A stretch of 64,000 bases of DNA from an uncultured Ligilactobacillus sp. (GTDB lineage: Bacteria; Bacillota; Bacilli; Lactobacillales; Lactobacillaceae). The number at the start of each line of letters is the position of its first letter. The first letter of the stretch is position 1. Location: NCBI GenBank assembly GCA_944326135.1, contig CALVCU010000005.1, forward strand, positions 1 to 64,000. The letters are read 5' to 3'. A program made the translations under genes and the position numbers. Below the pieces are notes generated by a model that saw nothing but the letters and a program-made list of their open reading frames with translations, had not been told where the DNA came from and ran no database searches. Positions 1 to 64,000 of this stretch are shown piece after piece.

Positions 1-1
1 A

Positions 2-1012
2 AAAATTAGTGAAGGAACATATTATCAAGATCCATACGCAAGCAGTAACATTGCTAATGCTCAAGCAGCTGGATTATATATTAATGGTTATTACTTTTGC
101 CGTTATACTTCAATAGAAGAAGCTAAAGCCGAAGCACAATACGCTGTTAATACAGCTAAAGCTGATGGATTACCAGTCACATCTGTTCTATGTGCTGATA
201 TTGAATCTAATCAACAAGCTAATTTAAGTCAATCAATTAACGACCAAGCAATTCAAGCAATGAAACAAATTGTAGAAAGCGCTGGATATAGATTTGATGT
301 ATATTCAATGAGTTCATGGGGTGATAATCATATTTCTTGGAGTAACATTAAATGGATTGCAAATTATCCATACAATGTTAAGGAAGATAAATATACTAAA
401 GGGCATGCTTGGCAATGGACGGACAAACAACAGTTCAAAGATAGTTATGGTGGCTTTGATGCCAGCCAATTGTACGATAACTATTACACCGGTGGGCAAG
501 ACAAGAACGCTGTGATTTCTAACAAGGATACAACAGACGTATCTCACGTTAACGGGAACAACAATAACAAGCCTAGCCAAGATAAGAATATGACAGCAAC
601 AAGTGGCAATAATAACCAATATCAAAATGAAGATTATGCCCAAAATGGTGTATTTACAGCTAATACAACTTTAAATATTAGAACCGCACCTTCAACAAGT
701 GCTAGTATTGTTGGATCTTATGCACCTGGAGAAAGTCTAACTTATGACCATGTTTATATTCGTAATGGATATGTATGGGCTAGATACATGAGCTACTCAG
801 GACAATATCATTATGTTGCCATGGGACGCATGGGCGGTGAAGAATATGGCACACGTCAAGCATGCTCAAATGCTCGTTTATATACGGTAAAATCAGGAGA
901 TACTTTATCTGGAATAGCTAGAAACTTAGGAGTATCGGTTTCATATTTACAAAATAAGAATGGAATTGATAATGCCAACTTGATTTATGTTGGAGAAGTA
1001 TTATATTATTAA
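2..1012 (+). CDS. GH25 lysozyme/endolysin with SH3 and LysM domains, 5'-truncated by the window edge
   Basis: The reading frame is open from base 2, so the first internal ATG at 260 is not the true start and the N-terminus lies outside the window. The 336 visible residues hold most of a GH25 muramidase domain, including a D-x-E pair in LCADIES near visible residue 65 that matches the family's catalytic acids. An Asn/Gln-rich linker follows, then a bacterial SH3 domain at about 216-285 and a C-terminal LysM domain at about 294-336 ([13 protein letters not shown]). The family cleaves the beta-1,4 bond of peptidoglycan, while SH3 and LysM bind the wall. It could be a phage endolysin or a cell-wall hydrolase. 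The tail resembles the fragment at 3455-3730. Two terminators follow. Confidence 0.9.
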
Positions 1013-1035
1013 TAACCAGTATAATAATTTTTCTA

Positions 1036-1066
1036 AGGACATGTCTTTATGGCATGTTCTTTTTTT
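1036..1066 (+). terminator. Rho-independent terminator after the lysozyme gene
   Basis: An 8-bp stem (AGGACATG with CATGTTCT, one G-T wobble) is followed by seven T. Confidence 0.8.
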
Positions 1067-1103
1067 GTGTGTTAGAATAAAATGCAAATTGATATTAAAA
1101 AAC

Positions 1104-1137
1104 AGGACATATCCTTAGTGGTATGTCTTTTATTTTT
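1104..1137 (+). terminator. Second terminator, similar in sequence to the first
   Basis: The stem pairs AGGACATA with TATGTCTT and is followed by an imperfect T-run. Stem and loop resemble the terminator 68 bases upstream, which suggests a local duplication or a backup terminator. Confidence 0.65.
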
Positions 1138-1236
1138 GTATATGGTTAAATATTTTTATAAAATGATATTGTGTAATATACTATACTGAGGAATTTATAA
1201 AATCCCTATTGAATCTAATTTAAGGAGCTTTTAAAT

Positions 1237-2184
1237 ATGATTAATACTGTAAATGGGCAAATAGGTTTAAGTGATTTAGGAATAACTTTAATGCATGAAC
1301 ATATAACATATGCGGATTGGGCGATGAGAGAGAATTTTAAATCAAGATATTGTCAGAGAGATATGATTGTTGAAGCTGCTGTAAAGTTATTTAATAAATT
1401 AAAAAAATATGGAGTGTCTACTATTGTAGATGGTACAGTCCCTAATATAGGTAGGGATGTAAGTATTGATAAGGAAGTTGCAGATAGAACTGGATTAAAC
1501 TTTATTGTATCTAGCGGATTTTATTATCAAAAAGAACTATACTTACAATACAGATCAGAGGAACAAATATATAAATTGTTAAAAAATGAGGTAGAAAATG
1601 GTATAGGTGATACAAGCATAAAACCAGGTATTATGAAAGTTGCTTCTGAAAATGAAGGGTTAACAGATTATTTGAAGAAATTACATAAGGCTATTGGTAG
1701 GGTTGCTGCTGAAAATGATATTCCTATTTTTTGTCATCATGATCCAAGTACAAAAAGTGGGATAGATGTTATTAATGTTCTAGAAGAAGTAGGTGTTAAA
1801 CCTAATAAAATTATTATTGGACATGCGGGCGATACTAATGATATTGATTATTTAACCTCTTTATTAGATAGAGGAGTATATATAGGCATGGATCGTTTTG
1901 GATATTGTGATGTAAGTAACAATTTAAAAAATAGAGTTAATACAATAGCTCAATTAATTAAAATGGGATATAAGAAACAAATGATTTTATCACATGACTT
2001 ATCTGTATTTATGGGATTATATGATAATTGGAATGAATCGTTTGTTGAAAATGAATTGTTTAATCCAAAGGTTGATTATACATTTATATTTAAAGAAGCA
2101 ATTCCTAAGCTAGAAGAATTAGGAGTAACCACGGAGGAAATTCAAACAATGTTAAAAGAAAATCCAATTAAAATATTTGAATGA
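1237..2184 (+). CDS. Phosphotriesterase-family metal-dependent hydrolase
   Basis: This 315-residue protein has the amidohydrolase-fold layout of the phosphotriesterase (PHP) family. Visible features are an N-terminal H-x-H (LMHEHI, about residues 17-22), a central Lys (KPGIMKVA) in the position of the carboxylated metal-bridging Lys, two further His motifs (CHHDP and GHAGD) and a late SHD Asp. Length fits the family (about 300-350). Close relatives include lactonases, resiniferatoxin-binding-like proteins and sugar-lactone hydrolases, so the substrate cannot be inferred. It has its own AAGGAG site 9 bases before ATG, no operon partner, and sits in a gene-poor accessory stretch beside the endolysin, so it may have arrived by transfer. 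Confidence 0.85.
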   Translation: MINTVNGQIGLSDLGITLMHEHITYADWAMRENFKSRYCQRDMIVEAAVKLFNKLKKYGVSTIVDGTVPNIGRDVSIDKEVADRTGLNFIVSSGFYYQKELYLQYRSEEQIYKLLKNEVENGIGDTSIKPGIMKVASENEGLTDYLKKLHKAIGRVAAENDIPIFCHHDPSTKSGIDVINVLEEVGVKPNKIIIGHAGDTNDIDYLTSLLDRGVYIGMDRFGYCDVSNNLKNRVNTIAQLIKMGYKKQMILSHDLSVFMGLYDNWNESFVENELFNPKVDYTFIFKEAIPKLEELGVTTEEIQTMLKENPIKIFE

Positions 2185-2383
2185 TTATGTGTTGAAATTA
2201 AATTGTATTAATTAGAGGTATTATAAGACATTCCTATTCTTATAGGTTAAAACGAGAATTTGAGGTAGTGTTCAAAAGAAATGTGCCTTAATTGATATGT
2301 TCCTTTTTTATTATTTTTTACGTAAAATTATTAATAAGACTAGAATCATTAATTAATATGTTTTGCTTTTTTGTATATTAAAT
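2185..2383. other. AT-rich intergenic stretch without a recognisable gene
   Basis: No credible reading frame with a ribosome binding site is visible between the phosphotriesterase-like gene and the promoter at 2384. It is part of a roughly 600-base region without long genes. Confidence 0.6.
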
Positions 2384-2412
2384 TTGATTTTTATAAAGTA
2401 ATATTGTACTAT
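2384..2412 (+). promoter_or_regulatory. Putative sigma-A promoter of a small RNA
   Basis: TTGATT at 2384-2389, a 17-base spacer, then TACTAT at 2407-2412. No coding sequence follows, only two hairpins ending in a strong terminator. Confidence 0.5.
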
Positions 2413-2418
2413 GTCAGA

Positions 2419-2495
2419 AGTATCTTAGGATTAAGATACTAATACGTACATTTCAAACCCTAACTCTCACTACCCTGATGTAGTGAGAGTTTTTT
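2419..2495 (+). ncRNA. Candidate small RNA of about 77 nt
   Basis: The predicted start, 6-7 bases after the -10 box, coincides with a perfect 9-bp hairpin at 2419-2440 (AGTATCTTA with TAAGATACT). A single-stranded linker of about 20 bases follows, then a 12-bp terminator hairpin at 2462-2491 (AACTCTCACTAC with GTAGTGAGAGTT) with a T-run. No open reading frame is visible. The combination of promoter, 5' hairpin and intrinsic terminator is typical of an independent small RNA, but I recognise no known family. Confidence 0.45.
2462..2495 (+). terminator. Strong Rho-independent terminator
   Basis: Perfect 12-bp stem with a 6-base loop and a T-run. It ends the candidate small RNA that starts near 2419. 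Confidence 0.85.
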
Positions 2496-2499
2496 ATCA

Positions 2500-2531
2500 T
2501 AAAAAAGTTTCTATTTTGATATAGGAACTTA
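2500..2531 (-). terminator. Minus-strand terminator
   Basis: AAGTTTCTAT (2505-2514) faces ATAGGAACTT across a short loop. The A-run at 2501-2506 becomes a U-run on the minus strand. No minus-strand gene is visible above it apart from unexplained AT-rich sequence. Confidence 0.55.
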
Positions 2532-2611
2532 TGTTGTACAATCGTTGGAATAATTTATATGAGAAGGATAAATCATATGTATGATGATATATCTGACTAA
2601 ATGAATCAATT
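2532..2611. other. Short AT-rich spacer with only a seven-codon frame
   Basis: An AGAAGGA site precedes an ATG that runs for only seven codons (MYDDISD), probably a remnant or chance. Nothing else is visible. Confidence 0.4.
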
Positions 2612-2645
2612 AAAAAACTCTTACCACATTATTAGTGATAAGAGT
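2612..2645 (-). terminator. Minus-strand terminator
   Basis: The 11-bp stem (2617-2627 with 2635-2645) pairs fully only when read as minus-strand RNA, where the single non-Watson-Crick position becomes a U-G wobble; on the plus strand it is a C-A mismatch. The U-run (2612-2617) is also on the minus-strand side. A CTGTC/GACAG hairpin lies at 2664-2679, so a short minus-strand RNA starting near 2720 is possible. Confidence 0.6.
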
Positions 2646-2796
2646 AAGGTTAAACATGCTATACTGTCTTTTTTGACAGAATGTTTTAATAATATCATAT
2701 TTAATATTTTTTATTTACAACTAAAGCGTTTTTTGGTAAAATCTTAAGTTAAAATTAAGAAATTAAACATTTTATTAAGCGCAGGTGAAACACATA

Positions 2797-3138
2797 ATGT
2801 ATGTAATAGTAAATACAGATAATGATAAAATATGCTCGGAATGGAATCATTTAAATTATGATGATATACATGTTTGTTGGAAAACGATAGAAGGAATAAA
2901 AAATGCAAATAGTTATCGTAATGATACTACTCGCATAAAAAAATTTGTTACGAAATATAAAGCACAGGAATATATAAAAAGTAATTTTAATGATATGCCA
3001 TATCTTGCTATTATTTCTACAAATCGATTGCAAAGATCATTGGATAATTTGATAGTTAACATTAAAAATAAATTTCATATTCATCAGGATTACACGCATT
3101 ATATGTGTTTTATGATATTATGTTCAATATTGAATTAG
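2797..3138 (+). CDS. Hypothetical protein, 113 residues
   Basis: I do not recognise this protein. It begins MYVIVNTDNDKICSEW, is rich in Lys, Asn and Ile, and ends in a Cys/Met-containing hydrophobic tail. ATG 2797 is preferred over GTG 2785 because that GTG forms part of the AGGTG ribosome binding site, 9 bases before the ATG. It has no signal peptide or clear transmembrane segment and no operon partner. Small orphan genes of this composition are common in prophage or island regions, which fits its position between an endolysin and an endolysin fragment. A chance open frame in AT-rich DNA is less likely given the good ribosome site. Confidence 0.55.
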   Translation: MYVIVNTDNDKICSEWNHLNYDDIHVCWKTIEGIKNANSYRNDTTRIKKFVTKYKAQEYIKSNFNDMPYLAIISTNRLQRSLDNLIVNIKNKFHIHQDYTHYMCFMILCSILN

Positions 3139-3397
3139 ATTGTTGATAATTAATATATGTCGATTATTAATTAAAAAACAAAGAAGATTAACTTACAAAA
3201 TAATTGGTATGAATTTGTTTTTAATATTTTAAAAGCAGGGCATTTCAATTAATAATTATCCTGTGTGCGCCTACAAATTTCGCAATAATAATACGCATGT
3301 AAAAAGTAATTATTTTGTTAATTGGTGTGCCAAAAGTGTGCCAAGCTTTGTAAATTAGTGATATTTTATTGAGTTATTATTGACAATAAAATAAAGC
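3139..3397. other. Gene-free AT-rich stretch with a short direct repeat
   Basis: No intact gene is visible. A direct repeat GTGTGCCAA occurs at 3325-3333 and 3336-3344. Frames across it are broken by stops. It may be decayed mobile-element sequence, but nothing confirms that. Confidence 0.4.
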
Positions 3398-3444
3398 AAA
3401 TAAACACTCAAACCTAGTAAATACAAGGTATTGAGCGTTTATTG
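3398..3444. repeat. Long imperfect inverted repeat (about 17-bp stem)
   Basis: The left arm AATAAACACTCAAACCT and the right arm AGGTATTGAGCGTTTATT fold into one hairpin with a 10-base loop, one C-A mismatch and one bulged base. It lies just upstream of the endolysin fragment and could act as a terminator or be a remnant of a mobile-element end. Confidence 0.6.
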
Positions 3445-3454
3445 AATATATAAA

Positions 3455-3730
3455 ATGATGGAGTTTGATATTTATATTTGTGATGGATATGTATGGGCTA
3501 GATACATGAGTTATAGTGGATATTATCATTATGTCGCCATGGGTAAAATGGGTGGCGAAGAATATGGCACACGTCAAGTTTATTCGGCTACTAAGACTTA
3601 TAACGTTCAAAGCGGAGATACATTAAGCGGTATTGCTAAAAAGTTAGGAGTATCGGTTTCATACTTACAAAATAAGAATGGCATTAGTAACTCAAATCTT
3701 ATCTATGTTGGCCAACAATTAAAATATTGA
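3455..3730 (+). pseudogene. Truncated duplicate of the endolysin C-terminus (SH3 end plus LysM)
   Basis: From about residue 7 the 91-residue frame matches the last 86 or so residues of the lysozyme at 2-1012. Both contain [19 protein letters not shown] and GGEEYGTRQ, then a LysM domain with SGDTLSGIA and [14 protein letters not shown]. The GH25 domain, the linker and the first half of SH3 are absent. No ribosome binding site precedes the ATG at 3455, and the hairpin at 3398-3444 lies immediately upstream. The copies differ at many codons, so the duplication is not recent. It is most likely a relic of a second lysin, left by prophage decay or recombination. Confidence 0.8.
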
Positions 3731-3756
3731 TGACATACATAATTTTGTGATACAAT
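3727..3756 (+). promoter_or_regulatory. Putative promoter of a structured RNA
   Basis: TTGATG at 3727-3732, an 18-base spacer and TACAAT at 3751-3756. The -35 box overlaps the stop codon of the endolysin fragment. No coding frame with a ribosome site follows. Confidence 0.55.
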
Positions 3757-3762
3757 ACGTAC

Positions 3763-4030
3763 GTATGTTCTGTCATAGACAAAACAGGCTAGATTAAAAA
3801 GTTGGTAACTTTTATCGAAGCACCAAGCGGCTTGGCTGATTAACCATCTTAAATATGCTGAGACATCACGTGTAGGAGTTGCCTGTCTCCAACACTTATG
3901 ACAACCAGTTAAATATAACTCTGTGATGTGTGTTAGAAATAATGCAATAAAACTTTTTTCGTGATATAATCATATCACGAAGCTAAAAGGTAAAAGAAGT
4001 CCTTCTCTCTTGAGGAGGACTTCTTTTTTT
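3763..4030 (+). ncRNA. Candidate structured non-coding RNA, about 200-270 nt
   Basis: The region between promoter 3727-3756 and terminator 3992-4030 has no reading frame but many complementary segments. They are TGTCATA (3770-3776) with TATGACA (3897-3903), hairpins AAAAGTT/AACTTTT and CCAAG/CTTGG, a GGAG/CTCC hairpin whose loop GCCTGT (3881-3886) is complementary to ACAGGC (3784-3789) and so could form a pseudoknot, ACATCAC with GTGATGT, and a perfect 10-bp hairpin around 3957-3981. A housekeeping RNA such as 6S RNA, or a lactobacillus-specific RNA, is possible. I could not match it to tmRNA, RNase P or SRP RNA signatures. Confidence 0.5.
3992..4030 (+). terminator. Strong Rho-independent terminator
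   Basis: A stem of about 16 bp (AAAAGAAGTCCTTCTC facing GAGGAGGACTTCTTTT, one wobble) with a 4-base loop and a T-run. It ends the candidate structured RNA. Confidence 0.9.
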
Positions 4031-4038
4031 ATTATAAT
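4010..4038 (+). promoter_or_regulatory. Putative promoter embedded in the preceding terminator
   Basis: TTGAGG at 4010-4015 lies in the terminator loop and right arm. A 17-base spacer containing the T-run follows, then a consensus TATAAT at 4033-4038. Confidence 0.45.
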
Positions 4039-4044
4039 ATGAAA

Positions 4045-4112
4045 AGCAGTTTAGAAATATTCAATATTATGTTGTATGACTTATCCACAGCCCTTGCTCG
4101 TGGATTTTTTTT
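4045..4112 (+). ncRNA. Candidate small RNA of about 68 nt
   Basis: It lies between the promoter at 4010-4038 and an intrinsic terminator at 4083-4112 (ATCCAC with GTGGAT, then eight T). It has no reading frame. The evidence is positional only. Confidence 0.35.
4083..4112 (+). terminator. Rho-independent terminator
   Basis: 6-bp stem ATCCAC/GTGGAT, 11-base loop and a run of eight T. Confidence 0.65.
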
Positions 4113-4128
4113 AATATAGTATATAGTT

Positions 4129-4223
4129 ATGGTTGTTTTTGGTTTGTTTTTTTCATTAACGATCCTTACAGTTTCTTATTTTTATTACTTTTCAGACAGG
4201 AACCGAGGCCTGTCTGTTTTTTT
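4129..4223 (+). ncRNA. Possible third small RNA of about 95 nt
   Basis: A weak promoter (TTGCTC at 4094-4099, 17 bases, TAGTAT at 4117-4122) again overlaps the preceding terminator, and a strong terminator lies at 4193-4223. The body is T-rich and has no reading frame. This is the least certain of the three tandem candidates. Confidence 0.25.
4193..4223 (+). terminator. Rho-independent terminator
   Basis: Perfect 8-bp stem CAGACAGG/CCTGTCTG followed by seven T. No plus-strand gene lies upstream that would need it. Confidence 0.8.
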
Positions 4224-4225
4224 GT

Positions 4226-4260
4226 ATAAAAACCCTCATTTTTGATAAAAAACGAGGGTT
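4226..4260 (-). terminator. Terminator of the tRNA-Leu transcript
   Basis: 7-bp stem (AACCCTC/GAGGGTT) with a U-run on the minus strand, 67 bases beyond the tRNA 3' end. Confidence 0.75.
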
Positions 4261-4326
4261 GTTGCAATAAAATTGCAATTATTTTTATAAAACGTTGATA
4301 TATCAATCTTTAGAGTGTTAGTTTTA

Positions 4327-4411
4327 TGCCACTGGCAGGAATCGAACCTGTACTCGGATAAACCGAACAGCGACCTGAACGCTGCGCGTCTGCCAGTTCC
4401 GCCACAGTGGC
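4327..4411 (-). tRNA. tRNA-Leu (anticodon CAG)
   Basis: The 85-nt minus-strand sequence folds as a class II tRNA. It has a 7-bp acceptor (GCCACTG/CAGTGGC) with discriminator A, the anticodon loop TTCAGGT giving CAG, a long variable arm and a TTCGATT T-loop. The 3' CCA is not encoded. A promoter and a terminator bracket it as a single-gene unit. Confidence 0.95.
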
Positions 4412-4426
4412 AAAATCTATAATAAT

Positions 4427-4454
4427 TCTATACTATAGAAAATGTAAATGACAA
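4427..4454 (-). promoter_or_regulatory. Putative promoter of tRNA-Leu
   Basis: On the minus strand TTGTCA (4454-4449) and TATAGA (4432-4427) are separated by 16 bases. The tRNA begins 16 bases beyond the -10 box. Confidence 0.55.
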
Positions 4455-4455
4455 G

Positions 4456-4737
4456 TTATTTCTTTAGAAAACTTATTGCAGTACCATATCCATGTAAAAC
4501 GATGTATTTAGGCCCAACAGAAACACGAACGATTTGAGGCTCAAATCGTACATTAATGACTCCATCTGCATTTTTTGTTACCGCTTTGTCAATTAATTTC
4601 ATTTTAACTTGATCATATAAATCATCAAAATCATCTACACGATTCAATTCGTCAGCTTGTAATTCTGCTTTAACAGTAGCATTGACTATTCCATGTATAG
4701 CATATCCTTGATTTAGTCCACCTGTTGATAAAAACAT
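4456..4737 (-). CDS. YbjQ-like heavy-metal-binding domain protein
   Basis: At 93 residues it matches the YbjQ/UPF0145 fold in size and layout: an early MFLSTGGL strand, a helix of acidic residues (ELNRVDDFDDLYDQ), a KNADGVINVRFEP strand-turn-strand and a short C-terminal strand. The family forms pentamers and is called a putative heavy-metal-binding domain, but its function is not established. A GAGG site lies 8 bases before the ATG. The gene sits 16 bases after the micro-protein at 4754-4873, so the two are probably cotranscribed. The tRNA-Leu promoter begins inside or just after its 3' end. Confidence 0.65.
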   Translation of the reverse strand: MFLSTGGLNQGYAIHGIVNATVKAELQADELNRVDDFDDLYDQVKMKLIDKAVTKNADGVINVRFEPQIVRVSVGPKYIVLHGYGTAISFLKK

Positions 4738-4753
4738 TTTAAAACCTCTAATT

Positions 4754-4873
4754 CTATAATATTATTTTTTCTTTTTTTTTGACACTTATACATAAGCTTA
4801 CAATTGCAAGTACTAAGGATGCAGTTGCAATAGCTAATGAAATAATTGATAATACAAAAGAACTTACTAGCAT
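4754..4873 (-). CDS. 39-residue single-span membrane micro-protein
   Basis: ATG at 4873 is preceded by a GAGG site at 8 bases spacing. The peptide is almost one hydrophobic segment (about residues 3-31, starting MLVSSFVLSIISLA) followed by a basic tail with VKKKEK. A stop codon and the next gene's ribosome site follow at once, implying cotranscription with the YbjQ-like gene. It shows no similarity I recognise to Fst-type toxins or holins. It could be a regulatory membrane peptide, a small toxin or a subunit of an unknown complex. Confidence 0.6.
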   Translation of the reverse strand: MLVSSFVLSIISLAIATASLVLAIVSLCISVKKKEKIIL

Positions 4874-4920
4874 AATGAAAACCTCAACTAATTATTTCTA
4901 TTTAAAAGTGTATCATATTT

Positions 4921-5679
4921 TTATTTTTGTTGGATAAAATCTTTAACAATATCTATCATTTTATTTCGATATTTGCCTTCAAATAAGTGTCCAGCTCCTG
5001 CAATCCAGTGAACTACACTTTGCGAATAATATTGTTGATACTTAATAGTTACATTAGGACTTACAATGTCATCAGCTGTACCATGAATTAAGCAGACCTT
5101 TCCATTGTATTTTGCAGATACTGAATAAATAGGTAAAGTTTGAGCGGTTCTTAAATAAAAACCTCCAACATTATATCCAGGGCGTAATTCTTGTTTATCT
5201 GGAATATGAAGGGGATCATAACGTAAATTTAACGTATGTCCAATTAAAGCATCATCCTTAAGCGATGCAGCAGGTGCTAATAGTACAAGTTTGCTGATGA
5301 ATTCATGGTAATAGCCAGCAAGCATACCAGCTACAACGCCACCTTGAGAATGTCCAATTAAGTAAATGTTTTTTATTCCTGGCAAAGAACGTACATAGTC
5401 TAGTATTTTTTGCCCATCAGCAATTTCACTTGGAACTGTCATATCACAAAAATTTCCGTCACTTTCTCCATGACCATTAAAATCAAATCGTACTGATGCA
5501 ATTCCAATTTCTTTAAGCATTTTAGCAAGACGATAATGCATATTACCTGGATTATTTCGACCGCAATTTCCACTGAAACCGTGCATTAAAATTGCTAGAT
5601 CAAAATTAGTTTTTTCTTCTGGAATTTCTAAAACTCCACGTAAAGTTAAACCATCTCTTTTAATTTCAATATCTGTCAT
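4921..5679 (-). CDS. Alpha/beta hydrolase, cinnamoyl (feruloyl) esterase-like
   Basis: The 252-residue protein has the canonical serine hydrolase layout: an oxyanion-region HGF at 33-35, FDFNGHGESDG at 65-75, the nucleophile elbow GHSQGG with Ser111, a lid-like insertion around 140-180, an acid in HGTADD (Asp203/204) and His231. The overall pattern, including LAPAASLKDDAL and NVGGFYLRTAQTLPIY, closely resembles the Lactobacillus johnsonii cinnamoyl esterases that release hydroxycinnamic acids from plant esters. The assignment rests on remembered similarity, and other short-ester substrates are possible. It has no signal peptide, so it should be cytosolic. A good AAGGTGA ribosome site precedes the ATG. 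It stands alone. Confidence 0.8.
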   Translation of the reverse strand: MTDIEIKRDGLTLRGVLEIPEEKTNFDLAILMHGFSGNCGRNNPGNMHYRLAKMLKEIGIASVRFDFNGHGESDGNFCDMTVPSEIADGQKILDYVRSLPGIKNIYLIGHSQGGVVAGMLAGYYHEFISKLVLLAPAASLKDDALIGHTLNLRYDPLHIPDKQELRPGYNVGGFYLRTAQTLPIYSVSAKYNGKVCLIHGTADDIVSPNVTIKYQQYYSQSVVHWIAGAGHLFEGKYRNKMIDIVKDFIQQK

Positions 5680-5793
5680 AATTTCACCTTTTTTGTAGAT
5701 TATATATTAATGTTACTATAGTTATAGTAAGACTATTCAATATAGATATTTTAAAACAAATGACAGTAATTGAAAGCTAAAGGAAGAATAAAA

Positions 5794-6636
5794 ATGAGTC
5801 CAATTAAAAGTGAAATTATTTCTAAAGTAATAAAAAAAAGACCAAATGAGAGTTATAAGGGAATGTACGGGAATGTGTTAATAATTGGAGGAAATCAAAA
5901 CATGGGTGGGGCTGCTATAATGTCAGGAAGTGCTGCAGTCCATTCTGGAGCAGGATTAGTTACAATTGCTACTGATAAAACTAATATAGCGGCTATACAT
6001 GCTGCATTACCTGAAGCTATGTTTATTAATTATTGTGAAATAAAATCGTTGATAGAACATCTTACTGATGCTGATGTAATTGTAATTGGACCAGGGTTAG
6101 GAATAGATGAAACAGCTTTTAATATTTTAAGTAACGTTTTAATGAATATTAAAAAGCATCAAATTTTAATAATAGATGGTTCAGCGATTACGTTAATTTC
6201 AAAACATAAGAAATTATTAAATGAAATACTAGATTTACAAATTATTTTTACACCTCACCAAATGGAATGGCAAAGATTAAGTGGAATAAAAATAGAAGAA
6301 CAAACAGAACAAAAAAATCAATTAGCACAAGAAAAATTAGATGCAACTGTTATTGTTAAGAAATTTCATACAGAAATTTATTTCAAAAACAAAATTACAA
6401 GAAAATTATTAGTTGGTGGACCATATATGTCAACTGGTGGGATGGGAGATACGTTAACAGGAATTATAGCAGGATTTTTAGCGCAATTTAAAAATGAAAA
6501 ATTTGAAGATGTTATTCAAGCTGCAGTTTATACTCATAGCAAGATAGCAGAGATTATATCTAACGATAAATATGTTGTATTGCCTTCAGATATAATTTCA
6601 AATATTCAATCATTTATGCGACAACATGAATCATAA
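5794..6636 (+). CDS. nnrD: ADP-dependent (S)-NAD(P)H-hydrate dehydratase
   Basis: The ribokinase-like C-terminal domain of the nicotinamide-nucleotide repair system dehydrates damaged NAD(P)HX. Visible motifs are YGNVLIIGG near the start, GGAAIMSGSAAVHSGAGLV, VIVIGPGLG and the GG-x-GD phosphate-binding turn (TGGMGDTLTGIIAGFLAQ). Length (280 residues) fits the stand-alone enzyme; the epimerase domain is not fused and not nearby. ATG 5794 is chosen over TTG 5770 because AAAGGAAG sits just before it. It ends in a bidirectional terminator shared with the convergent pseudouridine synthase gene. Confidence 0.88.
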   Translation: MSPIKSEIISKVIKKRPNESYKGMYGNVLIIGGNQNMGGAAIMSGSAAVHSGAGLVTIATDKTNIAAIHAALPEAMFINYCEIKSLIEHLTDADVIVIGPGLGIDETAFNILSNVLMNIKKHQILIIDGSAITLISKHKKLLNEILDLQIIFTPHQMEWQRLSGIKIEEQTEQKNQLAQEKLDATVIVKKFHTEIYFKNKITRKLLVGGPYMSTGGMGDTLTGIIAGFLAQFKNEKFEDVIQAAVYTHSKIAEIISNDKYVVLPSDIISNIQSFMRQHES

Positions 6637-6666
6637 AAAAATAGGATTATTTTAATCCTATTTTTT
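6635..6666. terminator. Bidirectional terminator between convergent genes
   Basis: 8-bp stem TAGGATTA/TAATCCTA flanked by A- and T-runs. It overlaps the stop codon of the minus-strand gene. Confidence 0.8.
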
Positions 6667-7380
6667 ATTTTTTAATATATTTATTTCTTGCGAAGACAAT
6701 CGGCGATATGCTCCTGGTTGAAGAGAATTATCTAAAAATAAAGATCCCATGGAAAGACGATGAAGTGTTAATACTGTCATTTGATTAGCTTTGAACATTC
6801 TTTTTATTTGATGGTATTTTCCTTCAGAGATTGAAATACTTACTTTACTAGTATTATTTTCTTTATTTATGGATAAAATTTTTAATTTTGCAGGCTTAAA
6901 ATTAGTTCCATCTTTTAAAGTTATACCATTTTTAAAACGTTCAATTAAAGAGTTGTCGACTATACCAGATACTAATGCATGGTATGTTTTTATAACATGT
7001 TTCTTAGGTGCAAGTAATTCATGTGCTAATTTTCCATCATTTGTTAATAAGAGTAATCCAGTTGTATCTTTATCTAAACGCCCAACAGGGGCTAAATCTT
7101 TGATTTTATCTTTTGAGGAAATTAGATCTATAACAGTAGGTTGAGATGAATCTTTAGTGGCTGAAATTACACCTTGAGGTTTATTTAACATTAAATATCG
7201 TTTAGTTTCTAAAGAAATCTTTTTACCATTTACTTTAACAATGTCCTTTTTTAAATCTATTTGTTCTTTTCCATTTTTAATAATTTTTCCATTCAATTCA
7301 ATCATATTTTGTTTAATCATTTTTTTGATCTCAGAACGGCTACCAAAGTTTGCGTTGCTTAAATATTTATCTATACGCAT
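6658..7380 (-). CDS. RsuA-family rRNA pseudouridine synthase
   Basis: This 240-residue enzyme has an N-terminal S4 RNA-binding domain (residues 1-60, MRIDKYLSNANFGSRSEIKK) and a pseudouridine synthase domain with the catalytic motif GRLDKDTTGLLLLTNDG, where Asp103 is the expected nucleophile. Length and motif spacing match RsuA, which modifies U516 of 16S rRNA, better than RluB, but the target cannot be fixed from sequence alone. It is monocistronic and convergent with nnrD. Its stop codon lies inside the shared terminator. Confidence 0.85.
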   Translation of the reverse strand: MRIDKYLSNANFGSRSEIKKMIKQNMIELNGKIIKNGKEQIDLKKDIVKVNGKKISLETKRYLMLNKPQGVISATKDSSQPTVIDLISSKDKIKDLAPVGRLDKDTTGLLLLTNDGKLAHELLAPKKHVIKTYHALVSGIVDNSLIERFKNGITLKDGTNFKPAKLKILSINKENNTSKVSISISEGKYHQIKRMFKANQMTVLTLHRLSMGSLFLDNSLQPGAYRRLSSQEINILKNKK

Positions 7381-7447
7381 CTATATCACCTAAATTTATT
7401 AATATACAAATGAAAGTAATATAATTATACATGAAAAATAATTAAGT

Positions 7448-7478
7448 AAAAAGAGAGACTATTAAAGTCTCTCTTTTT
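7448..7478 (-). terminator. Terminator after pepV
   Basis: Perfect 13-bp stem AAAAAGAGAGACT/AGTCTCTCTTTTT. It can act in both directions. Confidence 0.85.
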
Positions 7479-7483
7479 AAATA

Positions 7484-8890
7484 TTATTTGATTAGTTCAT
7501 AAATTCCTTGAGCATAAATAGCTGCTGCTTTAATCAAGTCATCAACTGGTACAAATTCATTTGCTTGATGCATTGTATCAGGAACGCCAGGGAACATAGC
7601 ACCGAATGCGACACCACGTTTCATTAAACGGCCATATGTTCCGCCACCCACAACTTGACCATGTGCATCTTCACCAGTTTGATCTCTATAAACATTGAGT
7701 AATGTTTTAACTAAAGGATCATCTTCTGGAACATAATGAGGAACCATACCACCTTCATGTTGAACAAATTTTGCATCATATTGTTCTTTTGTGCTATTTA
7801 AGCCATTAGCAATGTACTCTGGATCAGTTCCTTGTGGATAACGGAAGTTCAATGTGATTGATCCACCATTATTTTCGTCAAATGAAAAAATACCTGCATT
7901 CATAGTTAAATCGCCCATAACTTCATCTGTGTATGCCATATCAAAGTTATTTAAACGTGAATCAAGATGGAGTTTTTCAGCGGCAAAACTAATAAAGTTT
8001 TTAGCACCAGCACCAAAATCAAATTGGTTTAAGAATAAGCACATGTATGTACCTGCATTAATTCCACGTTTTGGTTCTTGAGCGTGTGCAGCCTTACCAA
8101 TAACATGAATATATAATTTGCCATCTTGAATATCGCTTTCGCCAACAATTGGGTTTTCGGCAACAAATTCATCAAACTTCTTAATCATTTCATCATAGTT
8201 ACCATTTTTGCTTTCAATCCATGCTTCAGCATCACGAGGTACCATGTTTTCACGTAATCCAGAATCAAATTTAATTAAAGAGTAATTACCATCATTTGTT
8301 CCATTGAATTTAGCATCAAAAGTAACATTTCCTTTTTCACCGTTAATGATAGGGAAGAAGGCATCTGGTGAAAATCCAAAGTCAGGTTCTGGCATGTTTT
8401 TGAAATAATAGTCCATACCACGCCAAGAACTTTCTTCATCAGTTCCTAAAATAAAAGCAACTTTTTTGCTAACAGGTAAATTTAAATCTTTAATAATTTT
8501 TAATCCATAGTATGCTGCCATACTTGGTCCTTTATCATCAGAAGCACCACGAGCATATATTTTGCCATCTTTAATTACTGGTTCAAATGGATCTGTGTTC
8601 CATCCTTTACCTGCAGGCATTACATCAACGTGTGCAAGAATTCCTAATGTTTCATCACCTTGGCCAAATGAAATTTCGCCTGCCATGCCATCAATATTTG
8701 TAGTCTTAAAACCGTCACGATTTGCGATGCTTAAAAATTGATCTAATCCGGCTTTTGGACCAGGTCCAAGTGGAGCATCATCAGTTTTTTTACTTTCATC
8801 ACGCACGCTTTTTATACGTAACATTGATTTTAAATCTTCTAGAAGTTCTTCGCGCCGATTTTCAGCTTCTTTTTTCCAGTCAATTGTCAT
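7484..8890 (-). CDS. pepV: Dipeptidase PepV (M20 family)
   Basis: PepV is a cytosolic di-zinc dipeptidase that completes breakdown of imported peptides in lactic acid bacteria. The 468 residues match the family length (about 470). Metal and catalytic motifs are in order: LAHVDVMPAG (His87, Asp89), ARGASDDKGP (Asp119), GTDEESSWRG (Glu152/153), a SPDAFFP motif (Asp176) and a C-terminal PDTMHQANEF His. The internal lid domain at about 190-340 is present. A strong AGGAGGT site precedes the ATG, and a perfect terminator follows. It is a single-gene unit. Confidence 0.95.
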   Translation of the reverse strand: MTIDWKKEAENRREELLEDLKSMLRIKSVRDESKKTDDAPLGPGPKAGLDQFLSIANRDGFKTTNIDGMAGEISFGQGDETLGILAHVDVMPAGKGWNTDPFEPVIKDGKIYARGASDDKGPSMAAYYGLKIIKDLNLPVSKKVAFILGTDEESSWRGMDYYFKNMPEPDFGFSPDAFFPIINGEKGNVTFDAKFNGTNDGNYSLIKFDSGLRENMVPRDAEAWIESKNGNYDEMIKKFDEFVAENPIVGESDIQDGKLYIHVIGKAAHAQEPKRGINAGTYMCLFLNQFDFGAGAKNFISFAAEKLHLDSRLNNFDMAYTDEVMGDLTMNAGIFSFDENNGGSITLNFRYPQGTDPEYIANGLNSTKEQYDAKFVQHEGGMVPHYVPEDDPLVKTLLNVYRDQTGEDAHGQVVGGGTYGRLMKRGVAFGAMFPGVPDTMHQANEFVPVDDLIKAAAIYAQGIYELIK

Positions 8891-8967
8891 TAATGTAACC
8901 TCCTGTAAGAATATATATTAATATTATCATATTAAATAATATGAAGAAAAGTTTAATTACGTTTTCA

Positions 8968-8994
8968 TTGATTTGGTAAAATATATGTTATAAT
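8968..8994 (+). promoter_or_regulatory. Extended -10 promoter that fixes the next gene's start
   Basis: A consensus TATAAT at 8989-8994 is preceded by TGT (extended -10). A weak TTGATT -35 lies at 8968-8973 with a short 15-base spacer. The -10 box overlaps the first possible ATG (8993), which therefore cannot be the translated start. Confidence 0.65.
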
Positions 8995-9031
8995 GCTTAT
9001 CGAATTGTTACATAGAAAGAGGAGAGCTTTA

Positions 9032-9379
9032 TTGTCTAATTTTGGCATTGCCATTATATACATACTTTTAGTAATATTAACCATTTATAATATTCGATTA
9101 AACACAAAATTATTTAAACTAAGAGCAACTAATATGCCATCGGATCCTAGAAATCTTTCTGAAGAAGAATTAACAGTAATAAAATCATTGACAAATGAGA
9201 AAAGAAAATGGGCAATTTTAAGTCAGATTCTTTTTTGGAGCTCACTTATTTTGGTTATTTTTGGTTCAATGGGAATTTTAGGATTTTTCTTGGACTTATA
9301 TACAGTTACTTGTATTGTTTCAAATCAAATTGATTTAAATGCTACAAAGGTATTAATTAATACTAATAAAAAAATCTAA
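9032..9379 (+). CDS. Small membrane protein, two transmembrane segments
   Basis: This 115-residue hypothetical protein has an N-terminal transmembrane helix (IAIIYILLVILTIYNI), a charged middle section (about residues 30-58, PSDPRNLSEEELTVIKSL) and a second hydrophobic segment (ILFWSSLILVIFGSMGILGF). TTG 9032 is the likely start: AGGAG sits 7 bases upstream, while the longer in-frame ATG at 8993 lies inside the -10 box. I recognise no function. It has its own promoter and a terminator shared with the convergent kinase gene. Confidence 0.7.
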   Translation: MSNFGIAIIYILLVILTIYNIRLNTKLFKLRATNMPSDPRNLSEEELTVIKSLTNEKRKWAILSQILFWSSLILVIFGSMGILGFFLDLYTVTCIVSNQIDLNATKVLINTNKKI

Positions 9380-9402
9380 GGATTAATTCCTTAGATTTTT
9401 TT
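9369..9402. terminator. Bidirectional terminator
   Basis: 11-bp stem AAATCTAAGGA/TCCTTAGATTT with A- and T-runs on either side, between convergent genes. Confidence 0.85.
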
Positions 9403-10147
9403 ATTTTTCACTATAGCGATTTTGTTTTAATTTTTTTGCCTGATCTTCAGTAATATGGCCTAATGAAACTAGTTTATTTTCAATTTTATCTAATAAATAA
9501 TTTCGATCTTGCATGCTATCTACAAAATCATATTTATCACCATCTATAATGATTAATTCAGAAGCTTTATCCCAATTTTTATACCAATCTAGCCAATTTT
9601 CATAGTATTCTAATAGTTTTTTATAATATGAAGGTAAAGTTGGATCAGTTTCAATTTGTTCATAATCTCGACCACGTTTTTTAATTCTTTTTATCATAGT
9701 GTCATATGAAACGTGAATAAAAATCATTAAATCTTTTGAATCAACTTTTGTAGCATAGGTCAATTCATCTAACATATTTTGAAGTAATTCTTGATATGTA
9801 GAATATTCTACTGATGTGGCATTTCCCATGTCAGTGTTCATTTTCATAAATAGTGCATCTTCATATATTGAACGATCCAAAATATTATTTGCATCTTTTT
9901 TTGCATCTTTTATCATACGGAATCTGCGATTAACGAAAAATGTTTGTAAAAGATATGTATATGGATTAGTTGCATCTTTATCGCCATGTGCTCGTTTTTC
10001 TGCTGCAAGTTCGTTACCTTTATAAAATAAAGGTAAAACAGGATTATCATCCACTGGTTCAAAAAAAGCTTGTGAACCTAATTCTTTTGAAAGAATTTCT
10101 GACATTGTCGATTTACCTGAACCAATAATTCCAGCTAATGTAATCAT
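9401..10147 (-). CDS. Deoxynucleoside kinase (deoxyadenosine/deoxyguanosine kinase type)
   Basis: It phosphorylates purine deoxynucleosides for salvage. The P-loop GIIGSGKST is at residues 6-14, a substrate-site Glu lies in FFEPVDDNP, the DRSIYED motif at 91-97 holds the family's (D/E)RS, and an Arg-rich lid (RIKKRGRDYE) follows. Lactobacilli often carry dAK and dGK genes in tandem, but only one is present here. At 248 residues it is longer than the usual 215-225, through a charged C-terminal helix. Substrate preference is undetermined. No promoter stands out, and it is monocistronic. Confidence 0.85.
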   Translation of the reverse strand: MITLAGIIGSGKSTMSEILSKELGSQAFFEPVDDNPVLPLFYKGNELAAEKRAHGDKDATNPYTYLLQTFFVNRRFRMIKDAKKDANNILDRSIYEDALFMKMNTDMGNATSVEYSTYQELLQNMLDELTYATKVDSKDLMIFIHVSYDTMIKRIKKRGRDYEQIETDPTLPSYYKKLLEYYENWLDWYKNWDKASELIIIDGDKYDFVDSMQDRNYLLDKIENKLVSLGHITEDQAKKLKQNRYSEK

Positions 10148-10280
10148 GCTAATTCTCCTTTAATGTTTGTCAATGTAATTTTACATTTTAAAATGAGATA
10201 AATCAAACACGTGATTAGTTGCATTTTAATAAGAAATTTGTTAATATTTTTTAGAAATTTAAGTTAAGGAGAACTTTTTT

Positions 10281-10562
10281 ATGGCAAAAAAATTTAAAGT
10301 TGGCGATAAAGTGACATGTAAAGCCTTTGGACCATTGAAGCATAATTTTAGTGGAACAGTAGAAAAGATTTATGAAAATTCTGCTCTTATAAGATTTAGT
10401 GAATTTGATCCAAAAGATAAAATTGCTGTAAGTGATTTGCATAACCAAGCAATTGTACGCTTAACTAGTATGGTAATGTATGGTGAGAAGTTTAAGCCTG
10501 AAAAAGTAAAAAAAGCTGAAAGTAAAAAAGAAACAAAAAAAACATCAGCTAAAAAGAAATAA
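10281..10562 (+). CDS. Small KOW-like (DUF2187-type) protein with Lys-rich tail
   Basis: This 93-residue protein starts MAKKFKVGDKVTCKAFGPLK and shows a small beta-barrel pattern, with GTVEKIYENSALIRF as the central strands, resembling the DUF2187/KOW-like domain. Residues 70-93 are almost entirely Lys, Glu, Ala, Ser and Thr. The composition suggests a nucleic-acid- or ribosome-associated protein, but this is inference. AAGGAG precedes the ATG. It lies between the kinase and tRNA-Gly with no operon partner. Confidence 0.65.
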   Translation: MAKKFKVGDKVTCKAFGPLKHNFSGTVEKIYENSALIRFSEFDPKDKIAVSDLHNQAIVRLTSMVMYGEKFKPEKVKKAESKKETKKTSAKKK

Positions 10563-10582
10563 TATATTGATTTTTATTTAAG

Positions 10583-10611
10583 CTGACATTAAAAGGATTT
10601 TATGCTATACT
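10583..10611 (+). promoter_or_regulatory. Promoter of tRNA-Gly and probably the argS leader
   Basis: CTGACA (10583-10588), 17 bases, TATACT (10606-10611). The tRNA begins 12 bases downstream. Confidence 0.7.
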
Positions 10612-10622
10612 TAACCTAAATC

Positions 10623-10693
10623 GCGGGTGTAGTTTAGTGGTAAACCCCCAGCTTCCCAAGCTAGTGTCGCGAGTTCGATTCTCGTCATCCGCT
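10623..10693 (+). tRNA. tRNA-Gly (anticodon CCC)
   Basis: 71 nt. The acceptor GCGGGTG pairs with CATCCGC (one G-U), the D-arm contains AGTTTAGTGGTA, the anticodon loop is TTCCCAA giving CCC, and the T-arm is GCGAG-TTCGATT-CTCGT. There is a C-A mismatch in the anticodon stem (CCAGC against GCTAG). CCA is not encoded. No terminator separates it from the argS T-box. Confidence 0.93.
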
Positions 10694-10699
10694 TGGACT

Positions 10700-10894
10700 T
10701 ATTCAATGATAGAAACTAGTAAATTTGGAAATATTGCAGCGAGTTCGGGATGGTGCAAGCCGAATATAGGAACAAATTGAATCGCACTTCTTAGAATAAT
10801 TAGTTGAATATTAAAGTGGATTACTTTTTAATCAATTAGAGTGGTACCGCGGGTTAACTCGTCTCTTACATTTTATATGTAAGAGATTTTTTTA
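10700..10894 (+). promoter_or_regulatory. T-box leader of argS
   Basis: The leader has the conserved T-box AGAGTGGTACCGCGG at 10838-10852, which pairs with the uncharged tRNA 3' end. It is followed by an intrinsic terminator at 10863-10894 (CTCTTACAT/ATGTAAGAG plus T-run) that the antiterminator competes with. In stem I the probable specifier triplet is CGC (around 10783), an Arg codon. The element predicts argS induction on arginine starvation or low charged tRNA-Arg. Confidence 0.92.
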
Positions 10895-10913
10895 TTTTAT
10901 AGGAGGTTTTAAA

Positions 10914-12608
10914 ATGGATTATAAACAACAAGTTGCTCAAGCAATACAAGATGTAATTGGTAATGACTTATCAACTGAAGAAATTATTGAAAAAATTGAA
11001 GTTCCTAAAACTTTGAAAATGGGAGACTATGCATTTCCTGCTTTTGTATTATCAAAAGTTATGCACAAAGCACCTCAAATTATTGCAGGTGAAATTGTTG
11101 AAAAAATAAATCAAGATAACTTCGAAAAAGTTGAAGCTGTTGGTCCTTACGTCAACTTTTTCTTAGATAAAAAGAAATTTGGAAAAGATATTATAAGCCA
11201 AGTCTTAATTGAAAAAAATCATTATGGTGATTTAAATTTAGGTAATAATGGGAATGTTACGATTGATATGTCATCTCCTAATATTGCTAAGCCAATGTCA
11301 ATGGGGCATTTACGTTCAACTGTAATTGGAAACTCTTTAGCAGAATTATTAAAGAAAACAAATTATAATCCAATTAAGATTAATCACTTAGGAGATTGGG
11401 GTACTCAATTTGGTAAGTTGATTGAAGCATATAAATTATGGGGAAATGAGGAAGAAGTAAAGAAAGATCCAATCAATACTTTACTTAAGTACTATGTTCG
11501 ATTCCATAAAGAAGATCAAGAAAATCCAGAACTTGATGATGAAGCTCGTGCATGGTTTAAAAAACTTGAAGATGGTGATCCAGAAGCAACTCGTTTGTGG
11601 AAATGGTTCCGTGATGAATCATTGAACTTCTTTATGAAAATCTATAAACGTTTAGGAATAACATTTGATTCATATAATGGAGAAGCATTTTATAATGATA
11701 AAATGCAACCAGTAATTGATGAATTAAAAGAAAAAGGTCTGTTGGAAGAAAGTCAAGGAGCAATGATTGTTGATCTTTCAAAATATGATTTAAATCCTGC
11801 TTTAATCCAAAAATCAGATGGGACAAGTTTATATATAACACGTGACCTTGCTGCTGCTATTTATCGTAAAAACACATATAATTTTGTTCAATCATTATAT
11901 GTAATGGGAAATGAACAATCAAATCATTTTCACCAATTAGTTGCTGTATTGAAAGAAATGGGATATGATTGGGCAAATGACATGCATCATGTTGCATTTG
12001 GATTAATTACTTCTGGTGGTAAAAAGCTATCAACTCGTCGTGGTAATATTATTTTACTTGAAGAAGTATTAGATGATGCTGTAGAACTTGCACAAAAGCA
12101 AATCGAAGAAAAGAATCCAACATTAAAAGATAAAGAAAAAGTTGCAGATGAAGTGGGTGTTGGAGCTGTTGTATTCCATGATTTGAAAAATGAACGTTTA
12201 AATCAATTTGATTTTGATTTACAAGAAGTTGTTCGTTTTGAAGGTGAAACAGGTCCTTATGTACAATATTCACACGCACGTGCAATGAGTATTTTACGAA
12301 AAGCTAATATTAATGAAAATAGCAATCTAAGTATTGAAGGATTAGATGATCCTGATGCTTGGGAAACAGTTAGAATGTTAAGTGAATTTCCAGCAATGAT
12401 TGAACGTGCTGTTAAGGAATATGAACCATCAGTAATTGCTAAATATGCAATTAGATTAGCAAAAGCATTTAACAAATATTATGCACATACAAAAATTTTA
12501 ACAAATGATTCACAACGTGAAGAAAGATTAGCATTAGTTCAAAGTGTAGCTATCGTATTAAAAGAATCACTTCGATTATTAGGTGTAAAAGCACCTGATG
12601 AAATGTAA
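10914..12608 (+). CDS. argS: Arginyl-tRNA synthetase
   Basis: This class I synthetase charges tRNA-Arg. The 564 residues contain the N-terminal Arg-tRNA additional domain (1-90), the HIGH-region signature [15 protein letters not shown] at 121-135, a KMSKS-equivalent [11 protein letters not shown] near 367 and a C-terminal DALR anticodon-binding domain ([15 protein letters not shown] onward). An AGGAGG site precedes the ATG. Expression is controlled by the upstream T-box, and a long hairpin terminator follows. Confidence 0.97.
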
Positions 12609-12617
12609 TATTAATTA

Positions 12618-12676
12618 AAAAAGATTATGCATATATTACTAGTGAAAAAGGAAGTAATTGATTGCATAATCTTTTT
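12618..12676 (+). terminator. Terminator after argS
   Basis: Perfect 13-bp stem AAAAAGATTATGC/GCATAATCTTTTT around a 33-base loop. Confidence 0.75.
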
Positions 12677-12776
12677 ATATTGACCATTTTAATTTTATGA
12701 TTTTTATAGCCAAAACTAATTTTGTTCTGTAAAATATAAGATTAATAAAGGAAGTAGATTAAGAAGAGGAAATTTA

Positions 12777-13469
12777 ATGAAAAACAAAAATATAATGTTA
12801 TTTTTCAAGGAGAACGTTGGAATAGAGGAGGAAAAATTACAAAATGTAATAAACAACTCCTGTTTTATGTCTTATTCTGCTAAAGAAAAAGTAACATTTA
12901 GTAATGATGATTTGAAAAAATATACATACTTTATTATTAATCAAGAGGGTGTTATATTATTTTCATTAAACTCTGTTGAGGGAGATCCATGGTGTATATT
13001 TCTTAGTGCAAATATGCACTTCCCTATATTAGACCACAAGACAAATCCAACTGAAGCATTTATTGATGGATTTGTAAGTCGTAAAACAGAAATTTTAGGA
13101 ATTAAAAGAGAAGATGTTAAATATTTGCGTAAACATAGCTCTAAATTTTGTGACTATATGGAAAAAGGTACCAAAAATTTATTATGTAATATTGTATCAC
13201 GTAGCGTAAACAGTCAAGCATTAAGAATGGATCAGCGAGTTCTTACAGTGATTTTAATTTTACTTGAACGTTATGGATATGATTTGCCAACAGGTGAACG
13301 TGTAGTACATTTAAGACAAATTGATTTGGCAGCGATTTCTGGTACAACTATTCAAAATATAGCGCGAATCCTACATAAATTAAGGAAAATGAAAGTGATT
13401 GAAACAAAATGGAAGAGTATAATAGTAAAACGTGAGTATTATGATAAACATCGAGTACTAATTGATTAA
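12777..13469 (+). CDS. Crp/Fnr-type transcriptional regulator
   Basis: The 230-residue protein has the layout of a Crp/Fnr protein: an N-terminal cyclic-nucleotide-binding-like beta region (about 1-115), a long dimerisation helix (about 120-165) and a C-terminal winged helix (HLRQIDLAAISGTTIQNIARILHK, split around residues 180-203). The effector is unknown: I see neither the Fnr cysteine cluster nor a clear cAMP phosphate-binding cassette. It lies 13 bases before a class A penicillin-binding protein gene, so it may govern cell-wall synthesis or simply share a transcript. GAGGA precedes the ATG. Confidence 0.7.
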   Translation: MKNKNIMLFFKENVGIEEEKLQNVINNSCFMSYSAKEKVTFSNDDLKKYTYFIINQEGVILFSLNSVEGDPWCIFLSANMHFPILDHKTNPTEAFIDGFVSRKTEILGIKREDVKYLRKHSSKFCDYMEKGTKNLLCNIVSRSVNSQALRMDQRVLTVILILLERYGYDLPTGERVVHLRQIDLAAISGTTIQNIARILHKLRKMKVIETKWKSIIVKREYYDKHRVLID

Positions 13470-13482
13470 AAGGGCGTTTTAA

Positions 13483-15582
13483 ATGAAAAATTCTGAATTA
13501 AAAATATGGATTAAAACTCAGTGGAAAAATTTTATCTGCTGGTTTAAAAATAAATGGCATCGTTATCAAATTTGGAAATGGATTTTAATTGTATTTTTAA
13601 CTTTATTTTTAGTAGTAAGTGTAAGATTAGTATTTATAGCTAAAACATCTCATGTTAAAGATCTTAAAGCAAGATTAGAACAAACTACAGCTGTATATGA
13701 TTCTTCAAATAATAAAGCAGGATCTATATATTCTCAGAAAGGAACATGGGTATCATTATCAAAAATTTCTAAGAATGTACCAAATGCTGTACTATCAACT
13801 GAAGATCGAAATTTTTATCATGAATATGGATTTTCAATTAAAGGTATTGGCCGAGCTGTGTTTCAATTAATAAGGAATCGTTTATTCGGTGATAATTCGA
13901 TAAGCGGTGGGGGGAGTACTATAACACAGCAGTTAGTAAAAAATGCATTTTTATCGCAAGAACAGACATTTTCTAGAAAAGCAAAAGAAATTTTTATTGC
14001 AATGCAAGTTGAAAATACATATAGTAAAAATGAAATTTTAACGATGTATTTAAATAATGCATATTTTGGAAATGGAGTTTGGGGAATTGAAGATGCTGCT
14101 CAAAGATATTTTGGTGTACACGCATCTCAACTTAATATTCCAGAAGCTGCTACACTTGCAGGAATGTTAACTAATCCTAGTGGTTTTAATCCGGTTGATC
14201 ATCCGTCTGCTTCTAAAAAAAGACGAAATGTAGTTTTGCAGTTAATGTATGAAAATAACAAATTAACAAAATCACAAATGGAAAATTACCAAGATTATCC
14301 AATGCAGGTCAATGATGACTATAGCTATCATTCAGATTATAACTATCCATATTACTTTGATGCAGTTATTAACGAGGCTATAAATGATTATGGATTGACT
14401 GAAAAAGAAATTATGGATGGTGGATATAAGATTTATACATCGTTAAATCAAAAACAACAAAAGATTATGCAAAATGCATTTTCAAATTCAAATCTGTTTC
14501 CTGCAGATCAAGCTGATGGGACCCAAGCACAAGCTGCATCAATTGCAATAGATCCTAATAATGGTGGAGTTACTGCTTTAGTTGGAGGAAGAGAAGATTC
14601 TCATGTGTTTAGAGGATATAATCGAGCTACACAATTAGTTAGATCACCTGGTTCTACAATTAAGCCATTAGCAGTATATACTCCAGCATTAGAAGATGGA
14701 TATCATTATGACTCAATGGTAAATGATAAATTACAATCATATGGTACAAATAAATATACACCACACAACTGGAATAACCAATATTCAGGAAAGATTCCGA
14801 TGTATGAAGCTTTAGCTTTAAGTAAAAATACATCTGCTGTATGGTTATTAAATAAAATTGGTGTAAAAAAAGGTTATGAATCAGTAGAAAAATTTGGAAT
14901 AAAATTATCTAAGTCTGATGAAAATTTAAGTTTAGCATTAGGAGGATTAAAAAAAGGTGTTTCTCCTTACCAAATGGCTAGTGCATATACAGCATTTGCC
15001 AATGATGGAGTTCGTTATGAACCACATTTAATAACGAAAATTGTTGATGCTACAGGAAAGGTAGTTGTAGATAATACAAAGATTAAGCATACCAAGGTCA
15101 TGTCAAAAAAAGTTGCTAAAGAAATGACAAGTATGATGATTGATGTTTATAAACAAGGAACTGGTATGAGTGCTAAACCAAGTGGATATACGATTGCAGG
15201 TAAGACAGGATCAACTCAAAGCACTGATAATATCTCACAAAATGGAACAGCAGAAGATGATCATTGGTTTATTGGATATACCCTTGATATTGTAGTTGCA
15301 ACTTGGATGGGATATGATTCTTCTAAATATAATTTAGGAGAATATGGTGTAAATGAAGGCGCAGGGTTATTCAAAACTGAAATGGAAGGAATAATTCCAA
15401 CTACAAAAGAAACTTCATTTAATGTTCAAGCTGCATCAACTTTAGCAAATAAGGCGGATGATCAATCATCATCAAGTGATGATTTTTGGAGCAATGTTAA
15501 AGAAACAGGACAAAATATTGGAAGTGCTATTCAACAAAAGGCAAATGAATTTAAAGAAAAATTGGAAGATTTTTTTAATTAG
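13483..15582 (+). CDS. Class A penicillin-binding protein (PBP1A family)
   Basis: This bifunctional peptidoglycan glycosyltransferase and transpeptidase has 699 residues. A cytoplasmic N-terminus and one transmembrane helix (about 29-53) lead into the glycosyltransferase domain with EDRNFYHEYG (catalytic Glu near 107) and GGSTITQQLVKNAF. The transpeptidase domain shows SPGSTIKP (active Ser near 390), SKNT near 447 and AGKTGST near 572. The C-terminal tail is Ser/Asp-rich with a short amphipathic stretch. It follows the Crp-like gene with a 13-base gap. PBP1a and PBP2a types cannot be separated from sequence alone. Confidence 0.93.
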   Translation: MKNSELKIWIKTQWKNFICWFKNKWHRYQIWKWILIVFLTLFLVVSVRLVFIAKTSHVKDLKARLEQTTAVYDSSNNKAGSIYSQKGTWVSLSKISKNVPNAVLSTEDRNFYHEYGFSIKGIGRAVFQLIRNRLFGDNSISGGGSTITQQLVKNAFLSQEQTFSRKAKEIFIAMQVENTYSKNEILTMYLNNAYFGNGVWGIEDAAQRYFGVHASQLNIPEAATLAGMLTNPSGFNPVDHPSASKKRRNVVLQLMYENNKLTKSQMENYQDYPMQVNDDYSYHSDYNYPYYFDAVINEAINDYGLTEKEIMDGGYKIYTSLNQKQQKIMQNAFSNSNLFPADQADGTQAQAASIAIDPNNGGVTALVGGREDSHVFRGYNRATQLVRSPGSTIKPLAVYTPALEDGYHYDSMVNDKLQSYGTNKYTPHNWNNQYSGKIPMYEALALSKNTSAVWLLNKIGVKKGYESVEKFGIKLSKSDENLSLALGGLKKGVSPYQMASAYTAFANDGVRYEPHLITKIVDATGKVVVDNTKIKHTKVMSKKVAKEMTSMMIDVYKQGTGMSAKPSGYTIAGKTGSTQSTDNISQNGTAEDDHWFIGYTLDIVVATWMGYDSSKYNLGEYGVNEGAGLFKTEMEGIIPTTKETSFNVQAASTLANKADDQSSSSDDFWSNVKETGQNIGSAIQQKANEFKEKLEDFFN

Positions 15583-15625
15583 AATTGAGTAAAAAGTAGA
15601 ACAAATAGAAATAGAAGGAAATAAA

Positions 15626-16567
15626 ATGAAAAAAATTTTTGATTATGAAGTTGACGAGAATATGAAATTATTTGCATTAATTAAAACTGCAGATGTTAGA
15701 ATTGCCAAAAATGGGTCAAAGTTTATTTCGTTCACATTTTGTGATCAGTCAGGGGAAATTATGGCAAAATTTTGGGATGCGTCTGATAAAGATATTGAAC
15801 AATTTAAGTCAGGTAGAGTAGTTTGCATAACAGGAAAAAGAGAAAATTATCAAAATAATCCTCAAATTAAAATATTTAATTTAAGACTTCCAAATGAAAA
15901 TGAACCAAATGATCCATTAGAATTTGTTCAAAAAGCACCTGAGGATGTAAAAAAAATGGAAAAAGAATTCAATGAATTCTTTTTACAAATAAAAAATCCA
16001 GTATGGAATAAAATTGTTCATGCATTAATAAAAAAATTTCATGATAACTTTTTTACATTCCCGGCAGCTAAAAAAAATCATCATGCATTTGCAGGAGGAT
16101 TAGCATATCATACTTTATCAATTTTGCGGTTAGCTAAAGCAGTAGCTGATGAATATCCTTTTATTAACCGGTCATTGTTGTACTCAGGTGCAATCTTACA
16201 TGATTTAGGTAAAGTAATAGAATTGTCTGGTCCAATTGCAACACAATATACGTTGGATGGTAATTTGATTGGACATATTGTTTTAATTGACGAACAAATT
16301 GTTGAGGTTTGTCATCAATTGAATATTAATGAACAAGATGAGGATGTAATTTTATTACGTCATATGATTTTAGCTCATCATGGATTAATGGAATATGGTT
16401 CTCCTGTTCAACCACATATCATGGAAGCTGAAATATTACATCATTTAGATGATTTAGATGCTTCAATACAAATGATGAAAGGTGCTTTAGATCATACAGA
16501 AAATGGAGAGTTTTCTGAAAGAATATTTGGATTAGATGGACGCAATTTTTATAAGCCTAAAAATTAA
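15626..16567 (+). CDS. yhaM: 3'-5' exoribonuclease YhaM
   Basis: YhaM degrades RNA from the 3' end in Firmicutes. The 313 residues contain an N-terminal OB-fold nucleic-acid-binding domain (about 10-85, FISFTFCDQSGEIMAKFWD) and an HD phosphohydrolase domain with KNHHAFAGGLAYHTLS, AILHDLGK (HD near 191) and LAHHG. Length matches B. subtilis YhaM. A GAAGGA site precedes the ATG. It is convergent with prsA and shares a bidirectional terminator, and may be transcribed with the upstream PBP gene, since no terminator separates them. Confidence 0.92.
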   Translation: MKKIFDYEVDENMKLFALIKTADVRIAKNGSKFISFTFCDQSGEIMAKFWDASDKDIEQFKSGRVVCITGKRENYQNNPQIKIFNLRLPNENEPNDPLEFVQKAPEDVKKMEKEFNEFFLQIKNPVWNKIVHALIKKFHDNFFTFPAAKKNHHAFAGGLAYHTLSILRLAKAVADEYPFINRSLLYSGAILHDLGKVIELSGPIATQYTLDGNLIGHIVLIDEQIVEVCHQLNINEQDEDVILLRHMILAHHGLMEYGSPVQPHIMEAEILHHLDDLDASIQMMKGALDHTENGEFSERIFGLDGRNFYKPKN

Positions 16568-16584
16568 ATGATTATTGAATAATA

Positions 16585-16616
16585 AAAAAGCCAAGAATTT
16601 ATATTCTTGGCTTTTT
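16585..16616. terminator. Bidirectional terminator between yhaM and prsA
   Basis: Perfect 14-bp stem AAAAAGCCAAGAAT/ATTCTTGGCTTTTT. Confidence 0.9.
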
Positions 16617-16618
16617 GT

Positions 16619-17524
16619 TTAGTTTTGGCTGTTTACTGTTGAATTTGTACTTGTATAGTTAGCTAAAACATTTTCTAAGTCTTTATCTTTGATTGAAACA
16701 TCACCATTCTTCAATATCTTAGAAACAATCTTTTGAAGAGCAGTAGAATCATTCATTTTTTCATCGATAATTTGACTCTTTAATTCTTTAATGTGATCAG
16801 ACATTTTACCCTTGCCTGGGTTCTTAATGCAGTAGATAACTTGATAGCCATAAGATGTTTTAACTGGTGTTTCAGTAAATTGACCTGGCTTAAGTTTAAA
16901 TGCTGCCTTTTTGAATGAACTGTCTAATTGTGTATCAGTGTTGTTAAATGATGGTAATTTTCCGCCATCATCTTTTGTAGATGAATCAGTAGAGTATTCT
17001 TTAGCTAATTTTTTAAAGTTATCATAGCTTCCATCTTCTTTTAACTTATTGATAACGTCGTTAGCTTCAGATTCTTTTGAAACTAAAATATGTGCAACAG
17101 TGATATTTGGTTCATATGATTTCCATTGTTCTTTAAGCATTTTATTTGTAATCTTTGTGTTTGCAATTACTGCTTGACGAAGTAATAAGTTAGAACGAAT
17201 TTGTTCCTTTAATGATGAAGGAGTCAAACTATTTTGTTCTAATGCTTGAGAGAAGCTTGAACCATATTCATCCTTTAATTTATCGTATTGTTTATTAACA
17301 TCTGATTTAGAAACTTTATTACCATAGTCTTTTTCAAGTACTTTATCTAAAATCATTTGTTGTAATACTTGTTTACCACTTTGAGTTTCTTTCATTTTGT
17401 CATAATATTCTTGTTCTGTAATCTTGCCACCAGAAGTGGTTGCAACGGTTTTAGAACAGGCTGCAAGACTAAATGTTGTCAAAACCCCTAAGGTTGCAAC
17501 AAGAAGTTTTTTCATTTTCTTCAT
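16619..17524 (-). CDS. prsA: Foldase lipoprotein PrsA (parvulin PPIase)
   Basis: This extracytoplasmic peptidyl-prolyl isomerase helps exported proteins fold. From ATG 17524 the 301-residue protein has a lipoprotein signal ([14 protein letters not shown]) with lipobox LAAC and Cys23 as the lipidated residue. A SurA-like N-terminal region follows, then a parvulin domain ([24 protein letters not shown]). Upstream in-frame ATGs would add a non-signal-like extension, so 17524 is preferred, although its ribosome site (GGATG) is weak. The gene lies downstream of the minus-strand HIT and YtxH-like genes, as is common in lactobacilli. Confidence 0.92.
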
Positions 17525-17637
17525 GAAAACAAACACATCCATTCTATTTATTTTATAGATAACAATTTTAACTATAACATAAAGAATTTTAACAGTCATA
17601 AAATTCTGAAAAAATTCATAGATTATTACAGTTTTTT

Positions 17638-17940
17638 CTATTGATGTTTTATATTTTTTTCAATGTTGTTAATATTTGGCTTAATATTTTGAGAATACTT
17701 AGAAATATCAGAACTTAATTCTTCAAAGATGCCCTTTGTATCATTTAAAGTTTTTTTCATTTCAGTAGCTTTATCTTTAACATTAAATGCTTTATCAACA
17801 ACTTCATCTACAGAACTATTAAGAGAATCCACTTCCACAGAATAGTTAATTAGTGCATCTAAAATTTTGTCTTTTTTTAAATATGCAATGCCAACAGCTG
17901 CACTTGAAATTAAGAAAAATCCGAATAAAAATTTTTTCAT
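17638..17940 (-). CDS. YtxH-like membrane-anchored coiled-coil protein
   Basis: This 100-residue protein has a short hydrophobic N-terminal segment ([21 protein letters not shown]) and a long helical, heptad-rich tail ([21 protein letters not shown]), the layout of YtxH-like proteins. Function is unknown. It starts only 3 bases after the stop of the HIT gene on the same strand, so it is cotranscribed with it. Confidence 0.65.
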
Positions 17941-17943
17941 AAA

Positions 17944-18378
17944 TTAATCCTCCAAATTCTCACGAATTGAAGATGCTATTTTTTCTAATTTTTCAGATGT
18001 ATATGCGTTTGAATTATCTTTAAATCTCATTCCAAAATCATCTTCATCACGTGTAAAACGTGGGATAAAATGAATATGTGAGTGAAAAACAGATTGATAA
18101 GCAACTTCACCATTATTATTTATAATGTTTAATCCCTTGATTTTAGGATTTGATTTTTCAATTGCTCTTGCAATCATTGGTATTTTAGTAAGAACGTCCA
18201 TTGCTAACTGTTGATCATAATCATAGATATTTTCAACATGTTTTTTTGGTACGAGTAAAGTATGACCTGGTGTTGCTTGAGATATGTCTAAAAAAGCAAG
18301 CACAGTATCATCTTCATATACTTTTGTACTTGGGATATCTCCATTGATAATTTTACAAAAAATACAGTTATTATCCAT
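17944..18378 (-). CDS. HIT-family nucleotide hydrolase
   Basis: The 144-residue protein has the histidine-triad signature HSHIHFIPRF with a preceding zinc-type CIFCKI motif near the N-terminus, as in Hit of Gram-positive bacteria. The family hydrolyses AMP-lysine or related adenosine phosphoramidates. ATG 18378 is chosen because AAGGA lies 5 bases upstream; the frame extends further but without a ribosome site. It is divergent from ecsA, the usual context of hit in Bacillus and lactobacilli, and leads the hit, ytxH-like, prsA series. Confidence 0.9.
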   Translation of the reverse strand: MDNNCIFCKIINGDIPSTKVYEDDTVLAFLDISQATPGHTLLVPKKHVENIYDYDQQLAMDVLTKIPMIARAIEKSNPKIKGLNIINNNGEVAYQSVFHSHIHFIPRFTRDEDDFGMRFKDNSNAYTSEKLEKIASSIRENLED

Positions 18379-18533
18379 GTTTGTCCTTCTTTCATTGAAT
18401 GATTTCATTTTTAGTATACACAAACAAATAATAGATTGCAGTAACTTTCATATAAAATATAGTATATATCATAATTGACTCTATATTAAAATTTCATGTT
18501 ATAATTTTGAAATAGAAATGAGGAGGAGTAATA

Positions 18534-19274
18534 ATGACACTAAAGGTTAGTGATTTAGTTGGAGGATACTCTCAAATTCCAGTATTAAAGAACATTTCCT
18601 TTGAGGTTAATCCACATGAATTAGTTGGACTAATTGGACTAAATGGAGCAGGTAAATCAACAACTATTAAGCATATAATTGGTTTATTAGAACCTTATTC
18701 TGGAAAAGTAACAATTGATGGTCAAACTTTGCAAGAAGATCCTCAAGTATATAAAGCTAAACTCGCATATATACCAGAAACGCCAATTTTATATGATGAA
18801 TTAACATTGAAAGAACATCTAGAGTTAACAATAATGGCATACGATTTAGATTATAAAGAGGCTTGGAAAAAAGCAGAAGACTTGTTAAAAATGTTTCGTC
18901 TAGATAAAAAATTAGATTGGTTTCCAAATAATTTTTCTAAAGGAATGAAACAAAAAGTGATGATTATATCTGCTTTTATGACAAATGCAGATATATATAT
19001 TATTGATGAGCCATTTTATGGTTTAGATCCACTTGCAATAAAAAAATTATTAGATTTAATAGAAAAAGCTAAAGACAATGGAGCAGCCATATTGATGTCT
19101 ACTCACATTTTATCAACCGCTCAAGAAGTATGTGATCGGTTTGTTATGATAAATCAGGGAAAAGTAGAAGCAGAAGGTAATTTAAAAGCTTTACAACAAA
19201 AAATTGGCAGCAATAATGCATCACTATCTGATATTTATTTTAAGATTACACAAGGAGAAAATGAACATGAATAA
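18534..19274 (+). CDS. ecsA: ABC transporter ATP-binding protein EcsA
   Basis: The 246 residues carry Walker A GLNGAGKST (35-43), a signature-type FSKGMKQ (134-140) where LSGGQ would be expected, Walker B ADIYIIDEP (152-160) and the switch His in STHI. The modified signature and the partner gene match EcsA of the Ecs transporter, needed in B. subtilis for secretion and intramembrane proteolysis (RasP activity). It overlaps ecsB by 8 bases. AGGAGG precedes the ATG. Confidence 0.9.
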   Translation: MTLKVSDLVGGYSQIPVLKNISFEVNPHELVGLIGLNGAGKSTTIKHIIGLLEPYSGKVTIDGQTLQEDPQVYKAKLAYIPETPILYDELTLKEHLELTIMAYDLDYKEAWKKAEDLLKMFRLDKKLDWFPNNFSKGMKQKVMIISAFMTNADIYIIDEPFYGLDPLAIKKLLDLIEKAKDNGAAILMSTHILSTAQEVCDRFVMINQGKVEAEGNLKALQQKIGSNNASLSDIYFKITQGENEHE

Positions 19275-20484
19275 TTTGTGGAATCAACGATTAAATAAAT
19301 ATCAAAAAAAACTTTTGAAATATTTACGCTTTGTATTTAATGATCATTTTATTATTGCACTATTTTTTATTTTAGGTGCAGCTTGTTATGGATATTTTAT
19401 TTTAATTGACAATTATATAACTAAATATACATTTCAAGATAAACTAGTCGCAGTTATTATTTTATATCTGTTTTTACAAATTGGTAAAATTGCTACTTTA
19501 TTAAGTAAGCCTGATATAGTTTTTTTATTACCAAAAGATTATGAAATTAATAAATATTTGAAATGCGCATTAAAACATAGTTTTTTCATTAATACAATAA
19601 TGCAGGGAGCTCTTGTAATTATAGTAGTACCTTTTCTTGTGCGCGTTTTAGGATTTAATATAGTTGAATGGATTGTAATTTTAATAAGTCAAATTATTTT
19701 AAAGTATAGTTTATTATTGTTGAAAAAATTTGATTTATTCAATACAAGATGGACCAGATCAACTCCAGGAATTATCGTTTATTATATTCTGCCATTATTA
19801 GCTATTTTATGTGGTATTTTCTTTTCTTCATGGTTAGAATTAATAATTTCAATTGGATTAATAATTTTAACCAATGCACTTCAAAATAAAATACAGAATA
19901 ATCATATATTTAAGTGGAATCAAGCAATTGAATTAGAAGAATCAAGGGTAAGAAGAATTTATAAATTTTTTAGTTTATTTACCTATGTACCTGAAGTATC
20001 AGAAACAATAAAGGAACGTAAGTATTTAGATTTTCTTTTACCTAAATACTCTAAAGATCAAAATAAAACATATTTATATTTATATTGGCGTGGATTTTGG
20101 AGAAATACAGAATATAGTGGTATTTTTATAAGATTAACATTAATTAGTTTAATTATTGGATGTTTTGTCAATTTATATTGGTTATCAATTTTATTAATTC
20201 TATTATTTATTTATTTAACAGGTTTTCAACTTTTACCACTTTATAATCAATATTCAGATAACATATTTACACATCTGTATCCTTTAAATGAAAAAATACG
20301 TGAAAAGAACTTTAAAAATGTTTTACTAAAAATTCTGATTGTACAAATTTTAATTTTAACAATTGTTATTTTTATAAAGACAATGTCAATAATCAAAGCA
20401 TTAATTTTTATAGCATTAGCAATGATTATAATGTTTTTCTTAATAAAGGTTGTATTAAAACGACAATTGATAAAAATGGCTTGA
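19267..20484 (+). CDS. ecsB: ABC transporter permease EcsB
   Basis: This 405-residue membrane protein has several paired hydrophobic segments (around 30-70, 95-165, 175-215, 300-345 and 365-400). Its position directly after ecsA and its composition match EcsB, the membrane subunit of the Ecs system. ATG 19267 is preferred: an AGGAG lies 9 bases upstream, whereas ATG 19261 would leave only 3. It starts inside the last codons of ecsA, indicating translational coupling. Confidence 0.85.
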   Translation: MNNLWNQRLNKYQKKLLKYLRFVFNDHFIIALFFILGAACYGYFILIDNYITKYTFQDKLVAVIILYLFLQIGKIATLLSKPDIVFLLPKDYEINKYLKCALKHSFFINTIMQGALVIIVVPFLVRVLGFNIVEWIVILISQIILKYSLLLLKKFDLFNTRWTRSTPGIIVYYILPLLAILCGIFFSSWLELIISIGLIILTNALQNKIQNNHIFKWNQAIELEESRVRRIYKFFSLFTYVPEVSETIKERKYLDFLLPKYSKDQNKTYLYLYWRGFWRNTEYSGIFIRLTLISLIIGCFVNLYWLSILLILLFIYLTGFQLLPLYNQYSDNIFTHLYPLNEKIREKNFKNVLLKILIVQILILTIVIFIKTMSIIKALIFIALAMIIMFFLIKVVLKRQLIKMA

Positions 20485-20548
20485 CAGTTATCAAGTAAAC
20501 TTATAGACTTTAAGTAGTTATCGATATATGTAGGAGGAGAGTAGCGAT

Positions 20549-21349
20549 ATGGATTCCAATCCCAAAAAAGGTTGGCGCATTCTCCCAGTAGGTGGCAATA
20601 CTGGAATGGCATATATGGGTGAAAAAAATGATCGACGTTTATTTTTGAAAAGGAATACTTCTCCATTTTTGGCAGCTTTATCTTTAGAGGAAATCACTCC
20701 AAGACTTGTTTGGACTAAGAGAATGGTTTCTGGTGATACATTAACTGCACAAGAATGGATGAATGGACGTAATTTACACCGAAACGAAATGAAACAATCA
20801 CAGGTATCTGATTTATTGGCTCGTGTTCATCATTCTGAATTATTAAAAAGAATGTGGAAACAGGTTGGTGGAAAAATTACAACTCCTCAAACATTGATTG
20901 ATGAATGTTATATTAATATATCACCTGATTTACGAAGCCATCCTCTAATTTCAAAAGTATTAAAAGCTTTGAATGATAATCAACCACAGCTGGAGTGCTC
21001 GAATTATGAAGTATGTCATGGCGATTTAAATCATAAAAATTGTTTACTATCTGACACAGGAAAACTTTACTTAGTTGATTGGGATTCTGCTAAATTAGCA
21101 GATCCTGCATTAGATTTAAGTATGTTAATGTGCCGGTATGTCCCACGTGATGAATGGCAAAATTGGTTAAAGCAATATTTAAAAGCAGAACCTAGTGATA
21201 GTTTGAAAAAACGTATTGTTTGGTATACATTTTTGAATTTAATTCAGGCAATTGAAGAAAGTCATCGACGTGGTCGTTTCCATGAAATGAACCAAGACAT
21301 AATTAAATTATCAGAAATTGTAAAAGATCAAAGTTATTATGAAATTTAA
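20549..21349 (+). CDS. Aminoglycoside/choline-kinase-like phosphotransferase (YtmP type)
   Basis: The 266 residues fold as a small APH-type kinase: an N-terminal beta-rich lobe with LFLKRNTSPF, a catalytic loop VCHGDLNHKN (Asp158 as catalytic base, Asn163 as metal ligand) and the DFG-equivalent LVDWDSAKLADPA. The position just upstream of trmB matches ytmP in B. subtilis. The physiological substrate is not established, and an antibiotic-resistance role should not be assumed. AGGAGGAG precedes the ATG, and a short terminator follows. Confidence 0.82.
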   Translation: MDSNPKKGWRILPVGGNTGMAYMGEKNDRRLFLKRNTSPFLAALSLEEITPRLVWTKRMVSGDTLTAQEWMNGRNLHRNEMKQSQVSDLLARVHHSELLKRMWKQVGGKITTPQTLIDECYINISPDLRSHPLISKVLKALNDNQPQLECSNYEVCHGDLNHKNCLLSDTGKLYLVDWDSAKLADPALDLSMLMCRYVPRDEWQNWLKQYLKAEPSDSLKKRIVWYTFLNLIQAIEESHRRGRFHEMNQDIIKLSEIVKDQSYYEI

Positions 21350-21380
21350 GGTTGTGACAAAGGTCGCAACCTGATTTTTT
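21349..21380 (+). terminator. Terminator between the ytmP-like gene and trmB
   Basis: Stem GGTTGTGAC/GTCGCAACC with one wobble, a short loop and six T. Readthrough into trmB is likely because trmB starts close by. Confidence 0.6.
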
Positions 21381-21394
21381 AGAAAGGAAAATGA

Positions 21395-22033
21395 ATGAGA
21401 CTTAGAAATCGTCCCTGGGCTAAGCCGCTAATTGAAGAAAATCCCCAATATGTAGTTACATCTCCTGAAGAATTTAAGGGAAAATGGGATACAAGATTTG
21501 AAAAAGAAGCCCCATTATTTATTGAAATTGGAATGGGAAAGGGCCAATTTATTGTTGAAATGGCAAAACAACATCCAGAAAATAATTATATTGGGATGGA
21601 ATTACAAACTGTTGCAACAGGTTATGCGTTAAAAAAACAACTTGAAAATAAATTACCTAATTTGCAACTGGTTCGCGCAAATGGTGCTGCATTAACAGAA
21701 TATTTTGAGAAAGATGAAGTTGATGGCATTTATTTAAACTTTTCTGATCCTTGGCCTAAAAAAAGACAGGCCAAAAGAAGATTGACATATCCTACATTTT
21801 TAAAGCAATATCAAAGTGTAATGAAGAAACAAGGACATATAGAATTTAAAACGGATAATCGTGGCTTGTTCGAGTATTCAATTGTTTCTATGAATAACTT
21901 TGGAATGGAATTTGATCAAATTTGGTTGGATTTACATGCAACACCTGATTTAACAGATAATGTATTAACTGAATATGAAGAGAAATTTAGAAAAAAAGGT
22001 CCAATTTATAAACTAGAAGCTCACTTTAAGTAG
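21395..22033 (+). CDS. trmB: tRNA (guanine-N7-)-methyltransferase
   Basis: TrmB forms m7G46 in tRNA using S-adenosylmethionine. The 212 residues show MRLRNRPWA at the start, the SAM-binding [12 protein letters not shown], the family signature [15 protein letters not shown] and the C-terminal [17 protein letters not shown]. Length and motifs are fully typical. It runs into the thioredoxin-like gene after 15 bases. Confidence 0.96.
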
Positions 22034-22048
22034 GAGGAACATGAAGTA

Positions 22049-22369
22049 ATGGAAAAGTTAGAAAAAACTAATTTAAAAGAATTAGAGAATAAACTTTCCA
22101 AGGGAAAGTATGTATTATTTTTTACAGCCGACTGGTGTCCGGATTGTCGGTTTATTAAACCAGCAATGAGTGAAATTGAGGAAGAATATTCAGAATTCGA
22201 TTTTATAAAAATTGACCGTGATGAGAATATTGAATTATGTGATGAAATGTCAATTATGGGAATTCCAAGTTTTGTTGTATTTAAAAATGGACAAGAAGTT
22301 AGCCGATTTGTAAATAAAGAACGTAAAACTAAACAAGAAGTTGAAAAATTTTTAGATAGTGTGAAATGA
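22049..22369 (+). CDS. Thioredoxin-like protein (YtpP type)
   Basis: This 106-residue thioredoxin fold has a WCPDC active site (Cys30, Cys33) in FFTADWCPDCRF and a cis-Pro motif GIPSFVVFKNG. The Pro-Asp dipeptide between the cysteines, and the context trmB, this gene, ytpR, sftA, identify it with B. subtilis ytpP, a monothiol/disulfide exchange protein. It is in one operon with trmB and ytpR, with gaps of 15 and 9 bases. Confidence 0.85.
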   Translation: MEKLEKTNLKELENKLSKGKYVLFFTADWCPDCRFIKPAMSEIEEEYSEFDFIKIDRDENIELCDEMSIMGIPSFVVFKNGQEVSRFVNKERKTKQEVEKFLDSVK

Positions 22370-22378
22370 GGGATATAA

Positions 22379-23023
22379 ATGTTAATAGCTAGTTATAATC
22401 CAAAACATCTTGGGGATGTTTTAATTACAATGATTAATCCAGATGTAAAAGAACAGTCATTTGAAAAAAAAGAAGATGTAGTTCGTATTTTTAATAAAGA
22501 AAATAATCAAACGATTGGATATAACTTTTTTGAAATTTCAAAAGTATTGTCTGGATTAAATGGAAATGGACAAATCAAATTAACTACAGACCAAGTAAAG
22601 GTATTAAATCAACATTTAAAAGAGTTAGGCTTTAAAGATCTATTAACATTTGACAATGAACCAAAATTTGTAGTGGGTTATGTAAAGAAAATGGAAGAAC
22701 ATCCAGATTCTGACCATTTACACATTACTCAAACGTTAGTGGATAATGATAAAATATTACAAATTGTTTGTGGAGCACCTAATATTCAAGAAGGTCAGAC
22801 AGTCGTTGTTGCTAAAGAAGGGGCAATGATGCCTACTGGTGCAATGATTTGGAACGGTAAATTACGCGGTGTAGAGAGTGATGGCATGATTTGCTCAGCA
22901 AGAGAATTGAATCTTCCAAATGCACCTCAAAAACGTGGTGTTTTAGTATTACCGGCAGATGAATATCATGCGGGTGATGAATTTGATTTTGATAAAGCTG
23001 CAACATTATTTGTAGAAAATTAA
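22379..23023 (+). CDS. ytpR: YtpR-type tRNA-binding-domain protein
   Basis: The 214 residues contain an N-terminal DUF4479-type region (1-90) and a C-terminal tRNA-binding OB-fold (about 95-205) of the PheT N-terminal/EMAP type, with KFVVGYVKKMEEHPDSDHLHI, IVCGAPNIQEGQ and MICSARELNLP. The cellular role is not established. It ends the trmB operon at a strong terminator, just before sftA, as in B. subtilis. Confidence 0.88.
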   Translation: MLIASYNPKHLGDVLITMINPDVKEQSFEKKEDVVRIFNKENNQTIGYNFFEISKVLSGLNGNGQIKLTTDQVKVLNQHLKELGFKDLLTFDNEPKFVVGYVKKMEEHPDSDHLHITQTLVDNDKILQIVCGAPNIQEGQTVVVAKEGAMMPTGAMIWNGKLRGVESDGMICSARELNLPNAPQKRGVLVLPADEYHAGDEFDFDKAATLFVEN

Positions 23024-23051
23024 TCAATAAATTTAGTAATTTGTGATAAAA

Positions 23052-23092
23052 TGGGCTAGGTAACATTCATTTGTTACTAGCCCAATTTTTTT
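23052..23092 (+). terminator. Terminator after ytpR
   Basis: Long stem TGGGCTAG-TAACA/TGTTACTAGCCCA with one bulge, then a T-run. Confidence 0.9.
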
Positions 23093-23112
23093 AGTAAGGA
23101 TGATCATAAATT

Positions 23113-25341
23113 ATGAAACATTATGATGGGCCAGCTTTTTTTAGAAGAGCAAAAAATGATAATATAAAAAAACAAAATTCAGAAAAAAATATTAACGAAA
23201 ATGAAGAAGAAAATAAAGTAGAACCAGTTAATGAATATAATCATAAGGAATTTCATCCTAGTTATATTCCACCTTCTGTCTTAAGTTTTAGATCAAATAA
23301 TTTGAGACAAAAGTATAAAAAACTAATTTTTGAAATTAAAAAAGAAGATGATAATTACTTATTATTTGATGATTCTCAAGATGATGACGTAATTGATTTA
23401 ATTCATAAAGAGTTAGATAGTGTTCAAAGTCAACAAGTTGAAGAGGACATGCCTTCAACAGAAGAAATAACAGATAATGAATTCGATAAACAAACAACTG
23501 AGAAAGATAATGAGCAAATTTATCAACATGAGATTTATAATTCTGAAATTGACCAATCAGAAATTATGGATAAAAACATAGAAGATACTAAAACAGAATA
23601 TAGTGAACCAACTGTAGAAAAAAATTCAGAGTCAACAGATGAAGATGAATTCGAAACAAAAGCATGTCCAGTTGAAGATAATTTTGAAAAGAATTCTGAA
23701 GTGCATCAATTTAAATCTGAAAAAGAAGATGAAGAGATTGATGTTAAGGATGAATCTAATGCTGTTACAGAGGAACAGGAACCTGAAAAAAATCATGCAT
23801 TGAACAAATCACTTTCTGATATTTTAAGCGCAGAAAACAATGCACAACATAATTTGAAAATTTTTGATACAAATAATGATGAAGAGCATGGAGCAGTTGA
23901 TATGCATAATAATGAATATAAAGGATATCAACTACCACCATTATCTTTATTACCAGCTCCTATTGCTCATAATAGTAGTCAAACTGAGGAATGGGCTTTA
24001 AGTCAATCGCAAATTTTAAACGAAACTTTTAAAGCATTTAATGTTAAAGCTGAAGTGAAAGATTGGACTGTAGGGCCTACAGTAACACAGTTTGAAGTAA
24101 CACTTGCATTAGGTGTAAAAGTTAGCAAAATAACAAATCTAGCTGATGATTTAAAATTAGCTTTAGCTGCTAAAGATATTAGAATTGAAGCACCAATTTC
24201 CGGTAAAAGTAGTGTAGGAATTGAAATTCCTAATAAATTTTCACGGCCAGTAATGCTTTCTGAAGTTTTAAATTCGCCACAATTTAAAAATGCTAAGTCA
24301 CCTCTAACAGTTGCTTTAGGAGTTGATTTATTTGGAATTCCACAAATTACTAATATTCATGATATGCCTCATGGATTAATTGCTGGTGCAACAGGTTCAG
24401 GGAAATCAGTATTTATTAATAGTTTACTAGTTTCATTACTGTATAAAGCAACTCCTCAAGATGTAAAATTACTTTTAATTGATCCTAAGACAGTTGAAAT
24501 GGCACCATATGAAGGATTACCACACCTTTTAGCTCCGGTTATTTCTGATCCGCAAGCTGCAACGGCATCTTTAAAATGGGCAGTTGAAGAGATGAATCAA
24601 AGATATGAAAAATTAGCAGCTGCTGGAGTTAGGGATATAGATGCGTTTAATAAAAAAGCTGAAGATACAGGTGAATATGGCCTTCATATGCCATATATTG
24701 TAATTATTATTGATGAGTTAGCAGATTTAATGATGACAGCATCTGCTGAAATTTCAGATTATATTGGTCAAATCACAGCTAAAGCTAGAGCGTGTGGAAT
24801 TCATTTGTTAGTAGCTACTCAACGTCCAAGTGTTGATGTAATTACTGGAACAATGAAGAACAATATCCCAACAAGAATTGCATTTATGGTATCAAGCCAA
24901 ATTGATTCTAGAACGATTATTGATTCATCTGGTGCTGAAAAGTTGTTGGGAAAAGGTGATATGTTATATTTGGGCAATGGAAAGAGCCAAGCCAAAAGGC
25001 TTCAAGGAACGTATATCAATGATGATAAAATTGATGAAGTAGTAGCTTTTGTAAAACAGCAAGGTAAACCACAATATGCATTTGATCCTGAAAACTTAAA
25101 GAAAAAAGAATTAAGTCATGAAAATGAAGATGAATTACTTCCTCGGGTATTAGATTATATCGTTAATGAAGAAAGCATCTCTACATCTAAATTACAGCGA
25201 GTATTTTCAATTGGATATAATCGGGCAGCTCGTATTATTGAAGAATTAGAAAAAAGACAATATATTTCACCAGCACGTGGTTCAAAACCTCGGAAAGTAT
25301 TCTTAACTCAAGAAGAATTAGATAAGTTACTTGGTGAATAA
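23113..25341 (+). CDS. sftA: Soluble DNA translocase of the FtsK/SpoIIIE family (SftA type)
   Basis: This 742-residue ATP-driven DNA pump clears DNA from the division septum. It lacks the N-terminal transmembrane helices of FtsK; instead residues 1-260 are a highly charged, Glu/Asp-rich, probably disordered region. The alpha/beta motor follows with Walker A GATGSGKS (425-432), Walker B IVIIIDELADLMM and the ATQRPSVDVITG motif, then the gamma winged-helix domain (about 675-742) that reads orientation sequences. The cytosolic form and its location between ytpR and murC match B. subtilis SftA (YtpS). Confidence 0.9.
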   Translation: MKHYDGPAFFRRAKNDNIKKQNSEKNINENEEENKVEPVNEYNHKEFHPSYIPPSVLSFRSNNLRQKYKKLIFEIKKEDDNYLLFDDSQDDDVIDLIHKELDSVQSQQVEEDMPSTEEITDNEFDKQTTEKDNEQIYQHEIYNSEIDQSEIMDKNIEDTKTEYSEPTVEKNSESTDEDEFETKACPVEDNFEKNSEVHQFKSEKEDEEIDVKDESNAVTEEQEPEKNHALNKSLSDILSAENNAQHNLKIFDTNNDEEHGAVDMHNNEYKGYQLPPLSLLPAPIAHNSSQTEEWALSQSQILNETFKAFNVKAEVKDWTVGPTVTQFEVTLALGVKVSKITNLADDLKLALAAKDIRIEAPISGKSSVGIEIPNKFSRPVMLSEVLNSPQFKNAKSPLTVALGVDLFGIPQITNIHDMPHGLIAGATGSGKSVFINSLLVSLLYKATPQDVKLLLIDPKTVEMAPYEGLPHLLAPVISDPQAATASLKWAVEEMNQRYEKLAAAGVRDIDAFNKKAEDTGEYGLHMPYIVIIIDELADLMMTASAEISDYIGQITAKARACGIHLLVATQRPSVDVITGTMKNNIPTRIAFMVSSQIDSRTIIDSSGAEKLLGKGDMLYLGNGKSQAKRLQGTYINDDKIDEVVAFVKQQGKPQYAFDPENLKKKELSHENEDELLPRVLDYIVNEESISTSKLQRVFSIGYNRAARIIEELEKRQYISPARGSKPRKVFLTQEELDKLLGE

Positions 25342-25410
25342 AATCAAAATTTATAAGTAAATTGATTTATGGTACACTGTACCTAATAAGCTTAAGAAAG
25401 GGTTTTTTAA

Positions 25411-26742
25411 ATGAACATGGATGCAACATATTTTTTTGTTGGAATTAAAGGAACAGGAATGAGTTCACTTGCTTTAATTTTGCATGATAAAGGATGCAAA
25501 GTTATGGGATCTGACATTGATAAATATACTTTTACGCAACGAGGGTTAGAACAAGCTGGAATTAAAATATTATCTTTTGATAAAGATAATATCAAAAAAG
25601 ATATGATAATCGTTGCTGGAAATGCATTTGATGATGATCAAGAAGAAATTAAACGAGCAAAAGAGTTAGGCTTAAAAGTAATGCGCTATCCAGAAGTTGT
25701 TGAGATGATTATTGAAGAAACAACAAGTATTGGAGTTGCAGGGGCTCACGGTAAAACAAGTACAACAGGGCTTTTAGCCCACGTATTAAGTGGTGTTTCA
25801 CCTACAAGTTATTTAGTAGGTGATGGTTCAGGAAAAGGTACACCTGATGCACGTTTCTTTGTCTTTGAAGCTGACGAATATAGAAGACATTTTGTGGCAT
25901 ATCATCCTGACTATGCAATTATGACCAATATAGATTTTGATCATCCTGATTATTTTACAGGAATTGAAGATGTATGTGATGCATTTGAAACCTTAGCAAA
26001 GCAAACCAAAAAGGGTATTTTTGCATGGGGTGAAGATAAGTATTTACGGAAAATAAAAGCAAATGTTCCAGTATATTATTATGGAACTGAAGAAAATGAT
26101 GATTTCATAGCTAAAAATATTAAACGAACAACACAAGGTTCAAGTTTTGATGTTTTCTTCCATGATCAATTTTTGGGTAATTTTGAAACACATTTGTTTG
26201 GTGAACACAATGTATTAAATACACTAGCTGTAATTGCTGTTAGTTATTTTGAAAAGATTGATTTAGATCAAATCAAAAAACAATTACTTACATTCAAGGG
26301 TGTAAAGCGTCGTTTTACAGAAAAGACGGTTGCTGACATGGTTATTATTGATGACTATGCTCATCATCCACATGAAATTCGTGCTACGTTAGATGCTGCA
26401 AGACAACAATATCCAAATAAAAAGTTAATTGCAGTTTTCCAACCTCATACATTTACGCGTACCATTGCTTTAATGGATGACTTTGCAGAAAGTTTAAATA
26501 TTGCAGATCAAGTTTATTTAACTGATATTTTTGGGTCTATTCGTGAAAACAGTGGAAATGTTTCTTCTGCTGATTTAGGTAAGAAAATTACTAAGGGTGG
26601 CGAAGTATTAAAATTGGATAATATGTCACCATTATTAGATTATCATGATGCAGTAGTAATATTTATGGGTGCAGGTGATATTCAAAAATATGAACGTGTA
26701 TATGAACAATTATTAAGCGAATTAAGTTTAAATAATAATTAA
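25411..26742 (+). CDS. murC: UDP-N-acetylmuramate--L-alanine ligase
   Basis: MurC adds the first L-Ala to UDP-MurNAc in peptidoglycan precursor synthesis. The 443 residues have an N-terminal UDP-binding domain ([17 protein letters not shown]), the ATP P-loop [10 protein letters not shown] (about 110-119), a central [20 protein letters not shown] and the C-terminal ligase domain with [10 protein letters not shown] and [11 protein letters not shown] candidate promoter (TTGATT, 16-17 bases, TAATAA) lies about 30 bases before the ATG, so it is probably a separate unit from sftA. Confidence 0.96.
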
Positions 26743-26834
26743 TACTTAATCATATAAAGGTAAAATTTAATTAAACAATAATAAACTATGATATAATCCT
26801 TAACATACAAATTAATAACTAAGGAGAGAATTTA

Positions 26835-27527
26835 ATGAATAATTTTGATCAACAATCATCTTTGAATACTCAAGGATTAAATCAATTTCTTTCAAAGATG
26901 TATGCCTACATGGCGGGGGCAATTGCTATCTCTGCAATAATGGCATATGTTACAGCAAGATTTTTAGCAAGTACTATTTTTTCAAGTCCATTAACAATGA
27001 TTGTGCTTGGAATTATTTTAATTGCGATGGTATTTTCATTATCATTTAATCCTAATCGAGCACCAGCGATGAGCATTGCAATGTTATTTATTTATGCAGC
27101 AATTGAGGGGATTCTCTTTTCTTCAATTTTAACTGTTTATGCCTCAAAAGATATTACAATGGCTTTTGTATCAGCTGCTGTAGTTTTTGTAGTTTTAAGT
27201 GTGTTTGGATTAAATACAAAAAAAGACCTATCTAGGATTGGACGACAAGCAATGGCTGCATTATTTGCATTATTTATTGTTTCAATAATCAATTTATTTT
27301 TAAAGAGTGCAGCAATTGAATATGTGTTCAGTTATATTGGAGTTGTTATTTTCACAATTTTAACGGCTTGGGATACTCAAAGAATGAAACAATTATATGT
27401 TGAATATGGTAATCAAATAGGTGTTACTAATTTAGCTATAAATGGAGCTTTACAACTTTATTTAGATTTTATTAATATTTTTCTTTACTTATTAGAAATT
27501 TTTGGAAATAACAGTGACAATAATTAA
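26835..27527 (+). CDS. Bax-inhibitor-1 (YccA/YetJ) family membrane protein
   Basis: This 230-residue protein has seven hydrophobic segments and the UPF0005 pattern (FLSKMYAYMAGAIAISAIMAY at the first helix, and TAWDTQRMKQLY near the sixth, where the paired acidic residues of the family's pH sensor lie). B. subtilis YetJ is a pH-gated calcium leak channel; a similar role here is inference. It is flanked by its own ribosome site (AAGGAGA) and a strong terminator. Confidence 0.88.
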   Translation: MNNFDQQSSLNTQGLNQFLSKMYAYMAGAIAISAIMAYVTARFLASTIFSSPLTMIVLGIILIAMVFSLSFNPNRAPAMSIAMLFIYAAIEGILFSSILTVYASKDITMAFVSAAVVFVVLSVFGLNTKKDLSRIGRQAMAALFALFIVSIINLFLKSAAIEYVFSYIGVVIFTILTAWDTQRMKQLYVEYGNQIGVTNLAINGALQLYLDFINIFLYLLEIFGNNSDNN

Positions 27528-27529
27528 CA

Positions 27530-27559
27530 AAAAACTATGACATTAGTCATAGTTTTTTT
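27530..27559 (+). terminator. Terminator after the BI-1 gene
   Basis: Perfect 12-bp stem AAAAACTATGAC/GTCATAGTTTTT with a tetraloop. Confidence 0.9.
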
Positions 27560-27661
27560 ATTAGCCTTAAAGTAGTGATATTTAAATATCTTGCTTCTTT
27601 TTAATTTTAGTGATGATTTGGTAAAATATACTTAATATTATGTGATTAAAGGAAGAAAAAA

Positions 27662-30343
27662 ATGAGCAATCAAGAAAAAAAATTATTATTAATCGACGGA
27701 AATAGTGTTGCATTTAGAGCATTTTATGGTTTATATAATTCTTTGGATAAGTTTGTAAATCATGATGGCTTACATACTAGTGCAATTTATAGCTTTAAAA
27801 TTATGCTTGATAAGTTGCTCAAACAATTGCAGCCTACAAATGTTTTAGTAGCGTTTGATGCTGGCAAAGAGACATTTAGAACAGAAAAGTTTAACCAATA
27901 TAAGAAACAAAGATCAAAGACACCAACAGAATTATCTGAGCAATTTCCGTTTTTGCGCGAAATGTTAGCAGATTACGGGATTAAAAGTTATGATTTAAAA
28001 AATTATGAAGCAGATGACATTATTGGTACATTAGCAAAAGAAGCTGAAGAGGAAGGCTTTATTACTACGATTGTGACAGGAGATCGGGATTTAACTCAAT
28101 TAGTTACTGCTAAAACAACTGTTGCAATTACAAAAAAAGGAGTAAGTGATATAGAAGAATATACTCCGGACTTTATTAAGGAAAAATATGGATTAGCACC
28201 AAAACAAATCATTGATATGAAGGGATTAGTGGGAGATACTTCAGATAATTATCCTGGCGTAACTAAAGTAGGCGAAAAGACAGCAATTAAATTATTGAAG
28301 GAATATGGATCTATCGAAGGAATATATGAAAACATCGATAATATGCGTAAATCTAAAATGAAAGAACATTTAATTGAAGATAAAAAAGTTGCTTTTATGA
28401 GTAAAGATTTAGCTACAATTAGACAGAATGCTCCTTTGAAGATTGGTCTAAAAGATACAAAATGGAACGGGATTGATTACGATAAGTTAATTGAATTTTA
28501 TCATCAAATGGATTTTAAACGTTTTTTAGAGGAGTTAAATTTAGATGATAATGCCGATTGTGATAAATCCAAAAATATTGAGCCAATTAATTTTGAAGAA
28601 TTAAATCAAGATAATCTTACGACTTTATCTAATATTCCTGAAAAATCTTCAGTGGTTTTTCATCTAGAAATGGATGGGGATAATTATCATGTTGCACCGA
28701 TTATTGGTTTCTCACTAATGATAAATCAAAAAATTTATACCTCAAGAGATTTTAAATTGTTGCAAACTCCAATTTTGAAAAAAATTATAGAAAATCCTCA
28801 ATTAAAATTAGACGTTTTTAATGCGAAAAGAAATTATGTTGGTTTGAATCGACTTGGAATTCAAATGACAAATGTAGACTTTGACCTACTTTTAGTATCT
28901 TATCTATTAAATAATATTGATAATAGTGATGACCTTGGGCTTCTTGCACATGAACATAATTATTTAAATATTGAAAGCGATGAGGAATTCTATGGAAAAG
29001 GTTCAAAACATTCTATTCCAGAAGATAATGAAGTTTTATTAAGTCATTTAGCTCATAAAGTACAAGCAATTGCTGACTTGAAAAATAATTTGTTTAAACA
29101 ATTAGAAAATCATGATCAGGTAGATTTATATAAGACAATTGAGAGGCCATTATCAATTGTTCTTGCTCAGATGGAAATAGCAGGAATTAAAGTTGATGTT
29201 GATCGCTTGAAAGCAATGCAAAGTGAATTTAAAGAACGATTAGCAGAAATTGAACAACAAATATATCAAGAAGCAGGCGAGAAATTTAACATAGGATCTC
29301 CTAAACAATTAGGAGTAATTTTATTTGAAAAGTTAAAATTACCAGTTATTAAAAAAACTAAAACGGGATATTCAACAGCTGTAAGCGTGTTAGAAAAATT
29401 ACGTGGTTTAAATCCAATTATAGATAATATTTTGATGTATAGACAAATTTCAAAATTACAATCAACATATATTGAAGGGCTGTTAAAGGTAGTTTTATCA
29501 GATGGTAAAATACATACTCGATATACACAAACTTTAACAGCTACAGGTAGATTGTCTTCAGTAGATCCTAATTTGCAAAATATTCCAGTAAGGTTAGAAG
29601 AAGGAAGGAAGATTCGTCAAGCCTTTATTCCAAGTCATAAAGGTTGGCAGATTTTTTCATCTGACTATTCACAAATTGAGTTGCGTGTTTTAGCTCAAAT
29701 TTCAGGAGATAAAAATATGCAAAAAGACTTTAAAGAGGGTTCAGATATTCATGCAAGTACAGCAATGAAAATTTTTGGATTATCTAGCCCTGATCAAGTA
29801 ACTCCTAATATGAGAAGGCAGGCAAAAGCAGTTAATTTTGGAATAGTTTATGGTATTAGTGATTATGGATTGGCACAAAATATTGGAATAACACGAAAAC
29901 AAGCTAAAAAATTTATTGAGACATATTTTGATTCTTTCCCTGGAGTATATAAATATATGACAGAAATTGTTGAACGAGCAAAGAAACAAGGATATGTAGA
30001 AACATTGTTCCATAGAAGACGTTATTTGCCTGAAATAAATAGTAAAAATTATAATTTACGTTCATTTGCTGAGCGTACTGCAATGAATTCGCCAATTCAA
30101 GGAAGTGCTGCTGATATTATTAAAATTGCGATGATTCATATGCAAGAAAAATTAAAAGAAAAGGGTCTTAAGGCAAAAATGCTTTTACAAGTGCATGATG
30201 AATTAATATTTGAAGCGCCTAAAGAAGAAATTGAAATTTTAGAAAAACTTGTACCTAGCGTAATGGATTCAGCAGTTAAATTAAGCGTACCTTTGAAAGT
30301 TGAAAGTGCTAGTGGGAATACATGGTTTGATGCTAAGAAATAA
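27662..30343 (+). CDS. polA: DNA polymerase I
   Basis: PolA fills gaps and removes RNA primers. The 893 residues contain the 5'-3' exonuclease domain (1-300, VTGDRDLTQL and GLVGDTSDNYPGV), a central 3'-5' exonuclease-like domain that looks degenerate (the expected D-x-E is not apparent at FHLEMDGDNY), and the polymerase domain with motif A SSDYSQIELRVLAQ, motif B RRQAKAVNFGIVYG and motif C QVHDELIFE. Loss of proofreading residues is usual in Firmicute Pol I. It leads the polA-mutM-coaE-nrdR-dnaB-dnaI series; mutM follows after 11 bases. Confidence 0.97.
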   Translation: MSNQEKKLLLIDGNSVAFRAFYGLYNSLDKFVNHDGLHTSAIYSFKIMLDKLLKQLQPTNVLVAFDAGKETFRTEKFNQYKKQRSKTPTELSEQFPFLREMLADYGIKSYDLKNYEADDIIGTLAKEAEEEGFITTIVTGDRDLTQLVTAKTTVAITKKGVSDIEEYTPDFIKEKYGLAPKQIIDMKGLVGDTSDNYPGVTKVGEKTAIKLLKEYGSIEGIYENIDNMRKSKMKEHLIEDKKVAFMSKDLATIRQNAPLKIGLKDTKWNGIDYDKLIEFYHQMDFKRFLEELNLDDNADCDKSKNIEPINFEELNQDNLTTLSNIPEKSSVVFHLEMDGDNYHVAPIIGFSLMINQKIYTSRDFKLLQTPILKKIIENPQLKLDVFNAKRNYVGLNRLGIQMTNVDFDLLLVSYLLNNIDNSDDLGLLAHEHNYLNIESDEEFYGKGSKHSIPEDNEVLLSHLAHKVQAIADLKNNLFKQLENHDQVDLYKTIERPLSIVLAQMEIAGIKVDVDRLKAMQSEFKERLAEIEQQIYQEAGEKFNIGSPKQLGVILFEKLKLPVIKKTKTGYSTAVSVLEKLRGLNPIIDNILMYRQISKLQSTYIEGLLKVVLSDGKIHTRYTQTLTATGRLSSVDPNLQNIPVRLEEGRKIRQAFIPSHKGWQIFSSDYSQIELRVLAQISGDKNMQKDFKEGSDIHASTAMKIFGLSSPDQVTPNMRRQAKAVNFGIVYGISDYGLAQNIGITRKQAKKFIETYFDSFPGVYKYMTEIVERAKKQGYVETLFHRRRYLPEINSKNYNLRSFAERTAMNSPIQGSAADIIKIAMIHMQEKLKEKGLKAKMLLQVHDELIFEAPKEEIEILEKLVPSVMDSAVKLSVPLKVESASGNTWFDAKK

Positions 30344-30354
30344 GGAGGATTCGA

Positions 30355-31182
30355 ATGCCAGAATTACCTGAAGTAGAAACTGTAAGAAGAGGTGTCTCAG
30401 CACAGGTGTTAAATATTAAAATAAAAAAAGTTGATATTTATTACACTAAAATGATTGTTGGAGACATTGATAATTTTAAAAAAAATATTACAGGACAGAA
30501 AATTGAAAAAATAGACCGTAGAGGTAAATACTTACTATTTCGTTTTTCAAATAATTATACGATGGTTTCTCATTTAAGAATGGAAGGAAAATATTTAATT
30601 GAAGATCATGACGTTCCTTTAGAGAAACATAGTCATGTTGTCTTTGAATTAGATGATGGTCGTGATTTGAGGTATAATGATACCCGTAAATTTGGACGAA
30701 TGCAATTAGTAAAAACGGGAGAAGAATTGAATCTTCCTGGAATAAAAAAACTTGGTCCAGAACCATTAAGTGATGATTTTACAGTTGATGATTTTTATCA
30801 ACGATTACAAAAAAAGAAAAAAATGATAAAACCAGCTTTACTAGATCAAACTGTAGTAACAGGATTGGGTAATATTTATGTGGATGAAGTTTTATGGATG
30901 AGTAAAATACATCCTCAAACGATTGCTAGTCATTTGACTAAAGCTGATGTGAAAAAATTACACGATAATATTATTAAAGAATTAAAGTTAGCTATTAAAG
31001 CACAAGGGACAACTGTTTTTACCTTTAAAACTGCTTTTAATCATGCAGGTGATTTTCAAAATCAGTTACATGTTTATAGAAGAACGAATGAATTATGTGA
31101 ACGTTGTGGTACAAAAATAGAACGAATTGTAGTTGGGCAGCGTGGTACACATATATGTCCTAAGGAGCAAAAAATAAAATAA
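30355..31182 (+). CDS. mutM: Formamidopyrimidine-DNA glycosylase with an altered zinc finger
   Basis: MutM excises 8-oxoguanine and formamidopyrimidines. Residues 1-8 are MPELPEVE with the catalytic Pro2 and Glu3. RYNDTRKFGRM, LLDQTVVTGLGNIYVDEVLW with the H2TH helices, and the C-terminal beta-hairpin finger (about 245-275) are present. The finger has CERC (Cys248, Cys251) and Cys268, but the fourth ligand, normally Cys in CPxCQ, is Glu271 (HICPKEQ). This departs from the usual four-cysteine site. The stop overlaps the coaE start (TAATG), so the pair is translationally coupled. Confidence 0.93.
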   Translation: MPELPEVETVRRGVSAQVLNIKIKKVDIYYTKMIVGDIDNFKKNITGQKIEKIDRRGKYLLFRFSNNYTMVSHLRMEGKYLIEDHDVPLEKHSHVVFELDDGRDLRYNDTRKFGRMQLVKTGEELNLPGIKKLGPEPLSDDFTVDDFYQRLQKKKKMIKPALLDQTVVTGLGNIYVDEVLWMSKIHPQTIASHLTKADVKKLHDNIIKELKLAIKAQGTTVFTFKTAFNHAGDFQNQLHVYRRTNELCERCGTKIERIVVGQRGTHICPKEQKIK

Positions 31183-31781
31183 TGACATACGTATTAGGTT
31201 TAACCGGTGGAATTGCATGTGGAAAAACAACTGCAAGCAATATTTTAAGGGAATTTGGTGCAAAAATAATTGATGGGGATATTGTGGCTCGCCAATTACA
31301 ATGTAAAAATCAAATCGGACTTAATAAAATAGTTACTGAATTCGGTACAGAATATCTATTATCAAATGGAGAACTTAATAGAAAGAAGTTAGGCGATTTA
31401 GTTTTTAATAATCAAAAAGAACTAGAAAAATTAAATCAAATTATGTCTCCACTAATTAAACATGAAATTTTAAATGAATTACAAAATCTAAAACAAAAAC
31501 AAGTTAAATTAATTGTATTAGATATTGCACTTTTATTTGAAGGAAAATACGAGCGCTTTTGTACAAGTACGATGGTAATATGTACAACACGTGAACGACA
31601 GATTAAGCAATTAATGGAACGTAACCATTTTACTAAACAAGACGCAATAGCACGTATTGATGCTCAAATATCAAGTAAAATACGGAATCAAAATGCAGAT
31701 TTTATCATAAAAAATGATGGTACATTTGAAGATTTAAAGCTAAAAATGATAAAATGGTTGTCAATGAATAAGTTGTTATAA
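31182..31781 (+). CDS. coaE: Dephospho-CoA kinase
   Basis: CoaE carries out the last step of coenzyme A synthesis. The 199 residues begin with the P-loop GLTGGIACGKTTA (7-19), followed by IIDGDIVARQL, a LVVLD-type strand (VKLIVLDIALLFE) and a lid with RMERN-like QLMERNHF. Length is typical. It starts at the ATG overlapping the mutM stop, and nrdR follows after 12 bases. Confidence 0.95.
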   Translation: MTYVLGLTGGIACGKTTASNILREFGAKIIDGDIVARQLQCKNQIGLNKIVTEFGTEYLLSNGELNRKKLGDLVFNNQKELEKLNQIMSPLIKHEILNELQNLKQKQVKLIVLDIALLFEGKYERFCTSTMVICTTRERQIKQLMERNHFTKQDAIARIDAQISSKIRNQNADFIIKNDGTFEDLKLKMIKWLSMNKLL

Positions 31782-31793
31782 GAGGTGAAAAGA

Positions 31794-32264
31794 ATGCTTT
31801 GCCCACAATGTCATAATAATAGTTCACGTGTAGTGGATAGTAGGCCAGCAGATAATGGTCGCGCGATTAGAAGAAGACGTGAATGTGAAAAATGTGGTTT
31901 TAGATTTACTACATTTGAACGAATTGAAACTACACCTTTACTTGTAATTAAGAAAAATGGAGCACGCGAAGAGTTTAATCGTGATAAAATTCTTCATGGA
32001 ATAATGAGAGCTGCGGAAAAACGCCCAGTAGGTATGGATAAAATCACAAGTGTAGTAGATGAAGTTGAACAAAAAGTTCGTGCTGTAGGCGGAACCGAAA
32101 TTTCTAGTCAATTAATTGGTGAATATGTCATGAGTATTTTAGTAGATGTTGATGATGTAACATATATTCGCTTCGCAAGTGTTTATCGCGAATTTAAAGA
32201 TATGAAATCATTTGCACAAGAATTGCAAGAATTAATGAAGAGAAATGGAAAAGATGCAGATTAA
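31794..32264 (+). CDS. nrdR: Ribonucleotide reductase repressor NrdR
   Basis: NrdR is an ATP/dATP-sensing repressor of ribonucleotide reductase genes. The zinc ribbon MLCPQC (3-6) with CEKCGFRFTTFER, and an ATP-cone domain (LLVIKKNGAREEF onward), fill the 156 residues. ATG 31794 is preferred over GTG 31785 because that GTG is part of the GAGGTG ribosome site and because NrdR proteins start at M-x-C-P. It lies between coaE and dnaB, its normal lactobacillus context. Confidence 0.96.
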   Translation: MLCPQCHNNSSRVVDSRPADNGRAIRRRRECEKCGFRFTTFERIETTPLLVIKKNGAREEFNRDKILHGIMRAAEKRPVGMDKITSVVDEVEQKVRAVGGTEISSQLIGEYVMSILVDVDDVTYIRFASVYREFKDMKSFAQELQELMKRNGKDAD

Positions 32265-32279
32265 TAAGGAGGAGAGACT

Positions 32280-33614
32280 TTGAATCACAATTTATTAGCA
32301 ACAGATCAATATAAAGTGGTTTCAAGGTCTAGTTTTCAAGATTTTCACTTTGAAACTTTAACTCAGTTATACCAACCATTTATAGGGACAGCAAGTGTTT
32401 CATTATATACAACATTAGTATCACAGTTAGAAACAGGAAATTTTCAACAAATTACGGCTACTCAACATGAACAGTTATTAATTACATTAGGAATTAATTT
32501 ATCTGAATTTATTGATGCTATTAAAAGACTTGAGGCAGTTGCGTTGTTAAAGTCTTATCGCAAATTGGATGATACATTAATGGTATATGAGCTATTGCCT
32601 GCTAAGGATGGACAAAGCTTTTTTAATGATGAATTATTATCATCAATGTTGTTGCAATATGTTGGTGACCAGAGGTTCGCTTTATTAGTTGAAAAGTTTG
32701 AAGGAAATCATTGGTCAAAAAATGAATTTAAAGAATTGACACATTCATTTGCAGATGTCTTTGAAAAACAAAATTTGAAAACTTCAGAATCTTCTCTTAG
32801 AGTTTCTCAAAATGATAGTAAAAAAATTGTTATTCCTGAAAAATTGGACTATCAATTCATGAAAAAAATTTTACAAAATTCATTTGTTAATGTTCAAGAT
32901 GTTACAAAAAATTTAGAGACCGTTAATACAATTGCGATGATGTACGGACTGGATGAAATGCAAGTCGTTAAATTAATTGAAGAATCATTTGATGTTGCGC
33001 ATGATAGGGTTAACTGGTTAGCTTTTAGAAAATTAGCAAGCCAAAAATATGAATTTATTCTTAAAAATCCGTCTATGCATTCTGATTCAAGGGAAAATGA
33101 AAATAAAACTGTTGAGGCAGATAATTTTAATGGGAATGAAGAAAAAATTTTATTCCAAGCATTTCAAGAATATGCTCCAATGGAATTTTTAAGTGCACTA
33201 AAAGAAGAACAAGGGATGCCTTCGATTTCCAATGAGGAACGAATTACAATCTCGAAAGCTGTTTCTGATGGTGGCCTTCCTTTAGCTGTGATTAATGTAT
33301 TAATTCATTATATGTTAGTTGATCAACAAATGAGTTCTATTAATCAAAAATATTTTGAAAAGACTGCATTAGATTGGATGAAACAAAAGATAAAAACTCC
33401 ACAGCAAGCAATTAATTATATTCTTAAGAGACAAGCTGTAATGAGAAAAAAATCTACGAAATTTCAATCTAAGGGTCGTAAACCGATTGTTGAAAAATTA
33501 CCAGATTGGGCCAAAAAACAAAGTAATGAAGAAAAGAGTCAAAATATAAGTAATAGCGAAGAAATTAATCAAGATATTAAACGATTAATGAAAAAAATTA
33601 ATGATGATCACTAA
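32280..33614 (+). CDS. dnaB: Replication initiation and membrane attachment protein DnaB
   Basis: This Firmicute helicase-loading protein (not the helicase) brings origin DNA and the DnaC helicase together with DnaD and DnaI. It is 444 residues, with an N-terminal DnaB/DnaD winged-helix-like domain (1-130), a variable linker, and a C-terminal DDBH2 region (about 285-370, EEQGMPSISNEERI, ALDWMKQKIKTPQQAI) and a Lys-rich tail. Translation starts at TTG 32280 after a very strong AAGGAGGAG site. dnaI follows after 17 bases. Confidence 0.92.
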   Translation: MNHNLLATDQYKVVSRSSFQDFHFETLTQLYQPFIGTASVSLYTTLVSQLETGNFQQITATQHEQLLITLGINLSEFIDAIKRLEAVALLKSYRKLDDTLMVYELLPAKDGQSFFNDELLSSMLLQYVGDQRFALLVEKFEGNHWSKNEFKELTHSFADVFEKQNLKTSESSLRVSQNDSKKIVIPEKLDYQFMKKILQNSFVNVQDVTKNLETVNTIAMMYGLDEMQVVKLIEESFDVAHDRVNWLAFRKLASQKYEFILKNPSMHSDSRENENKTVEADNFNGNEEKILFQAFQEYAPMEFLSALKEEQGMPSISNEERITISKAVSDGGLPLAVINVLIHYMLVDQQMSSINQKYFEKTALDWMKQKIKTPQQAINYILKRQAVMRKKSTKFQSKGRKPIVEKLPDWAKKQSNEEKSQNISNSEEINQDIKRLMKKINDDH

Positions 33615-33631
33615 GTGAGGTATGAACAAAT

Positions 33632-34573
33632 ATGGATAATATAAGCGACGGATTAAAGCGACGCTTTCATGATCAACAATTACGTGAAAAATATCTAACA
33701 TTATTTAATCAAGTGATACAAGATAATGAAGTTGCAAATTTTTTGAAAGAAAATCAAGATAAATTATCAAAAGAAGATGTAATTAAGGGTTTTAGCAAAT
33801 TATATGAATTTGTAACAATAAAAGATGAAATGAAGGCTGGTAAAAAAACTTTCGCGCCTGGATACGCACCATATTTAATTGTGAGTGATCATCATATTGA
33901 AGTTGTATATAAACCTACAGAGTCGTTTTCAAAACAAAAGAAGAGTCAACAATTAAAGGACAATATTAAAGCAATTAATTTGCCTAAAAGTTTGCAGAAG
34001 GCTCGAATTGAAAATTATGATATCAAGGGACGTGAAGAGCCCTTAAAAGCAGCATTAGAATTTATTGATAATTGTACAACGTATTTTAAACAAGATAATG
34101 GAAGTTTTCCTAAGGGATTATATTTATCTGGAAGTTTTGGTGTTGGAAAGAGTTATTTATTAGCTGCAATAGCAATTAAATTGGCAGAAAAAAATATTGA
34201 AGTTCGATATTATCATTTTCCAACTTTTGTAGGCGAAATGATGAATGCAATTAGTGAAAATCGAACAAATCAGATAATTAATCAAATAAAAAACACTGCT
34301 GTTGTTATTTTTGATGATATTGGGTCTACACAAATTACATCTTGGATAAGAGATAACGTTCTCGGTGTAATTTTAGAGTATAGGATGGCAAATGAATTAC
34401 CAACATTATTTAGTTCAAATTTGTCAATTAGTGAATTAAAGGATCAATTTTTAACAGTTACTAATAAAGGAGATTCAGAACCTTTAAAGGCCTTAAGGAT
34501 AACAGAAAGAATTAAATTTTTAGCAACAGAATATCGAATGGTTGGAATTAATCGAAGAAATCCTGAAAAATAG
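33632..34573 (+). CDS. dnaI: Primosomal protein DnaI (helicase loader)
   Basis: DnaI is the AAA+ loader of the replicative helicase. Of its 313 residues the N-terminal helicase-binding region (1-130) precedes Walker A LSGSFGVGKSY (near 165-175), Walker B VVIFDDIGS and a sensor-like ITERIKFLATEY. A GTGAGGT site precedes the ATG. It closes the series that starts with polA; no clear terminator follows before the thrS promoter. Confidence 0.93.
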   Translation: MDNISDGLKRRFHDQQLREKYLTLFNQVIQDNEVANFLKENQDKLSKEDVIKGFSKLYEFVTIKDEMKAGKKTFAPGYAPYLIVSDHHIEVVYKPTESFSKQKKSQQLKDNIKAINLPKSLQKARIENYDIKGREEPLKAALEFIDNCTTYFKQDNGSFPKGLYLSGSFGVGKSYLLAAIAIKLAEKNIEVRYYHFPTFVGEMMNAISENRTNQIINQIKNTAVVIFDDIGSTQITSWIRDNVLGVILEYRMANELPTLFSSNLSISELKDQFLTVTNKGDSEPLKALRITERIKFLATEYRMVGINRRNPEK

Positions 34574-34575
34574 AC

Positions 34576-34604
34576 TTGTCAAAAAGATAAATTGGTGGTT
34601 AAAT
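34576..34604 (+). promoter_or_regulatory. Promoter of the thrS T-box transcript
   Basis: TTGTCA (34576-34581), 17 bases, TTAAAT (34599-34604), immediately after the dnaI stop codon. Confidence 0.65.
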
Positions 34605-34611
34605 TAAATTA

Positions 34612-34835
34612 ATGAAAGACAAACGGAACGTTAACTCAGGGATAGAAACCTCGACTGAAAGTTTCTAATAAACGTGCTTACCACTTTCATTTTATCCTAT
34701 TTAATCGTAGGCGAGTCGTTTCGATATCGACGAAAATGAAGAATCTTATTTGCAAATAATAAGATTGAATTTGGGTGGAACCACGTATTTATGCGTCCCA
34801 TATGCAATTATTAGTGCATATGGGGCGTTTTTTTA
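34612..34835 (+). promoter_or_regulatory. T-box leader of thrS
   Basis: The T-box core TGGGTGGAACCACG lies at 34772-34785, followed by an intrinsic terminator at 34794-34835 (CGTCCCATATGCA facing TGCATATGGGGCG, then T-run). The likely specifier is ACC (34680-34682), a Thr codon. The leader predicts induction of thrS when tRNA-Thr is uncharged. Confidence 0.92.
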
Positions 34836-34873
34836 TTTTCGTTTATCTGGATTTTGTTGAAGGAGGATTTTAT

Positions 34874-36814
34874 ATGTCAGAAATTAATATTACTTTCCCA
34901 GATGGTTCGGTTAAACCATTTGAAAAGGGTGTAACAGTAGAAGATATTGCTAAATCAATTAGTATTAGTTTAGCTAAAAAAGCAGTTGCCGGAAAATTCA
35001 ATAATCAATTAGTGGATTATCATGAAAATCTTACTGAAGATGGATCTATTGAGATTATTACAAAAGATTCTGATGAAGGTCTAGTTGTACTATGGAATAC
35101 AGTATCTCAAGTCCTTAAACATGCTTTGCATAATTTATATCCAGAAATGAAATTTGGTGAAAGTAAAGCAACGGAACATGGATTTTTCCTAGATACAGAT
35201 AATCAAGAAGGCCAAGTTTCAGAAGACGATTTTGAAAAAATTACTGCTGAAATGAATAAATTGATTAAAAAGAACATTGCGATTGAAAAAGTATCTGTAC
35301 CTCTTGAAGAAGCATTAAAATTGGTTGCAAATGATGAATATCAAACAGAACTAATTAAAGAAAATGCACAAGATTCAGAAGTTGTAATGTATCAACAAGA
35401 TGATTTCAAGTACTTAGGTGATGTTCAATTAGCTTCAACTGGAATGATCAAAGTTTATAAGATTTTATCAGTTGCTGGTGCATATTGGAAGGGTGCCTCA
35501 AGTAATCCAATGCTTCAACGTATCTATGGAACAGCATTTTATAAGCAAAAAGATTTAGAAGCAGATGATGTAAGACGAAAAGAAGCACGTGAACGTGATC
35601 ATCGTGTTATTGGGAACAACTTAGATTTATTCTTTGTAGATCCAAAGGTTGGTGCTGGGTTGCCTTATTGGATGCCAAAGGGTGCAACAATTCGTCGTAC
35701 AATTGAACGTTATATTATCGATAAAGAAGTTGCTGATGGATATGAACATGTTTATACACCTGTTTTAATGAACTTAGATGTTTATAAACAATCTGGCCAC
35801 TGGGACCATTATCATGATGACATGTTCCCACCAATGGATATGGGTGAGGGAGAAATGCTTGAATTACGTCCCATGAATTGTCCATCACATATACAAATAT
35901 ATAAGCATCATAAACGTTCATATCGTGAATTACCATTACGAATAGCTGAAATTGGTATGATGCACAGATATGAAAAATCAGGTGCATTATCAGGATTACA
36001 ACGTGTACGTGAAATGGAATTGAACGATGGCCACACATTTGTTACAATGGATCAAATTCAAGAAGAATTTGCTAAGATTCTTCGATTAATTATGGATGTA
36101 TACAAAGACTTTAATATTACTGATTACACATTCCGTTTAAGTTACCGTGATCCAGAAAATACAGAAAAATACTATAATGATGATGAAATGTGGGAAAAAT
36201 CACAAAAAATGCTTAAAGGCGCAATGGATGATTTAGGACTTGAATATTATGAAGCTGAAGGCGAAGCTGCATTTTACGGTCCAAAATTAGATATTCAAAC
36301 AAAAACAGCTTTAGGTGCTGAAGAAACAATGTCTACTATCCAATTAGATTTCTTACTTCCAGAACGATTTGATTTAAGTTATATTGGTGCAGATGGTGAA
36401 GAACACCGTCCTATTATGATTCACCGTGGAGTAATTGGAACACTAGAACGTTTCACAGCTTACTTAACTGAAATTTATAAGGGTGCCTTTCCAACATGGT
36501 TATCACCTGAACAAGTTACAATCATTCCAGTAAGTAATGAACATCATTTAGAATATGCTAAAGAATTATCAAGTAAACTTACAGCACATCATATTCGTGT
36601 CAAATTAGATGATCGTAATGAAAAGATGGGATATAAGATTCGTCAAGCACAGGTAAACAAAATCCCATATACTTTAGTAGTTGGAGATTCTGAAACTGAA
36701 AATCACACAGTTACTGTTCGTCATTACGGAAAAGAAGATACAGAAACAATGCCATTTGATGAATTTGTAACAATGATCAATCAAGATATTGAAAGTTACA
36801 GTCGCGAAAATTAA
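34874..36814 (+). CDS. thrS: Threonyl-tRNA synthetase
   Basis: This class II synthetase has 646 residues from ATG 34874, preceded by GGAGGA. The frame stays open upstream through the T-box region, but that part is not translated. Order: TGS domain (1-62), editing/SAD domain (about 70-225, with [10 protein letters not shown]), catalytic core with [14 protein letters not shown] (zinc Cys) and [17 protein letters not shown] (motif 2), [14 protein letters not shown] (motif 3), and an anticodon-binding domain (about 545-640). Expression is set by the T-box upstream. Confidence 0.97.
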
Positions 36815-36817
36815 TCC

Positions 36818-36846
36818 TTGACATTTGTGGAATTAATTGTTAAACT
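36818..36846 (+). promoter_or_regulatory. Promoter of the infC-rpmI-rplT operon
   Basis: Consensus TTGACA (36818-36823), 17 bases, TAAACT (36841-36846), four bases after the thrS stop. Confidence 0.75.
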
Positions 36847-36852
36847 TTAAAA

Positions 36853-36982
36853 AGTTGAGAAAAAAGCAGAGGCAACCGCTTCTCGCCTTGCAGACAAGAG
36901 TCTCCGGGCAGAAATTAAGAAATTAATTCCGTAAATCGGACGGTACCTCTGTTTGCTGCAAATCAAACAGAGGTATTTTTTA
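36853..36982 (+). promoter_or_regulatory. L20 leader (ribosomal protein autoregulatory element)
   Basis: The leader upstream of infC-rpmI-rplT carries GC-rich paired segments (for example AGAGGCAACCGCTTCTCGCC near 36871) and ends in a strong terminator at 36944-36982 (TACCTCTGTTTG with CAAACAGAGGTA and T-run). Position and layout match the Firmicute L20 leader, where excess L20 binds the leader and promotes termination. Assignment is by position and layout, not by a model search. Confidence 0.85.
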
Positions 36983-37022
36983 TCTGCATTTTCTCTCTGA
37001 ATTTATTTGGAGGTGAAGTATC

Positions 37023-37538
37023 ATAGCAGTAGATAAAATGGTTAATGACGGCATTCGTGCTCGTGAAGTTCGTTTGATCAGTAGCAATGGTGATCAACTT
37101 GGTGTTAAATCTAAACGTGAAGCTTTGGAAATTGCTGAGCGTGAAAATCTTGATTTAGTTCTTGTTGCACCTAAAGCTAAGCCACCTGTTGCTAAAGTAA
37201 TGGATTATGGTAAATACCGTTTTGAATTACAAAAGAAGCAACGCGAAGCTCGTAAAAAGCAAAAAGTGGTTAATGTCAAAGAAGTTCGATTGAGTCCAAC
37301 AATTGACACGAATGACTTTAATATAAAGATGAAGAACGCACGTAAGTTTCTTGCAAAAGGAGATAAAGTTAAAGTTTCAATCCGTTTCAAGGGTCGTGCT
37401 ATTACTCATAAAGACATTGGACGTGAAGTTCTTAGCCGTTTTGCAGAGGAGACCAAGGATGTTGCAAATGTGGAATCCAAAGCAAAAATGGATGGACGTA
37501 GCATGTTCTTAATGCTAGCACCTAAAACAGATAAATAG
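37023..37538 (+). CDS. infC: Translation initiation factor IF-3, non-canonical start codon
   Basis: IF-3 binds the 30S subunit and rejects wrong start codons. The conserved core [14 protein letters not shown] begins at ATG 37038, but the strong GGAGG site ends at 37013, 24 bases earlier, which is too far. In frame between them lie ATC (37020) and ATA (37023), 6 and 9 bases from GGAGG, and a TGA at 37014 bars anything longer. Translation therefore probably starts at ATA or ATC, giving about 171 residues (M-A-V-D-K-M-V-N-D). Rare start codons on infC are known to allow IF-3 autoregulation in E. coli (AUU). The two IF-3 domains and the lysine-rich linker are typical. Confidence 0.93.
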
Positions 37539-37566
37539 GTGATTAGATTAATAGGAGGATTTTATT

Positions 37567-37767
37567 ATGCCAAAAATGAAAACACACCGCGCATCAACAA
37601 AACGTTTTAAACGTACAGGTAAGGGTGGTTTAAAACGTCATCACGCTTATACATCACACCGTTTCCACGGTAAGACAGTTAAGCAACGTCGTCAATTACG
37701 GAAAGCAGCAATGGTTTCATCATCAGATATGAAACGTATCAAGCAAATGCTTTCACAAATGAAATAA
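37567..37767 (+). CDS. rpmI: 50S ribosomal protein L35
   Basis: This 66-residue basic protein has the L35 signature [20 protein letters not shown] and the C-terminal KRIKQMLSQ. It is in operon with infC and rplT. AGGAGG precedes the ATG. Confidence 0.97.
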
Positions 37768-37823
37768 TTAACTAAATTTTTGAACGAAAGAAACATTACG
37801 TTTCAATTTGAGGAGGAATTTTT

Positions 37824-38183
37824 ATGCCACGTGTTAAAGGTGGAACAGTTACACGCAAACGTCGTAAAAAGATGATTAAATTAGCTAAAGGATATCGCGG
37901 TTCAAAGCATATTCAATTTAAAGTTGCTAAGCAACAAGTTATGAAATCATATCAATATGCATTCCGTGACCGTCGTAAGACTAAGTCAAACTTCCGTAAG
38001 TTATGGATTGCTCGTATCAATGCTGCAGCACGTATGAATGATATTAGTTACAGCAAGTTGATGCATGGATTGAAGTTAGCTGAAATTGAAGTAAACCGTA
38101 AGATGCTTGCAGATTTAGCAGTTAACGATGCAGATGCATTCAAAGCTCTTGTTGATGAAGCAAAGAAAGCTTTAGAAAAATAA
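37824..38183 (+). CDS. rplT: 50S ribosomal protein L20
   Basis: The 119 residues start [16 protein letters not shown] and contain [19 protein letters not shown] and the [21 protein letters not shown] segment (split motif), typical of L20. It binds 23S rRNA early in 50S assembly and, in Firmicutes, its own leader RNA. Last gene of the infC operon; an imperfect terminator follows. Confidence 0.97.
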
Positions 38184-38199
38184 TTAATCGTTAATAATG

Positions 38200-38232
38200 A
38201 CTGGGACATCTTTTGATGATCTCAGTTTTTTT
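38200..38232 (+). terminator. Terminator after rplT
   Basis: Stem ACTGGGA-CATC/GATG-ATCTCAGT with one bulge and one wobble, then seven T. Confidence 0.75.
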
Positions 38233-38295
38233 ATTTATATTTTTCATTTATAATGATATGTGGATAATTAATTATATGATAATAGGAGATTATTG

Positions 38296-38829
38296 ATGCT
38301 AGAAGAATTTAAGCCTACATGGATGTTAAAGTCAATTTATAATTTAACGCCTGATCAAATTCGAAATAATAATATTAAATTGATATTAACTGATTTAGAT
38401 AACACATTGATTGCTTGGAATAATCCAGATGGAACACCTGAATTAAAAGCCTGGTTAAAAGAAATGAAAGATGCAGGGATTCCAGTTGTTGTTGTATCTA
38501 ATAATAATGAAGAAAGAGTAAAAAAGGCGGTAGAAAAATTTGACTTGCCATATATTTCACGTGCAATGAAACCATTAAAACGTGGCATAAATATTGCTAG
38601 AAAACAGTATGACATTGAACCACAAAATATTGTACTTGTTGGAGATCAACTAATGACAGATGTTTTGGCAGCAAATCGTTCCGGAATCAAGAGTATCCTA
38701 GTAAAACCAATTGTAGAGTCGGATGCGTGGAATACAAAATTTAATAGATTCCTTGAAAATATAATTAAAAATAAAATGATAAAAAAATATAATATTGAAT
38801 TTAAATGGGAGATAAAACTAAATGACTGA
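38296..38829 (+). CDS. yqeG: YqeG-family HAD phosphatase
   Basis: This 177-residue HAD-superfamily protein has the nucleophile motif LTDLDNTLIAW, motif II VVVSNN and the acidic motif VGDQLMTDVLAANRSG. It begins the conserved yqeG-yqeH-yhbY-nadD-yqeK-rsfS-tmcAL cluster. ATG 38296 is chosen because AGGAG sits 7 bases upstream; TTG 38293 would leave 4. The substrate is not established. Its 3' end overlaps yqeH by 8 bases. Confidence 0.9.
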   Translation: MLEEFKPTWMLKSIYNLTPDQIRNNNIKLILTDLDNTLIAWNNPDGTPELKAWLKEMKDAGIPVVVVSNNNEERVKKAVEKFDLPYISRAMKPLKRGINIARKQYDIEPQNIVLVGDQLMTDVLAANRSGIKSILVKPIVESDAWNTKFNRFLENIIKNKMIKKYNIEFKWEIKLND

Positions 38830-39934
38830 TGAATTAAGATGTATTGGTTGTGGTGCTATTATCCAAACAGAAGATTCAGATAAAGCTGGTTACATACCAA
38901 AGTCTGCATTAGAAAAACAAAAAGATGATATTTATTGTCAAAGATGTTTCCGATTAAGACATTATAATGAGATTGCAGATGTGGAATATACAGATGATGA
39001 TTTTTTAAGCTTTCTAAATCAATTAAGTCAAAAGGATGCATTAATTATCAATGTAATTGATATATTTGATTTTACAGGTTCAATAATTCCAGGATTACAG
39101 CGTTTTGTTGGAAATAATCCAATCTTAATGGTCGGAAATAAGGAGGATTTATTGCCTAAATCTCTTAAACGTTCAAGAATTAAAGATTGGGTTAGACAAT
39201 CTGCAAATAAAGAAGGATTACGTCCTATTGATGTGATTTTAACAAGTGCTAAAAAGGGATTTGAAATTGATCAATTATTAGAAAAAATAGAGGAATATCG
39301 GAATGGTCGAGATGTATACGTTGTTGGAGTAACTAATGTTGGTAAATCAACATTAATTAATAAGATTATTCAACAATTAACAGGGGTTAAACAGTTAATT
39401 ACAACATCTAAATTTCCAGGAACAACATTAGATCGAATCGAAATCCCACTGGATGATGGTCACTTCTTGATTGATACTCCCGGAATCATTCATCGAAATC
39501 AAATGGCACATTATCTTGCGCCAAAAGAATTACGCTTAGTTACACCTCAAAAAGAAATTAAGCCTAAAGTATTTCAATTACAGGACCAACAAACTTTATT
39601 TTTAAGTGCATTAGCAAGATTTGATTTTATTTCAGGTACTAAAGATAGAAATGGCATAGTAGTTTATTTAGATAATAATTTAAAAATACATCGTACAAAA
39701 CTAATTAATGCAGAAAAATTTTATCAGAAACATGCGGGAGAACTATTACAACCACCAACCAAAGATGAGCTTGAAACATCATTTCCTAAATTGGTTCGAT
39801 ATGAATTTAAAACTAAAGAAAAAAGCGATTTAGTTTTTTCTGGTTTAGGATGGATTACAGTACCTAAGGATAGCGTTGTAGCCGGATGGGCTCCAGAAGG
39901 TGTAGGCGTTTCATTAAGAAAAGCTATGATTTAA
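38822..39934 (+). CDS. yqeH: Ribosome-assembly GTPase YqeH
   Basis: This circularly permuted GTPase is needed for 30S assembly. The 370 residues have an N-terminal zinc finger (CIGCG at 7-11 and YCQRCF), then G-motifs in the permuted order: G4 VGNKEDLL, G5 TSAKKG, G1 GVTNVGKST and G3 DTPG, followed by a C-terminal RNA-binding domain. This order is diagnostic of YqeH. It is translationally coupled to yqeG. Confidence 0.95.
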   Translation: MTDELRCIGCGAIIQTEDSDKAGYIPKSALEKQKDDIYCQRCFRLRHYNEIADVEYTDDDFLSFLNQLSQKDALIINVIDIFDFTGSIIPGLQRFVGNNPILMVGNKEDLLPKSLKRSRIKDWVRQSANKEGLRPIDVILTSAKKGFEIDQLLEKIEEYRNGRDVYVVGVTNVGKSTLINKIIQQLTGVKQLITTSKFPGTTLDRIEIPLDDGHFLIDTPGIIHRNQMAHYLAPKELRLVTPQKEIKPKVFQLQDQQTLFLSALARFDFISGTKDRNGIVVYLDNNLKIHRTKLINAEKFYQKHAGELLQPPTKDELETSFPKLVRYEFKTKEKSDLVFSGLGWITVPKDSVVAGWAPEGVGVSLRKAMI

Positions 39935-39951
39935 AGATAGAGGTGAACGAA

Positions 39952-40263
39952 TTGAATTTAAGAGGAAAACAAAAACGATACTTAAGAAGTCAAGCACATA
40001 CTATGCGTCCACTATTTCAAATTGGAAAAGATGGCATTGACCAAAAATGGATAAAGCAAGTAAATGATGCATTAGAGAAGCGAGAACTTATTAAAGTTAA
40101 TATTTTAAATAACTGTTTATTAGAAGTTGATGAAGTAAAAGAATATATCGAAGCTAATTCAAATATCCAAGTAGTGCAAACAATTGGACATACATTAGTT
40201 TTATTTAAGCAATCAAGTAAAAAGAATAATCGCTCATATTCAATTGAAGTTGCGAAAATTTAA
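39952..40263 (+). CDS. yhbY: Ribosome-assembly RNA-binding protein YhbY (CRM domain)
   Basis: This 103-residue CRM-domain protein starts MNLRGKQKRYLRSQAH, with IGKDGIDQKWIKQVNDAL and the C-terminal QTIGHTLVLFKQ. It acts in 50S maturation in related bacteria. TTG 39952 is preferred because GAGG lies 8 bases upstream; the frame continues upstream into the end of yqeH. Confidence 0.92.
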   Translation: MNLRGKQKRYLRSQAHTMRPLFQIGKDGIDQKWIKQVNDALEKRELIKVNILNNCLLEVDEVKEYIEANSNIQVVQTIGHTLVLFKQSSKKNNRSYSIEVAKI

Positions 40264-40275
40264 GCAGGGATGATT

Positions 40276-40911
40276 ATGAATGTTCAAAAAATAATAAGTC
40301 CTGAAGTAAAAATTATGCATGAAGTTGAATTGGATGATACTAAAAAGCGAATTGGAATTTTAGGTGGTACTTTTAATCCTATTCATTTAGGACATTTAAT
40401 TATTGCTGATCAAGTTTTGGATCAATTAGACTTAGATAAAGTACTTTTTATGCCAGATAATATTCCACCACACATTGATCATAAAAAAGCAATTTCAGCT
40501 GAAAAACGGTTAAAAATGCTAGAATTAGCAACTCAGGATAATCCTAAGTTCGGTGTTGAAGATTATGAAATAAAAAAAGGTGGCATAAGTTTTAGTATTG
40601 ATACATTCAGGGAGTTAACCAAATTGCATCCTGAAAATAAATATTACTTTATTATAGGTGGGGATATGGTAGAGTATTTGCCTAAATGGCGTGAAATAGA
40701 TGAATTAGTTAATTTAGTTCAATTCATTGGAGTTAGACGTCCTGGTTTCAGTACAAAAACAAAATATCCAGTGATATGGGTTGATGTACCAGAATTAGCA
40801 ATTAGTTCAACATTAATTCGGCAGAAAATAAAACAAGGATGTTCAATTAATTATTTAGTACCTAAGGAAGTTGAAGAATACATTCAAAAGGAGAATTTGT
40901 ACATTGATTGA
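40276..40911 (+). CDS. nadD: Nicotinate-nucleotide adenylyltransferase
   Basis: NadD makes deamido-NAD from nicotinate mononucleotide. The 211 residues have a short N-terminal extension (about 23 residues) before GILGGTFNPIHLGHLIIADQ, FMPDNIPPH, IIGGDMVEYLPKWRE and the C-terminal SSTLIRQKI. ATG 40276 has AGGGA 5 bases upstream; ATG 40270 is also possible. It overlaps yqeK by 8 bases. Confidence 0.94.
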   Translation: MNVQKIISPEVKIMHEVELDDTKKRIGILGGTFNPIHLGHLIIADQVLDQLDLDKVLFMPDNIPPHIDHKKAISAEKRLKMLELATQDNPKFGVEDYEIKKGGISFSIDTFRELTKLHPENKYYFIIGGDMVEYLPKWREIDELVNLVQFIGVRRPGFSTKTKYPVIWVDVPELAISSTLIRQKIKQGCSINYLVPKEVEEYIQKENLYID

Positions 40912-41500
40912 ACTTAAATATACAGAGGATTATTATCCTGGTACACGTGAAGAACTTATTAGTAAATTAAAAGCATCATTAAGCCAAGAAAGATTTGAAC
41001 ATTGTTTGAGAGTGGAGCAATGTGCAATTAAATTAGCAAAATTAAATGATTATAATTTAGAATTAGCTTCAATTGCAGGCTTAGTTCATGATTATGCCAA
41101 AGAAAGAAGTGATTCTGAATTTAAAAAAGAAATTTTTCAAAAAAATTTAGATAAATCATTGTTAAAATGGGGAAATTTCATTTGGCATGGAGAAGTCGGT
41201 GCTGAAATTATACGTGATGAATTAAATATCAAAAATAAATTAGTTTTAGATGCAGTTCGTAATCATACAGTTGGTAATGTTCATATGAATACATTGGACA
41301 AGATTGTCTATGTTGCCGATTATATCGAACCAGGAAGAGTTTTCCCAGATGTCGATTTTGCGAGAAATATTGCTTTTCAAAATTTAGATGATGCAGTTAA
41401 ATTTGAAACAAAACACACTTTACAATATTTAATGCAAGCAAACCATAAAATTTATCCAGAAGCTATTCTGACATATAATAAATGGGTTGCTGAAAATTAA
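40904..41500 (+). CDS. yqeK: HD-domain phosphohydrolase YqeK
   Basis: The 198-residue HD-superfamily protein has ERFEHCLRVEQCA, IAGLVHDYAKE (HD motif) and AVRNHTVGN. Members of this family are symmetric Ap4A hydrolases in Firmicutes. TTG 40904 follows AGGAG by 10 bases and lies inside the end of nadD; the upstream in-frame part overlaps nadD and lacks a ribosome site. Confidence 0.9.
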   Translation: MIELKYTEDYYPGTREELISKLKASLSQERFEHCLRVEQCAIKLAKLNDYNLELASIAGLVHDYAKERSDSEFKKEIFQKNLDKSLLKWGNFIWHGEVGAEIIRDELNIKNKLVLDAVRNHTVGNVHMNTLDKIVYVADYIEPGRVFPDVDFARNIAFQNLDDAVKFETKHTLQYLMQANHKIYPEAILTYNKWVAEN

Positions 41501-41514
41501 AGGAGAAACGAATT

Positions 41515-41871
41515 ATGGAAGATAGTAAAAAGTTATTAGAAACAGTTGTAAAAGCAGCGGATAATAAAAGAGCTGAAGAGATAATTGCTTTAGATGTACA
41601 AAAGATTAGTTTACTAGCAGATTATTTTGTAATAATGCAAGCTGATTCTGAAAGACAAGTAAAAGCAATTGCTGAAAATATTCAAGAAATGGCTGAAAAA
41701 GCTGGTTATGATGTACGTGATGTGGAAGGGAAAAATGGTGCAAATTGGGTATTGATTGATTTAGGTGATGTAGTTGCCCATGTATTTAAAGCAGAGACAC
41801 GTAAATTCTATAATTTAGAGAAATTATGGGCAGATGCAGATGACGTTGAAATTACAGATTGGCTTAACTAA
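41515..41871 (+). CDS. rsfS: Ribosomal silencing factor RsfS
   Basis: The 118 residues contain the RsfS/Iojap pattern DVQKISLLADYFVIMQADS, the GANWVLIDLGDVVAHVF block and RKFYNLEKLWAD. RsfS binds L14 and blocks subunit joining during starvation. AAAGGAG precedes the ATG. Its stop overlaps the tmcAL start by one base (TAATG). Confidence 0.95.
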   Translation: MEDSKKLLETVVKAADNKRAEEIIALDVQKISLLADYFVIMQADSERQVKAIAENIQEMAEKAGYDVRDVEGKNGANWVLIDLGDVVAHVFKAETRKFYNLEKLWADADDVEITDWLN

Positions 41872-43025
41872 TGAAATCAATTGTAGGAATCATTACAGAG
41901 TATAATCCTTTTCATAACGGACATCTATATCAAATTAAACAAGTGAAAAAAGCATTTCCAAATGCGCCATTGGTAATTGCAATGAGTGGTAATTTTTTGC
42001 AAAGAGGGGAACCGGCAATTATTGATAAATGGCATCGCGCAAAAGAATGTTTAGCAAATGGTGCTGATTTAGTAATGGAAATGCCTGTTTTAGCTGCTGT
42101 TCAAGCTGCTGATAGATTTGCATATTATGGAGTATGGACTCACTTTCAAATGGGAGTAACTGATTTATTTTTTGGTGCAGAACATTCTGATTATGACTTT
42201 ATGAATTTTGCAAAAATTGTAAAAGATATAAAGGGTGACTTTACTAAACGAAATGAGTCATTTGCACGGTCATATCAAAGAATAATAACTGAAAAGATTG
42301 GACATAGTGTAGAGCAACCTAATGATTTACTAGGACTTGCATATGCTAAGGCCAATTTAAAATTAAATGCTAATATTAACTTACATCCAATTCAAAGAAA
42401 AAATGCTAATTATCATGATATGCATCTACAAGAAACAGGCACGATTGCAAGTGCTTCAGCAATTCGAAGAGCTTTGTTTAATAATGATGATGAAATTGAA
42501 AAATTTGTGCCTGCAGAAACGCTTTCTGATTTATTATCACAAAGATTGGTTTCATGGGATGACTTTTGGATGCATTTAAAAATGGAACTTCTAACTCATA
42601 ATCCTGAAGAGTTGGCTGAAATATATGGAATGAGTGAAGGAATTCAATATCGTATGATTGAAATGGCAAATCGTAGTGAAACTTCTCAAAACTTTGAGAG
42701 TTGGATTAAAGCAGTAAAAAATAAACGATTTACTTATACTAGATTAAGTAGATTAGCTGTGATGACTTTATTACATGTAACTAAAAGTGATTTTGAAAAA
42801 TTTCAACAAATGCCATATTTACGAGTATTAGGTTTCACTTCAAAGGGAAGAGAAGTCTTGCATAATGCTAAGAAAAAAACAGAATTTCCTATTATTACTA
42901 ATGTTTCTGCTGATGATAAAAGGAAAATAATGAATGTTGATTATAAAACTGGGAAAATGTATCAATCTATAAATGGAACTGAACAAGATTTAAAAAATAT
43001 GCCAATTATGTTTAATAAAGAGTAA
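41871..43025 (+). CDS. tmcAL: tRNA(Met) cytidine acetate ligase TmcAL
   Basis: This enzyme makes N4-acetylcytidine at the wobble position of elongator tRNA-Met from acetate and ATP. The 384 residues have the nucleotidyltransferase motif GIITEYNPFHNGHLYQI, AMSGNFLQRGEPAI, FGAEHSDYD and the SASAIRRAL motif. Length and cluster position match B. subtilis YlbM. It is translationally coupled to rsfS. Confidence 0.93.
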   Translation: MKSIVGIITEYNPFHNGHLYQIKQVKKAFPNAPLVIAMSGNFLQRGEPAIIDKWHRAKECLANGADLVMEMPVLAAVQAADRFAYYGVWTHFQMGVTDLFFGAEHSDYDFMNFAKIVKDIKGDFTKRNESFARSYQRIITEKIGHSVEQPNDLLGLAYAKANLKLNANINLHPIQRKNANYHDMHLQETGTIASASAIRRALFNNDDEIEKFVPAETLSDLLSQRLVSWDDFWMHLKMELLTHNPEELAEIYGMSEGIQYRMIEMANRSETSQNFESWIKAVKNKRFTYTRLSRLAVMTLLHVTKSDFEKFQQMPYLRVLGFTSKGREVLHNAKKKTEFPIITNVSADDKRKIMNVDYKTGKMYQSINGTEQDLKNMPIMFNKE

Positions 43026-43040
43026 GTCAGGAGGGTTAAT

Positions 43041-43607
43041 ATGAAATGGTCATTAAATGAATTACGGCAAGCAAAAGAGAAACCAATTCAGTTTGAAGAA
43101 ACACTAGATTTAGAATCTGCTTTAAAGCAAAGGCGTAGTGATATTATTTCACTTACACCAGTAAAGGTAAAGGGGATTTTTACACTTGATTCACGTGGAA
43201 TTTTAGGTGGATTTAATGTTAAGACTACAATCACAGTTCCATCTACACGTACATTTGAACCAGTAAAGATACCATTGGATTTTGATTTTTCAGAATATTA
43301 TGTAAGTGAACATCAGGATGATTTATCACAATTTGATAGCTTAGATGTAGTAATAAAATTAGATAACGATATTTTATCATTGGAAAAAGTAATCGAAGAT
43401 AATATTTTATTGCAAATTCCAATGCAGATTTTGAGTAAAAAAGAACAAGAAGCAACAGTAGATGAAATGCCACAAGGTGAAAATTGGGATGTTCTTACTG
43501 AAAAACAAATTGAAGAAGATTCCCGTCACAATCATGAAATTGATCCAAGAATGGTCAAATTAAAGAATTTCTTCAAAGAAAATGATGATTCAAATTCGAA
43601 TGAGTAG
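43041..43607 (+). CDS. YceD/DUF177 family protein
   Basis: The 188-residue protein ends in a charged DUF177-type C-terminus (EIDPRMVKLKNFFKEND) and contains LVVIKLDN-type strands. DUF177 proteins are encoded next to rpmF in most bacteria, as here (63 bases upstream), and act in 23S rRNA processing or L32 assembly in some species. The two classical cysteines of DUF177 are not visible. A GAGG site precedes the ATG. Confidence 0.88.
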   Translation: MKWSLNELRQAKEKPIQFEETLDLESALKQRRSDIISLTPVKVKGIFTLDSRGILGGFNVKTTITVPSTRTFEPVKIPLDFDFSEYYVSEHQDDLSQFDSLDVVIKLDNDILSLEKVIEDNILLQIPMQILSKKEQEATVDEMPQGENWDVLTEKQIEEDSRHNHEIDPRMVKLKNFFKENDDSNSNE

Positions 43608-43669
43608 TTGTAAAATTTACAAATTACAAGTATAATGATTCTTGTTAATGATTTAAAGGAGGTGTTCAC

Positions 43670-43855
43670 ATGGCTGTACCAGCACGTAAGACATCAAAAA
43701 CACGTAAAAGATTACGTCGTACAAATTATAAATTACAAGTACCAGGTATGAGTGCTTGCCCAAACTGTGGCGAATTGCGTCGCTCACACCGTGTATGCCC
43801 AAGTTGTGGTTACTATGGTGATCGTGAAGTTGTTAAGGTTAAAAGTAACAACTAA
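43670..43855 (+). CDS. rpmF: 50S ribosomal protein L32, zinc-binding form
   Basis: This 61-residue protein ([17 protein letters not shown]) has two intact CxxC pairs, CPNC and CPSC, so it is the zinc-dependent C+ form. AGGAGGTG precedes the ATG. Confidence 0.97.
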
Positions 43856-43912
43856 TTTTTAAGAATATTGAAACAAAAATATTATTGGGACCATGGCCCA
43901 TATTATTTTTAC

Positions 43913-43946
43913 AGCATTTCAGAGCAACTGAGGTGCTATTTTTTTA
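43913..43946 (+). terminator. Terminator after rpmF
   Basis: 10-bp stem AGCATTTCAG/CTGAGGTGCT with two U-G wobbles, then A and seven T. An imperfect hairpin (43880-43905) precedes it. Confidence 0.8.
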
Positions 43947-44008
43947 CATTTTATATAGTAGCTATGATAAAATATTAACCAGATATTATTTTGAAAAGAG
44001 GTTTTAGT

Positions 44009-44593
44009 ATGGATGTGCATAATGTTGATTTGACTATAAGTGCAGTTCACCCAGATCAATATCCTAATAATCAATTACCTGAAATTACGTTAACTGGAAG
44101 ATCAAATGTTGGAAAATCTTCTTTAATTAATACATTAATTAATCGGAAAAATCTTGCTAGAACATCAAGTCAACCTGGAAAAACACAAACTTTAAATTTT
44201 TATAATATTGAAGATCAACTATATTTTGTGGATGTTCCAGGATATGGTTATGCTAAAACTTCTCAAAAAAATCGTGAAAAATGGGCAAAGATGATTGAAA
44301 CGTACTTTGCAACGCGTCAGGAAACATGTGGTGTTATTTCATTAGTTGATTCACGTCATGCACCAACAAATTTGGATATTCAAATGATTGATTTTATTCA
44401 TTATTATCAATTGCCACTTTTAATAGTAGGTACTAAAATTGATAAGGTTCCACGGAGTAAATGGAATAAAAGTGAAAGTTTGATTCGAAAAAACTTACAC
44501 TTAAATAGTGATGATCAAATACAACTATTTTCAGCTCAAACAAAATTTGGAAAAGAAGAAATTTGGAACTGGATAGAGCAACATACAAGATAA
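44009..44593 (+). CDS. engB: Ribosome-assembly GTPase EngB (YsxC)
   Basis: This essential 50S-assembly GTPase has 194 residues from ATG 44009 (AGAGG 7 bases upstream). G1 [10 protein letters not shown] (29-38), the G2-region [11 protein letters not shown]3 DVPGYGYA and G4 TKIDK are present in order. No clpX is adjacent, unlike many Firmicutes. The MazG-like gene follows after 12 bases. Confidence 0.93.
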
Positions 44594-44605
44594 GGAAGTA
44601 TTGCA

Positions 44606-44905
44606 ATGGAATTTAATGAGTATCAAACAGCAGCTAACCGCACACTATATGGAAATGAACAGGTATTGACAAATTGCGCTTTAGGATTAGCCAGTGAGAG
44701 TGGACAGGTAGTTGATTTAATTAAAGCATATACATTTAAAGGGCAAAAACTTGAGAAGGATCAATTGATCCATGAAATGGGAGATGTACTTTGGTATTTA
44801 TCACAAATTGCTGAATGGGCAGACATTCCATTTGATGAGATTGCTAAAGAAAACATTGAAACATTAAATAAACGGTATCCTAATGGCTATCAAAGTGAAA
44901 ATTAA
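44606..44905 (+). CDS. MazG-like nucleotide pyrophosphohydrolase domain protein with a changed acidic motif
   Basis: This 99-residue all-helical protein of the MazG-like family has YQTAANRTLYGN, LGLASESGQVVDLIKAYTFKGQ and HEMGDVLWYLSQIAEW. MazG-fold enzymes bind magnesium through an E-x-x-E ... E-x-x-D set. Here the first motif reads E-S-G-Q, with Gln (codon CAG) at the second Glu position. The second motif EMGD is intact. Activity may be reduced or altered, unless Gln is normal in this subfamily. It follows engB in an operon and ends at a bidirectional terminator. Confidence 0.8.
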   Translation: MEFNEYQTAANRTLYGNEQVLTNCALGLASESGQVVDLIKAYTFKGQKLEKDQLIHEMGDVLWYLSQIAEWADIPFDEIAKENIETLNKRYPNGYQSEN

Positions 44906-44911
44906 GGTAAA

Positions 44912-44941
44912 AAAACGAGACTGAAGTTTCAGTCTCGTTTT
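44912..44941. terminator. Bidirectional terminator
   Basis: 14-bp stem AAAACGAGACTGAA/TTCAGTCTCGTTTT with runs on both sides. It serves the MazG-like gene and the small minus-strand gene at 44962-45102. Confidence 0.9.
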
Positions 44942-44961
44942 ATATAGCTTAAAATGTAATA

Positions 44962-45102
44962 TTATTCATTATTTTTTGATTTATCTTTTTGAGATTTTTT
45001 AGCAGTATCTTTTTCTTGATTATTAGTTGATTTAGTTGGATCAATAGCAAATTTATCAAATAAACTTTCAAGATTATTTTCACGATTAATTTTTAGTCCC
45101 AT
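44962..45102 (-). CDS. 46-residue small protein, SPJ_0845-family-like
   Basis: ATG 45102 is preceded by a strong AAGGAG site 7 bases upstream. The peptide begins MGLKINRENNLESLFDKFAI and ends in a Lys/Ser/Asn-rich hydrophilic tail. The M-G-L-x-x-x-R/K start followed by LFDxFAID resembles the small SPJ_0845 family of streptococci and lactobacilli, whose function is unknown; this match is from memory. It is soluble, with no membrane segment. It lies divergent from uvrC and convergent with the MazG-like gene. Confidence 0.65.
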   Translation of the reverse strand: MGLKINRENNLESLFDKFAIDPTKSTNNQEKDTAKKSQKDKSKNNE

Positions 45103-45188
45103 TTTTTATCTCCTTCTAAACACTATAGATTGCAATAAGAATACCAGTTTTTGAATAATTTTTCAATTTTAACGAAAGGAGGATACTT

Positions 45189-46985
45189 ATGGCAACAGAA
45201 CATATTGAAAAAAAACTGAAATTACTTCCTGATTTACCTGGATGCTATATGATGAAAGATATTAATAGCAAAATTATATATGTTGGTAAGGCAAAAAATT
45301 TAAAAAATCGTGTTCGTTCATATTTTAAGAGCTCTCATGAAGGAAAAACAGCGCAACTGGTTTCTGAAATTAGAGATTTTGAAACAATTATTACTTCGAC
45401 TGATAAAGAAGCGTTTTTATTAGAAATCACATTAATTCAGAAATATAAACCATATTATAATATTAAATTAAAACAAGGAACTGGGTATCCATATATAAAA
45501 ATTACAAATGAACGTGATCCACAACTACTTTTAGTAAACCAAGTAAAAAAAGATGGTGGATATTATTTTGGGCCATATCCTAATGTTTATGCTGCTACTG
45601 AAACATTGGAGTTATTAAGAAAAGTATATCCATTAAGAAGATGTAATGGGTATCAAAAGAGGCCGTGTTTGTATTATCACATGGGACAGTGTTTAGGAGC
45701 TTGTTTTAAAAAAGTACCACCAGAAAAATATGAAAAACAAATAAAAAAAATAAAGTCTTTTTTAAATGGTAATGTAAATCAAATAAAAAATGAATTGCGT
45801 AAAAAAATGGAACAAGCAGCAGCTCAAATGGAATTTGAAAGGGCAGCTGAATATCGCGATCAGATCAAATATATTGCCATGACTGTTGAAAAACAAAAAA
45901 TTATATCTAATGATAATACACCACGTGATTTATTTAACTTTTATATGGATAAAGGCTGGATTTCAATTCAAGTGTTTTTTATTAGACAAGCAAGATTAAT
46001 GAAACGAGAAAAAAGACTTTTTCCATGTGTAGATGATAGTCCTGAATCAGAATTTACTTCATTTATTTTACAATTTTATAATCAAAAAAATCGAGTGATG
46101 CCTAAAGAAATTTTAGTTCCAGATAATGTTGACAAAAATATTTTAAGTGAAATCTTAAATGTCCCTGTTAGAACACCCCAAAGAGGTCAAAAGTATGATT
46201 TACTTAAAATGGCAAAAAAGAATGCTAGATTGGTGTTAGAAGAGAAATTTCGTCTATTAGAATTAGATAATCGTAAGACTACAGGAGCAATGAATGAAAT
46301 AACAGATGCATTGCATTTACCTCATGGACATCGAATTGAAGCATTTGATCATTCACATATTCAAGGACAAGATCCTGTTTCTGCGATGGTATGTTTTATT
46401 GATGGTCAACCTGATAAAAATGAATATCGAAAATATAAGTTAAAAACAGTGAAAAATGTAAATGAAGCTGCTAGTACGCAAGAAGTTATTTATAGACGAT
46501 ATAGTCGTTTATTGAAAGAACATGCAAAATTACCTGATTTAATTTTGATGGATGGAGCAGAAATTCAGATTAATGCAGCGATTGACGTTTTGCATAACCA
46601 ATTAGGAATAGATATACCAGTTGCAGGCATGGTAAAGAATGAACATCATAAAACTGCTGATTTAATGAATCAAAATGGAGAAAAATTACAATTAAATCCT
46701 AAAAGTCAGGGATTTTATTTATTACAAAGAATTCAGGATGAGGTTCACCGCTTTGCAATAACATATCATAGACAGTTACATTCAAAAAATTCCTTAGCAT
46801 CAAGATTAGAAAAAATTCCCGGTGTTGGACCTAAAACGCGAACAAAATTGTTACGTAATTTTCACTCAATTAAAAGAATTTCACAAGCAAGTGTAGAAGA
46901 AATACAAAAATTAGGAATTTCAAAGAAAGTTGCTCAAACAGTCAAGTTAAGTGCCGAGTCCATTCAAAATGGAAAGAAAAACTGA
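45189..46985 (+). CDS. uvrC: Excinuclease ABC subunit C
   Basis: UvrC makes both incisions in nucleotide excision repair. The 598 residues contain the GIY-YIG nuclease domain (about 12-95, PGCYMMKD and IIYVGKAKNLKNR), a Cys-rich segment (RRCNGYQKRPCLYYHMGQC, split), the UVR helical hairpin (about 200-235), the RNase H-like UvrC nuclease domain (EAFDHSHIQGQDPV, LPDLILMDGA) and C-terminal helix-hairpin-helix motifs (LEKIPGVGPKTRTKLL). AAAGGAGG precedes the ATG. Confidence 0.97.
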   Translation: MATEHIEKKLKLLPDLPGCYMMKDINSKIIYVGKAKNLKNRVRSYFKSSHEGKTAQLVSEIRDFETIITSTDKEAFLLEITLIQKYKPYYNIKLKQGTGYPYIKITNERDPQLLLVNQVKKDGGYYFGPYPNVYAATETLELLRKVYPLRRCNGYQKRPCLYYHMGQCLGACFKKVPPEKYEKQIKKIKSFLNGNVNQIKNELRKKMEQAAAQMEFERAAEYRDQIKYIAMTVEKQKIISNDNTPRDLFNFYMDKGWISIQVFFIRQARLMKREKRLFPCVDDSPESEFTSFILQFYNQKNRVMPKEILVPDNVDKNILSEILNVPVRTPQRGQKYDLLKMAKKNARLVLEEKFRLLELDNRKTTGAMNEITDALHLPHGHRIEAFDHSHIQGQDPVSAMVCFIDGQPDKNEYRKYKLKTVKNVNEAASTQEVIYRRYSRLLKEHAKLPDLILMDGAEIQINAAIDVLHNQLGIDIPVAGMVKNEHHKTADLMNQNGEKLQLNPKSQGFYLLQRIQDEVHRFAITYHRQLHSKNSLASRLEKIPGVGPKTRTKLLRNFHSIKRISQASVEEIQKLGISKKVAQTVKLSAESIQNGKKN

Positions 46986-47063
46986 TTAGAATAAAATAAA
47001 AACTTGTGCTAAAATTTCTATTGTATTTGTCGCTTAGTTAATTTTTTGGATGGAGTGAAAAAC

Positions 47064-48506
47064 GTGGGGAAGAATGATTTAGGATCGAAATTAAGATGGT
47101 ATAATATTGCATTATTGTCTTTTTCAGTAGTGTGGGGATTTGGAAATGTTGTTAATAACTTTGCAAATCAAGGATTAACAGTTGTCTTTTCATGGATACT
47201 TATTATGTTGCTATATTTTATCCCATATACACTAATGGTAGGACAATTAGGTGCAACGTTTCAAAATTTAGGTGCAGGCGTTAGTTCTTGGATTAATGAA
47301 TTAATGGGCAGCAAATGGGCATATTTGGCTGCCTGGACGTATTGGGTTGTTCATGTACCATATTTAGCACAGAAACCACAGGTCATAATGATTAGTCTAA
47401 GTTGGCTATTCCGTGGGAATGGTAGTTTTGTGAACGATACTAAGACAATCGTTGTTCAAGGATTAAGTTTAGTTATGTTTATTGTATTTGTTTGGTTAGC
47501 TTCTAAAGGAGTAGAGGCACTTAAAAAATTAGGTAATATTGCCGGAATTTTATTATTTATAATGTCAATGTTATTTATTATTTTAGGTATTAGTGCTCCA
47601 TTTATCGTACACACGCATGTGGCAACGCCTGACATGACAAATATTCATAATTATATCCCTAAATTTGATTTTGAATATTTAACAACTATCTCAATGTTAG
47701 TATTTGCAGTTGGTGGATGTGAAAAGATTTCACCATATGTAAATAAAACTCATAATGCATCAAAGGAATTTCCTCAAGGAATGATCGTATTAGCAATTAT
47801 TGTAGCTGTTTCTGCTATTTTAGGTTCTCTTGGAATGGGAATGATCATTAATGCAAATCATATTCCAAATGATTTAATGTCAAATGGTGCCTTTGAAGCA
47901 TTTCAAATTTTAGGACAACATTATCATGTTGGTAACTTATTTATGTGGATTTTTGCAATTACAAGTACACTTGGCTCTGCAACAGCATTGGCAGTATCTA
48001 TTGATGCTCCATTACGTATGTTGCTAGATGAGGCTGATGAGCGCTATATTCCAAAAGTACTTTTGAAAAAGAATAAGCACGGCGTGTTTATTAATGGTTA
48101 TAAATTGGTTACAATTTTAGTATCAATTTTGATTATTGTACCGGCTCTTGGAATAAAAGGGATGTCTAATCTTTACAACTGGTTGTTAAACTTGAATTCA
48201 ATTTGCATGCCAATGCGCTATTTATGGGTATTTCTTGCATATATTTTATTAGTTAAATATATGGATAAGTATCATTCAGATTATGTATTTGTAAAAAATA
48301 AGACTATTGGATATGCATTTGGAATTTGGGCATTCTTATTTACAGCATTTGCTTGTATTTTAGGCATGTTTCCTAAGTCAAATATGTATTCCAGCGCTAG
48401 TTCATGGTGGTTCCAAATGGGAATGAATATTATAACACCATTAATTTTGATTGCATTAGGTTTAGTTTTACCATTAATTGCTAAAAAAACTAATTCTGTT
48501 AAATGA
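47064..48506 (+). CDS. yjeM: Amino acid permease, YjeM type
   Basis: This 480-residue APC-superfamily transporter has about twelve transmembrane segments. The opening WYNIALLSFSVVWGFGNVVNN and the WINELMGSKWAYLAAWTYW block resemble the YjeM branch of the glutamate/GABA antiporter family. The substrate is unproven. GTG 47064 is chosen because GGAG lies 8 bases upstream; the frame extends 18 bases further to a TTG without a site. Monocistronic, followed by a terminator. Confidence 0.82.
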   Translation: MGKNDLGSKLRWYNIALLSFSVVWGFGNVVNNFANQGLTVVFSWILIMLLYFIPYTLMVGQLGATFQNLGAGVSSWINELMGSKWAYLAAWTYWVVHVPYLAQKPQVIMISLSWLFRGNGSFVNDTKTIVVQGLSLVMFIVFVWLASKGVEALKKLGNIAGILLFIMSMLFIILGISAPFIVHTHVATPDMTNIHNYIPKFDFEYLTTISMLVFAVGGCEKISPYVNKTHNASKEFPQGMIVLAIIVAVSAILGSLGMGMIINANHIPNDLMSNGAFEAFQILGQHYHVGNLFMWIFAITSTLGSATALAVSIDAPLRMLLDEADERYIPKVLLKKNKHGVFINGYKLVTILVSILIIVPALGIKGMSNLYNWLLNLNSICMPMRYLWVFLAYILLVKYMDKYHSDYVFVKNKTIGYAFGIWAFLFTAFACILGMFPKSNMYSSASSWWFQMGMNIITPLILIALGLVLPLIAKKTNSVK

Positions 48507-48520
48507 CACATAATATAGAT

Positions 48521-48557
48521 GAAAGCATGACAAGGATACAGTCATGCTTTTATTTTT
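48521..48557 (+). terminator. Terminator after yjeM
   Basis: 10-bp stem AAAGCATGAC/GTCATGCTTT followed by a T-rich run. Confidence 0.85.
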
Positions 48558-48627
48558 AATTATAAATTGATATAGTAAAATAGATGACTTCTAGATATAT
48601 AAATTGATTTTTAGAAAGAGGAACGAA

Positions 48628-49929
48628 ATGTTTGTTGATCAAGTAAAAATTAAAGTAAAAGCTGGGAAAGGCGGAGACGGAATGGTAGCATTCCGTCGAG
48701 AAAAATATGTTCCTAATGGCGGACCAGCTGGTGGTGATGGTGGAAAAGGTGGTAGCATTATCCTTAAAGTTGATAAAGGTTTAAGAACATTAATGGATTT
48801 CAGATATCACCGTATTTTTAAGGCTAAGTCTGGTCAAAATGGAATGAACAAAAGTAAATATGGAAAAGCTGCTGAGGACTTATATATAGATGTTCCAGAA
48901 GGTACAACTGTTACTGATGCAGAAACAGGCGAAGTACTTGGAGATTTAACACAAGATGATCAAGAATTAGTGGTTGCTAAAGGTGGTCGCGGTGGAAGAG
49001 GAAATATTCATTTTGCTAGTCCTAAAAATCCTGCTCCTGAAATTGCAGAAAATGGAGAACCAGGTGTAGAACGGGAACTTAATTTAGAATTAAAAGTACT
49101 TGCAGATGTTGGATTAGTTGGTTTCCCATCTGTAGGAAAGTCAACATTATTATCAACAGTAACTAGTGCAAAGCCTAAAATTGCTGAATATCACTTTACT
49201 ACATTGGTACCAAATTTGGGAATGGTACAATTAGATGATGGTCGCGATTTTGTAATGGCAGATTTACCAGGATTAATAGAAGGTGCTTCACAAGGAATTG
49301 GATTAGGGATTCAATTTTTACGACATGTTGAACGTACACGAGTAATTTTACATCTTATTGATATGTCTGGTGTTGAGGAACGTGATCCATATGATGACTT
49401 TTTGAAAATTAATGAGGAGTTAAAAAAATATGATCCAGAATTGTTGGATCGCCCACAAATAATTGTGGGAACAAAAATGGATATGCCTAATGCAGATGAG
49501 AATTTAAAGAAATTCAAAGATAAATTGAAAGATGACCATACATTAAGCATTAAGCCTGAAATAACATCGATTTCATCATTAACACATCAAGGATTAAACG
49601 AGTTAATGATTAAGACGGCTAACTTATTAGATAAAACAAGTCGTTTTGAAACAAAAGCAGAAAAATTAATGAATCAAAATAATAAGGATTATACTTTTGA
49701 AGAGGAAGAACCTTTTGAAATCTCAAGAGACTCTGACGCAACTTGGGTTCTTTCTGGAAAGAAAATCGAAAAATTATTTAAGATGACCAATTTAGAACAT
49801 GATGAAAGTCTGATGCGATTTACACGTCAACTTCGTGGCATGGGTGTAGATGATGCACTCCGTGAACGAGGTGCTAAAACTGGTGATCTTGTAAGAATTG
49901 ACGACTTTGTATTTGAATTTGTAGACTAA
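48628..49929 (+). CDS. obgE: GTPase Obg
   Basis: This ribosome-associated GTPase has 433 residues from ATG 48628 (AGAGGA just upstream). The glycine-rich Obg fold (1-158, [31 protein letters not shown]), the G domain with [22 protein letters not shown] and VGTKMD, and a C-terminal OCT domain (about 350-433) are all present. It acts in 50S assembly and stress signalling. It abuts the convergent gene at 49930 with no terminator between them. Confidence 0.96.
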
Positions 49930-50217
49930 TTATGCGAAAAATAATTTTTCACGATTTACGATTCTAAAACCAAAAATAGGGTATAAAGTTGAATTATATG
50001 AACAAACTATTTTTGATTCTGGATTAGACACTTGGCATATGATTGAAATATCTTGAACTTTTAGTGCTATGCCATTTTCTGCAAATAAAATTAATATATT
50101 TCTCTCTTTATCATATTTTAATTTTGATAAGGGGAGATTTTTTTTATTGAATTCAAAGAAGCATCTATAATTTGGATTAAAATTTTTAGTGGCATTTACT
50201 AAATCTTTCGTATACAT
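49930..50217 (-). CDS. Hypothetical protein, 95 residues
   Basis: I do not recognise this protein (MYTKDLVNATKNFNPNYRCFFEF). Its central part alternates hydrophobic and charged residues (ILILFAENGIALKVQDISIIC), suggesting a small beta-rich fold; four Cys and no membrane segment are visible. A GGATAT-type weak ribosome site precedes the ATG. Its stop codon begins at the base after the obgE stop codon, so the convergent genes touch end to end. A genuine gene is likely, since the frame is intact and distinct from obgE. Confidence 0.55.
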   Translation of the reverse strand: MYTKDLVNATKNFNPNYRCFFEFNKKNLPLSKLKYDKERNILILFAENGIALKVQDISIICQVSNPESKIVCSYNSTLYPIFGFRIVNREKLFFA

Positions 50218-50307
50218 TAGAATATCCTTTCAAATTTGATATAAAGCATTCACATAATCAAATTTTTTGCTATAATAATAGAAAATATTATAAGAGGGAA
50301 TTAGAAG

Positions 50308-51768
50308 ATGTCAAATTTTTTTAAGTTAAAAGAAAATCATACGAATGTTTCTACGGAAATAACAGCTGGATTAACAACATTTTTTGCAATGTCATATATC
50401 TTGTTTGTTGCTCCAAATATTTTAAGTAAAACTGGGATGCCTACTCAAGGAATCTTTTTAGCAACAATTATTGCTTCTGTCATAAGTACATTAATAATGG
50501 CATTATTTGCTAATGTTCCATATGTACAAGCTCCTGGGCTAGGATTGGCAACATTCTTTACATATACTGTTGTATTACAGTTAGGTTTTAGTTGGCAGGA
50601 AGCTTTAGCATTAGTATTTTTATGCGGAATCATTAACGTCCTTATCACAGTTACAAAAATTCGGAAGATGATTATTAAATCAATTCCAGAAGTTTTACAA
50701 CATGCAATAAGTGGTGGTATTGGTATTTTTGTAGCATATATTGGAATTAAAAATGCTGGATTTTTGAAATTTACATCGGATGCATCTGATATTGTATCAA
50801 TTAATGATCATCCATTTAGTCAAGCTGCTACTCATTTTTCAAATGGCATTCAGTCTGTTGTTACTGGAAGTGGAATTACCCCTGCATTGATTAATTTTAA
50901 TCAATCAGGTGCACTAGTTGCTTTAATCGGACTAATCATTATGGGAATTTTAATGATTAAAAATGTTAAGGGTGGCATTTTAATTGGAATTATTTTAACT
51001 ACAATTATTGGTATTCCATTTGGAGTAACTCATCTTGGACTTGAAAATACGACATCTTTAACTGAATCTTTTAAACAATTAGGAACAACTTTTGGTGCGG
51101 CATTTGGATCCAAGGGTATGATTGCTCTATTTAATCAACCAGGTAAAATGCTTTTGGCTTTAATGACTATTTTTGCATTTTCATTGACTGATATTTTTGA
51201 TACTATTGGTACATTTATTGGTACAGGTAAAAAATCTGGAATTTTTTCAAAAGAAGATGAAAAAGAATTCTACAATGGTTCGGGATTTAAATCAAAAATG
51301 GACCGTTCACTATTCTCAGACGCTGCTGGATCAATTGTAGCTGCCGTATGTGGAACATCTAATGTTACAACCTTTGTAGAAAGTGCTTCAGGAATTGGTG
51401 CTGGCGGTCGGACTGGATTAACTAGTTTAACAGCAGCAATTATGTTTGCATTAAGTAGTTTATTAGCTCCTGTTATTGCTATTATTCCAACAGAAGCAAC
51501 TGCTCCAGCTTTAATTATTGTAGGTATAATGATGATGAGCTCCTTTAAAGAAATTAATTGGTCTGATTTAGAAGATGCAATTCCTGCATTTTTTGCATCA
51601 ATATTTATGGCGATTTGTTATAGTATTTCATACGGTATTGCTGCTGGATTTATTTTTTATCTTTTAGTTAAAATCTGTAAAAATAAATTTAAAGAAGTAC
51701 ATCCAATGTTAGTAGTATGTACACTATTATTTATTTTAAACTTTGTAGTTTTAGCATTTATTGAATAA
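50308..51768 (+). CDS. Purine permease, AzgA-like NCS2 family (adenine/hypoxanthine/guanine)
   Basis: This 486-residue membrane protein is of the AzgA/PbuG branch. It starts with FFKLKENHTNVSTEITAGLTTFFAMSY (split motif), then ANVPYVQAPGLGLATFF, GGIGIFVAYIGIKNAG, the DIFDTIGTFIGTG block and FVESASGIGAGGRTGL, which line the substrate site in the family. The substrate is probably a purine base; which one is unknown. A promoter (TTCACA, 16 bases, TATAAT at 50272) precedes it. I do not see a purine riboswitch in its leader. Confidence 0.9.
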   Translation: MSNFFKLKENHTNVSTEITAGLTTFFAMSYILFVAPNILSKTGMPTQGIFLATIIASVISTLIMALFANVPYVQAPGLGLATFFTYTVVLQLGFSWQEALALVFLCGIINVLITVTKIRKMIIKSIPEVLQHAISGGIGIFVAYIGIKNAGFLKFTSDASDIVSINDHPFSQAATHFSNGIQSVVTGSGITPALINFNQSGALVALIGLIIMGILMIKNVKGGILIGIILTTIIGIPFGVTHLGLENTTSLTESFKQLGTTFGAAFGSKGMIALFNQPGKMLLALMTIFAFSLTDIFDTIGTFIGTGKKSGIFSKEDEKEFYNGSGFKSKMDRSLFSDAAGSIVAAVCGTSNVTTFVESASGIGAGGRTGLTSLTAAIMFALSSLLAPVIAIIPTEATAPALIIVGIMMMSSFKEINWSDLEDAIPAFFASIFMAICYSISYGIAAGFIFYLLVKICKNKFKEVHPMLVVCTLLFILNFVVLAFIE

Positions 51769-51825
51769 TTTTAAATGCATTTTGTATTTTATGCTGATTG
51801 ATAGTAAAATTATATATTGATTGAT

Positions 51826-51856
51826 AGTTCACTTATTAAGTGAACTTTTATTTTTT
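51826..51856 (+). terminator. Terminator after the purine permease
   Basis: 9-bp stem AGTTCACTT/AAGTGAACT followed by a T-rich tract. Confidence 0.75.
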
Positions 51857-51888
51857 GAGAATATAAATTGCAGATAAGGATTGATTTC

Positions 51889-52836
51889 ATGGAATTAGAA
51901 TTTTTAGGAACGAGTGCAGGTTCACCTTCTAAATTCAGAAATGTAACTTCTTTAGCATTAAAATTACTAGATGAAATTAATGAAGTTTGGTTATTTGATG
52001 TTGGAGAAGGAACTCAACATCAAATTTTACGTACAACCATTCGTCCACGCAAAGTAAGTAAAATTTTTATAACTCATTTACATGGGGATCATATTTTTGG
52101 ATTACCTGGTTTTTTGAGTAGTCGTTCGTTTCAAGGTGCTCAACAAGCAACCCCACTTACTATTTATGGTCCTTCAGGAATTAAGGAATTTGTAACTACT
52201 TCTTTGAAAATTTCACAGACACATTTGGCATATCCAATTAAATATGTTGAACTTAAAGATGAGGGAGTTTTATTTGAAGATTCTCATTTTAAAGTTTCAT
52301 TTAAATATTTAGATCATAGAATTCAATGTGTCGGATATAGAGTAGAAGAAAAGGATTATCCTGGAGAATTAATGGTTGATAAGTTACAAGAATTAGGAAT
52401 TAGGCCAGGACCTATTTATGGCAAAATAAAAAATGGCGAAACGGTTAAATTAGATAATGGAAAAGTTATTAATGGAAAAGATTTTATTGGAGAATCTAAG
52501 AAGGGTAGAATAGTAACTATTTTAGGTGATACTAGAAAAAATAAAAATATTGATTTATTAGCTGCTAATGCAGATGTTCTTGTTCATGAAAGTACCTTTG
52601 GAAAAGGTGAAGCAAAATTAGCTAAAAATTATTATCACTCTACATGTATCCAAGCAGCAGAAGTTGCTAAAAGAGAAAATGTAAAAGAATTACTATTAAC
52701 GCATATTTCAGCTCGTTATGTAGGCCCAATGGTGAAAAAATTACAAAATGATGCTCGAAAAGTATTTCCAAATACGAAAGTAGTACACGATTTTGGATGT
52801 TATAATATTCCATTTTCCAAAACGGAGGTTAAATAA
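51889..52836 (+). CDS. rnz: Ribonuclease Z
   Basis: RNase Z trims the 3' ends of pre-tRNAs lacking encoded CCA, which fits the CCA-less tRNAs in this window. The metallo-beta-lactamase motif [10 protein letters not shown] gives His63, His65, Asp67 and His68; the LLTHISARY and VHDF motifs follow. It has 315 residues from ATG 51889, which has AAGGA 8 bases upstream. It overlaps the SDR gene at TAATG. Confidence 0.95.
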
Positions 52837-53645
52837 TGAATAATTATAAGGCATTAAAAAATCTCGAAAATAAAGTAGTATTAATTACTGGTGCTTCATC
52901 TGGTTTAGGAGAGCAGATTGCATATCAGGTTGCTAAAAGAGGAGCAATCGTGATTGTCACTGCACGCAATCTAGATAAATTAAAGATGGTTGCAAAATCA
53001 TGTACAGAATTTCATGGGAAAAAGGCATATGCAATTAGAATGGATATGTCAAATCCAGATGACATTGAAAATGCTGTTGAAACAATAAAACAATGTATAG
53101 GAAAAATCGATGTTTTAATTAATAATGCTGGCTTTGGATTGATGCAAAATGCAATTGATTTTGATATGCAACAAGCAGAAGCAATGTTTAGGGTCAATGT
53201 ACTGGGAATGATGTATTTAACACAATATGTCGCATTACAAATGGCAGAAGAACATTGTGGAGTAATCATAAATATTGCATCAATGGCTGGAAAAATTGCA
53301 ACACCAAAATCTGCAATTTATTCGGCAACAAAAGCAGCAGTTATTGGTTATTCTAATGCGTTACGCTTAGAATTAAAAAAATTAGGTATATCTGTTATTG
53401 TAGTAAATTCAGGACCAATTAGAACTAATTTTTTCAATACTGCAGATCAAACTGGAAATTATCTAGAAAAAGTTAAAAAGATAGTGTTAAATCCAGAATT
53501 AGTTGCAGAAAAAATAGTAAAAACAATTGGAAGTAATAAACGTGAACTGATTTTACCTGGCTTTTTTAAAGTTGCTGATATTGGTTATGCACTTTTTCCA
53601 AAATTAGGTGATTTTTTAACCGAAAATATTTTTAATAAAAAATAG
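52836..53645 (+). CDS. Short-chain dehydrogenase/reductase
   Basis: This 269-residue classical SDR has the cofactor motif TGASSGLG (18-25), NNAG (96-99), catalytic Ser149 in IASMAGK and Tyr162/Lys166 in YSATK. Arg44 after the second strand (VTARN) suggests NADP preference. The substrate is unknown. The rnz-SDR-lapA-recJ-apt order is common in lactobacilli. It is coupled to rnz by a one-base overlap. Confidence 0.9.
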   Translation: MNNYKALKNLENKVVLITGASSGLGEQIAYQVAKRGAIVIVTARNLDKLKMVAKSCTEFHGKKAYAIRMDMSNPDDIENAVETIKQCIGKIDVLINNAGFGLMQNAIDFDMQQAEAMFRVNVLGMMYLTQYVALQMAEEHCGVIINIASMAGKIATPKSAIYSATKAAVIGYSNALRLELKKLGISVIVVNSGPIRTNFFNTADQTGNYLEKVKKIVLNPELVAEKIVKTIGSNKRELILPGFFKVADIGYALFPKLGDFLTENIFNKK

Positions 53646-53677
53646 TTTTTAGTATTAGTTGAGGAGAGGAATACAAA

Positions 53678-53983
53678 GTGAAAAAGAAATTAAGTTTATT
53701 TGGAGTAGTTATTTTAGTGTTAGCTGTAACAATTTTTTCAGTTTTAAATATGCAAAGTGTAGCAGTTAACTTTTTTAGTTTGAAAGTTAGAATGCCATTG
53801 GTATTATTAATTATTTGTTCTGTAATTGTTGGAATTGTCATTACATCATTATTTTCAACTGTTGCTTCATTCAAACATAAACGAAAAATTAAAACTTTAA
53901 ACAATGAAGTAGCAAGTTTAAAAAAACAAGTTCAAGAAAAAGTTGAAGATAAAAAAGTTATTGAAGATAAAAAGGAAGAGTAA
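53678..53983 (+). CDS. LapA-domain membrane protein
   Basis: This 101-residue protein has two transmembrane helices (about 6-25 and 40-62) and a C-terminal coiled coil of Lys/Glu repeats, the layout of lipopolysaccharide-assembly-protein-A domain proteins (DUF1049). In Gram-positive bacteria its role is unknown. Starts at GTG 53678 after GAGGAGAGG. It sits between the SDR and recJ. Confidence 0.8.
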   Translation: MKKKLSLFGVVILVLAVTIFSVLNMQSVAVNFFSLKVRMPLVLLIICSVIVGIVITSLFSTVASFKHKRKIKTLNNEVASLKKQVQEKVEDKKVIEDKKEE

Positions 53984-53987
53984 TTAA

Positions 53988-56309
53988 TTGATTGATTCAC
54001 AATATAAATGGGATTATCTTTGCGATAATTTAGATCATGATGAATTAAATAGATTAGAAAAAGAAACAAAATTATCACCTATACTTGTTAAAATTTTAGT
54101 CGAACGTGGATTTAAGACAGTAGACGAAATTAATAATTTCTTACATCCTAATGAAAATGACATTCATTCCCCATTTGATTTGCATGATATGCAAAAAGCT
54201 GTTGACCGTATTCAAGAAGCAATTATGAATGGAGAAAAGGTTGTTATTTATGGCGATTATGATGCAGATGGAATTACTAGTACTGCAATAATGTATGAAA
54301 CTCTTCTCGAATTAGGTGCAGATGTTTCATATTATGTTCCAGATCGTTTTAAAGATGGTTATGGTCCTAATTTAGATCAGTATAAAAGATTAAAAAATGA
54401 TGGAATGCAATTATTAATAACTGTTGATAATGGAGTTTCTGGATTTGATGAAATAAAATATTTAAATGCTCAAGGAATTGATGTAATTGTAACTGATCAC
54501 CATGAAATTCCTCAAGAATTACCACCAGCATTTGCAATTGTTCATCCAGATTATCCTGGAAGTAATTATCCTTTTAAAGGATTAGCAGGTGTAGGTGTTG
54601 CATTTAAAGTTGCCTGCGCATTGTTAGAAGAAATTCCAGAAGATTTGTTAGATTTGGTTGCAATTGGAACTGTGGCTGATGTAATGCCATTAGTAGATGA
54701 AAATCGAATATTAGTTAGATATGGATTGCAAGCATTACAAATGACAAATCGACCTGGGTTATTATGCTTGTATGATGTTGCTGGTATTAAACCAAATAAA
54801 ATTGATGCTGATACAATTGGGTTTGCTTTAGCACCAAGATTAAATGCTTTAGGTAGAATAAAGGATGCGTCTTTAGGAGTTAGATTATTAACTACATTGG
54901 ATGAAGAAGAGGCTGCAAGTTTAGCAAAACAAACACAAAAATATAACGAAGAACGTCAAAGTTTCGTTAATGAAATAATGCAACAATGTCAGCAACAATT
55001 ACTTTCTGAAAAGACACATTTAGTTAATATCATAAAGGGTAAAGGCTGGCATGAAGGCGTTTTAGGAATCGTTGCAAGTCGAATTGCTGAACAAACAAAA
55101 AAGCCAACGATTGTATTAACAAAAGTAGAAAATGATATTTATAAGGGATCAGGTCGTTCAGTTAATGGATTTGATTTGTTTAAAGCTTTTGATGGGCATC
55201 GTGACTTATTTGAAAGTTTTGGTGGGCATCAAATGGCATGTGGTTTATCAATTAGTGAAGAGAAAATATCTTCATTACAAGTGATTTCAGATCAAGAAGC
55301 AAGAAATCAAGATTTTGATGTTAATAAAAAAGAAACTATAGATATTACTGATAGGTTAGTTTCTACAGATATTTCATTGAATTTAATTAATGAAATTGAA
55401 AAACTATCGCCTTTTGGGATGCAGAATAATCGACCAATTTTTGAATTTGAAAATTTAAATGGTGCGAATTTAAAAATAATGGGAACAAATCAAGAACACT
55501 ATCGCATCGATTTTAAAGCAAATAATCAAAATATCTCAGCCGTTAAATTTAACGTTTCAATGAAAGAAATTGAAATGCTAAAAAATTGTAATATAAACAA
55601 TATTAAAGTAGTGGGTGAATTAGGAACCAACGAATGGCAAGGAAAAACTTCAATTCAAATAAGGATTAAAGATATTAAAGAGGTAGAAAATCAACAAGAG
55701 AAATTTATTGATGCACGTGTAAAAAAATTAACGCAAAATATGTTTAAAGAAGATATTCTATATGGATTTTTTAATAAAAAAATTCAGAATAAAGTAATGC
55801 AAACACTGCATCATCCAATACAGTCAGTTTTATTACGTGAAGATCAAAGTATTGATCAAGACAAAATTGTAATTGTTGATTGTCCTGACTCGTTAGAATT
55901 ATTTGAAAATGTACTTTCAAACTTGCATGTTGACCAAATTGTATTAAAATGTTATTCGCAGCACAATTTAAATTATATGTCATTACCAACACATGAAGAT
56001 TTTGTAAAGCTTTATCGTTTTACTAGTACTCATCAGAATATCAATTTAAATACAGATTTAGATAAACTTTCTTTATATTTAAATTTTGATAAAGAACAAT
56101 TAGTTTTTATGATAAAGGTGTTTTTTGAGGTTGGATTTGTTAAAATTGATAAGGGATTACTTACCGGAACACCCCAAAACAAACACGTTGATTTAGAACA
56201 AACAGAAGTATATCAAAAAAGATTATCTCAAATAGAGGTTGAAGAAAAATTAATTCGATTAAACACAAATGATTTATTGAATTGGTTGAATAAATTAATA
56301 GAAGATTAG
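53988..56309 (+). CDS. recJ: Single-stranded-DNA-specific exonuclease RecJ
   Basis: This 5'-3' exonuclease acts in recombination and base repair. The 773 residues carry the DHH-family motifs IYGDYDADGITST, TVDNG and VTDHHE, then DHHA1 with GGHQMACG near 417 and an OB domain. The C-terminal 200 residues form the extra domain found in Firmicute RecJ. TTG 53988 starts just after lapA, with AAGGAAGAG inside the lapA end. Confidence 0.95.
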   Translation: MIDSQYKWDYLCDNLDHDELNRLEKETKLSPILVKILVERGFKTVDEINNFLHPNENDIHSPFDLHDMQKAVDRIQEAIMNGEKVVIYGDYDADGITSTAIMYETLLELGADVSYYVPDRFKDGYGPNLDQYKRLKNDGMQLLITVDNGVSGFDEIKYLNAQGIDVIVTDHHEIPQELPPAFAIVHPDYPGSNYPFKGLAGVGVAFKVACALLEEIPEDLLDLVAIGTVADVMPLVDENRILVRYGLQALQMTNRPGLLCLYDVAGIKPNKIDADTIGFALAPRLNALGRIKDASLGVRLLTTLDEEEAASLAKQTQKYNEERQSFVNEIMQQCQQQLLSEKTHLVNIIKGKGWHEGVLGIVASRIAEQTKKPTIVLTKVENDIYKGSGRSVNGFDLFKAFDGHRDLFESFGGHQMACGLSISEEKISSLQVISDQEARNQDFDVNKKETIDITDRLVSTDISLNLINEIEKLSPFGMQNNRPIFEFENLNGANLKIMGTNQEHYRIDFKANNQNISAVKFNVSMKEIEMLKNCNINNIKVVGELGTNEWQGKTSIQIRIKDIKEVENQQEKFIDARVKKLTQNMFKEDILYGFFNKKIQNKVMQTLHHPIQSVLLREDQSIDQDKIVIVDCPDSLELFENVLSNLHVDQIVLKCYSQHNLNYMSLPTHEDFVKLYRFTSTHQNINLNTDLDKLSLYLNFDKEQLVFMIKVFFEVGFVKIDKGLLTGTPQNKHVDLEQTEVYQKRLSQIEVEEKLIRLNTNDLLNWLNKLIED

Positions 56310-56333
56310 TTAAGTTATTAAAGGAGATAAACA

Positions 56334-56852
56334 ATGACTTTAGATTTACACAATTATGTAGCAACTATTCCAGATTATCCAGAAAAGGGTGTTTTATTTC
56401 GTGATATTTCACCATTAATGGCAAATGGAGAAGCTTATCATCAAGCAACTGATCAAATTGTTCAATTTGCTCGAGATAAGGGTGTTGAAATGATTGTTGG
56501 ACCTGAAGCACGTGGCTTCATTATTGGATGCCCAGTTGCTTTTGAATTAGGAGTGGGTTTTGCACCTGCACGTAAAAAAGGTAAATTACCACGCGAAACT
56601 GTAAAAGCTGAGTATGATTTAGAATATGGAAAATCAGCGTTATACATGCATAAAGATGCGATTAAGCCTGGTCAAAAAGTATTAGTAACAGATGATTTAT
56701 TGGCAACTGGCGGAACAATTAGTGCGACAATTGATTTAGTTGAACAATTAGGTGGAATTGTTGTTGGTTGTGCATTTATCATTGAATTACAAGATTTGCA
56801 TGGACGTGACAAAATTAAAGGATATGATATGTTGAGTTTGATGGAGTATTAA
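56334..56852 (+). CDS. apt: Adenine phosphoribosyltransferase
   Basis: Apt salvages adenine to AMP. The 172 residues have the N-terminal [29 protein letters not shown] and the PRPP loop [13 protein letters not shown] (about 117-129). It follows recJ by 24 bases with AAGGAGA. A terminator follows. Confidence 0.97.
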
Positions 56853-56895
56853 TTGCTATTAGTAAATACTTTAAGTATAATTAATATTATTTAAT

Positions 56896-56919
56896 GCCAT
56901 GATTTTATCGTGGCTTTTT
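56896..56919 (+). terminator. Terminator between apt and dltX
   Basis: 8-bp stem GCCATGAT/ATCGTGGC with one wobble, a 3-base loop and a T-run. It could also attenuate readthrough into the dlt operon. Confidence 0.65.
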
Positions 56920-56942
56920 ATATTAATGCTAGGAGGCTAATC

Positions 56943-57092
56943 ATGAAAGAAAAGTTACGTGCATTTTGGAAAAATAAGTGGGTACGTTTTACTGCGCGTA
57001 CAATTTTTTATTTTGTGATTTTATTTGCTCTGGTATATTTATACAGTTATAGCGGAGTCAATCAACCACACTATATATATAATGAATTTTAA
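56943..57092 (+). CDS. dltX: D-Ala teichoic acid biosynthesis small protein DltX
   Basis: This 49-residue protein has one transmembrane helix (FTARTIFYFVILFALVYLY) and the C-terminal motif SGVNQPHYIYNEF typical of DltX. It leads dltABCD. ATG 56943 has AGGAGG 7 bases upstream; the earlier in-frame codons lie in the terminator region. DltX takes part in moving D-Ala to teichoic acids. Confidence 0.93.
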   Translation: MKEKLRAFWKNKWVRFTARTIFYFVILFALVYLYSYSGVNQPHYIYNEF

Positions 57093-57111
57093 TTTGGGAG
57101 ACGTGATGTAA

Positions 57112-58638
57112 ATGGAACGTAATATAATTGTCACAATTGATGATTTTGCTGTAAAACATCCAGATAAAAATGTATATAATTATTTAGACAATATCAATAC
57201 ATATGGTGATTTAAAAAAATATTCAGATGCGTTAGCTGATTATTTAATTAATTTAAATTTACCAAAAGATCAACCAATTGTTGTATTTGGTGGTCAAACA
57301 TTCCAAATGATTGCAACTTTTTTAGGAGTTGTAAAGTCTGGCCATGCATATATTCCTGTTGATACAAATTCATCAATTTCAAGAATTAAATCAATTGATG
57401 AAATTGGGAATCCTGCTATTTATATTCAAGTTGAAGATTTACCTGCAGAATTTAAACCAGATAAAACAATTTCTAAAAAAGAATTAAATGATATTTTTGT
57501 TCATGGAACTTTTTCAGAAGAAATTAAAAGTGATAATTTTGTAAATGGTAATGATACTTTTTATATTATTTTTACTTCAGGAACAACAGGTAAACCTAAG
57601 GGAGTTCAAATTAGTCATGATAATTTAACTAGTTATATTGACTGGATGCATTCTGATGATTTTGATATTAAACCTGGTGGAATTTGTTTATCACAGGCAC
57701 CATATTCCTTTGATTTATCAGTAATGGATTTATATCCAACATTAACAACTGGTGGTGAATTAGCTGTATTACCTAAAAAAACAACTGAGAATTTTAAAGA
57801 GTTGTTTGAAGTTTTACCTAAACTTCATATTAATGAATGGGTATCAACACCATCCTTTATGGATATTTGTTTATTACAACCAACATTTGATGAAACTCAT
57901 ATGCCTGAATTATCTCACTTTTTGTTCTGTGGTGAGGAATTAACTCATACTACAGCAGCTAATTTGAAAAAGAGATTTCCGCATGCTCGTATATTTAATA
58001 CATATGGACCAACAGAAGCAACAGTTGCAGTAACACAAGTTGAAATTACAGATCAAATTTTAGAAGATTATCAACGGTTACCTATTGGTATGCCTAAAAA
58101 GGATACTCAAATCATGTTAATTAATGATGATTTGGAAGAAGCAGATGCTGAGGGCGAAATTGTAATTGTCGGTCCTAGTGTATCAAAGGGATATATTAAC
58201 AATCCTGAAAAAACAGCAAATGCATTTATGAAAATCCAAGATATGCCAGCATATAGAACAGGTGATCTTGGTGAATTTGATGAAAATGGACAATTATTAT
58301 ATAAAGGCCGCTTAGATTTCCAAGTTAAATTACATGGATTTAGAATTGAATTAGAAGATGTGGATCATCATTTAAATCAAGTAAGTTTGATTTCACAAGC
58401 TACAACAGTTCCAAAATATGATAAAAATAATAAGGTTAACCAATTAATTGCATATATCGTTCCTGAAGAAAATGATTTTGAAGACGATTTTAAGTTAACA
58501 CAGGCAATAAAAAAGGAATTACAAGAAATTATGATGTCATATATGATGCCACAAAGATTTGTATATGTTGATTCATTACCTTTAACTCCAAACGGTAAAA
58601 TTGATCGTAAATCACTAATGAAAGAGGTCAACAAATAA
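57112..58638 (+). CDS. dltA: D-alanine--D-alanyl carrier protein ligase
   Basis: This adenylation enzyme activates D-Ala and loads it on DltC. The 508 residues contain the P-loop TSGTTGKPKG (about 154-163), ATP-binding FNTYGPTEATVAVTQ, the hinge YRTGDLGEFDENG and the catalytic Lys in TPNGKIDRKSL. It overlaps dltB by one base (TAATG). Confidence 0.96.
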   Translation: MERNIIVTIDDFAVKHPDKNVYNYLDNINTYGDLKKYSDALADYLINLNLPKDQPIVVFGGQTFQMIATFLGVVKSGHAYIPVDTNSSISRIKSIDEIGNPAIYIQVEDLPAEFKPDKTISKKELNDIFVHGTFSEEIKSDNFVNGNDTFYIIFTSGTTGKPKGVQISHDNLTSYIDWMHSDDFDIKPGGICLSQAPYSFDLSVMDLYPTLTTGGELAVLPKKTTENFKELFEVLPKLHINEWVSTPSFMDICLLQPTFDETHMPELSHFLFCGEELTHTTAANLKKRFPHARIFNTYGPTEATVAVTQVEITDQILEDYQRLPIGMPKKDTQIMLINDDLEEADAEGEIVIVGPSVSKGYINNPEKTANAFMKIQDMPAYRTGDLGEFDENGQLLYKGRLDFQVKLHGFRIELEDVDHHLNQVSLISQATTVPKYDKNNKVNQLIAYIVPEENDFEDDFKLTQAIKKELQEIMMSYMMPQRFVYVDSLPLTPNGKIDRKSLMKEVNK

Positions 58639-59837
58639 TGTTGAATATGCAACCATATCAAGATCCTTGGTATTTTATATTACTTTCAATTGGCTTATTG
58701 CCAATAATGATTGGATTACTTTATGGTAAAAGATTTAATACATATCAGACAGTAATTTCAATTGCATTTTTATGGCTAACTTTTGGTGGAATTAAATGGC
58801 ATCAAGGAATTGCATTAATTGCTTATGTTATTTTTGAATTATTGTTAATTGCTTGGTATTTTAAATATCGTCAAAAAAATAATAAAACATGGGTATTTTG
58901 TCTTGCGGTAATTTTAGCTATTTTACCGTTAGTCATTGTCAAAATAACTCCTGCAATTGACTTTGGAAGAGAATCGATTATTGGATTTTTAGGAATCAGT
59001 TATTTAACATTTAAAGTTGTTGGAATGATAATGGAAATTCGTGATGGAATGATTAAAAAGTTTGATTTATGGACAACTTTTCAATTTATTATCTTTTTCC
59101 CAACGATTTCATCTGGACCAATTGATCGTTATCGTCGTTTTGAAAAAGATTTTAAATCAATTCCAGAACGTGAAAAATATACAGAAATGCTTGGTAAGGC
59201 AGTACATTATATCTTTTTAGGATTTATGTACAAATTCTTACTTTCTTATTTCTTTGGAGAAATACTATTACCTAAGGTTGCCCATTTAGCTTTAGCACAT
59301 GGTGGTTGGTCAGTATGGACCTTTGCATATGGATATGTTTATGCCATGGATCTATTCTTTGATTTTGCAGGGTATAGTTTATTTGCAGTCGCAACCAGTT
59401 ATGTAATGGGAATTGAAACTCCAATGAACTTTAATAAACCATTTATTTCACATAATGTAAAAGACTTCTGGAATAGATGGCATATGACGTTGTCATTCTG
59501 GTTTAGAGATTACATTTACATGAGACTTGTTTTCTTCATGATGAAGAAAAGAATATTAAAAAGTAGAATCTCAATGGCTAATATAGGTTATCTAACATTA
59601 TTCCTTATTATGGGATTCTGGCATGGATTAACTTGGTATTATATTGCATATGGTTTATTCCAAGGGTTTGCAATGATTATCTGTGATGCATGGCAAAGAT
59701 TTAAGAAGAAGCACCGTAAATATATTCCACATAATAAATTTACAGAATGTTTTGCAATCTTCTTAACATTTAATGTTATCTGTTTTAGTCTCTTGATTTT
59801 CTCAGGATTCTTAAATACACTATTTGTTGTACATTAA
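58638..59837 (+). CDS. dltB: Teichoic acid D-alanyltransferase DltB (MBOAT)
   Basis: This 399-residue polytopic MBOAT-family acyltransferase moves D-Ala across the membrane. The family's conserved WHMTLSFWFRDYIYMRL and the catalytic His in MGFWHGLTWYY are visible, with about ten hydrophobic segments. Translationally coupled to dltA; dltC follows. Confidence 0.95.
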   Translation: MLNMQPYQDPWYFILLSIGLLPIMIGLLYGKRFNTYQTVISIAFLWLTFGGIKWHQGIALIAYVIFELLLIAWYFKYRQKNNKTWVFCLAVILAILPLVIVKITPAIDFGRESIIGFLGISYLTFKVVGMIMEIRDGMIKKFDLWTTFQFIIFFPTISSGPIDRYRRFEKDFKSIPEREKYTEMLGKAVHYIFLGFMYKFLLSYFFGEILLPKVAHLALAHGGWSVWTFAYGYVYAMDLFFDFAGYSLFAVATSYVMGIETPMNFNKPFISHNVKDFWNRWHMTLSFWFRDYIYMRLVFFMMKKRILKSRISMANIGYLTLFLIMGFWHGLTWYYIAYGLFQGFAMIICDAWQRFKKKHRKYIPHNKFTECFAIFLTFNVICFSLLIFSGFLNTLFVVH

Positions 59838-59861
59838 TAAATAAAAGTGAGGTTATATAAA

Positions 59862-60092
59862 ATGAAAGATCAAGTATTAGAAATTTTAGCAGATGTTACA
59901 GGCAGTGACGAAGTAAAGAAAGATTTAGACGTAAATATTTTTGAAACTGGCTTATTAGATTCAATGGGTACGGTACAATTTTTACTTGAACTACAAAATC
60001 AATTAGGCGTAGATGTTCCTGTTTCTGAATTTGATCGTTCAGAATGGGAAACACCAAATAAAATTATTGCGAAAGTTGAAAGCATGAAATAA
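59862..60092 (+). CDS. dltC: D-alanyl carrier protein
   Basis: This 76-residue acyl-carrier-like protein has the phosphopantetheine attachment Ser34 in [13 protein letters not shown] 59862 is preferred because GAGG lies about 9 bases upstream; GTG 59847 is the in-frame alternative. It overlaps dltD by one base. Confidence 0.95.
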
Positions 60093-61369
60093 TGAAACTC
60101 AAAAATAAACTTTTTCAAATATTTGGACCTATAGTTGTAGCTGCGGTTCTATTGATTGCTTTATTAATTTCACCATTTAATTTCAGAAGTTTTAATAAAA
60201 AAGTAATTCAGGAAGCAGCAGTTTCTCAATCTACTAACGTTTTTAAAGGAACAGCTATTAAGAAAAAGGCTTTAGAAGAAGGATATGTCCCATTCATGGG
60301 ATCTTCTGAATTATCACGAATGGATCCAATGCATCCATCTGTACTTGCAGAAAAATACAATCGAAATTATCGTCCTTTTTTATTGGGAGCAGCAGGTTCG
60401 CAATCACTCTCTCAATTTTGGGGAATGCAAGGGATAAATAAGCAATTAAAAAATAAAAAAGTAGTTTTTATTATTTCACCACAATGGTTCGTTAAAGATG
60501 GAATAAATAAGAATGCTTTTGCAATGTATTATTCCAATTTGCAAGCAGTTACGTGGTTAAAGTCAGCTCAAGATACTTTAATGGATCGTTATGCAGCACG
60601 ACGATTACTTGATATGCCATCTGCACATAATGATAAATTAATTGAGCAATGTCTTCTTCAAGTTGCTGCTGGACAAGAGTTAACATCTTCAGAAAAAATT
60701 TATTTAGATTTAAAATATAATGAATTAAAACATGAAGATCAGTTATTCTCAACGATTGGTATGTCTGATCGTGTTGAAAAAATAAACAAGGCAGCTGAGC
60801 AACTCCCATCTACATATAATTATCAAGAATTAGATAATATTGCTTACCATATGGGAGTAGATGGAACAACAAATAATAAGTTTAATATTAAGAACTCTTT
60901 CTATAGTAATCGATTAAAGAAACAAATTGGAAAATTAAAGAATGAACAATCAAACTTTAATTATGTATCTTCTCCAGAATTTGGAGATTTTCAATTAGTA
61001 TTAAATCAATTTGCAAAAAATAATACAGACGTGTTATTTATTATTCCACCAGTAAATGCAAAATGGGCTAAGTATACTGGCTTGAAGATGTCAATGATTG
61101 ATCAATTTAATAAGAAAATTAAGTATCAATTACAAAGCCAAGGATTTAATAATATTGTAGATTTAACTAAAGATGGTGAGAAGCCATACTTTATGGAAGA
61201 TACAATACATTTAGGTTGGCGTGGTTGGCTAAAAGTTGATAAGTATGTAAATCCATTTTTAACTGAAAAGCAACCTGAACCTAAATATCATATTAATAAC
61301 TATTTCTATAATGAAAGTTGGCATAAGATGCAAGGAGACAAACTTGATCAATTCTTAGCTAATCATTAG
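60092..61369 (+). CDS. dltD: D-Ala transfer protein DltD
   Basis: This 425-residue protein is anchored by one N-terminal helix (IFGPIVVAAVLLIALLI) with an extracellular SGNH-like domain: the FMGSSELSRMDPMHP block with the nucleophile Ser, and the C-terminal Asp/His pair in MEDTIHLGWRGW. It completes D-alanylation of teichoic acids. Last gene of dltXABCD; a strong terminator follows. Confidence 0.95.
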   Translation: MKLKNKLFQIFGPIVVAAVLLIALLISPFNFRSFNKKVIQEAAVSQSTNVFKGTAIKKKALEEGYVPFMGSSELSRMDPMHPSVLAEKYNRNYRPFLLGAAGSQSLSQFWGMQGINKQLKNKKVVFIISPQWFVKDGINKNAFAMYYSNLQAVTWLKSAQDTLMDRYAARRLLDMPSAHNDKLIEQCLLQVAAGQELTSSEKIYLDLKYNELKHEDQLFSTIGMSDRVEKINKAAEQLPSTYNYQELDNIAYHMGVDGTTNNKFNIKNSFYSNRLKKQIGKLKNEQSNFNYVSSPEFGDFQLVLNQFAKNNTDVLFIIPPVNAKWAKYTGLKMSMIDQFNKKIKYQLQSQGFNNIVDLTKDGEKPYFMEDTIHLGWRGWLKVDKYVNPFLTEKQPEPKYHINNYFYNESWHKMQGDKLDQFLANH

Positions 61370-61376
61370 TTATTAA

Positions 61377-61412
61377 ACAAGAGATGTGATAACTCACATC
61401 TCTTGTTTTTTT
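61377..61412. terminator. Bidirectional terminator between dltD and apbE
   Basis: 13-bp stem ACAAGAGATGTGA/TCACATCTCTTGT with a tetraloop and T-run. The apbE stop codon (61394-61396) and its last sense codons lie in the right arm. Confidence 0.9.
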
Positions 61413-62305
61413 ATAAATTCGTTAATTGTATGATCTTTATATACAAAAATTGATCGTAATAGACTAGGATTGAAATTTGTAATTTTGTTATTAAAAAATA
61501 ATCGGCTAGATTCAATTTCACCTGCAAGTGAAGTTGTACAAAAGACAGTTACAGACATTAAATTAGTTGAATAGGGGAAACCAGTTTTAGAGTCTAAAAT
61601 ATGGTGAAATGTTTTTCCATTTTTAATAAATTGTCGTTCATAAATACCAGATGTTACAACAGAGCAGGGAGGAGTGATAACATTCTTAATTGCTTCTCCT
61701 CTTTTTTTCCATGGATCTTGAATGCCAATTCGCCATAATCCATCACTATGTAAGGGACAATTACCAATTAATAATAAATTTCCGCCTAAATTTATTATTC
61801 CTGATTTAATGCCATAACTTTGCCATAGATTTTTTAAGCGATCAGCTATATATCCTTTTCCGATAGCGCCTAAATCTAATTGCATATTTTTTCGTTTTAA
61901 ATAAACATTATTGTTTGGCAAAATTTCAATATCTTCAGGATTTATTATTTTTTTTAATTTTTCAATTTCGTTTGGAAATGGAATTTTAGCGTTTCGTGTT
62001 CCAATATCCCATGCTTTTACTAATGGACCGATTGCAACATTAAATCCAAAATTTTGTAGACTTATTTCTTTTGATATCTTTATTAAATCGTATGTTGGAT
62101 CAGAAACTTTAACTGCTTTTTTTCCTGAATTCAAATTAAGTTTACTGATTTCAGAATCGTTTTTATAAATTGAAAAAATCTTATCATAGTAATTAACAAT
62201 TTTTTTTGCTGGTTCAAAAATCACTTTCGATTGTTTATTGAAAACTGTAAAAGAAACATTAGTACCTAATGCTCTAAAAGAGTAATTATATGTTTTTATG
62301 CTCAT
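61394..62305 (-). CDS. apbE: FAD:protein FMN transferase ApbE
   Basis: ApbE splits FAD and attaches FMN through a phosphoester bond to a Thr or Ser in target proteins. The 303 residues have the N-terminal RALGTNVSF, a central FNVAIGPLVKAWDIG, the FAD-binding DLGAIGKGYIADRL, INLGGNLLLIG and HHILDSKTGFPYS. The C-terminal metal-binding motif, usually A-D-x-x-x-T, reads AGEIESS here. There is no signal peptide or lipobox, so it acts in the cytosol. It starts 9 bases after the stop of the PAS gene on the same strand, with AAGGAGAG before its ATG, indicating one operon. Confidence 0.93.
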   Translation of the reverse strand: MSIKTYNYSFRALGTNVSFTVFNKQSKVIFEPAKKIVNYYDKIFSIYKNDSEISKLNLNSGKKAVKVSDPTYDLIKISKEISLQNFGFNVAIGPLVKAWDIGTRNAKIPFPNEIEKLKKIINPEDIEILPNNNVYLKRKNMQLDLGAIGKGYIADRLKNLWQSYGIKSGIINLGGNLLLIGNCPLHSDGLWRIGIQDPWKKRGEAIKNVITPPCSVVTSGIYERQFIKNGKTFHHILDSKTGFPYSTNLMSVTVFCTTSLAGEIESSRLFFNNKITNFNPSLLRSIFVYKDHTINEFIKKQEM

Positions 62306-62314
62306 AATCTCTCC

Positions 62315-62875
62315 TTAAATTTCAGATGCCCCGGAAATTGCATCACTATCAGTGTCAGAATTTAAATCTAAAATGTCTTGTTCTACCATTTTGCGGTATT
62401 TTTCTTGATTTTTATCACTGTAATGAAAACTTGATTCTTGGTTTGTATCTAAATTTTTATTTTGTGATTCTATGAAGCCACCGTATCTATATTTATCAAT
62501 TAATCCAGTAATGTTTTCTGTAATTTGCATACATCCTAGATAATGTTTTTTATTATCTTTGATGCTAACTAATTTTAAATTGAAATATTGATCATCTACT
62601 TTCAATGCACGTTCAAATTGATCCATTTTATTGTGACGAAACCTTTCCAATATATCAAACATAGATGGTAAATTTGTAAAGTCTAATTGAGAATTAACTT
62701 TTTCTCCAATTTTATAATTATTTGAGAGTGGATTGATAACAAATTTTAAATGGCCTGTTTGATCTATAAAACGAATTTCAATTGGTAATCCTTCAAGAAT
62801 AAAATTGAGTTTTTTAATATCAATTTTTCCATGTATCATTTTAAATTCATTCTCTATATGATTATTGTTATTCAT
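62315..62875 (-). CDS. PAS-domain protein with a C-terminal flavinylation motif
   Basis: The 186-residue protein has a PAS-like core (about 18-130: LNFILEGLPIEIRFIDQTGH, then a helical middle and GCMQITENITGLI), similar in pattern to the PAS_10/DUF438-type domain. A polar linker (about 135-175) ends in DSDTDSDAISGASEI. Residues 178-184, DAISGAS, match the ApbE target consensus D-x-x-(S/T)-G-A-(T/S), making Ser184 the predicted FMN acceptor. apbE lies immediately downstream in the same operon. No signal peptide is present. The family function is unknown. A sensor or redox relay with covalent FMN is inference. Confidence 0.8.
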   Translation of the reverse strand: MNNNNHIENEFKMIHGKIDIKKLNFILEGLPIEIRFIDQTGHLKFVINPLSNNYKIGEKVNSQLDFTNLPSMFDILERFRHNKMDQFERALKVDDQYFNLKLVSIKDNKKHYLGCMQITENITGLIDKYRYGGFIESQNKNLDTNQESSFHYSDKNQEKYRKMVEQDILDLNSDTDSDAISGASEI

Positions 62876-63050
62876 ATTTAGTACCTCATATTAAATAAAA
62901 ATTCACACAATGTTAATTGAATATCAATGGTCGCAATTGTTGTTTTGTGATACCATATATTAGGTATAGTATCGAAATTATCATATGCTAGTTTTGTGAT
63001 AATTTCAATTAATTATTAATTTGAAGATGATTAAGTGACGGTGAAACCTT
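62876..63050. other. Divergent intergenic region between the PAS gene and the class B PBP gene
   Basis: 175 bases, AT-rich, with TATA-like elements in both directions (for example TATAGT near 62970). It must hold the promoters of the PAS-apbE pair and the PBP gene, but no element stands out. Confidence 0.4.
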
Positions 63051-64000
63051 TTGAAAATTTTTAAAAAGAAGCATAATTTGCCTCAAAATACACATGGTAC
63101 CCATGATACCAATAGTATTCCCTTTAGATTAAACTTTTTGTTTGTAATTGTATTTTTGCTTTTTGCAGCGTTAATTATTCAATTAGCACATTTACAAATT
63201 ATCGATGGGAAAAAATATGCATATGAAGCAGCTAATAGTAATATGCAGACAGAGACTAAAAATGTTCCGCGTGGGATGATTTATGATTCTTCTGGAAAAT
63301 TATTAGTTTCTAATAATGCAACAACTGCTATTACATATACTAAGCCATTATCGGTTACTTCAAATCAAATGTATCAAGTAGCAAATAATTTAGTTAACTA
63401 TATAACTGTGGATACATCCCAATTAACAGATAATATGAAAGAAGCATATTATTTAGGTAACACTGAAAATGAAGAAAAAGTTCAAAAACATATTAAAGAT
63501 GCAAATTCAGTTACTGGTTCAAAATTATATGATGAAGAACTTGAATATGTCGAAAAGCATAATTTAGCAAGTGATTTATCTCCAAAACAACAGCAAGCAG
63601 CTGTTTTATATAATAAAATGAACAGTGCCTATTCTTTATCTACGATTATGCTAAAATCTTCAGATGTATCTGACGTTGAAATGGCTCAAGTTGGTGCCCA
63701 TTTGTCTGATTTACCTGGAGTTAAAATTGGAACAAATTGGACACGTGATTATCCAAATGGAGAATCAATTAAAAGTATTGTTGGTACTGTAACAACCGAA
63801 AAACAGGGACTTCCAAGTGATCAAATTAATTCTTTATTAGCAAAGGGATACTCGAGAAATGATAGTATTGGTTCAAGTTATATTGAATCTCAATATGAAG
63901 ATATCTTAAAGGGTGATAAAGAAGTTATCAAGGTGGAAACACAAAATAATAAGATTAAAAAAGAAATTAAACAATATGGTGGAAGTTCTGGCGATGATAT
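63051..64000 (+). CDS. Class B penicillin-binding protein (PBP2B-like), 3' end cut by the window
   Basis: The frame is open from TTG 63051 (GGTGAAA upstream) to the window end, 316 codons. A short basic N-terminus precedes one transmembrane helix (about 24-45, LNFLFVIVFLLFAALIIQLA) and the LQIIDGKKYAYEAANSN signature, then NVPRGMIYDSSGKLL, the class B dimerisation/pedestal domain and GVKIGTNWTRDYPNGE. The transpeptidase motifs lie outside. It crosslinks septal or peripheral peptidoglycan. A PBP2B/FtsI role before the dcw cluster is likely, but the next genes are not visible. Confidence 0.9.
   Translation, partial: MKIFKKKHNLPQNTHGTHDTNSIPFRLNFLFVIVFLLFAALIIQLAHLQIIDGKKYAYEAANSNMQTETKNVPRGMIYDSSGKLLVSNNATTAITYTKPLSVTSNQMYQVANNLVNYITVDTSQLTDNMKEAYYLGNTENEEKVQKHIKDANSVTGSKLYDEELEYVEKHNLASDLSPKQQQAAVLYNKMNSAYSLSTIMLKSSDVSDVEMAQVGAHLSDLPGVKIGTNWTRDYPNGESIKSIVGTVTTEKQGLPSDQINSLLAKGYSRNDSIGSSYIESQYEDILKGDKEVIKVETQNNKIKKEIKQYGGSSGDD

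Follow-up and report, generated by a model that had tools for sequence, protein, structure and literature searches.

We describe a two-gene locus in the window, the whole 64,000-nucleotide stretch of Ligilactobacillus DNA analysed here, in which the gene for a 186-aa PAS protein with a C-terminal flavinylation motif directly precedes apbE. The best reading of this pair, which we hold to have an even chance of being right, is a cytosolic electron relay with covalently bound FMN that serves a fumarate-reductase-type enzyme. The features of the locus are as follows.

62315..62875, (-) strand: gene for the PAS-tail protein, 186 aa, ATG start, predicted ApbE substrate (ORF list, PAS_10 match, homologues)
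62507..62809, (-) strand: PAS_10 domain, residues 23-123 (Pfam PF13596, model core, Foldseek)
62324..62344, (-) strand: flavinylation motif DAISGAS, residues 178-184, with the codon of the predicted acceptor Ser184 at 62324-62326 (sequence)
62310..62316, (-) strand: ribosome-binding site AAGGAGA of apbE, overlapping the PAS stop codon (read from the sequence)
61394..62305, (-) strand: apbE, FAD:protein FMN transferase, 303 aa, without signal peptide (PF02424 profile)
61375..61408, (+) strand: 15-pair stem followed by a T run, terminator-like on the + strand (scan)

The PAS protein matched PAS_10 (PF13596) at 24.9 bits against a gathering cut-off of 22.1, and this was its only domain in a Pfam scan, which found neither FMN_red (PF03358) nor FMN_bind (PF04205) in it. 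Its C-terminus reads ...SDTDSDAISGASEI, and the final nine residues, DAISGASEI, follow at residues 178-184 the published ApbE acceptor motif D-x-x-[ST]-G-A-[ST] (PMC12052999, in excerpt). The preliminary description of this DNA had placed a PAS-like protein ending in DAISGASEI at 62315-62875, 9 bases before apbE, and the ORF list and Pfam confirmed this; the gap spans 62306-62314, with apbE downstream of the PAS gene on the same strand. The apbE product scored 229.7 bits with the ApbE profile PF02424 (Pfam cut-off 25.6) and contained the signature stretches DLGAIGKGY (DLGA..KG), LGGN, TSGIYER and HHILD (HHI.D..TG); the closest PDB relative noted was 7esa (E 5.6e-49). Its C-terminal signature is GEIESSRLF, as against GDGLSTATF in FmnB, and the Asp and Thr near the ApbE C-terminus are presumably the metal site. 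Glu in place of the Listeria FmnB Asp (GEIE..RLF versus GDGLST) was seen in most of the listed ApbEs of a 73-row lactic set.

One neighbouring gene converges on apbE, and we take it to be the last of a dlt-type operon; the terminator-like stem lies between the convergent ends of this upstream + strand gene and apbE. The gene beyond the PAS end, presumably penicillin-binding-protein-like, points away from the PAS gene. A promoter scan returned 8 sites versus 13.2 expected, and a PHROGs search gave nothing informative. Near their N-termini, the highest Kyte-Doolittle mean over 17 residues is 0.30 in ApbE and 0.76 in the PAS protein, so both start without a hydrophobic segment and, from their sequences, look cytosolic. 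This hydropathy supports the earlier claim of a cytosolic system and rules out a secreted one; the usual secreted ApbE carries a signal peptide or lipobox, unlike the ApbE of the window.

In the proposed mechanism, ApbE would move FMN from FAD onto Ser184 of the PAS C-terminal tail, and the PAS fold would position the tethered flavin, dock the protein on a partner, or both. The flavin would then hand reducing equivalents to a soluble flavoprotein of the fumarate-reductase or ene-reductase type, the likeliest acceptor being the own genome's 447-aa flavocytochrome-c-family enzyme, which is encoded away from the PAS gene. Electrons would come from a different reductase or from reduced flavin in free form; the donor is placed elsewhere because the NAD(P)H-oxidising FMN_red domain, fused before PAS in the commonest relatives, is absent in the window lineage.

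The first step was approached through the motif content of the own genome (1.52 Mb, 97.67% complete). A profile search found one ApbE in it, and a superset codon pattern, which takes in every spelling of the strict motif plus out-of-frame and non-S/T codons, matched once on both strands together, in the PAS tail. The single-contig genome G283 of the same species likewise had one ApbE and one pattern match, and the other 24 genomes of the genus had 2 to 28 matches each. With the pattern reversed as a control, the own genome gave 0 matches and G283 gave 6, so it is the absence of rival sites that counts here, not enrichment. Within the window, a relaxed motif pattern matched 7 times versus 3.8 expected, a number reached in 6 of 100 shuffles. 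Searches of the own genome at E 0.001 found no FMN_bind and no FMN_red, and other genomes of the window's architecture had FMN_red matches only in open frames of at most 219 aa. The weak FMN_red match of G283 is a 183-aa reductase-like ORF, and no link was seen for it.

The motif is also conserved within Ligilactobacillus. The DAISGASE end was invariant in five more distant relatives whose PAS proteins are 43-53% identical to that of the window, and pairwise dN/dS among four of these was 0.02-0.04 in all 6 pairs; for the tail alone it was 0.02-0.03 in 4 pairs, the other 2 giving no value owing to saturated dS. These values point to strong purifying selection on the PAS-tail gene. Named loci, comprising two of L. 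aviarius, one of L. araffinosus and those of two Candidatus species, had the motif and an adjoining apbE in 5/5 cases; these loci (L180-L184) seem to come from the genomes already represented by L003-L007, so that they contribute names but no independent cases. A chance motif was ruled out by the sole genome site, the clade invariance, the adjacency to apbE and the purifying selection.

A PAS query matched 77 of 397 Lactobacillaceae genomes, and the resulting survey comprised 84 loci with 86 PAS ORFs. Adjacency was defined as within 1500 bases, and the flanks of the loci measured about 1.5 to 3.5 kb, some being ended by contig ends; in two loci (L094 and L102) ApbE lay about 1.8 kb away and was scored as not adjacent. 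Motif and adjacent apbE occurred together in 42 ORFs, a motif without adjacency in 9, adjacency without a motif in 0, and neither in 35 (Fisher p=5e-16, relatedness ignored). All strict motifs in these ORFs fell after the PAS domain, and the 25 PAS ORFs with an N-terminal extension all lacked both the motif and an adjacent apbE. An ApbE match was present in 68 of the 69 PAS-match genomes outside the genus, those of G081 and G108 being weaker (4e-15 and 5e-13); the sole genome without one at E 0.001 (G050) holds only a motif-less DUF438-PAS. Among the distinct tails examined there were 175 copies of the strict motif, with Ser as the acceptor in 172; ApbE is reported to prefer Thr (excerpts of PMC12052999).

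Outside the family, the strict motif was found in 11 of the 13 apbE-adjacent FMN_red-PAS proteins examined (11 loci plus the plasmid loci L252 and L253). The other two (L163 and L252, the latter on an Enterococcus faecium plasmid) each lacked it and carried the variant D-x-x-[ST]-S-A-S three times instead. The expected tracking of the motif with an adjacent apbE thus held in 42/42 cases within Lactobacillaceae and was looser beyond, where these two loci have the variant. The repeat tails concerned (L163:1924-3183(+) and L252:7626-8846(+)), both beside apbE, possibly mark a variant ApbE specificity.

The PAS protein had been named the obvious local target of the neighbouring ApbE, and the single ApbE, the single motif site and the 42/42 adjacency bear this out. 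It could nevertheless be a mere neighbour, with ApbE modifying another protein via an unrecognised site and the terminal motif unused: the whole-genome search covered the strict motif, as distinct from relaxed forms such as D-x-x-[ST]-S-A-S, the strict motif is missing in 2/13 of the apbE-adjacent FMN_red-PAS proteins outside the family, and in eleven genomes of the genus no strict-motif protein was found next to apbE. Against the sole strict genome site, the clade invariance, the 42/42 adjacency and the strong purifying selection, we consider this highly improbable. Judged from these sequence comparisons and from published experiments on two tailed Lactococcus FMN_red proteins (PMC11334425), FMN would very probably be transferred to Ser184 by the neighbouring ApbE.

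The relatives of the pair fell into several architectures. The window's own, PAS-tail plus apbE, was present in seven genomes of the genus and at 12 loci in four other genus groups. The commonest relatives have an FMN_red-PAS-tail protein beside a second FMN_red and ApbE; in the survey, apbE was adjacent to 23 of the 26 FMN_red-PAS-tail ORFs, which usually lie beside a second FMN_red. Six genomes of the genus have an FMN_red-tail protein plus apbE without PAS. Nine genomes drawn from these six and the eleven with no strict-motif protein found beside apbE have a pair of FMN_red and FMN_red-PAS-tail genes elsewhere in the genome (L233-L241), so ApbE targets can lie in trans. The DUF438-type PAS proteins had neither a motif nor an adjacent apbE. 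Of the 20 loci taken after a class-level search, 11 have FMN_red, FMN_red-PAS and ApbE, and they are located in five other families of the order (L160-L163, L165, L167-L171) and in another order (L178); the same set occurs on the Lactococcus lactis plasmid pAV60 and on an Enterococcus faecium plasmid.

Modules were also combined in longer chains. One protein of L094 joins FMN_red, PAS_10, FMN_bind and FAD_binding_2 in a single chain (Pfam). The ORFs L094:2578-5640(+) and L102:1136-4204(-), of about 1020 aa, contain FMN_red, PAS_10, a motif, FMN_bind with a motif, and FAD_binding_2; for L102, of like length to L094, the positions of FMN_red, PAS and motif come from local profiles only. The ApbE of L102 (5953-6904(+)) is split over two ORFs, in a genome (G308) with 8% contamination. 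At L062, an FMN_red-FAD_binding_2-FMN_bind protein is encoded beside an FMN_red-PAS-tail protein and ApbE, and L078 has a similar arrangement, judged by length and motif. Six strict motifs within a tail of about 110 residues were seen in the PAS-tail proteins L100:3143-3865(-), L101:3282-4019(-) and L109:3013-3747(-). Two FMN_red-tail proteins with five and seven motifs (L029:363-1427(+) and L056:51-1232(+)) lie beside a motif-less separate PAS protein, and these arrangements are perhaps split versions of the fused FMN_red-PAS form.

An AlphaFold2 model of the window PAS protein, built from six rows, had a mean pLDDT of 62, with about 80 in the core and below 50 in much of the tail. Its best Foldseek hits were the DUF438-PAS structures 3cax and 2qkp, which were also the closest solved PAS folds by sequence (profile A1, E 9e-30 and 8e-26, respectively). 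The model confirms the PAS fold and is silent on ligand or docking; given the low pLDDT, no claim on a pocket or docking is made from it. The LOV signature is the NCRFLQ cysteine motif; it is absent, the sole Cys of the protein being C115 in YLGCMQ, and a LOV photoreceptor was rejected.

PAS domains often sense redox via flavin or haem, and this counts for a covalent-flavin sensor of redox or oxygen, in which the FMN on Ser184 would fold back into the pocket of the PAS domain and, depending on its redox state, alter the partner-binding surface of that domain, so that the protein would be a regulator and not a carrier. Foldseek hits below the closest relatives include the haem PAS of Aer2, LOV domains and the FAD-PAS of NifL, and the window clade has a single motif behind a conserved spacer (residues FHY and YR), which a docked flavin fits as well as a free relay. 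An engineered LOV domain, a member of the PAS superfamily, was flavinylated with ApbE and can hold the attached FMN in its pocket (excerpts of PMC10722498). However, the tails of the surveyed relatives vary in length and carry up to six motifs, which is easier to square with a relay than with a sensor that has a single pocket; the fusion partners observed are reductases and domains of the fumarate-reductase type and not output domains, and the window protein has no Pfam domain beyond PAS_10 and lacks NCRFLQ. We regard a sensor as rather unlikely. We lean instead towards a PAS-FMN unit that would move electrons as a soluble relay, because the PAS-tail unit is elsewhere fused to NAD(P)H-type FMN reductases and to FAD reductases and has up to six sites.

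The own genome's 447-aa enzyme matched the flavocytochrome c model NF005064 narrowly (542.9 versus a cut-off of 542) and TIGR01813 at 472 versus 285, and Pfam found no FMN_bind in it. Of the 26 genus genomes compared, 24 combined ApbE with a strongly matching FAD_binding_2 enzyme (best E at most 2.3e-81) and 2 lacked both; these two ApbE-less genomes (G163 and G296), which reach only 8e-7 and 5e-6, may share one loss. The link to fumarate reductase is indirect: the FAD_binding_2 gene lay away from the PAS gene in 5/5 of the PAS-type genomes read (L222-L226, among ten neighbourhoods read), on another contig or, in G283, at a distance of about 0.68 Mb. Two other genomes of the genus share one neighbour of the flavocytochrome-c-type gene, an apparent fumarase by our assumption, and two PAS-type genomes share another, which we take to be an apparent malolactic enzyme nearby.

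The flavinylated PAS protein might instead be a generic flavin anchor that feeds several cytosolic flavin-dependent acceptors, such as ene-reductases, iron or quinone reduction and the removal of peroxide or oxygen, without a fumarate reductase as its dedicated partner. PAS-tail and FMN_red-tail genes are indeed found in varied neighbourhoods, and pyruvate-oxidase-like enzymes of the genus too have strict motifs close to their C-terminus, yet ApbE and the strong FAD_binding_2 enzyme co-occur without exception in the 26 genomes, and the L094 and L062 fusions point toward fumarate-reductase-type enzymes. We consider such a generic role unlikely. For the relay, an enzyme of the fumarate-reductase type may tentatively be named as the electron acceptor. 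The pyruvate-oxidase-like thiamine enzymes, with two strict motifs each, are L245:1891-3735(-), L246:5373-7217(+) and L247:651-2504(-), in the genus genomes G375, G358 and G320; TPP_enzyme_N/M/C was identified by Pfam in L246 and L247, and L245 was assigned by likeness. They may represent one more type of ApbE substrate.

In a tree of 73 ApbE rows, PAS-tail loci occupied four separate clades, and the well-supported branches force four changes of the PAS-tail label, which may be gains or losses; the window clade nests among Lactobacillaceae ApbEs. Within two other genus groups, PAS-tail loci were sister to FMN_red-PAS loci (supports 99/96 and 92/74), and this points to a reductase domain lost more than once. 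A tree of 136 PAS rows gave the window clade a stem of 3.07 changes/column and set it, with unstable placement, on the side of tail-less PAS domains. When a subset of 50 PAS rows was chosen, a branch (97/99.6) set the other tail PAS domains apart, with the window clade outside this group, yet a single clade of all tail PAS domains was not rejected (p-AU 0.454). The window clade may have arisen by truncation of an FMN_red-PAS ancestor or even by an independent recruitment of its PAS domain, and the PAS trees do not decide between the two.

We propose, with reserve, that these PAS domains form an unnamed class of cytosolic ApbE substrate: a soluble flavin relay of lactic acid bacteria with 1-6 covalently flavinylated tail sites, which would have dropped its NAD(P)H-reductase domain on several occasions and would serve fumarate-reductase-type enzymes in trans. 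If true, a cytosolic family with flavins on a tail behind PAS would be a new carrier type and would hint at the role of PAS_10 beside FMN reductases, a combination seen in Lactobacillaceae, in other families of the order and on Lactococcus lactis and Enterococcus faecium plasmids. It would also point to how fermentative bacteria could carry out fumarate reduction independently of a membrane chain. The window pair would be its minimal version, its genome having yielded a single ApbE and a single strict motif site.

Several known systems resemble the pair in part. The FMN_red-FAD_binding_2-FMN_bind proteins of L062 and L243 share the modules FMN_red, motif-bearing FMN_bind and FAD reductase, with ApbE near in L062; they have the motif in FMN_bind and no PAS, unlike the window protein. 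We take them to resemble the Lactiplantibacillus hydroxycinnamate reductase HcrAB, and no paper characterising HcrAB was among the literature matches listed. The DUF438-PAS_10 proteins (3cax, 2qkp) have the same fold as the window PAS but lack the motif and an adjacent apbE, and the FMN_bind proteins of the NqrC, RnfG and PplA type carry PF04205, which the window protein does not. Described ApbE substrates lie mostly outside the cytosol (PMC12052999, PMC8238504 and PMC11334425, in excerpt). A cytosolic ApbE acts with a soluble fumarate reductase in Klebsiella (excerpts of PMC12052999), where the fumarate reductase itself is modified, whereas the predicted substrate in the window is a separate PAS protein. 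The open-licence PMC text matches listed included no natural flavinylated PAS protein.

The nearest published relatives are the flavinylated FMN_red proteins. According to excerpts of Huang et al. 2024 (PMC11334425), FMN_red (PF03358) proteins, mostly from Firmicutes, are extended at the C-terminus by a stretch that holds one to two motif-like sequences and have a linked apbE, and for two Lactococcus species the tailed FMN_red protein became flavinylated in E. coli when the cognate apbE was supplied, dependent on the predicted Ser/Thr. The term 'PAS domain' is absent from the main text of that paper. A relative from an L. lactis plasmid (WP_011915228.1) has FMN_red, PAS_10 and two DATSGAS motifs and is encoded beside ApbE and a second FMN_red. 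The preliminary statement that no such pair had been described therefore holds at most for a PAS-only pair, since flavinylated tailed FMN_red proteins are published (PMC11334425, in excerpt) and the L. lactis plasmid relative has PAS. The window protein has in common with this family the motif-bearing C-terminal extension and the nearby apbE, and differs from it in consisting of PAS and tail only, with no FMN_red domain and no adjoining FMN_red gene. Because the FMN_red domain is absent, the window pair is filed as a new variant of ApbE substrate, outside the flavinylated FMN_red family.
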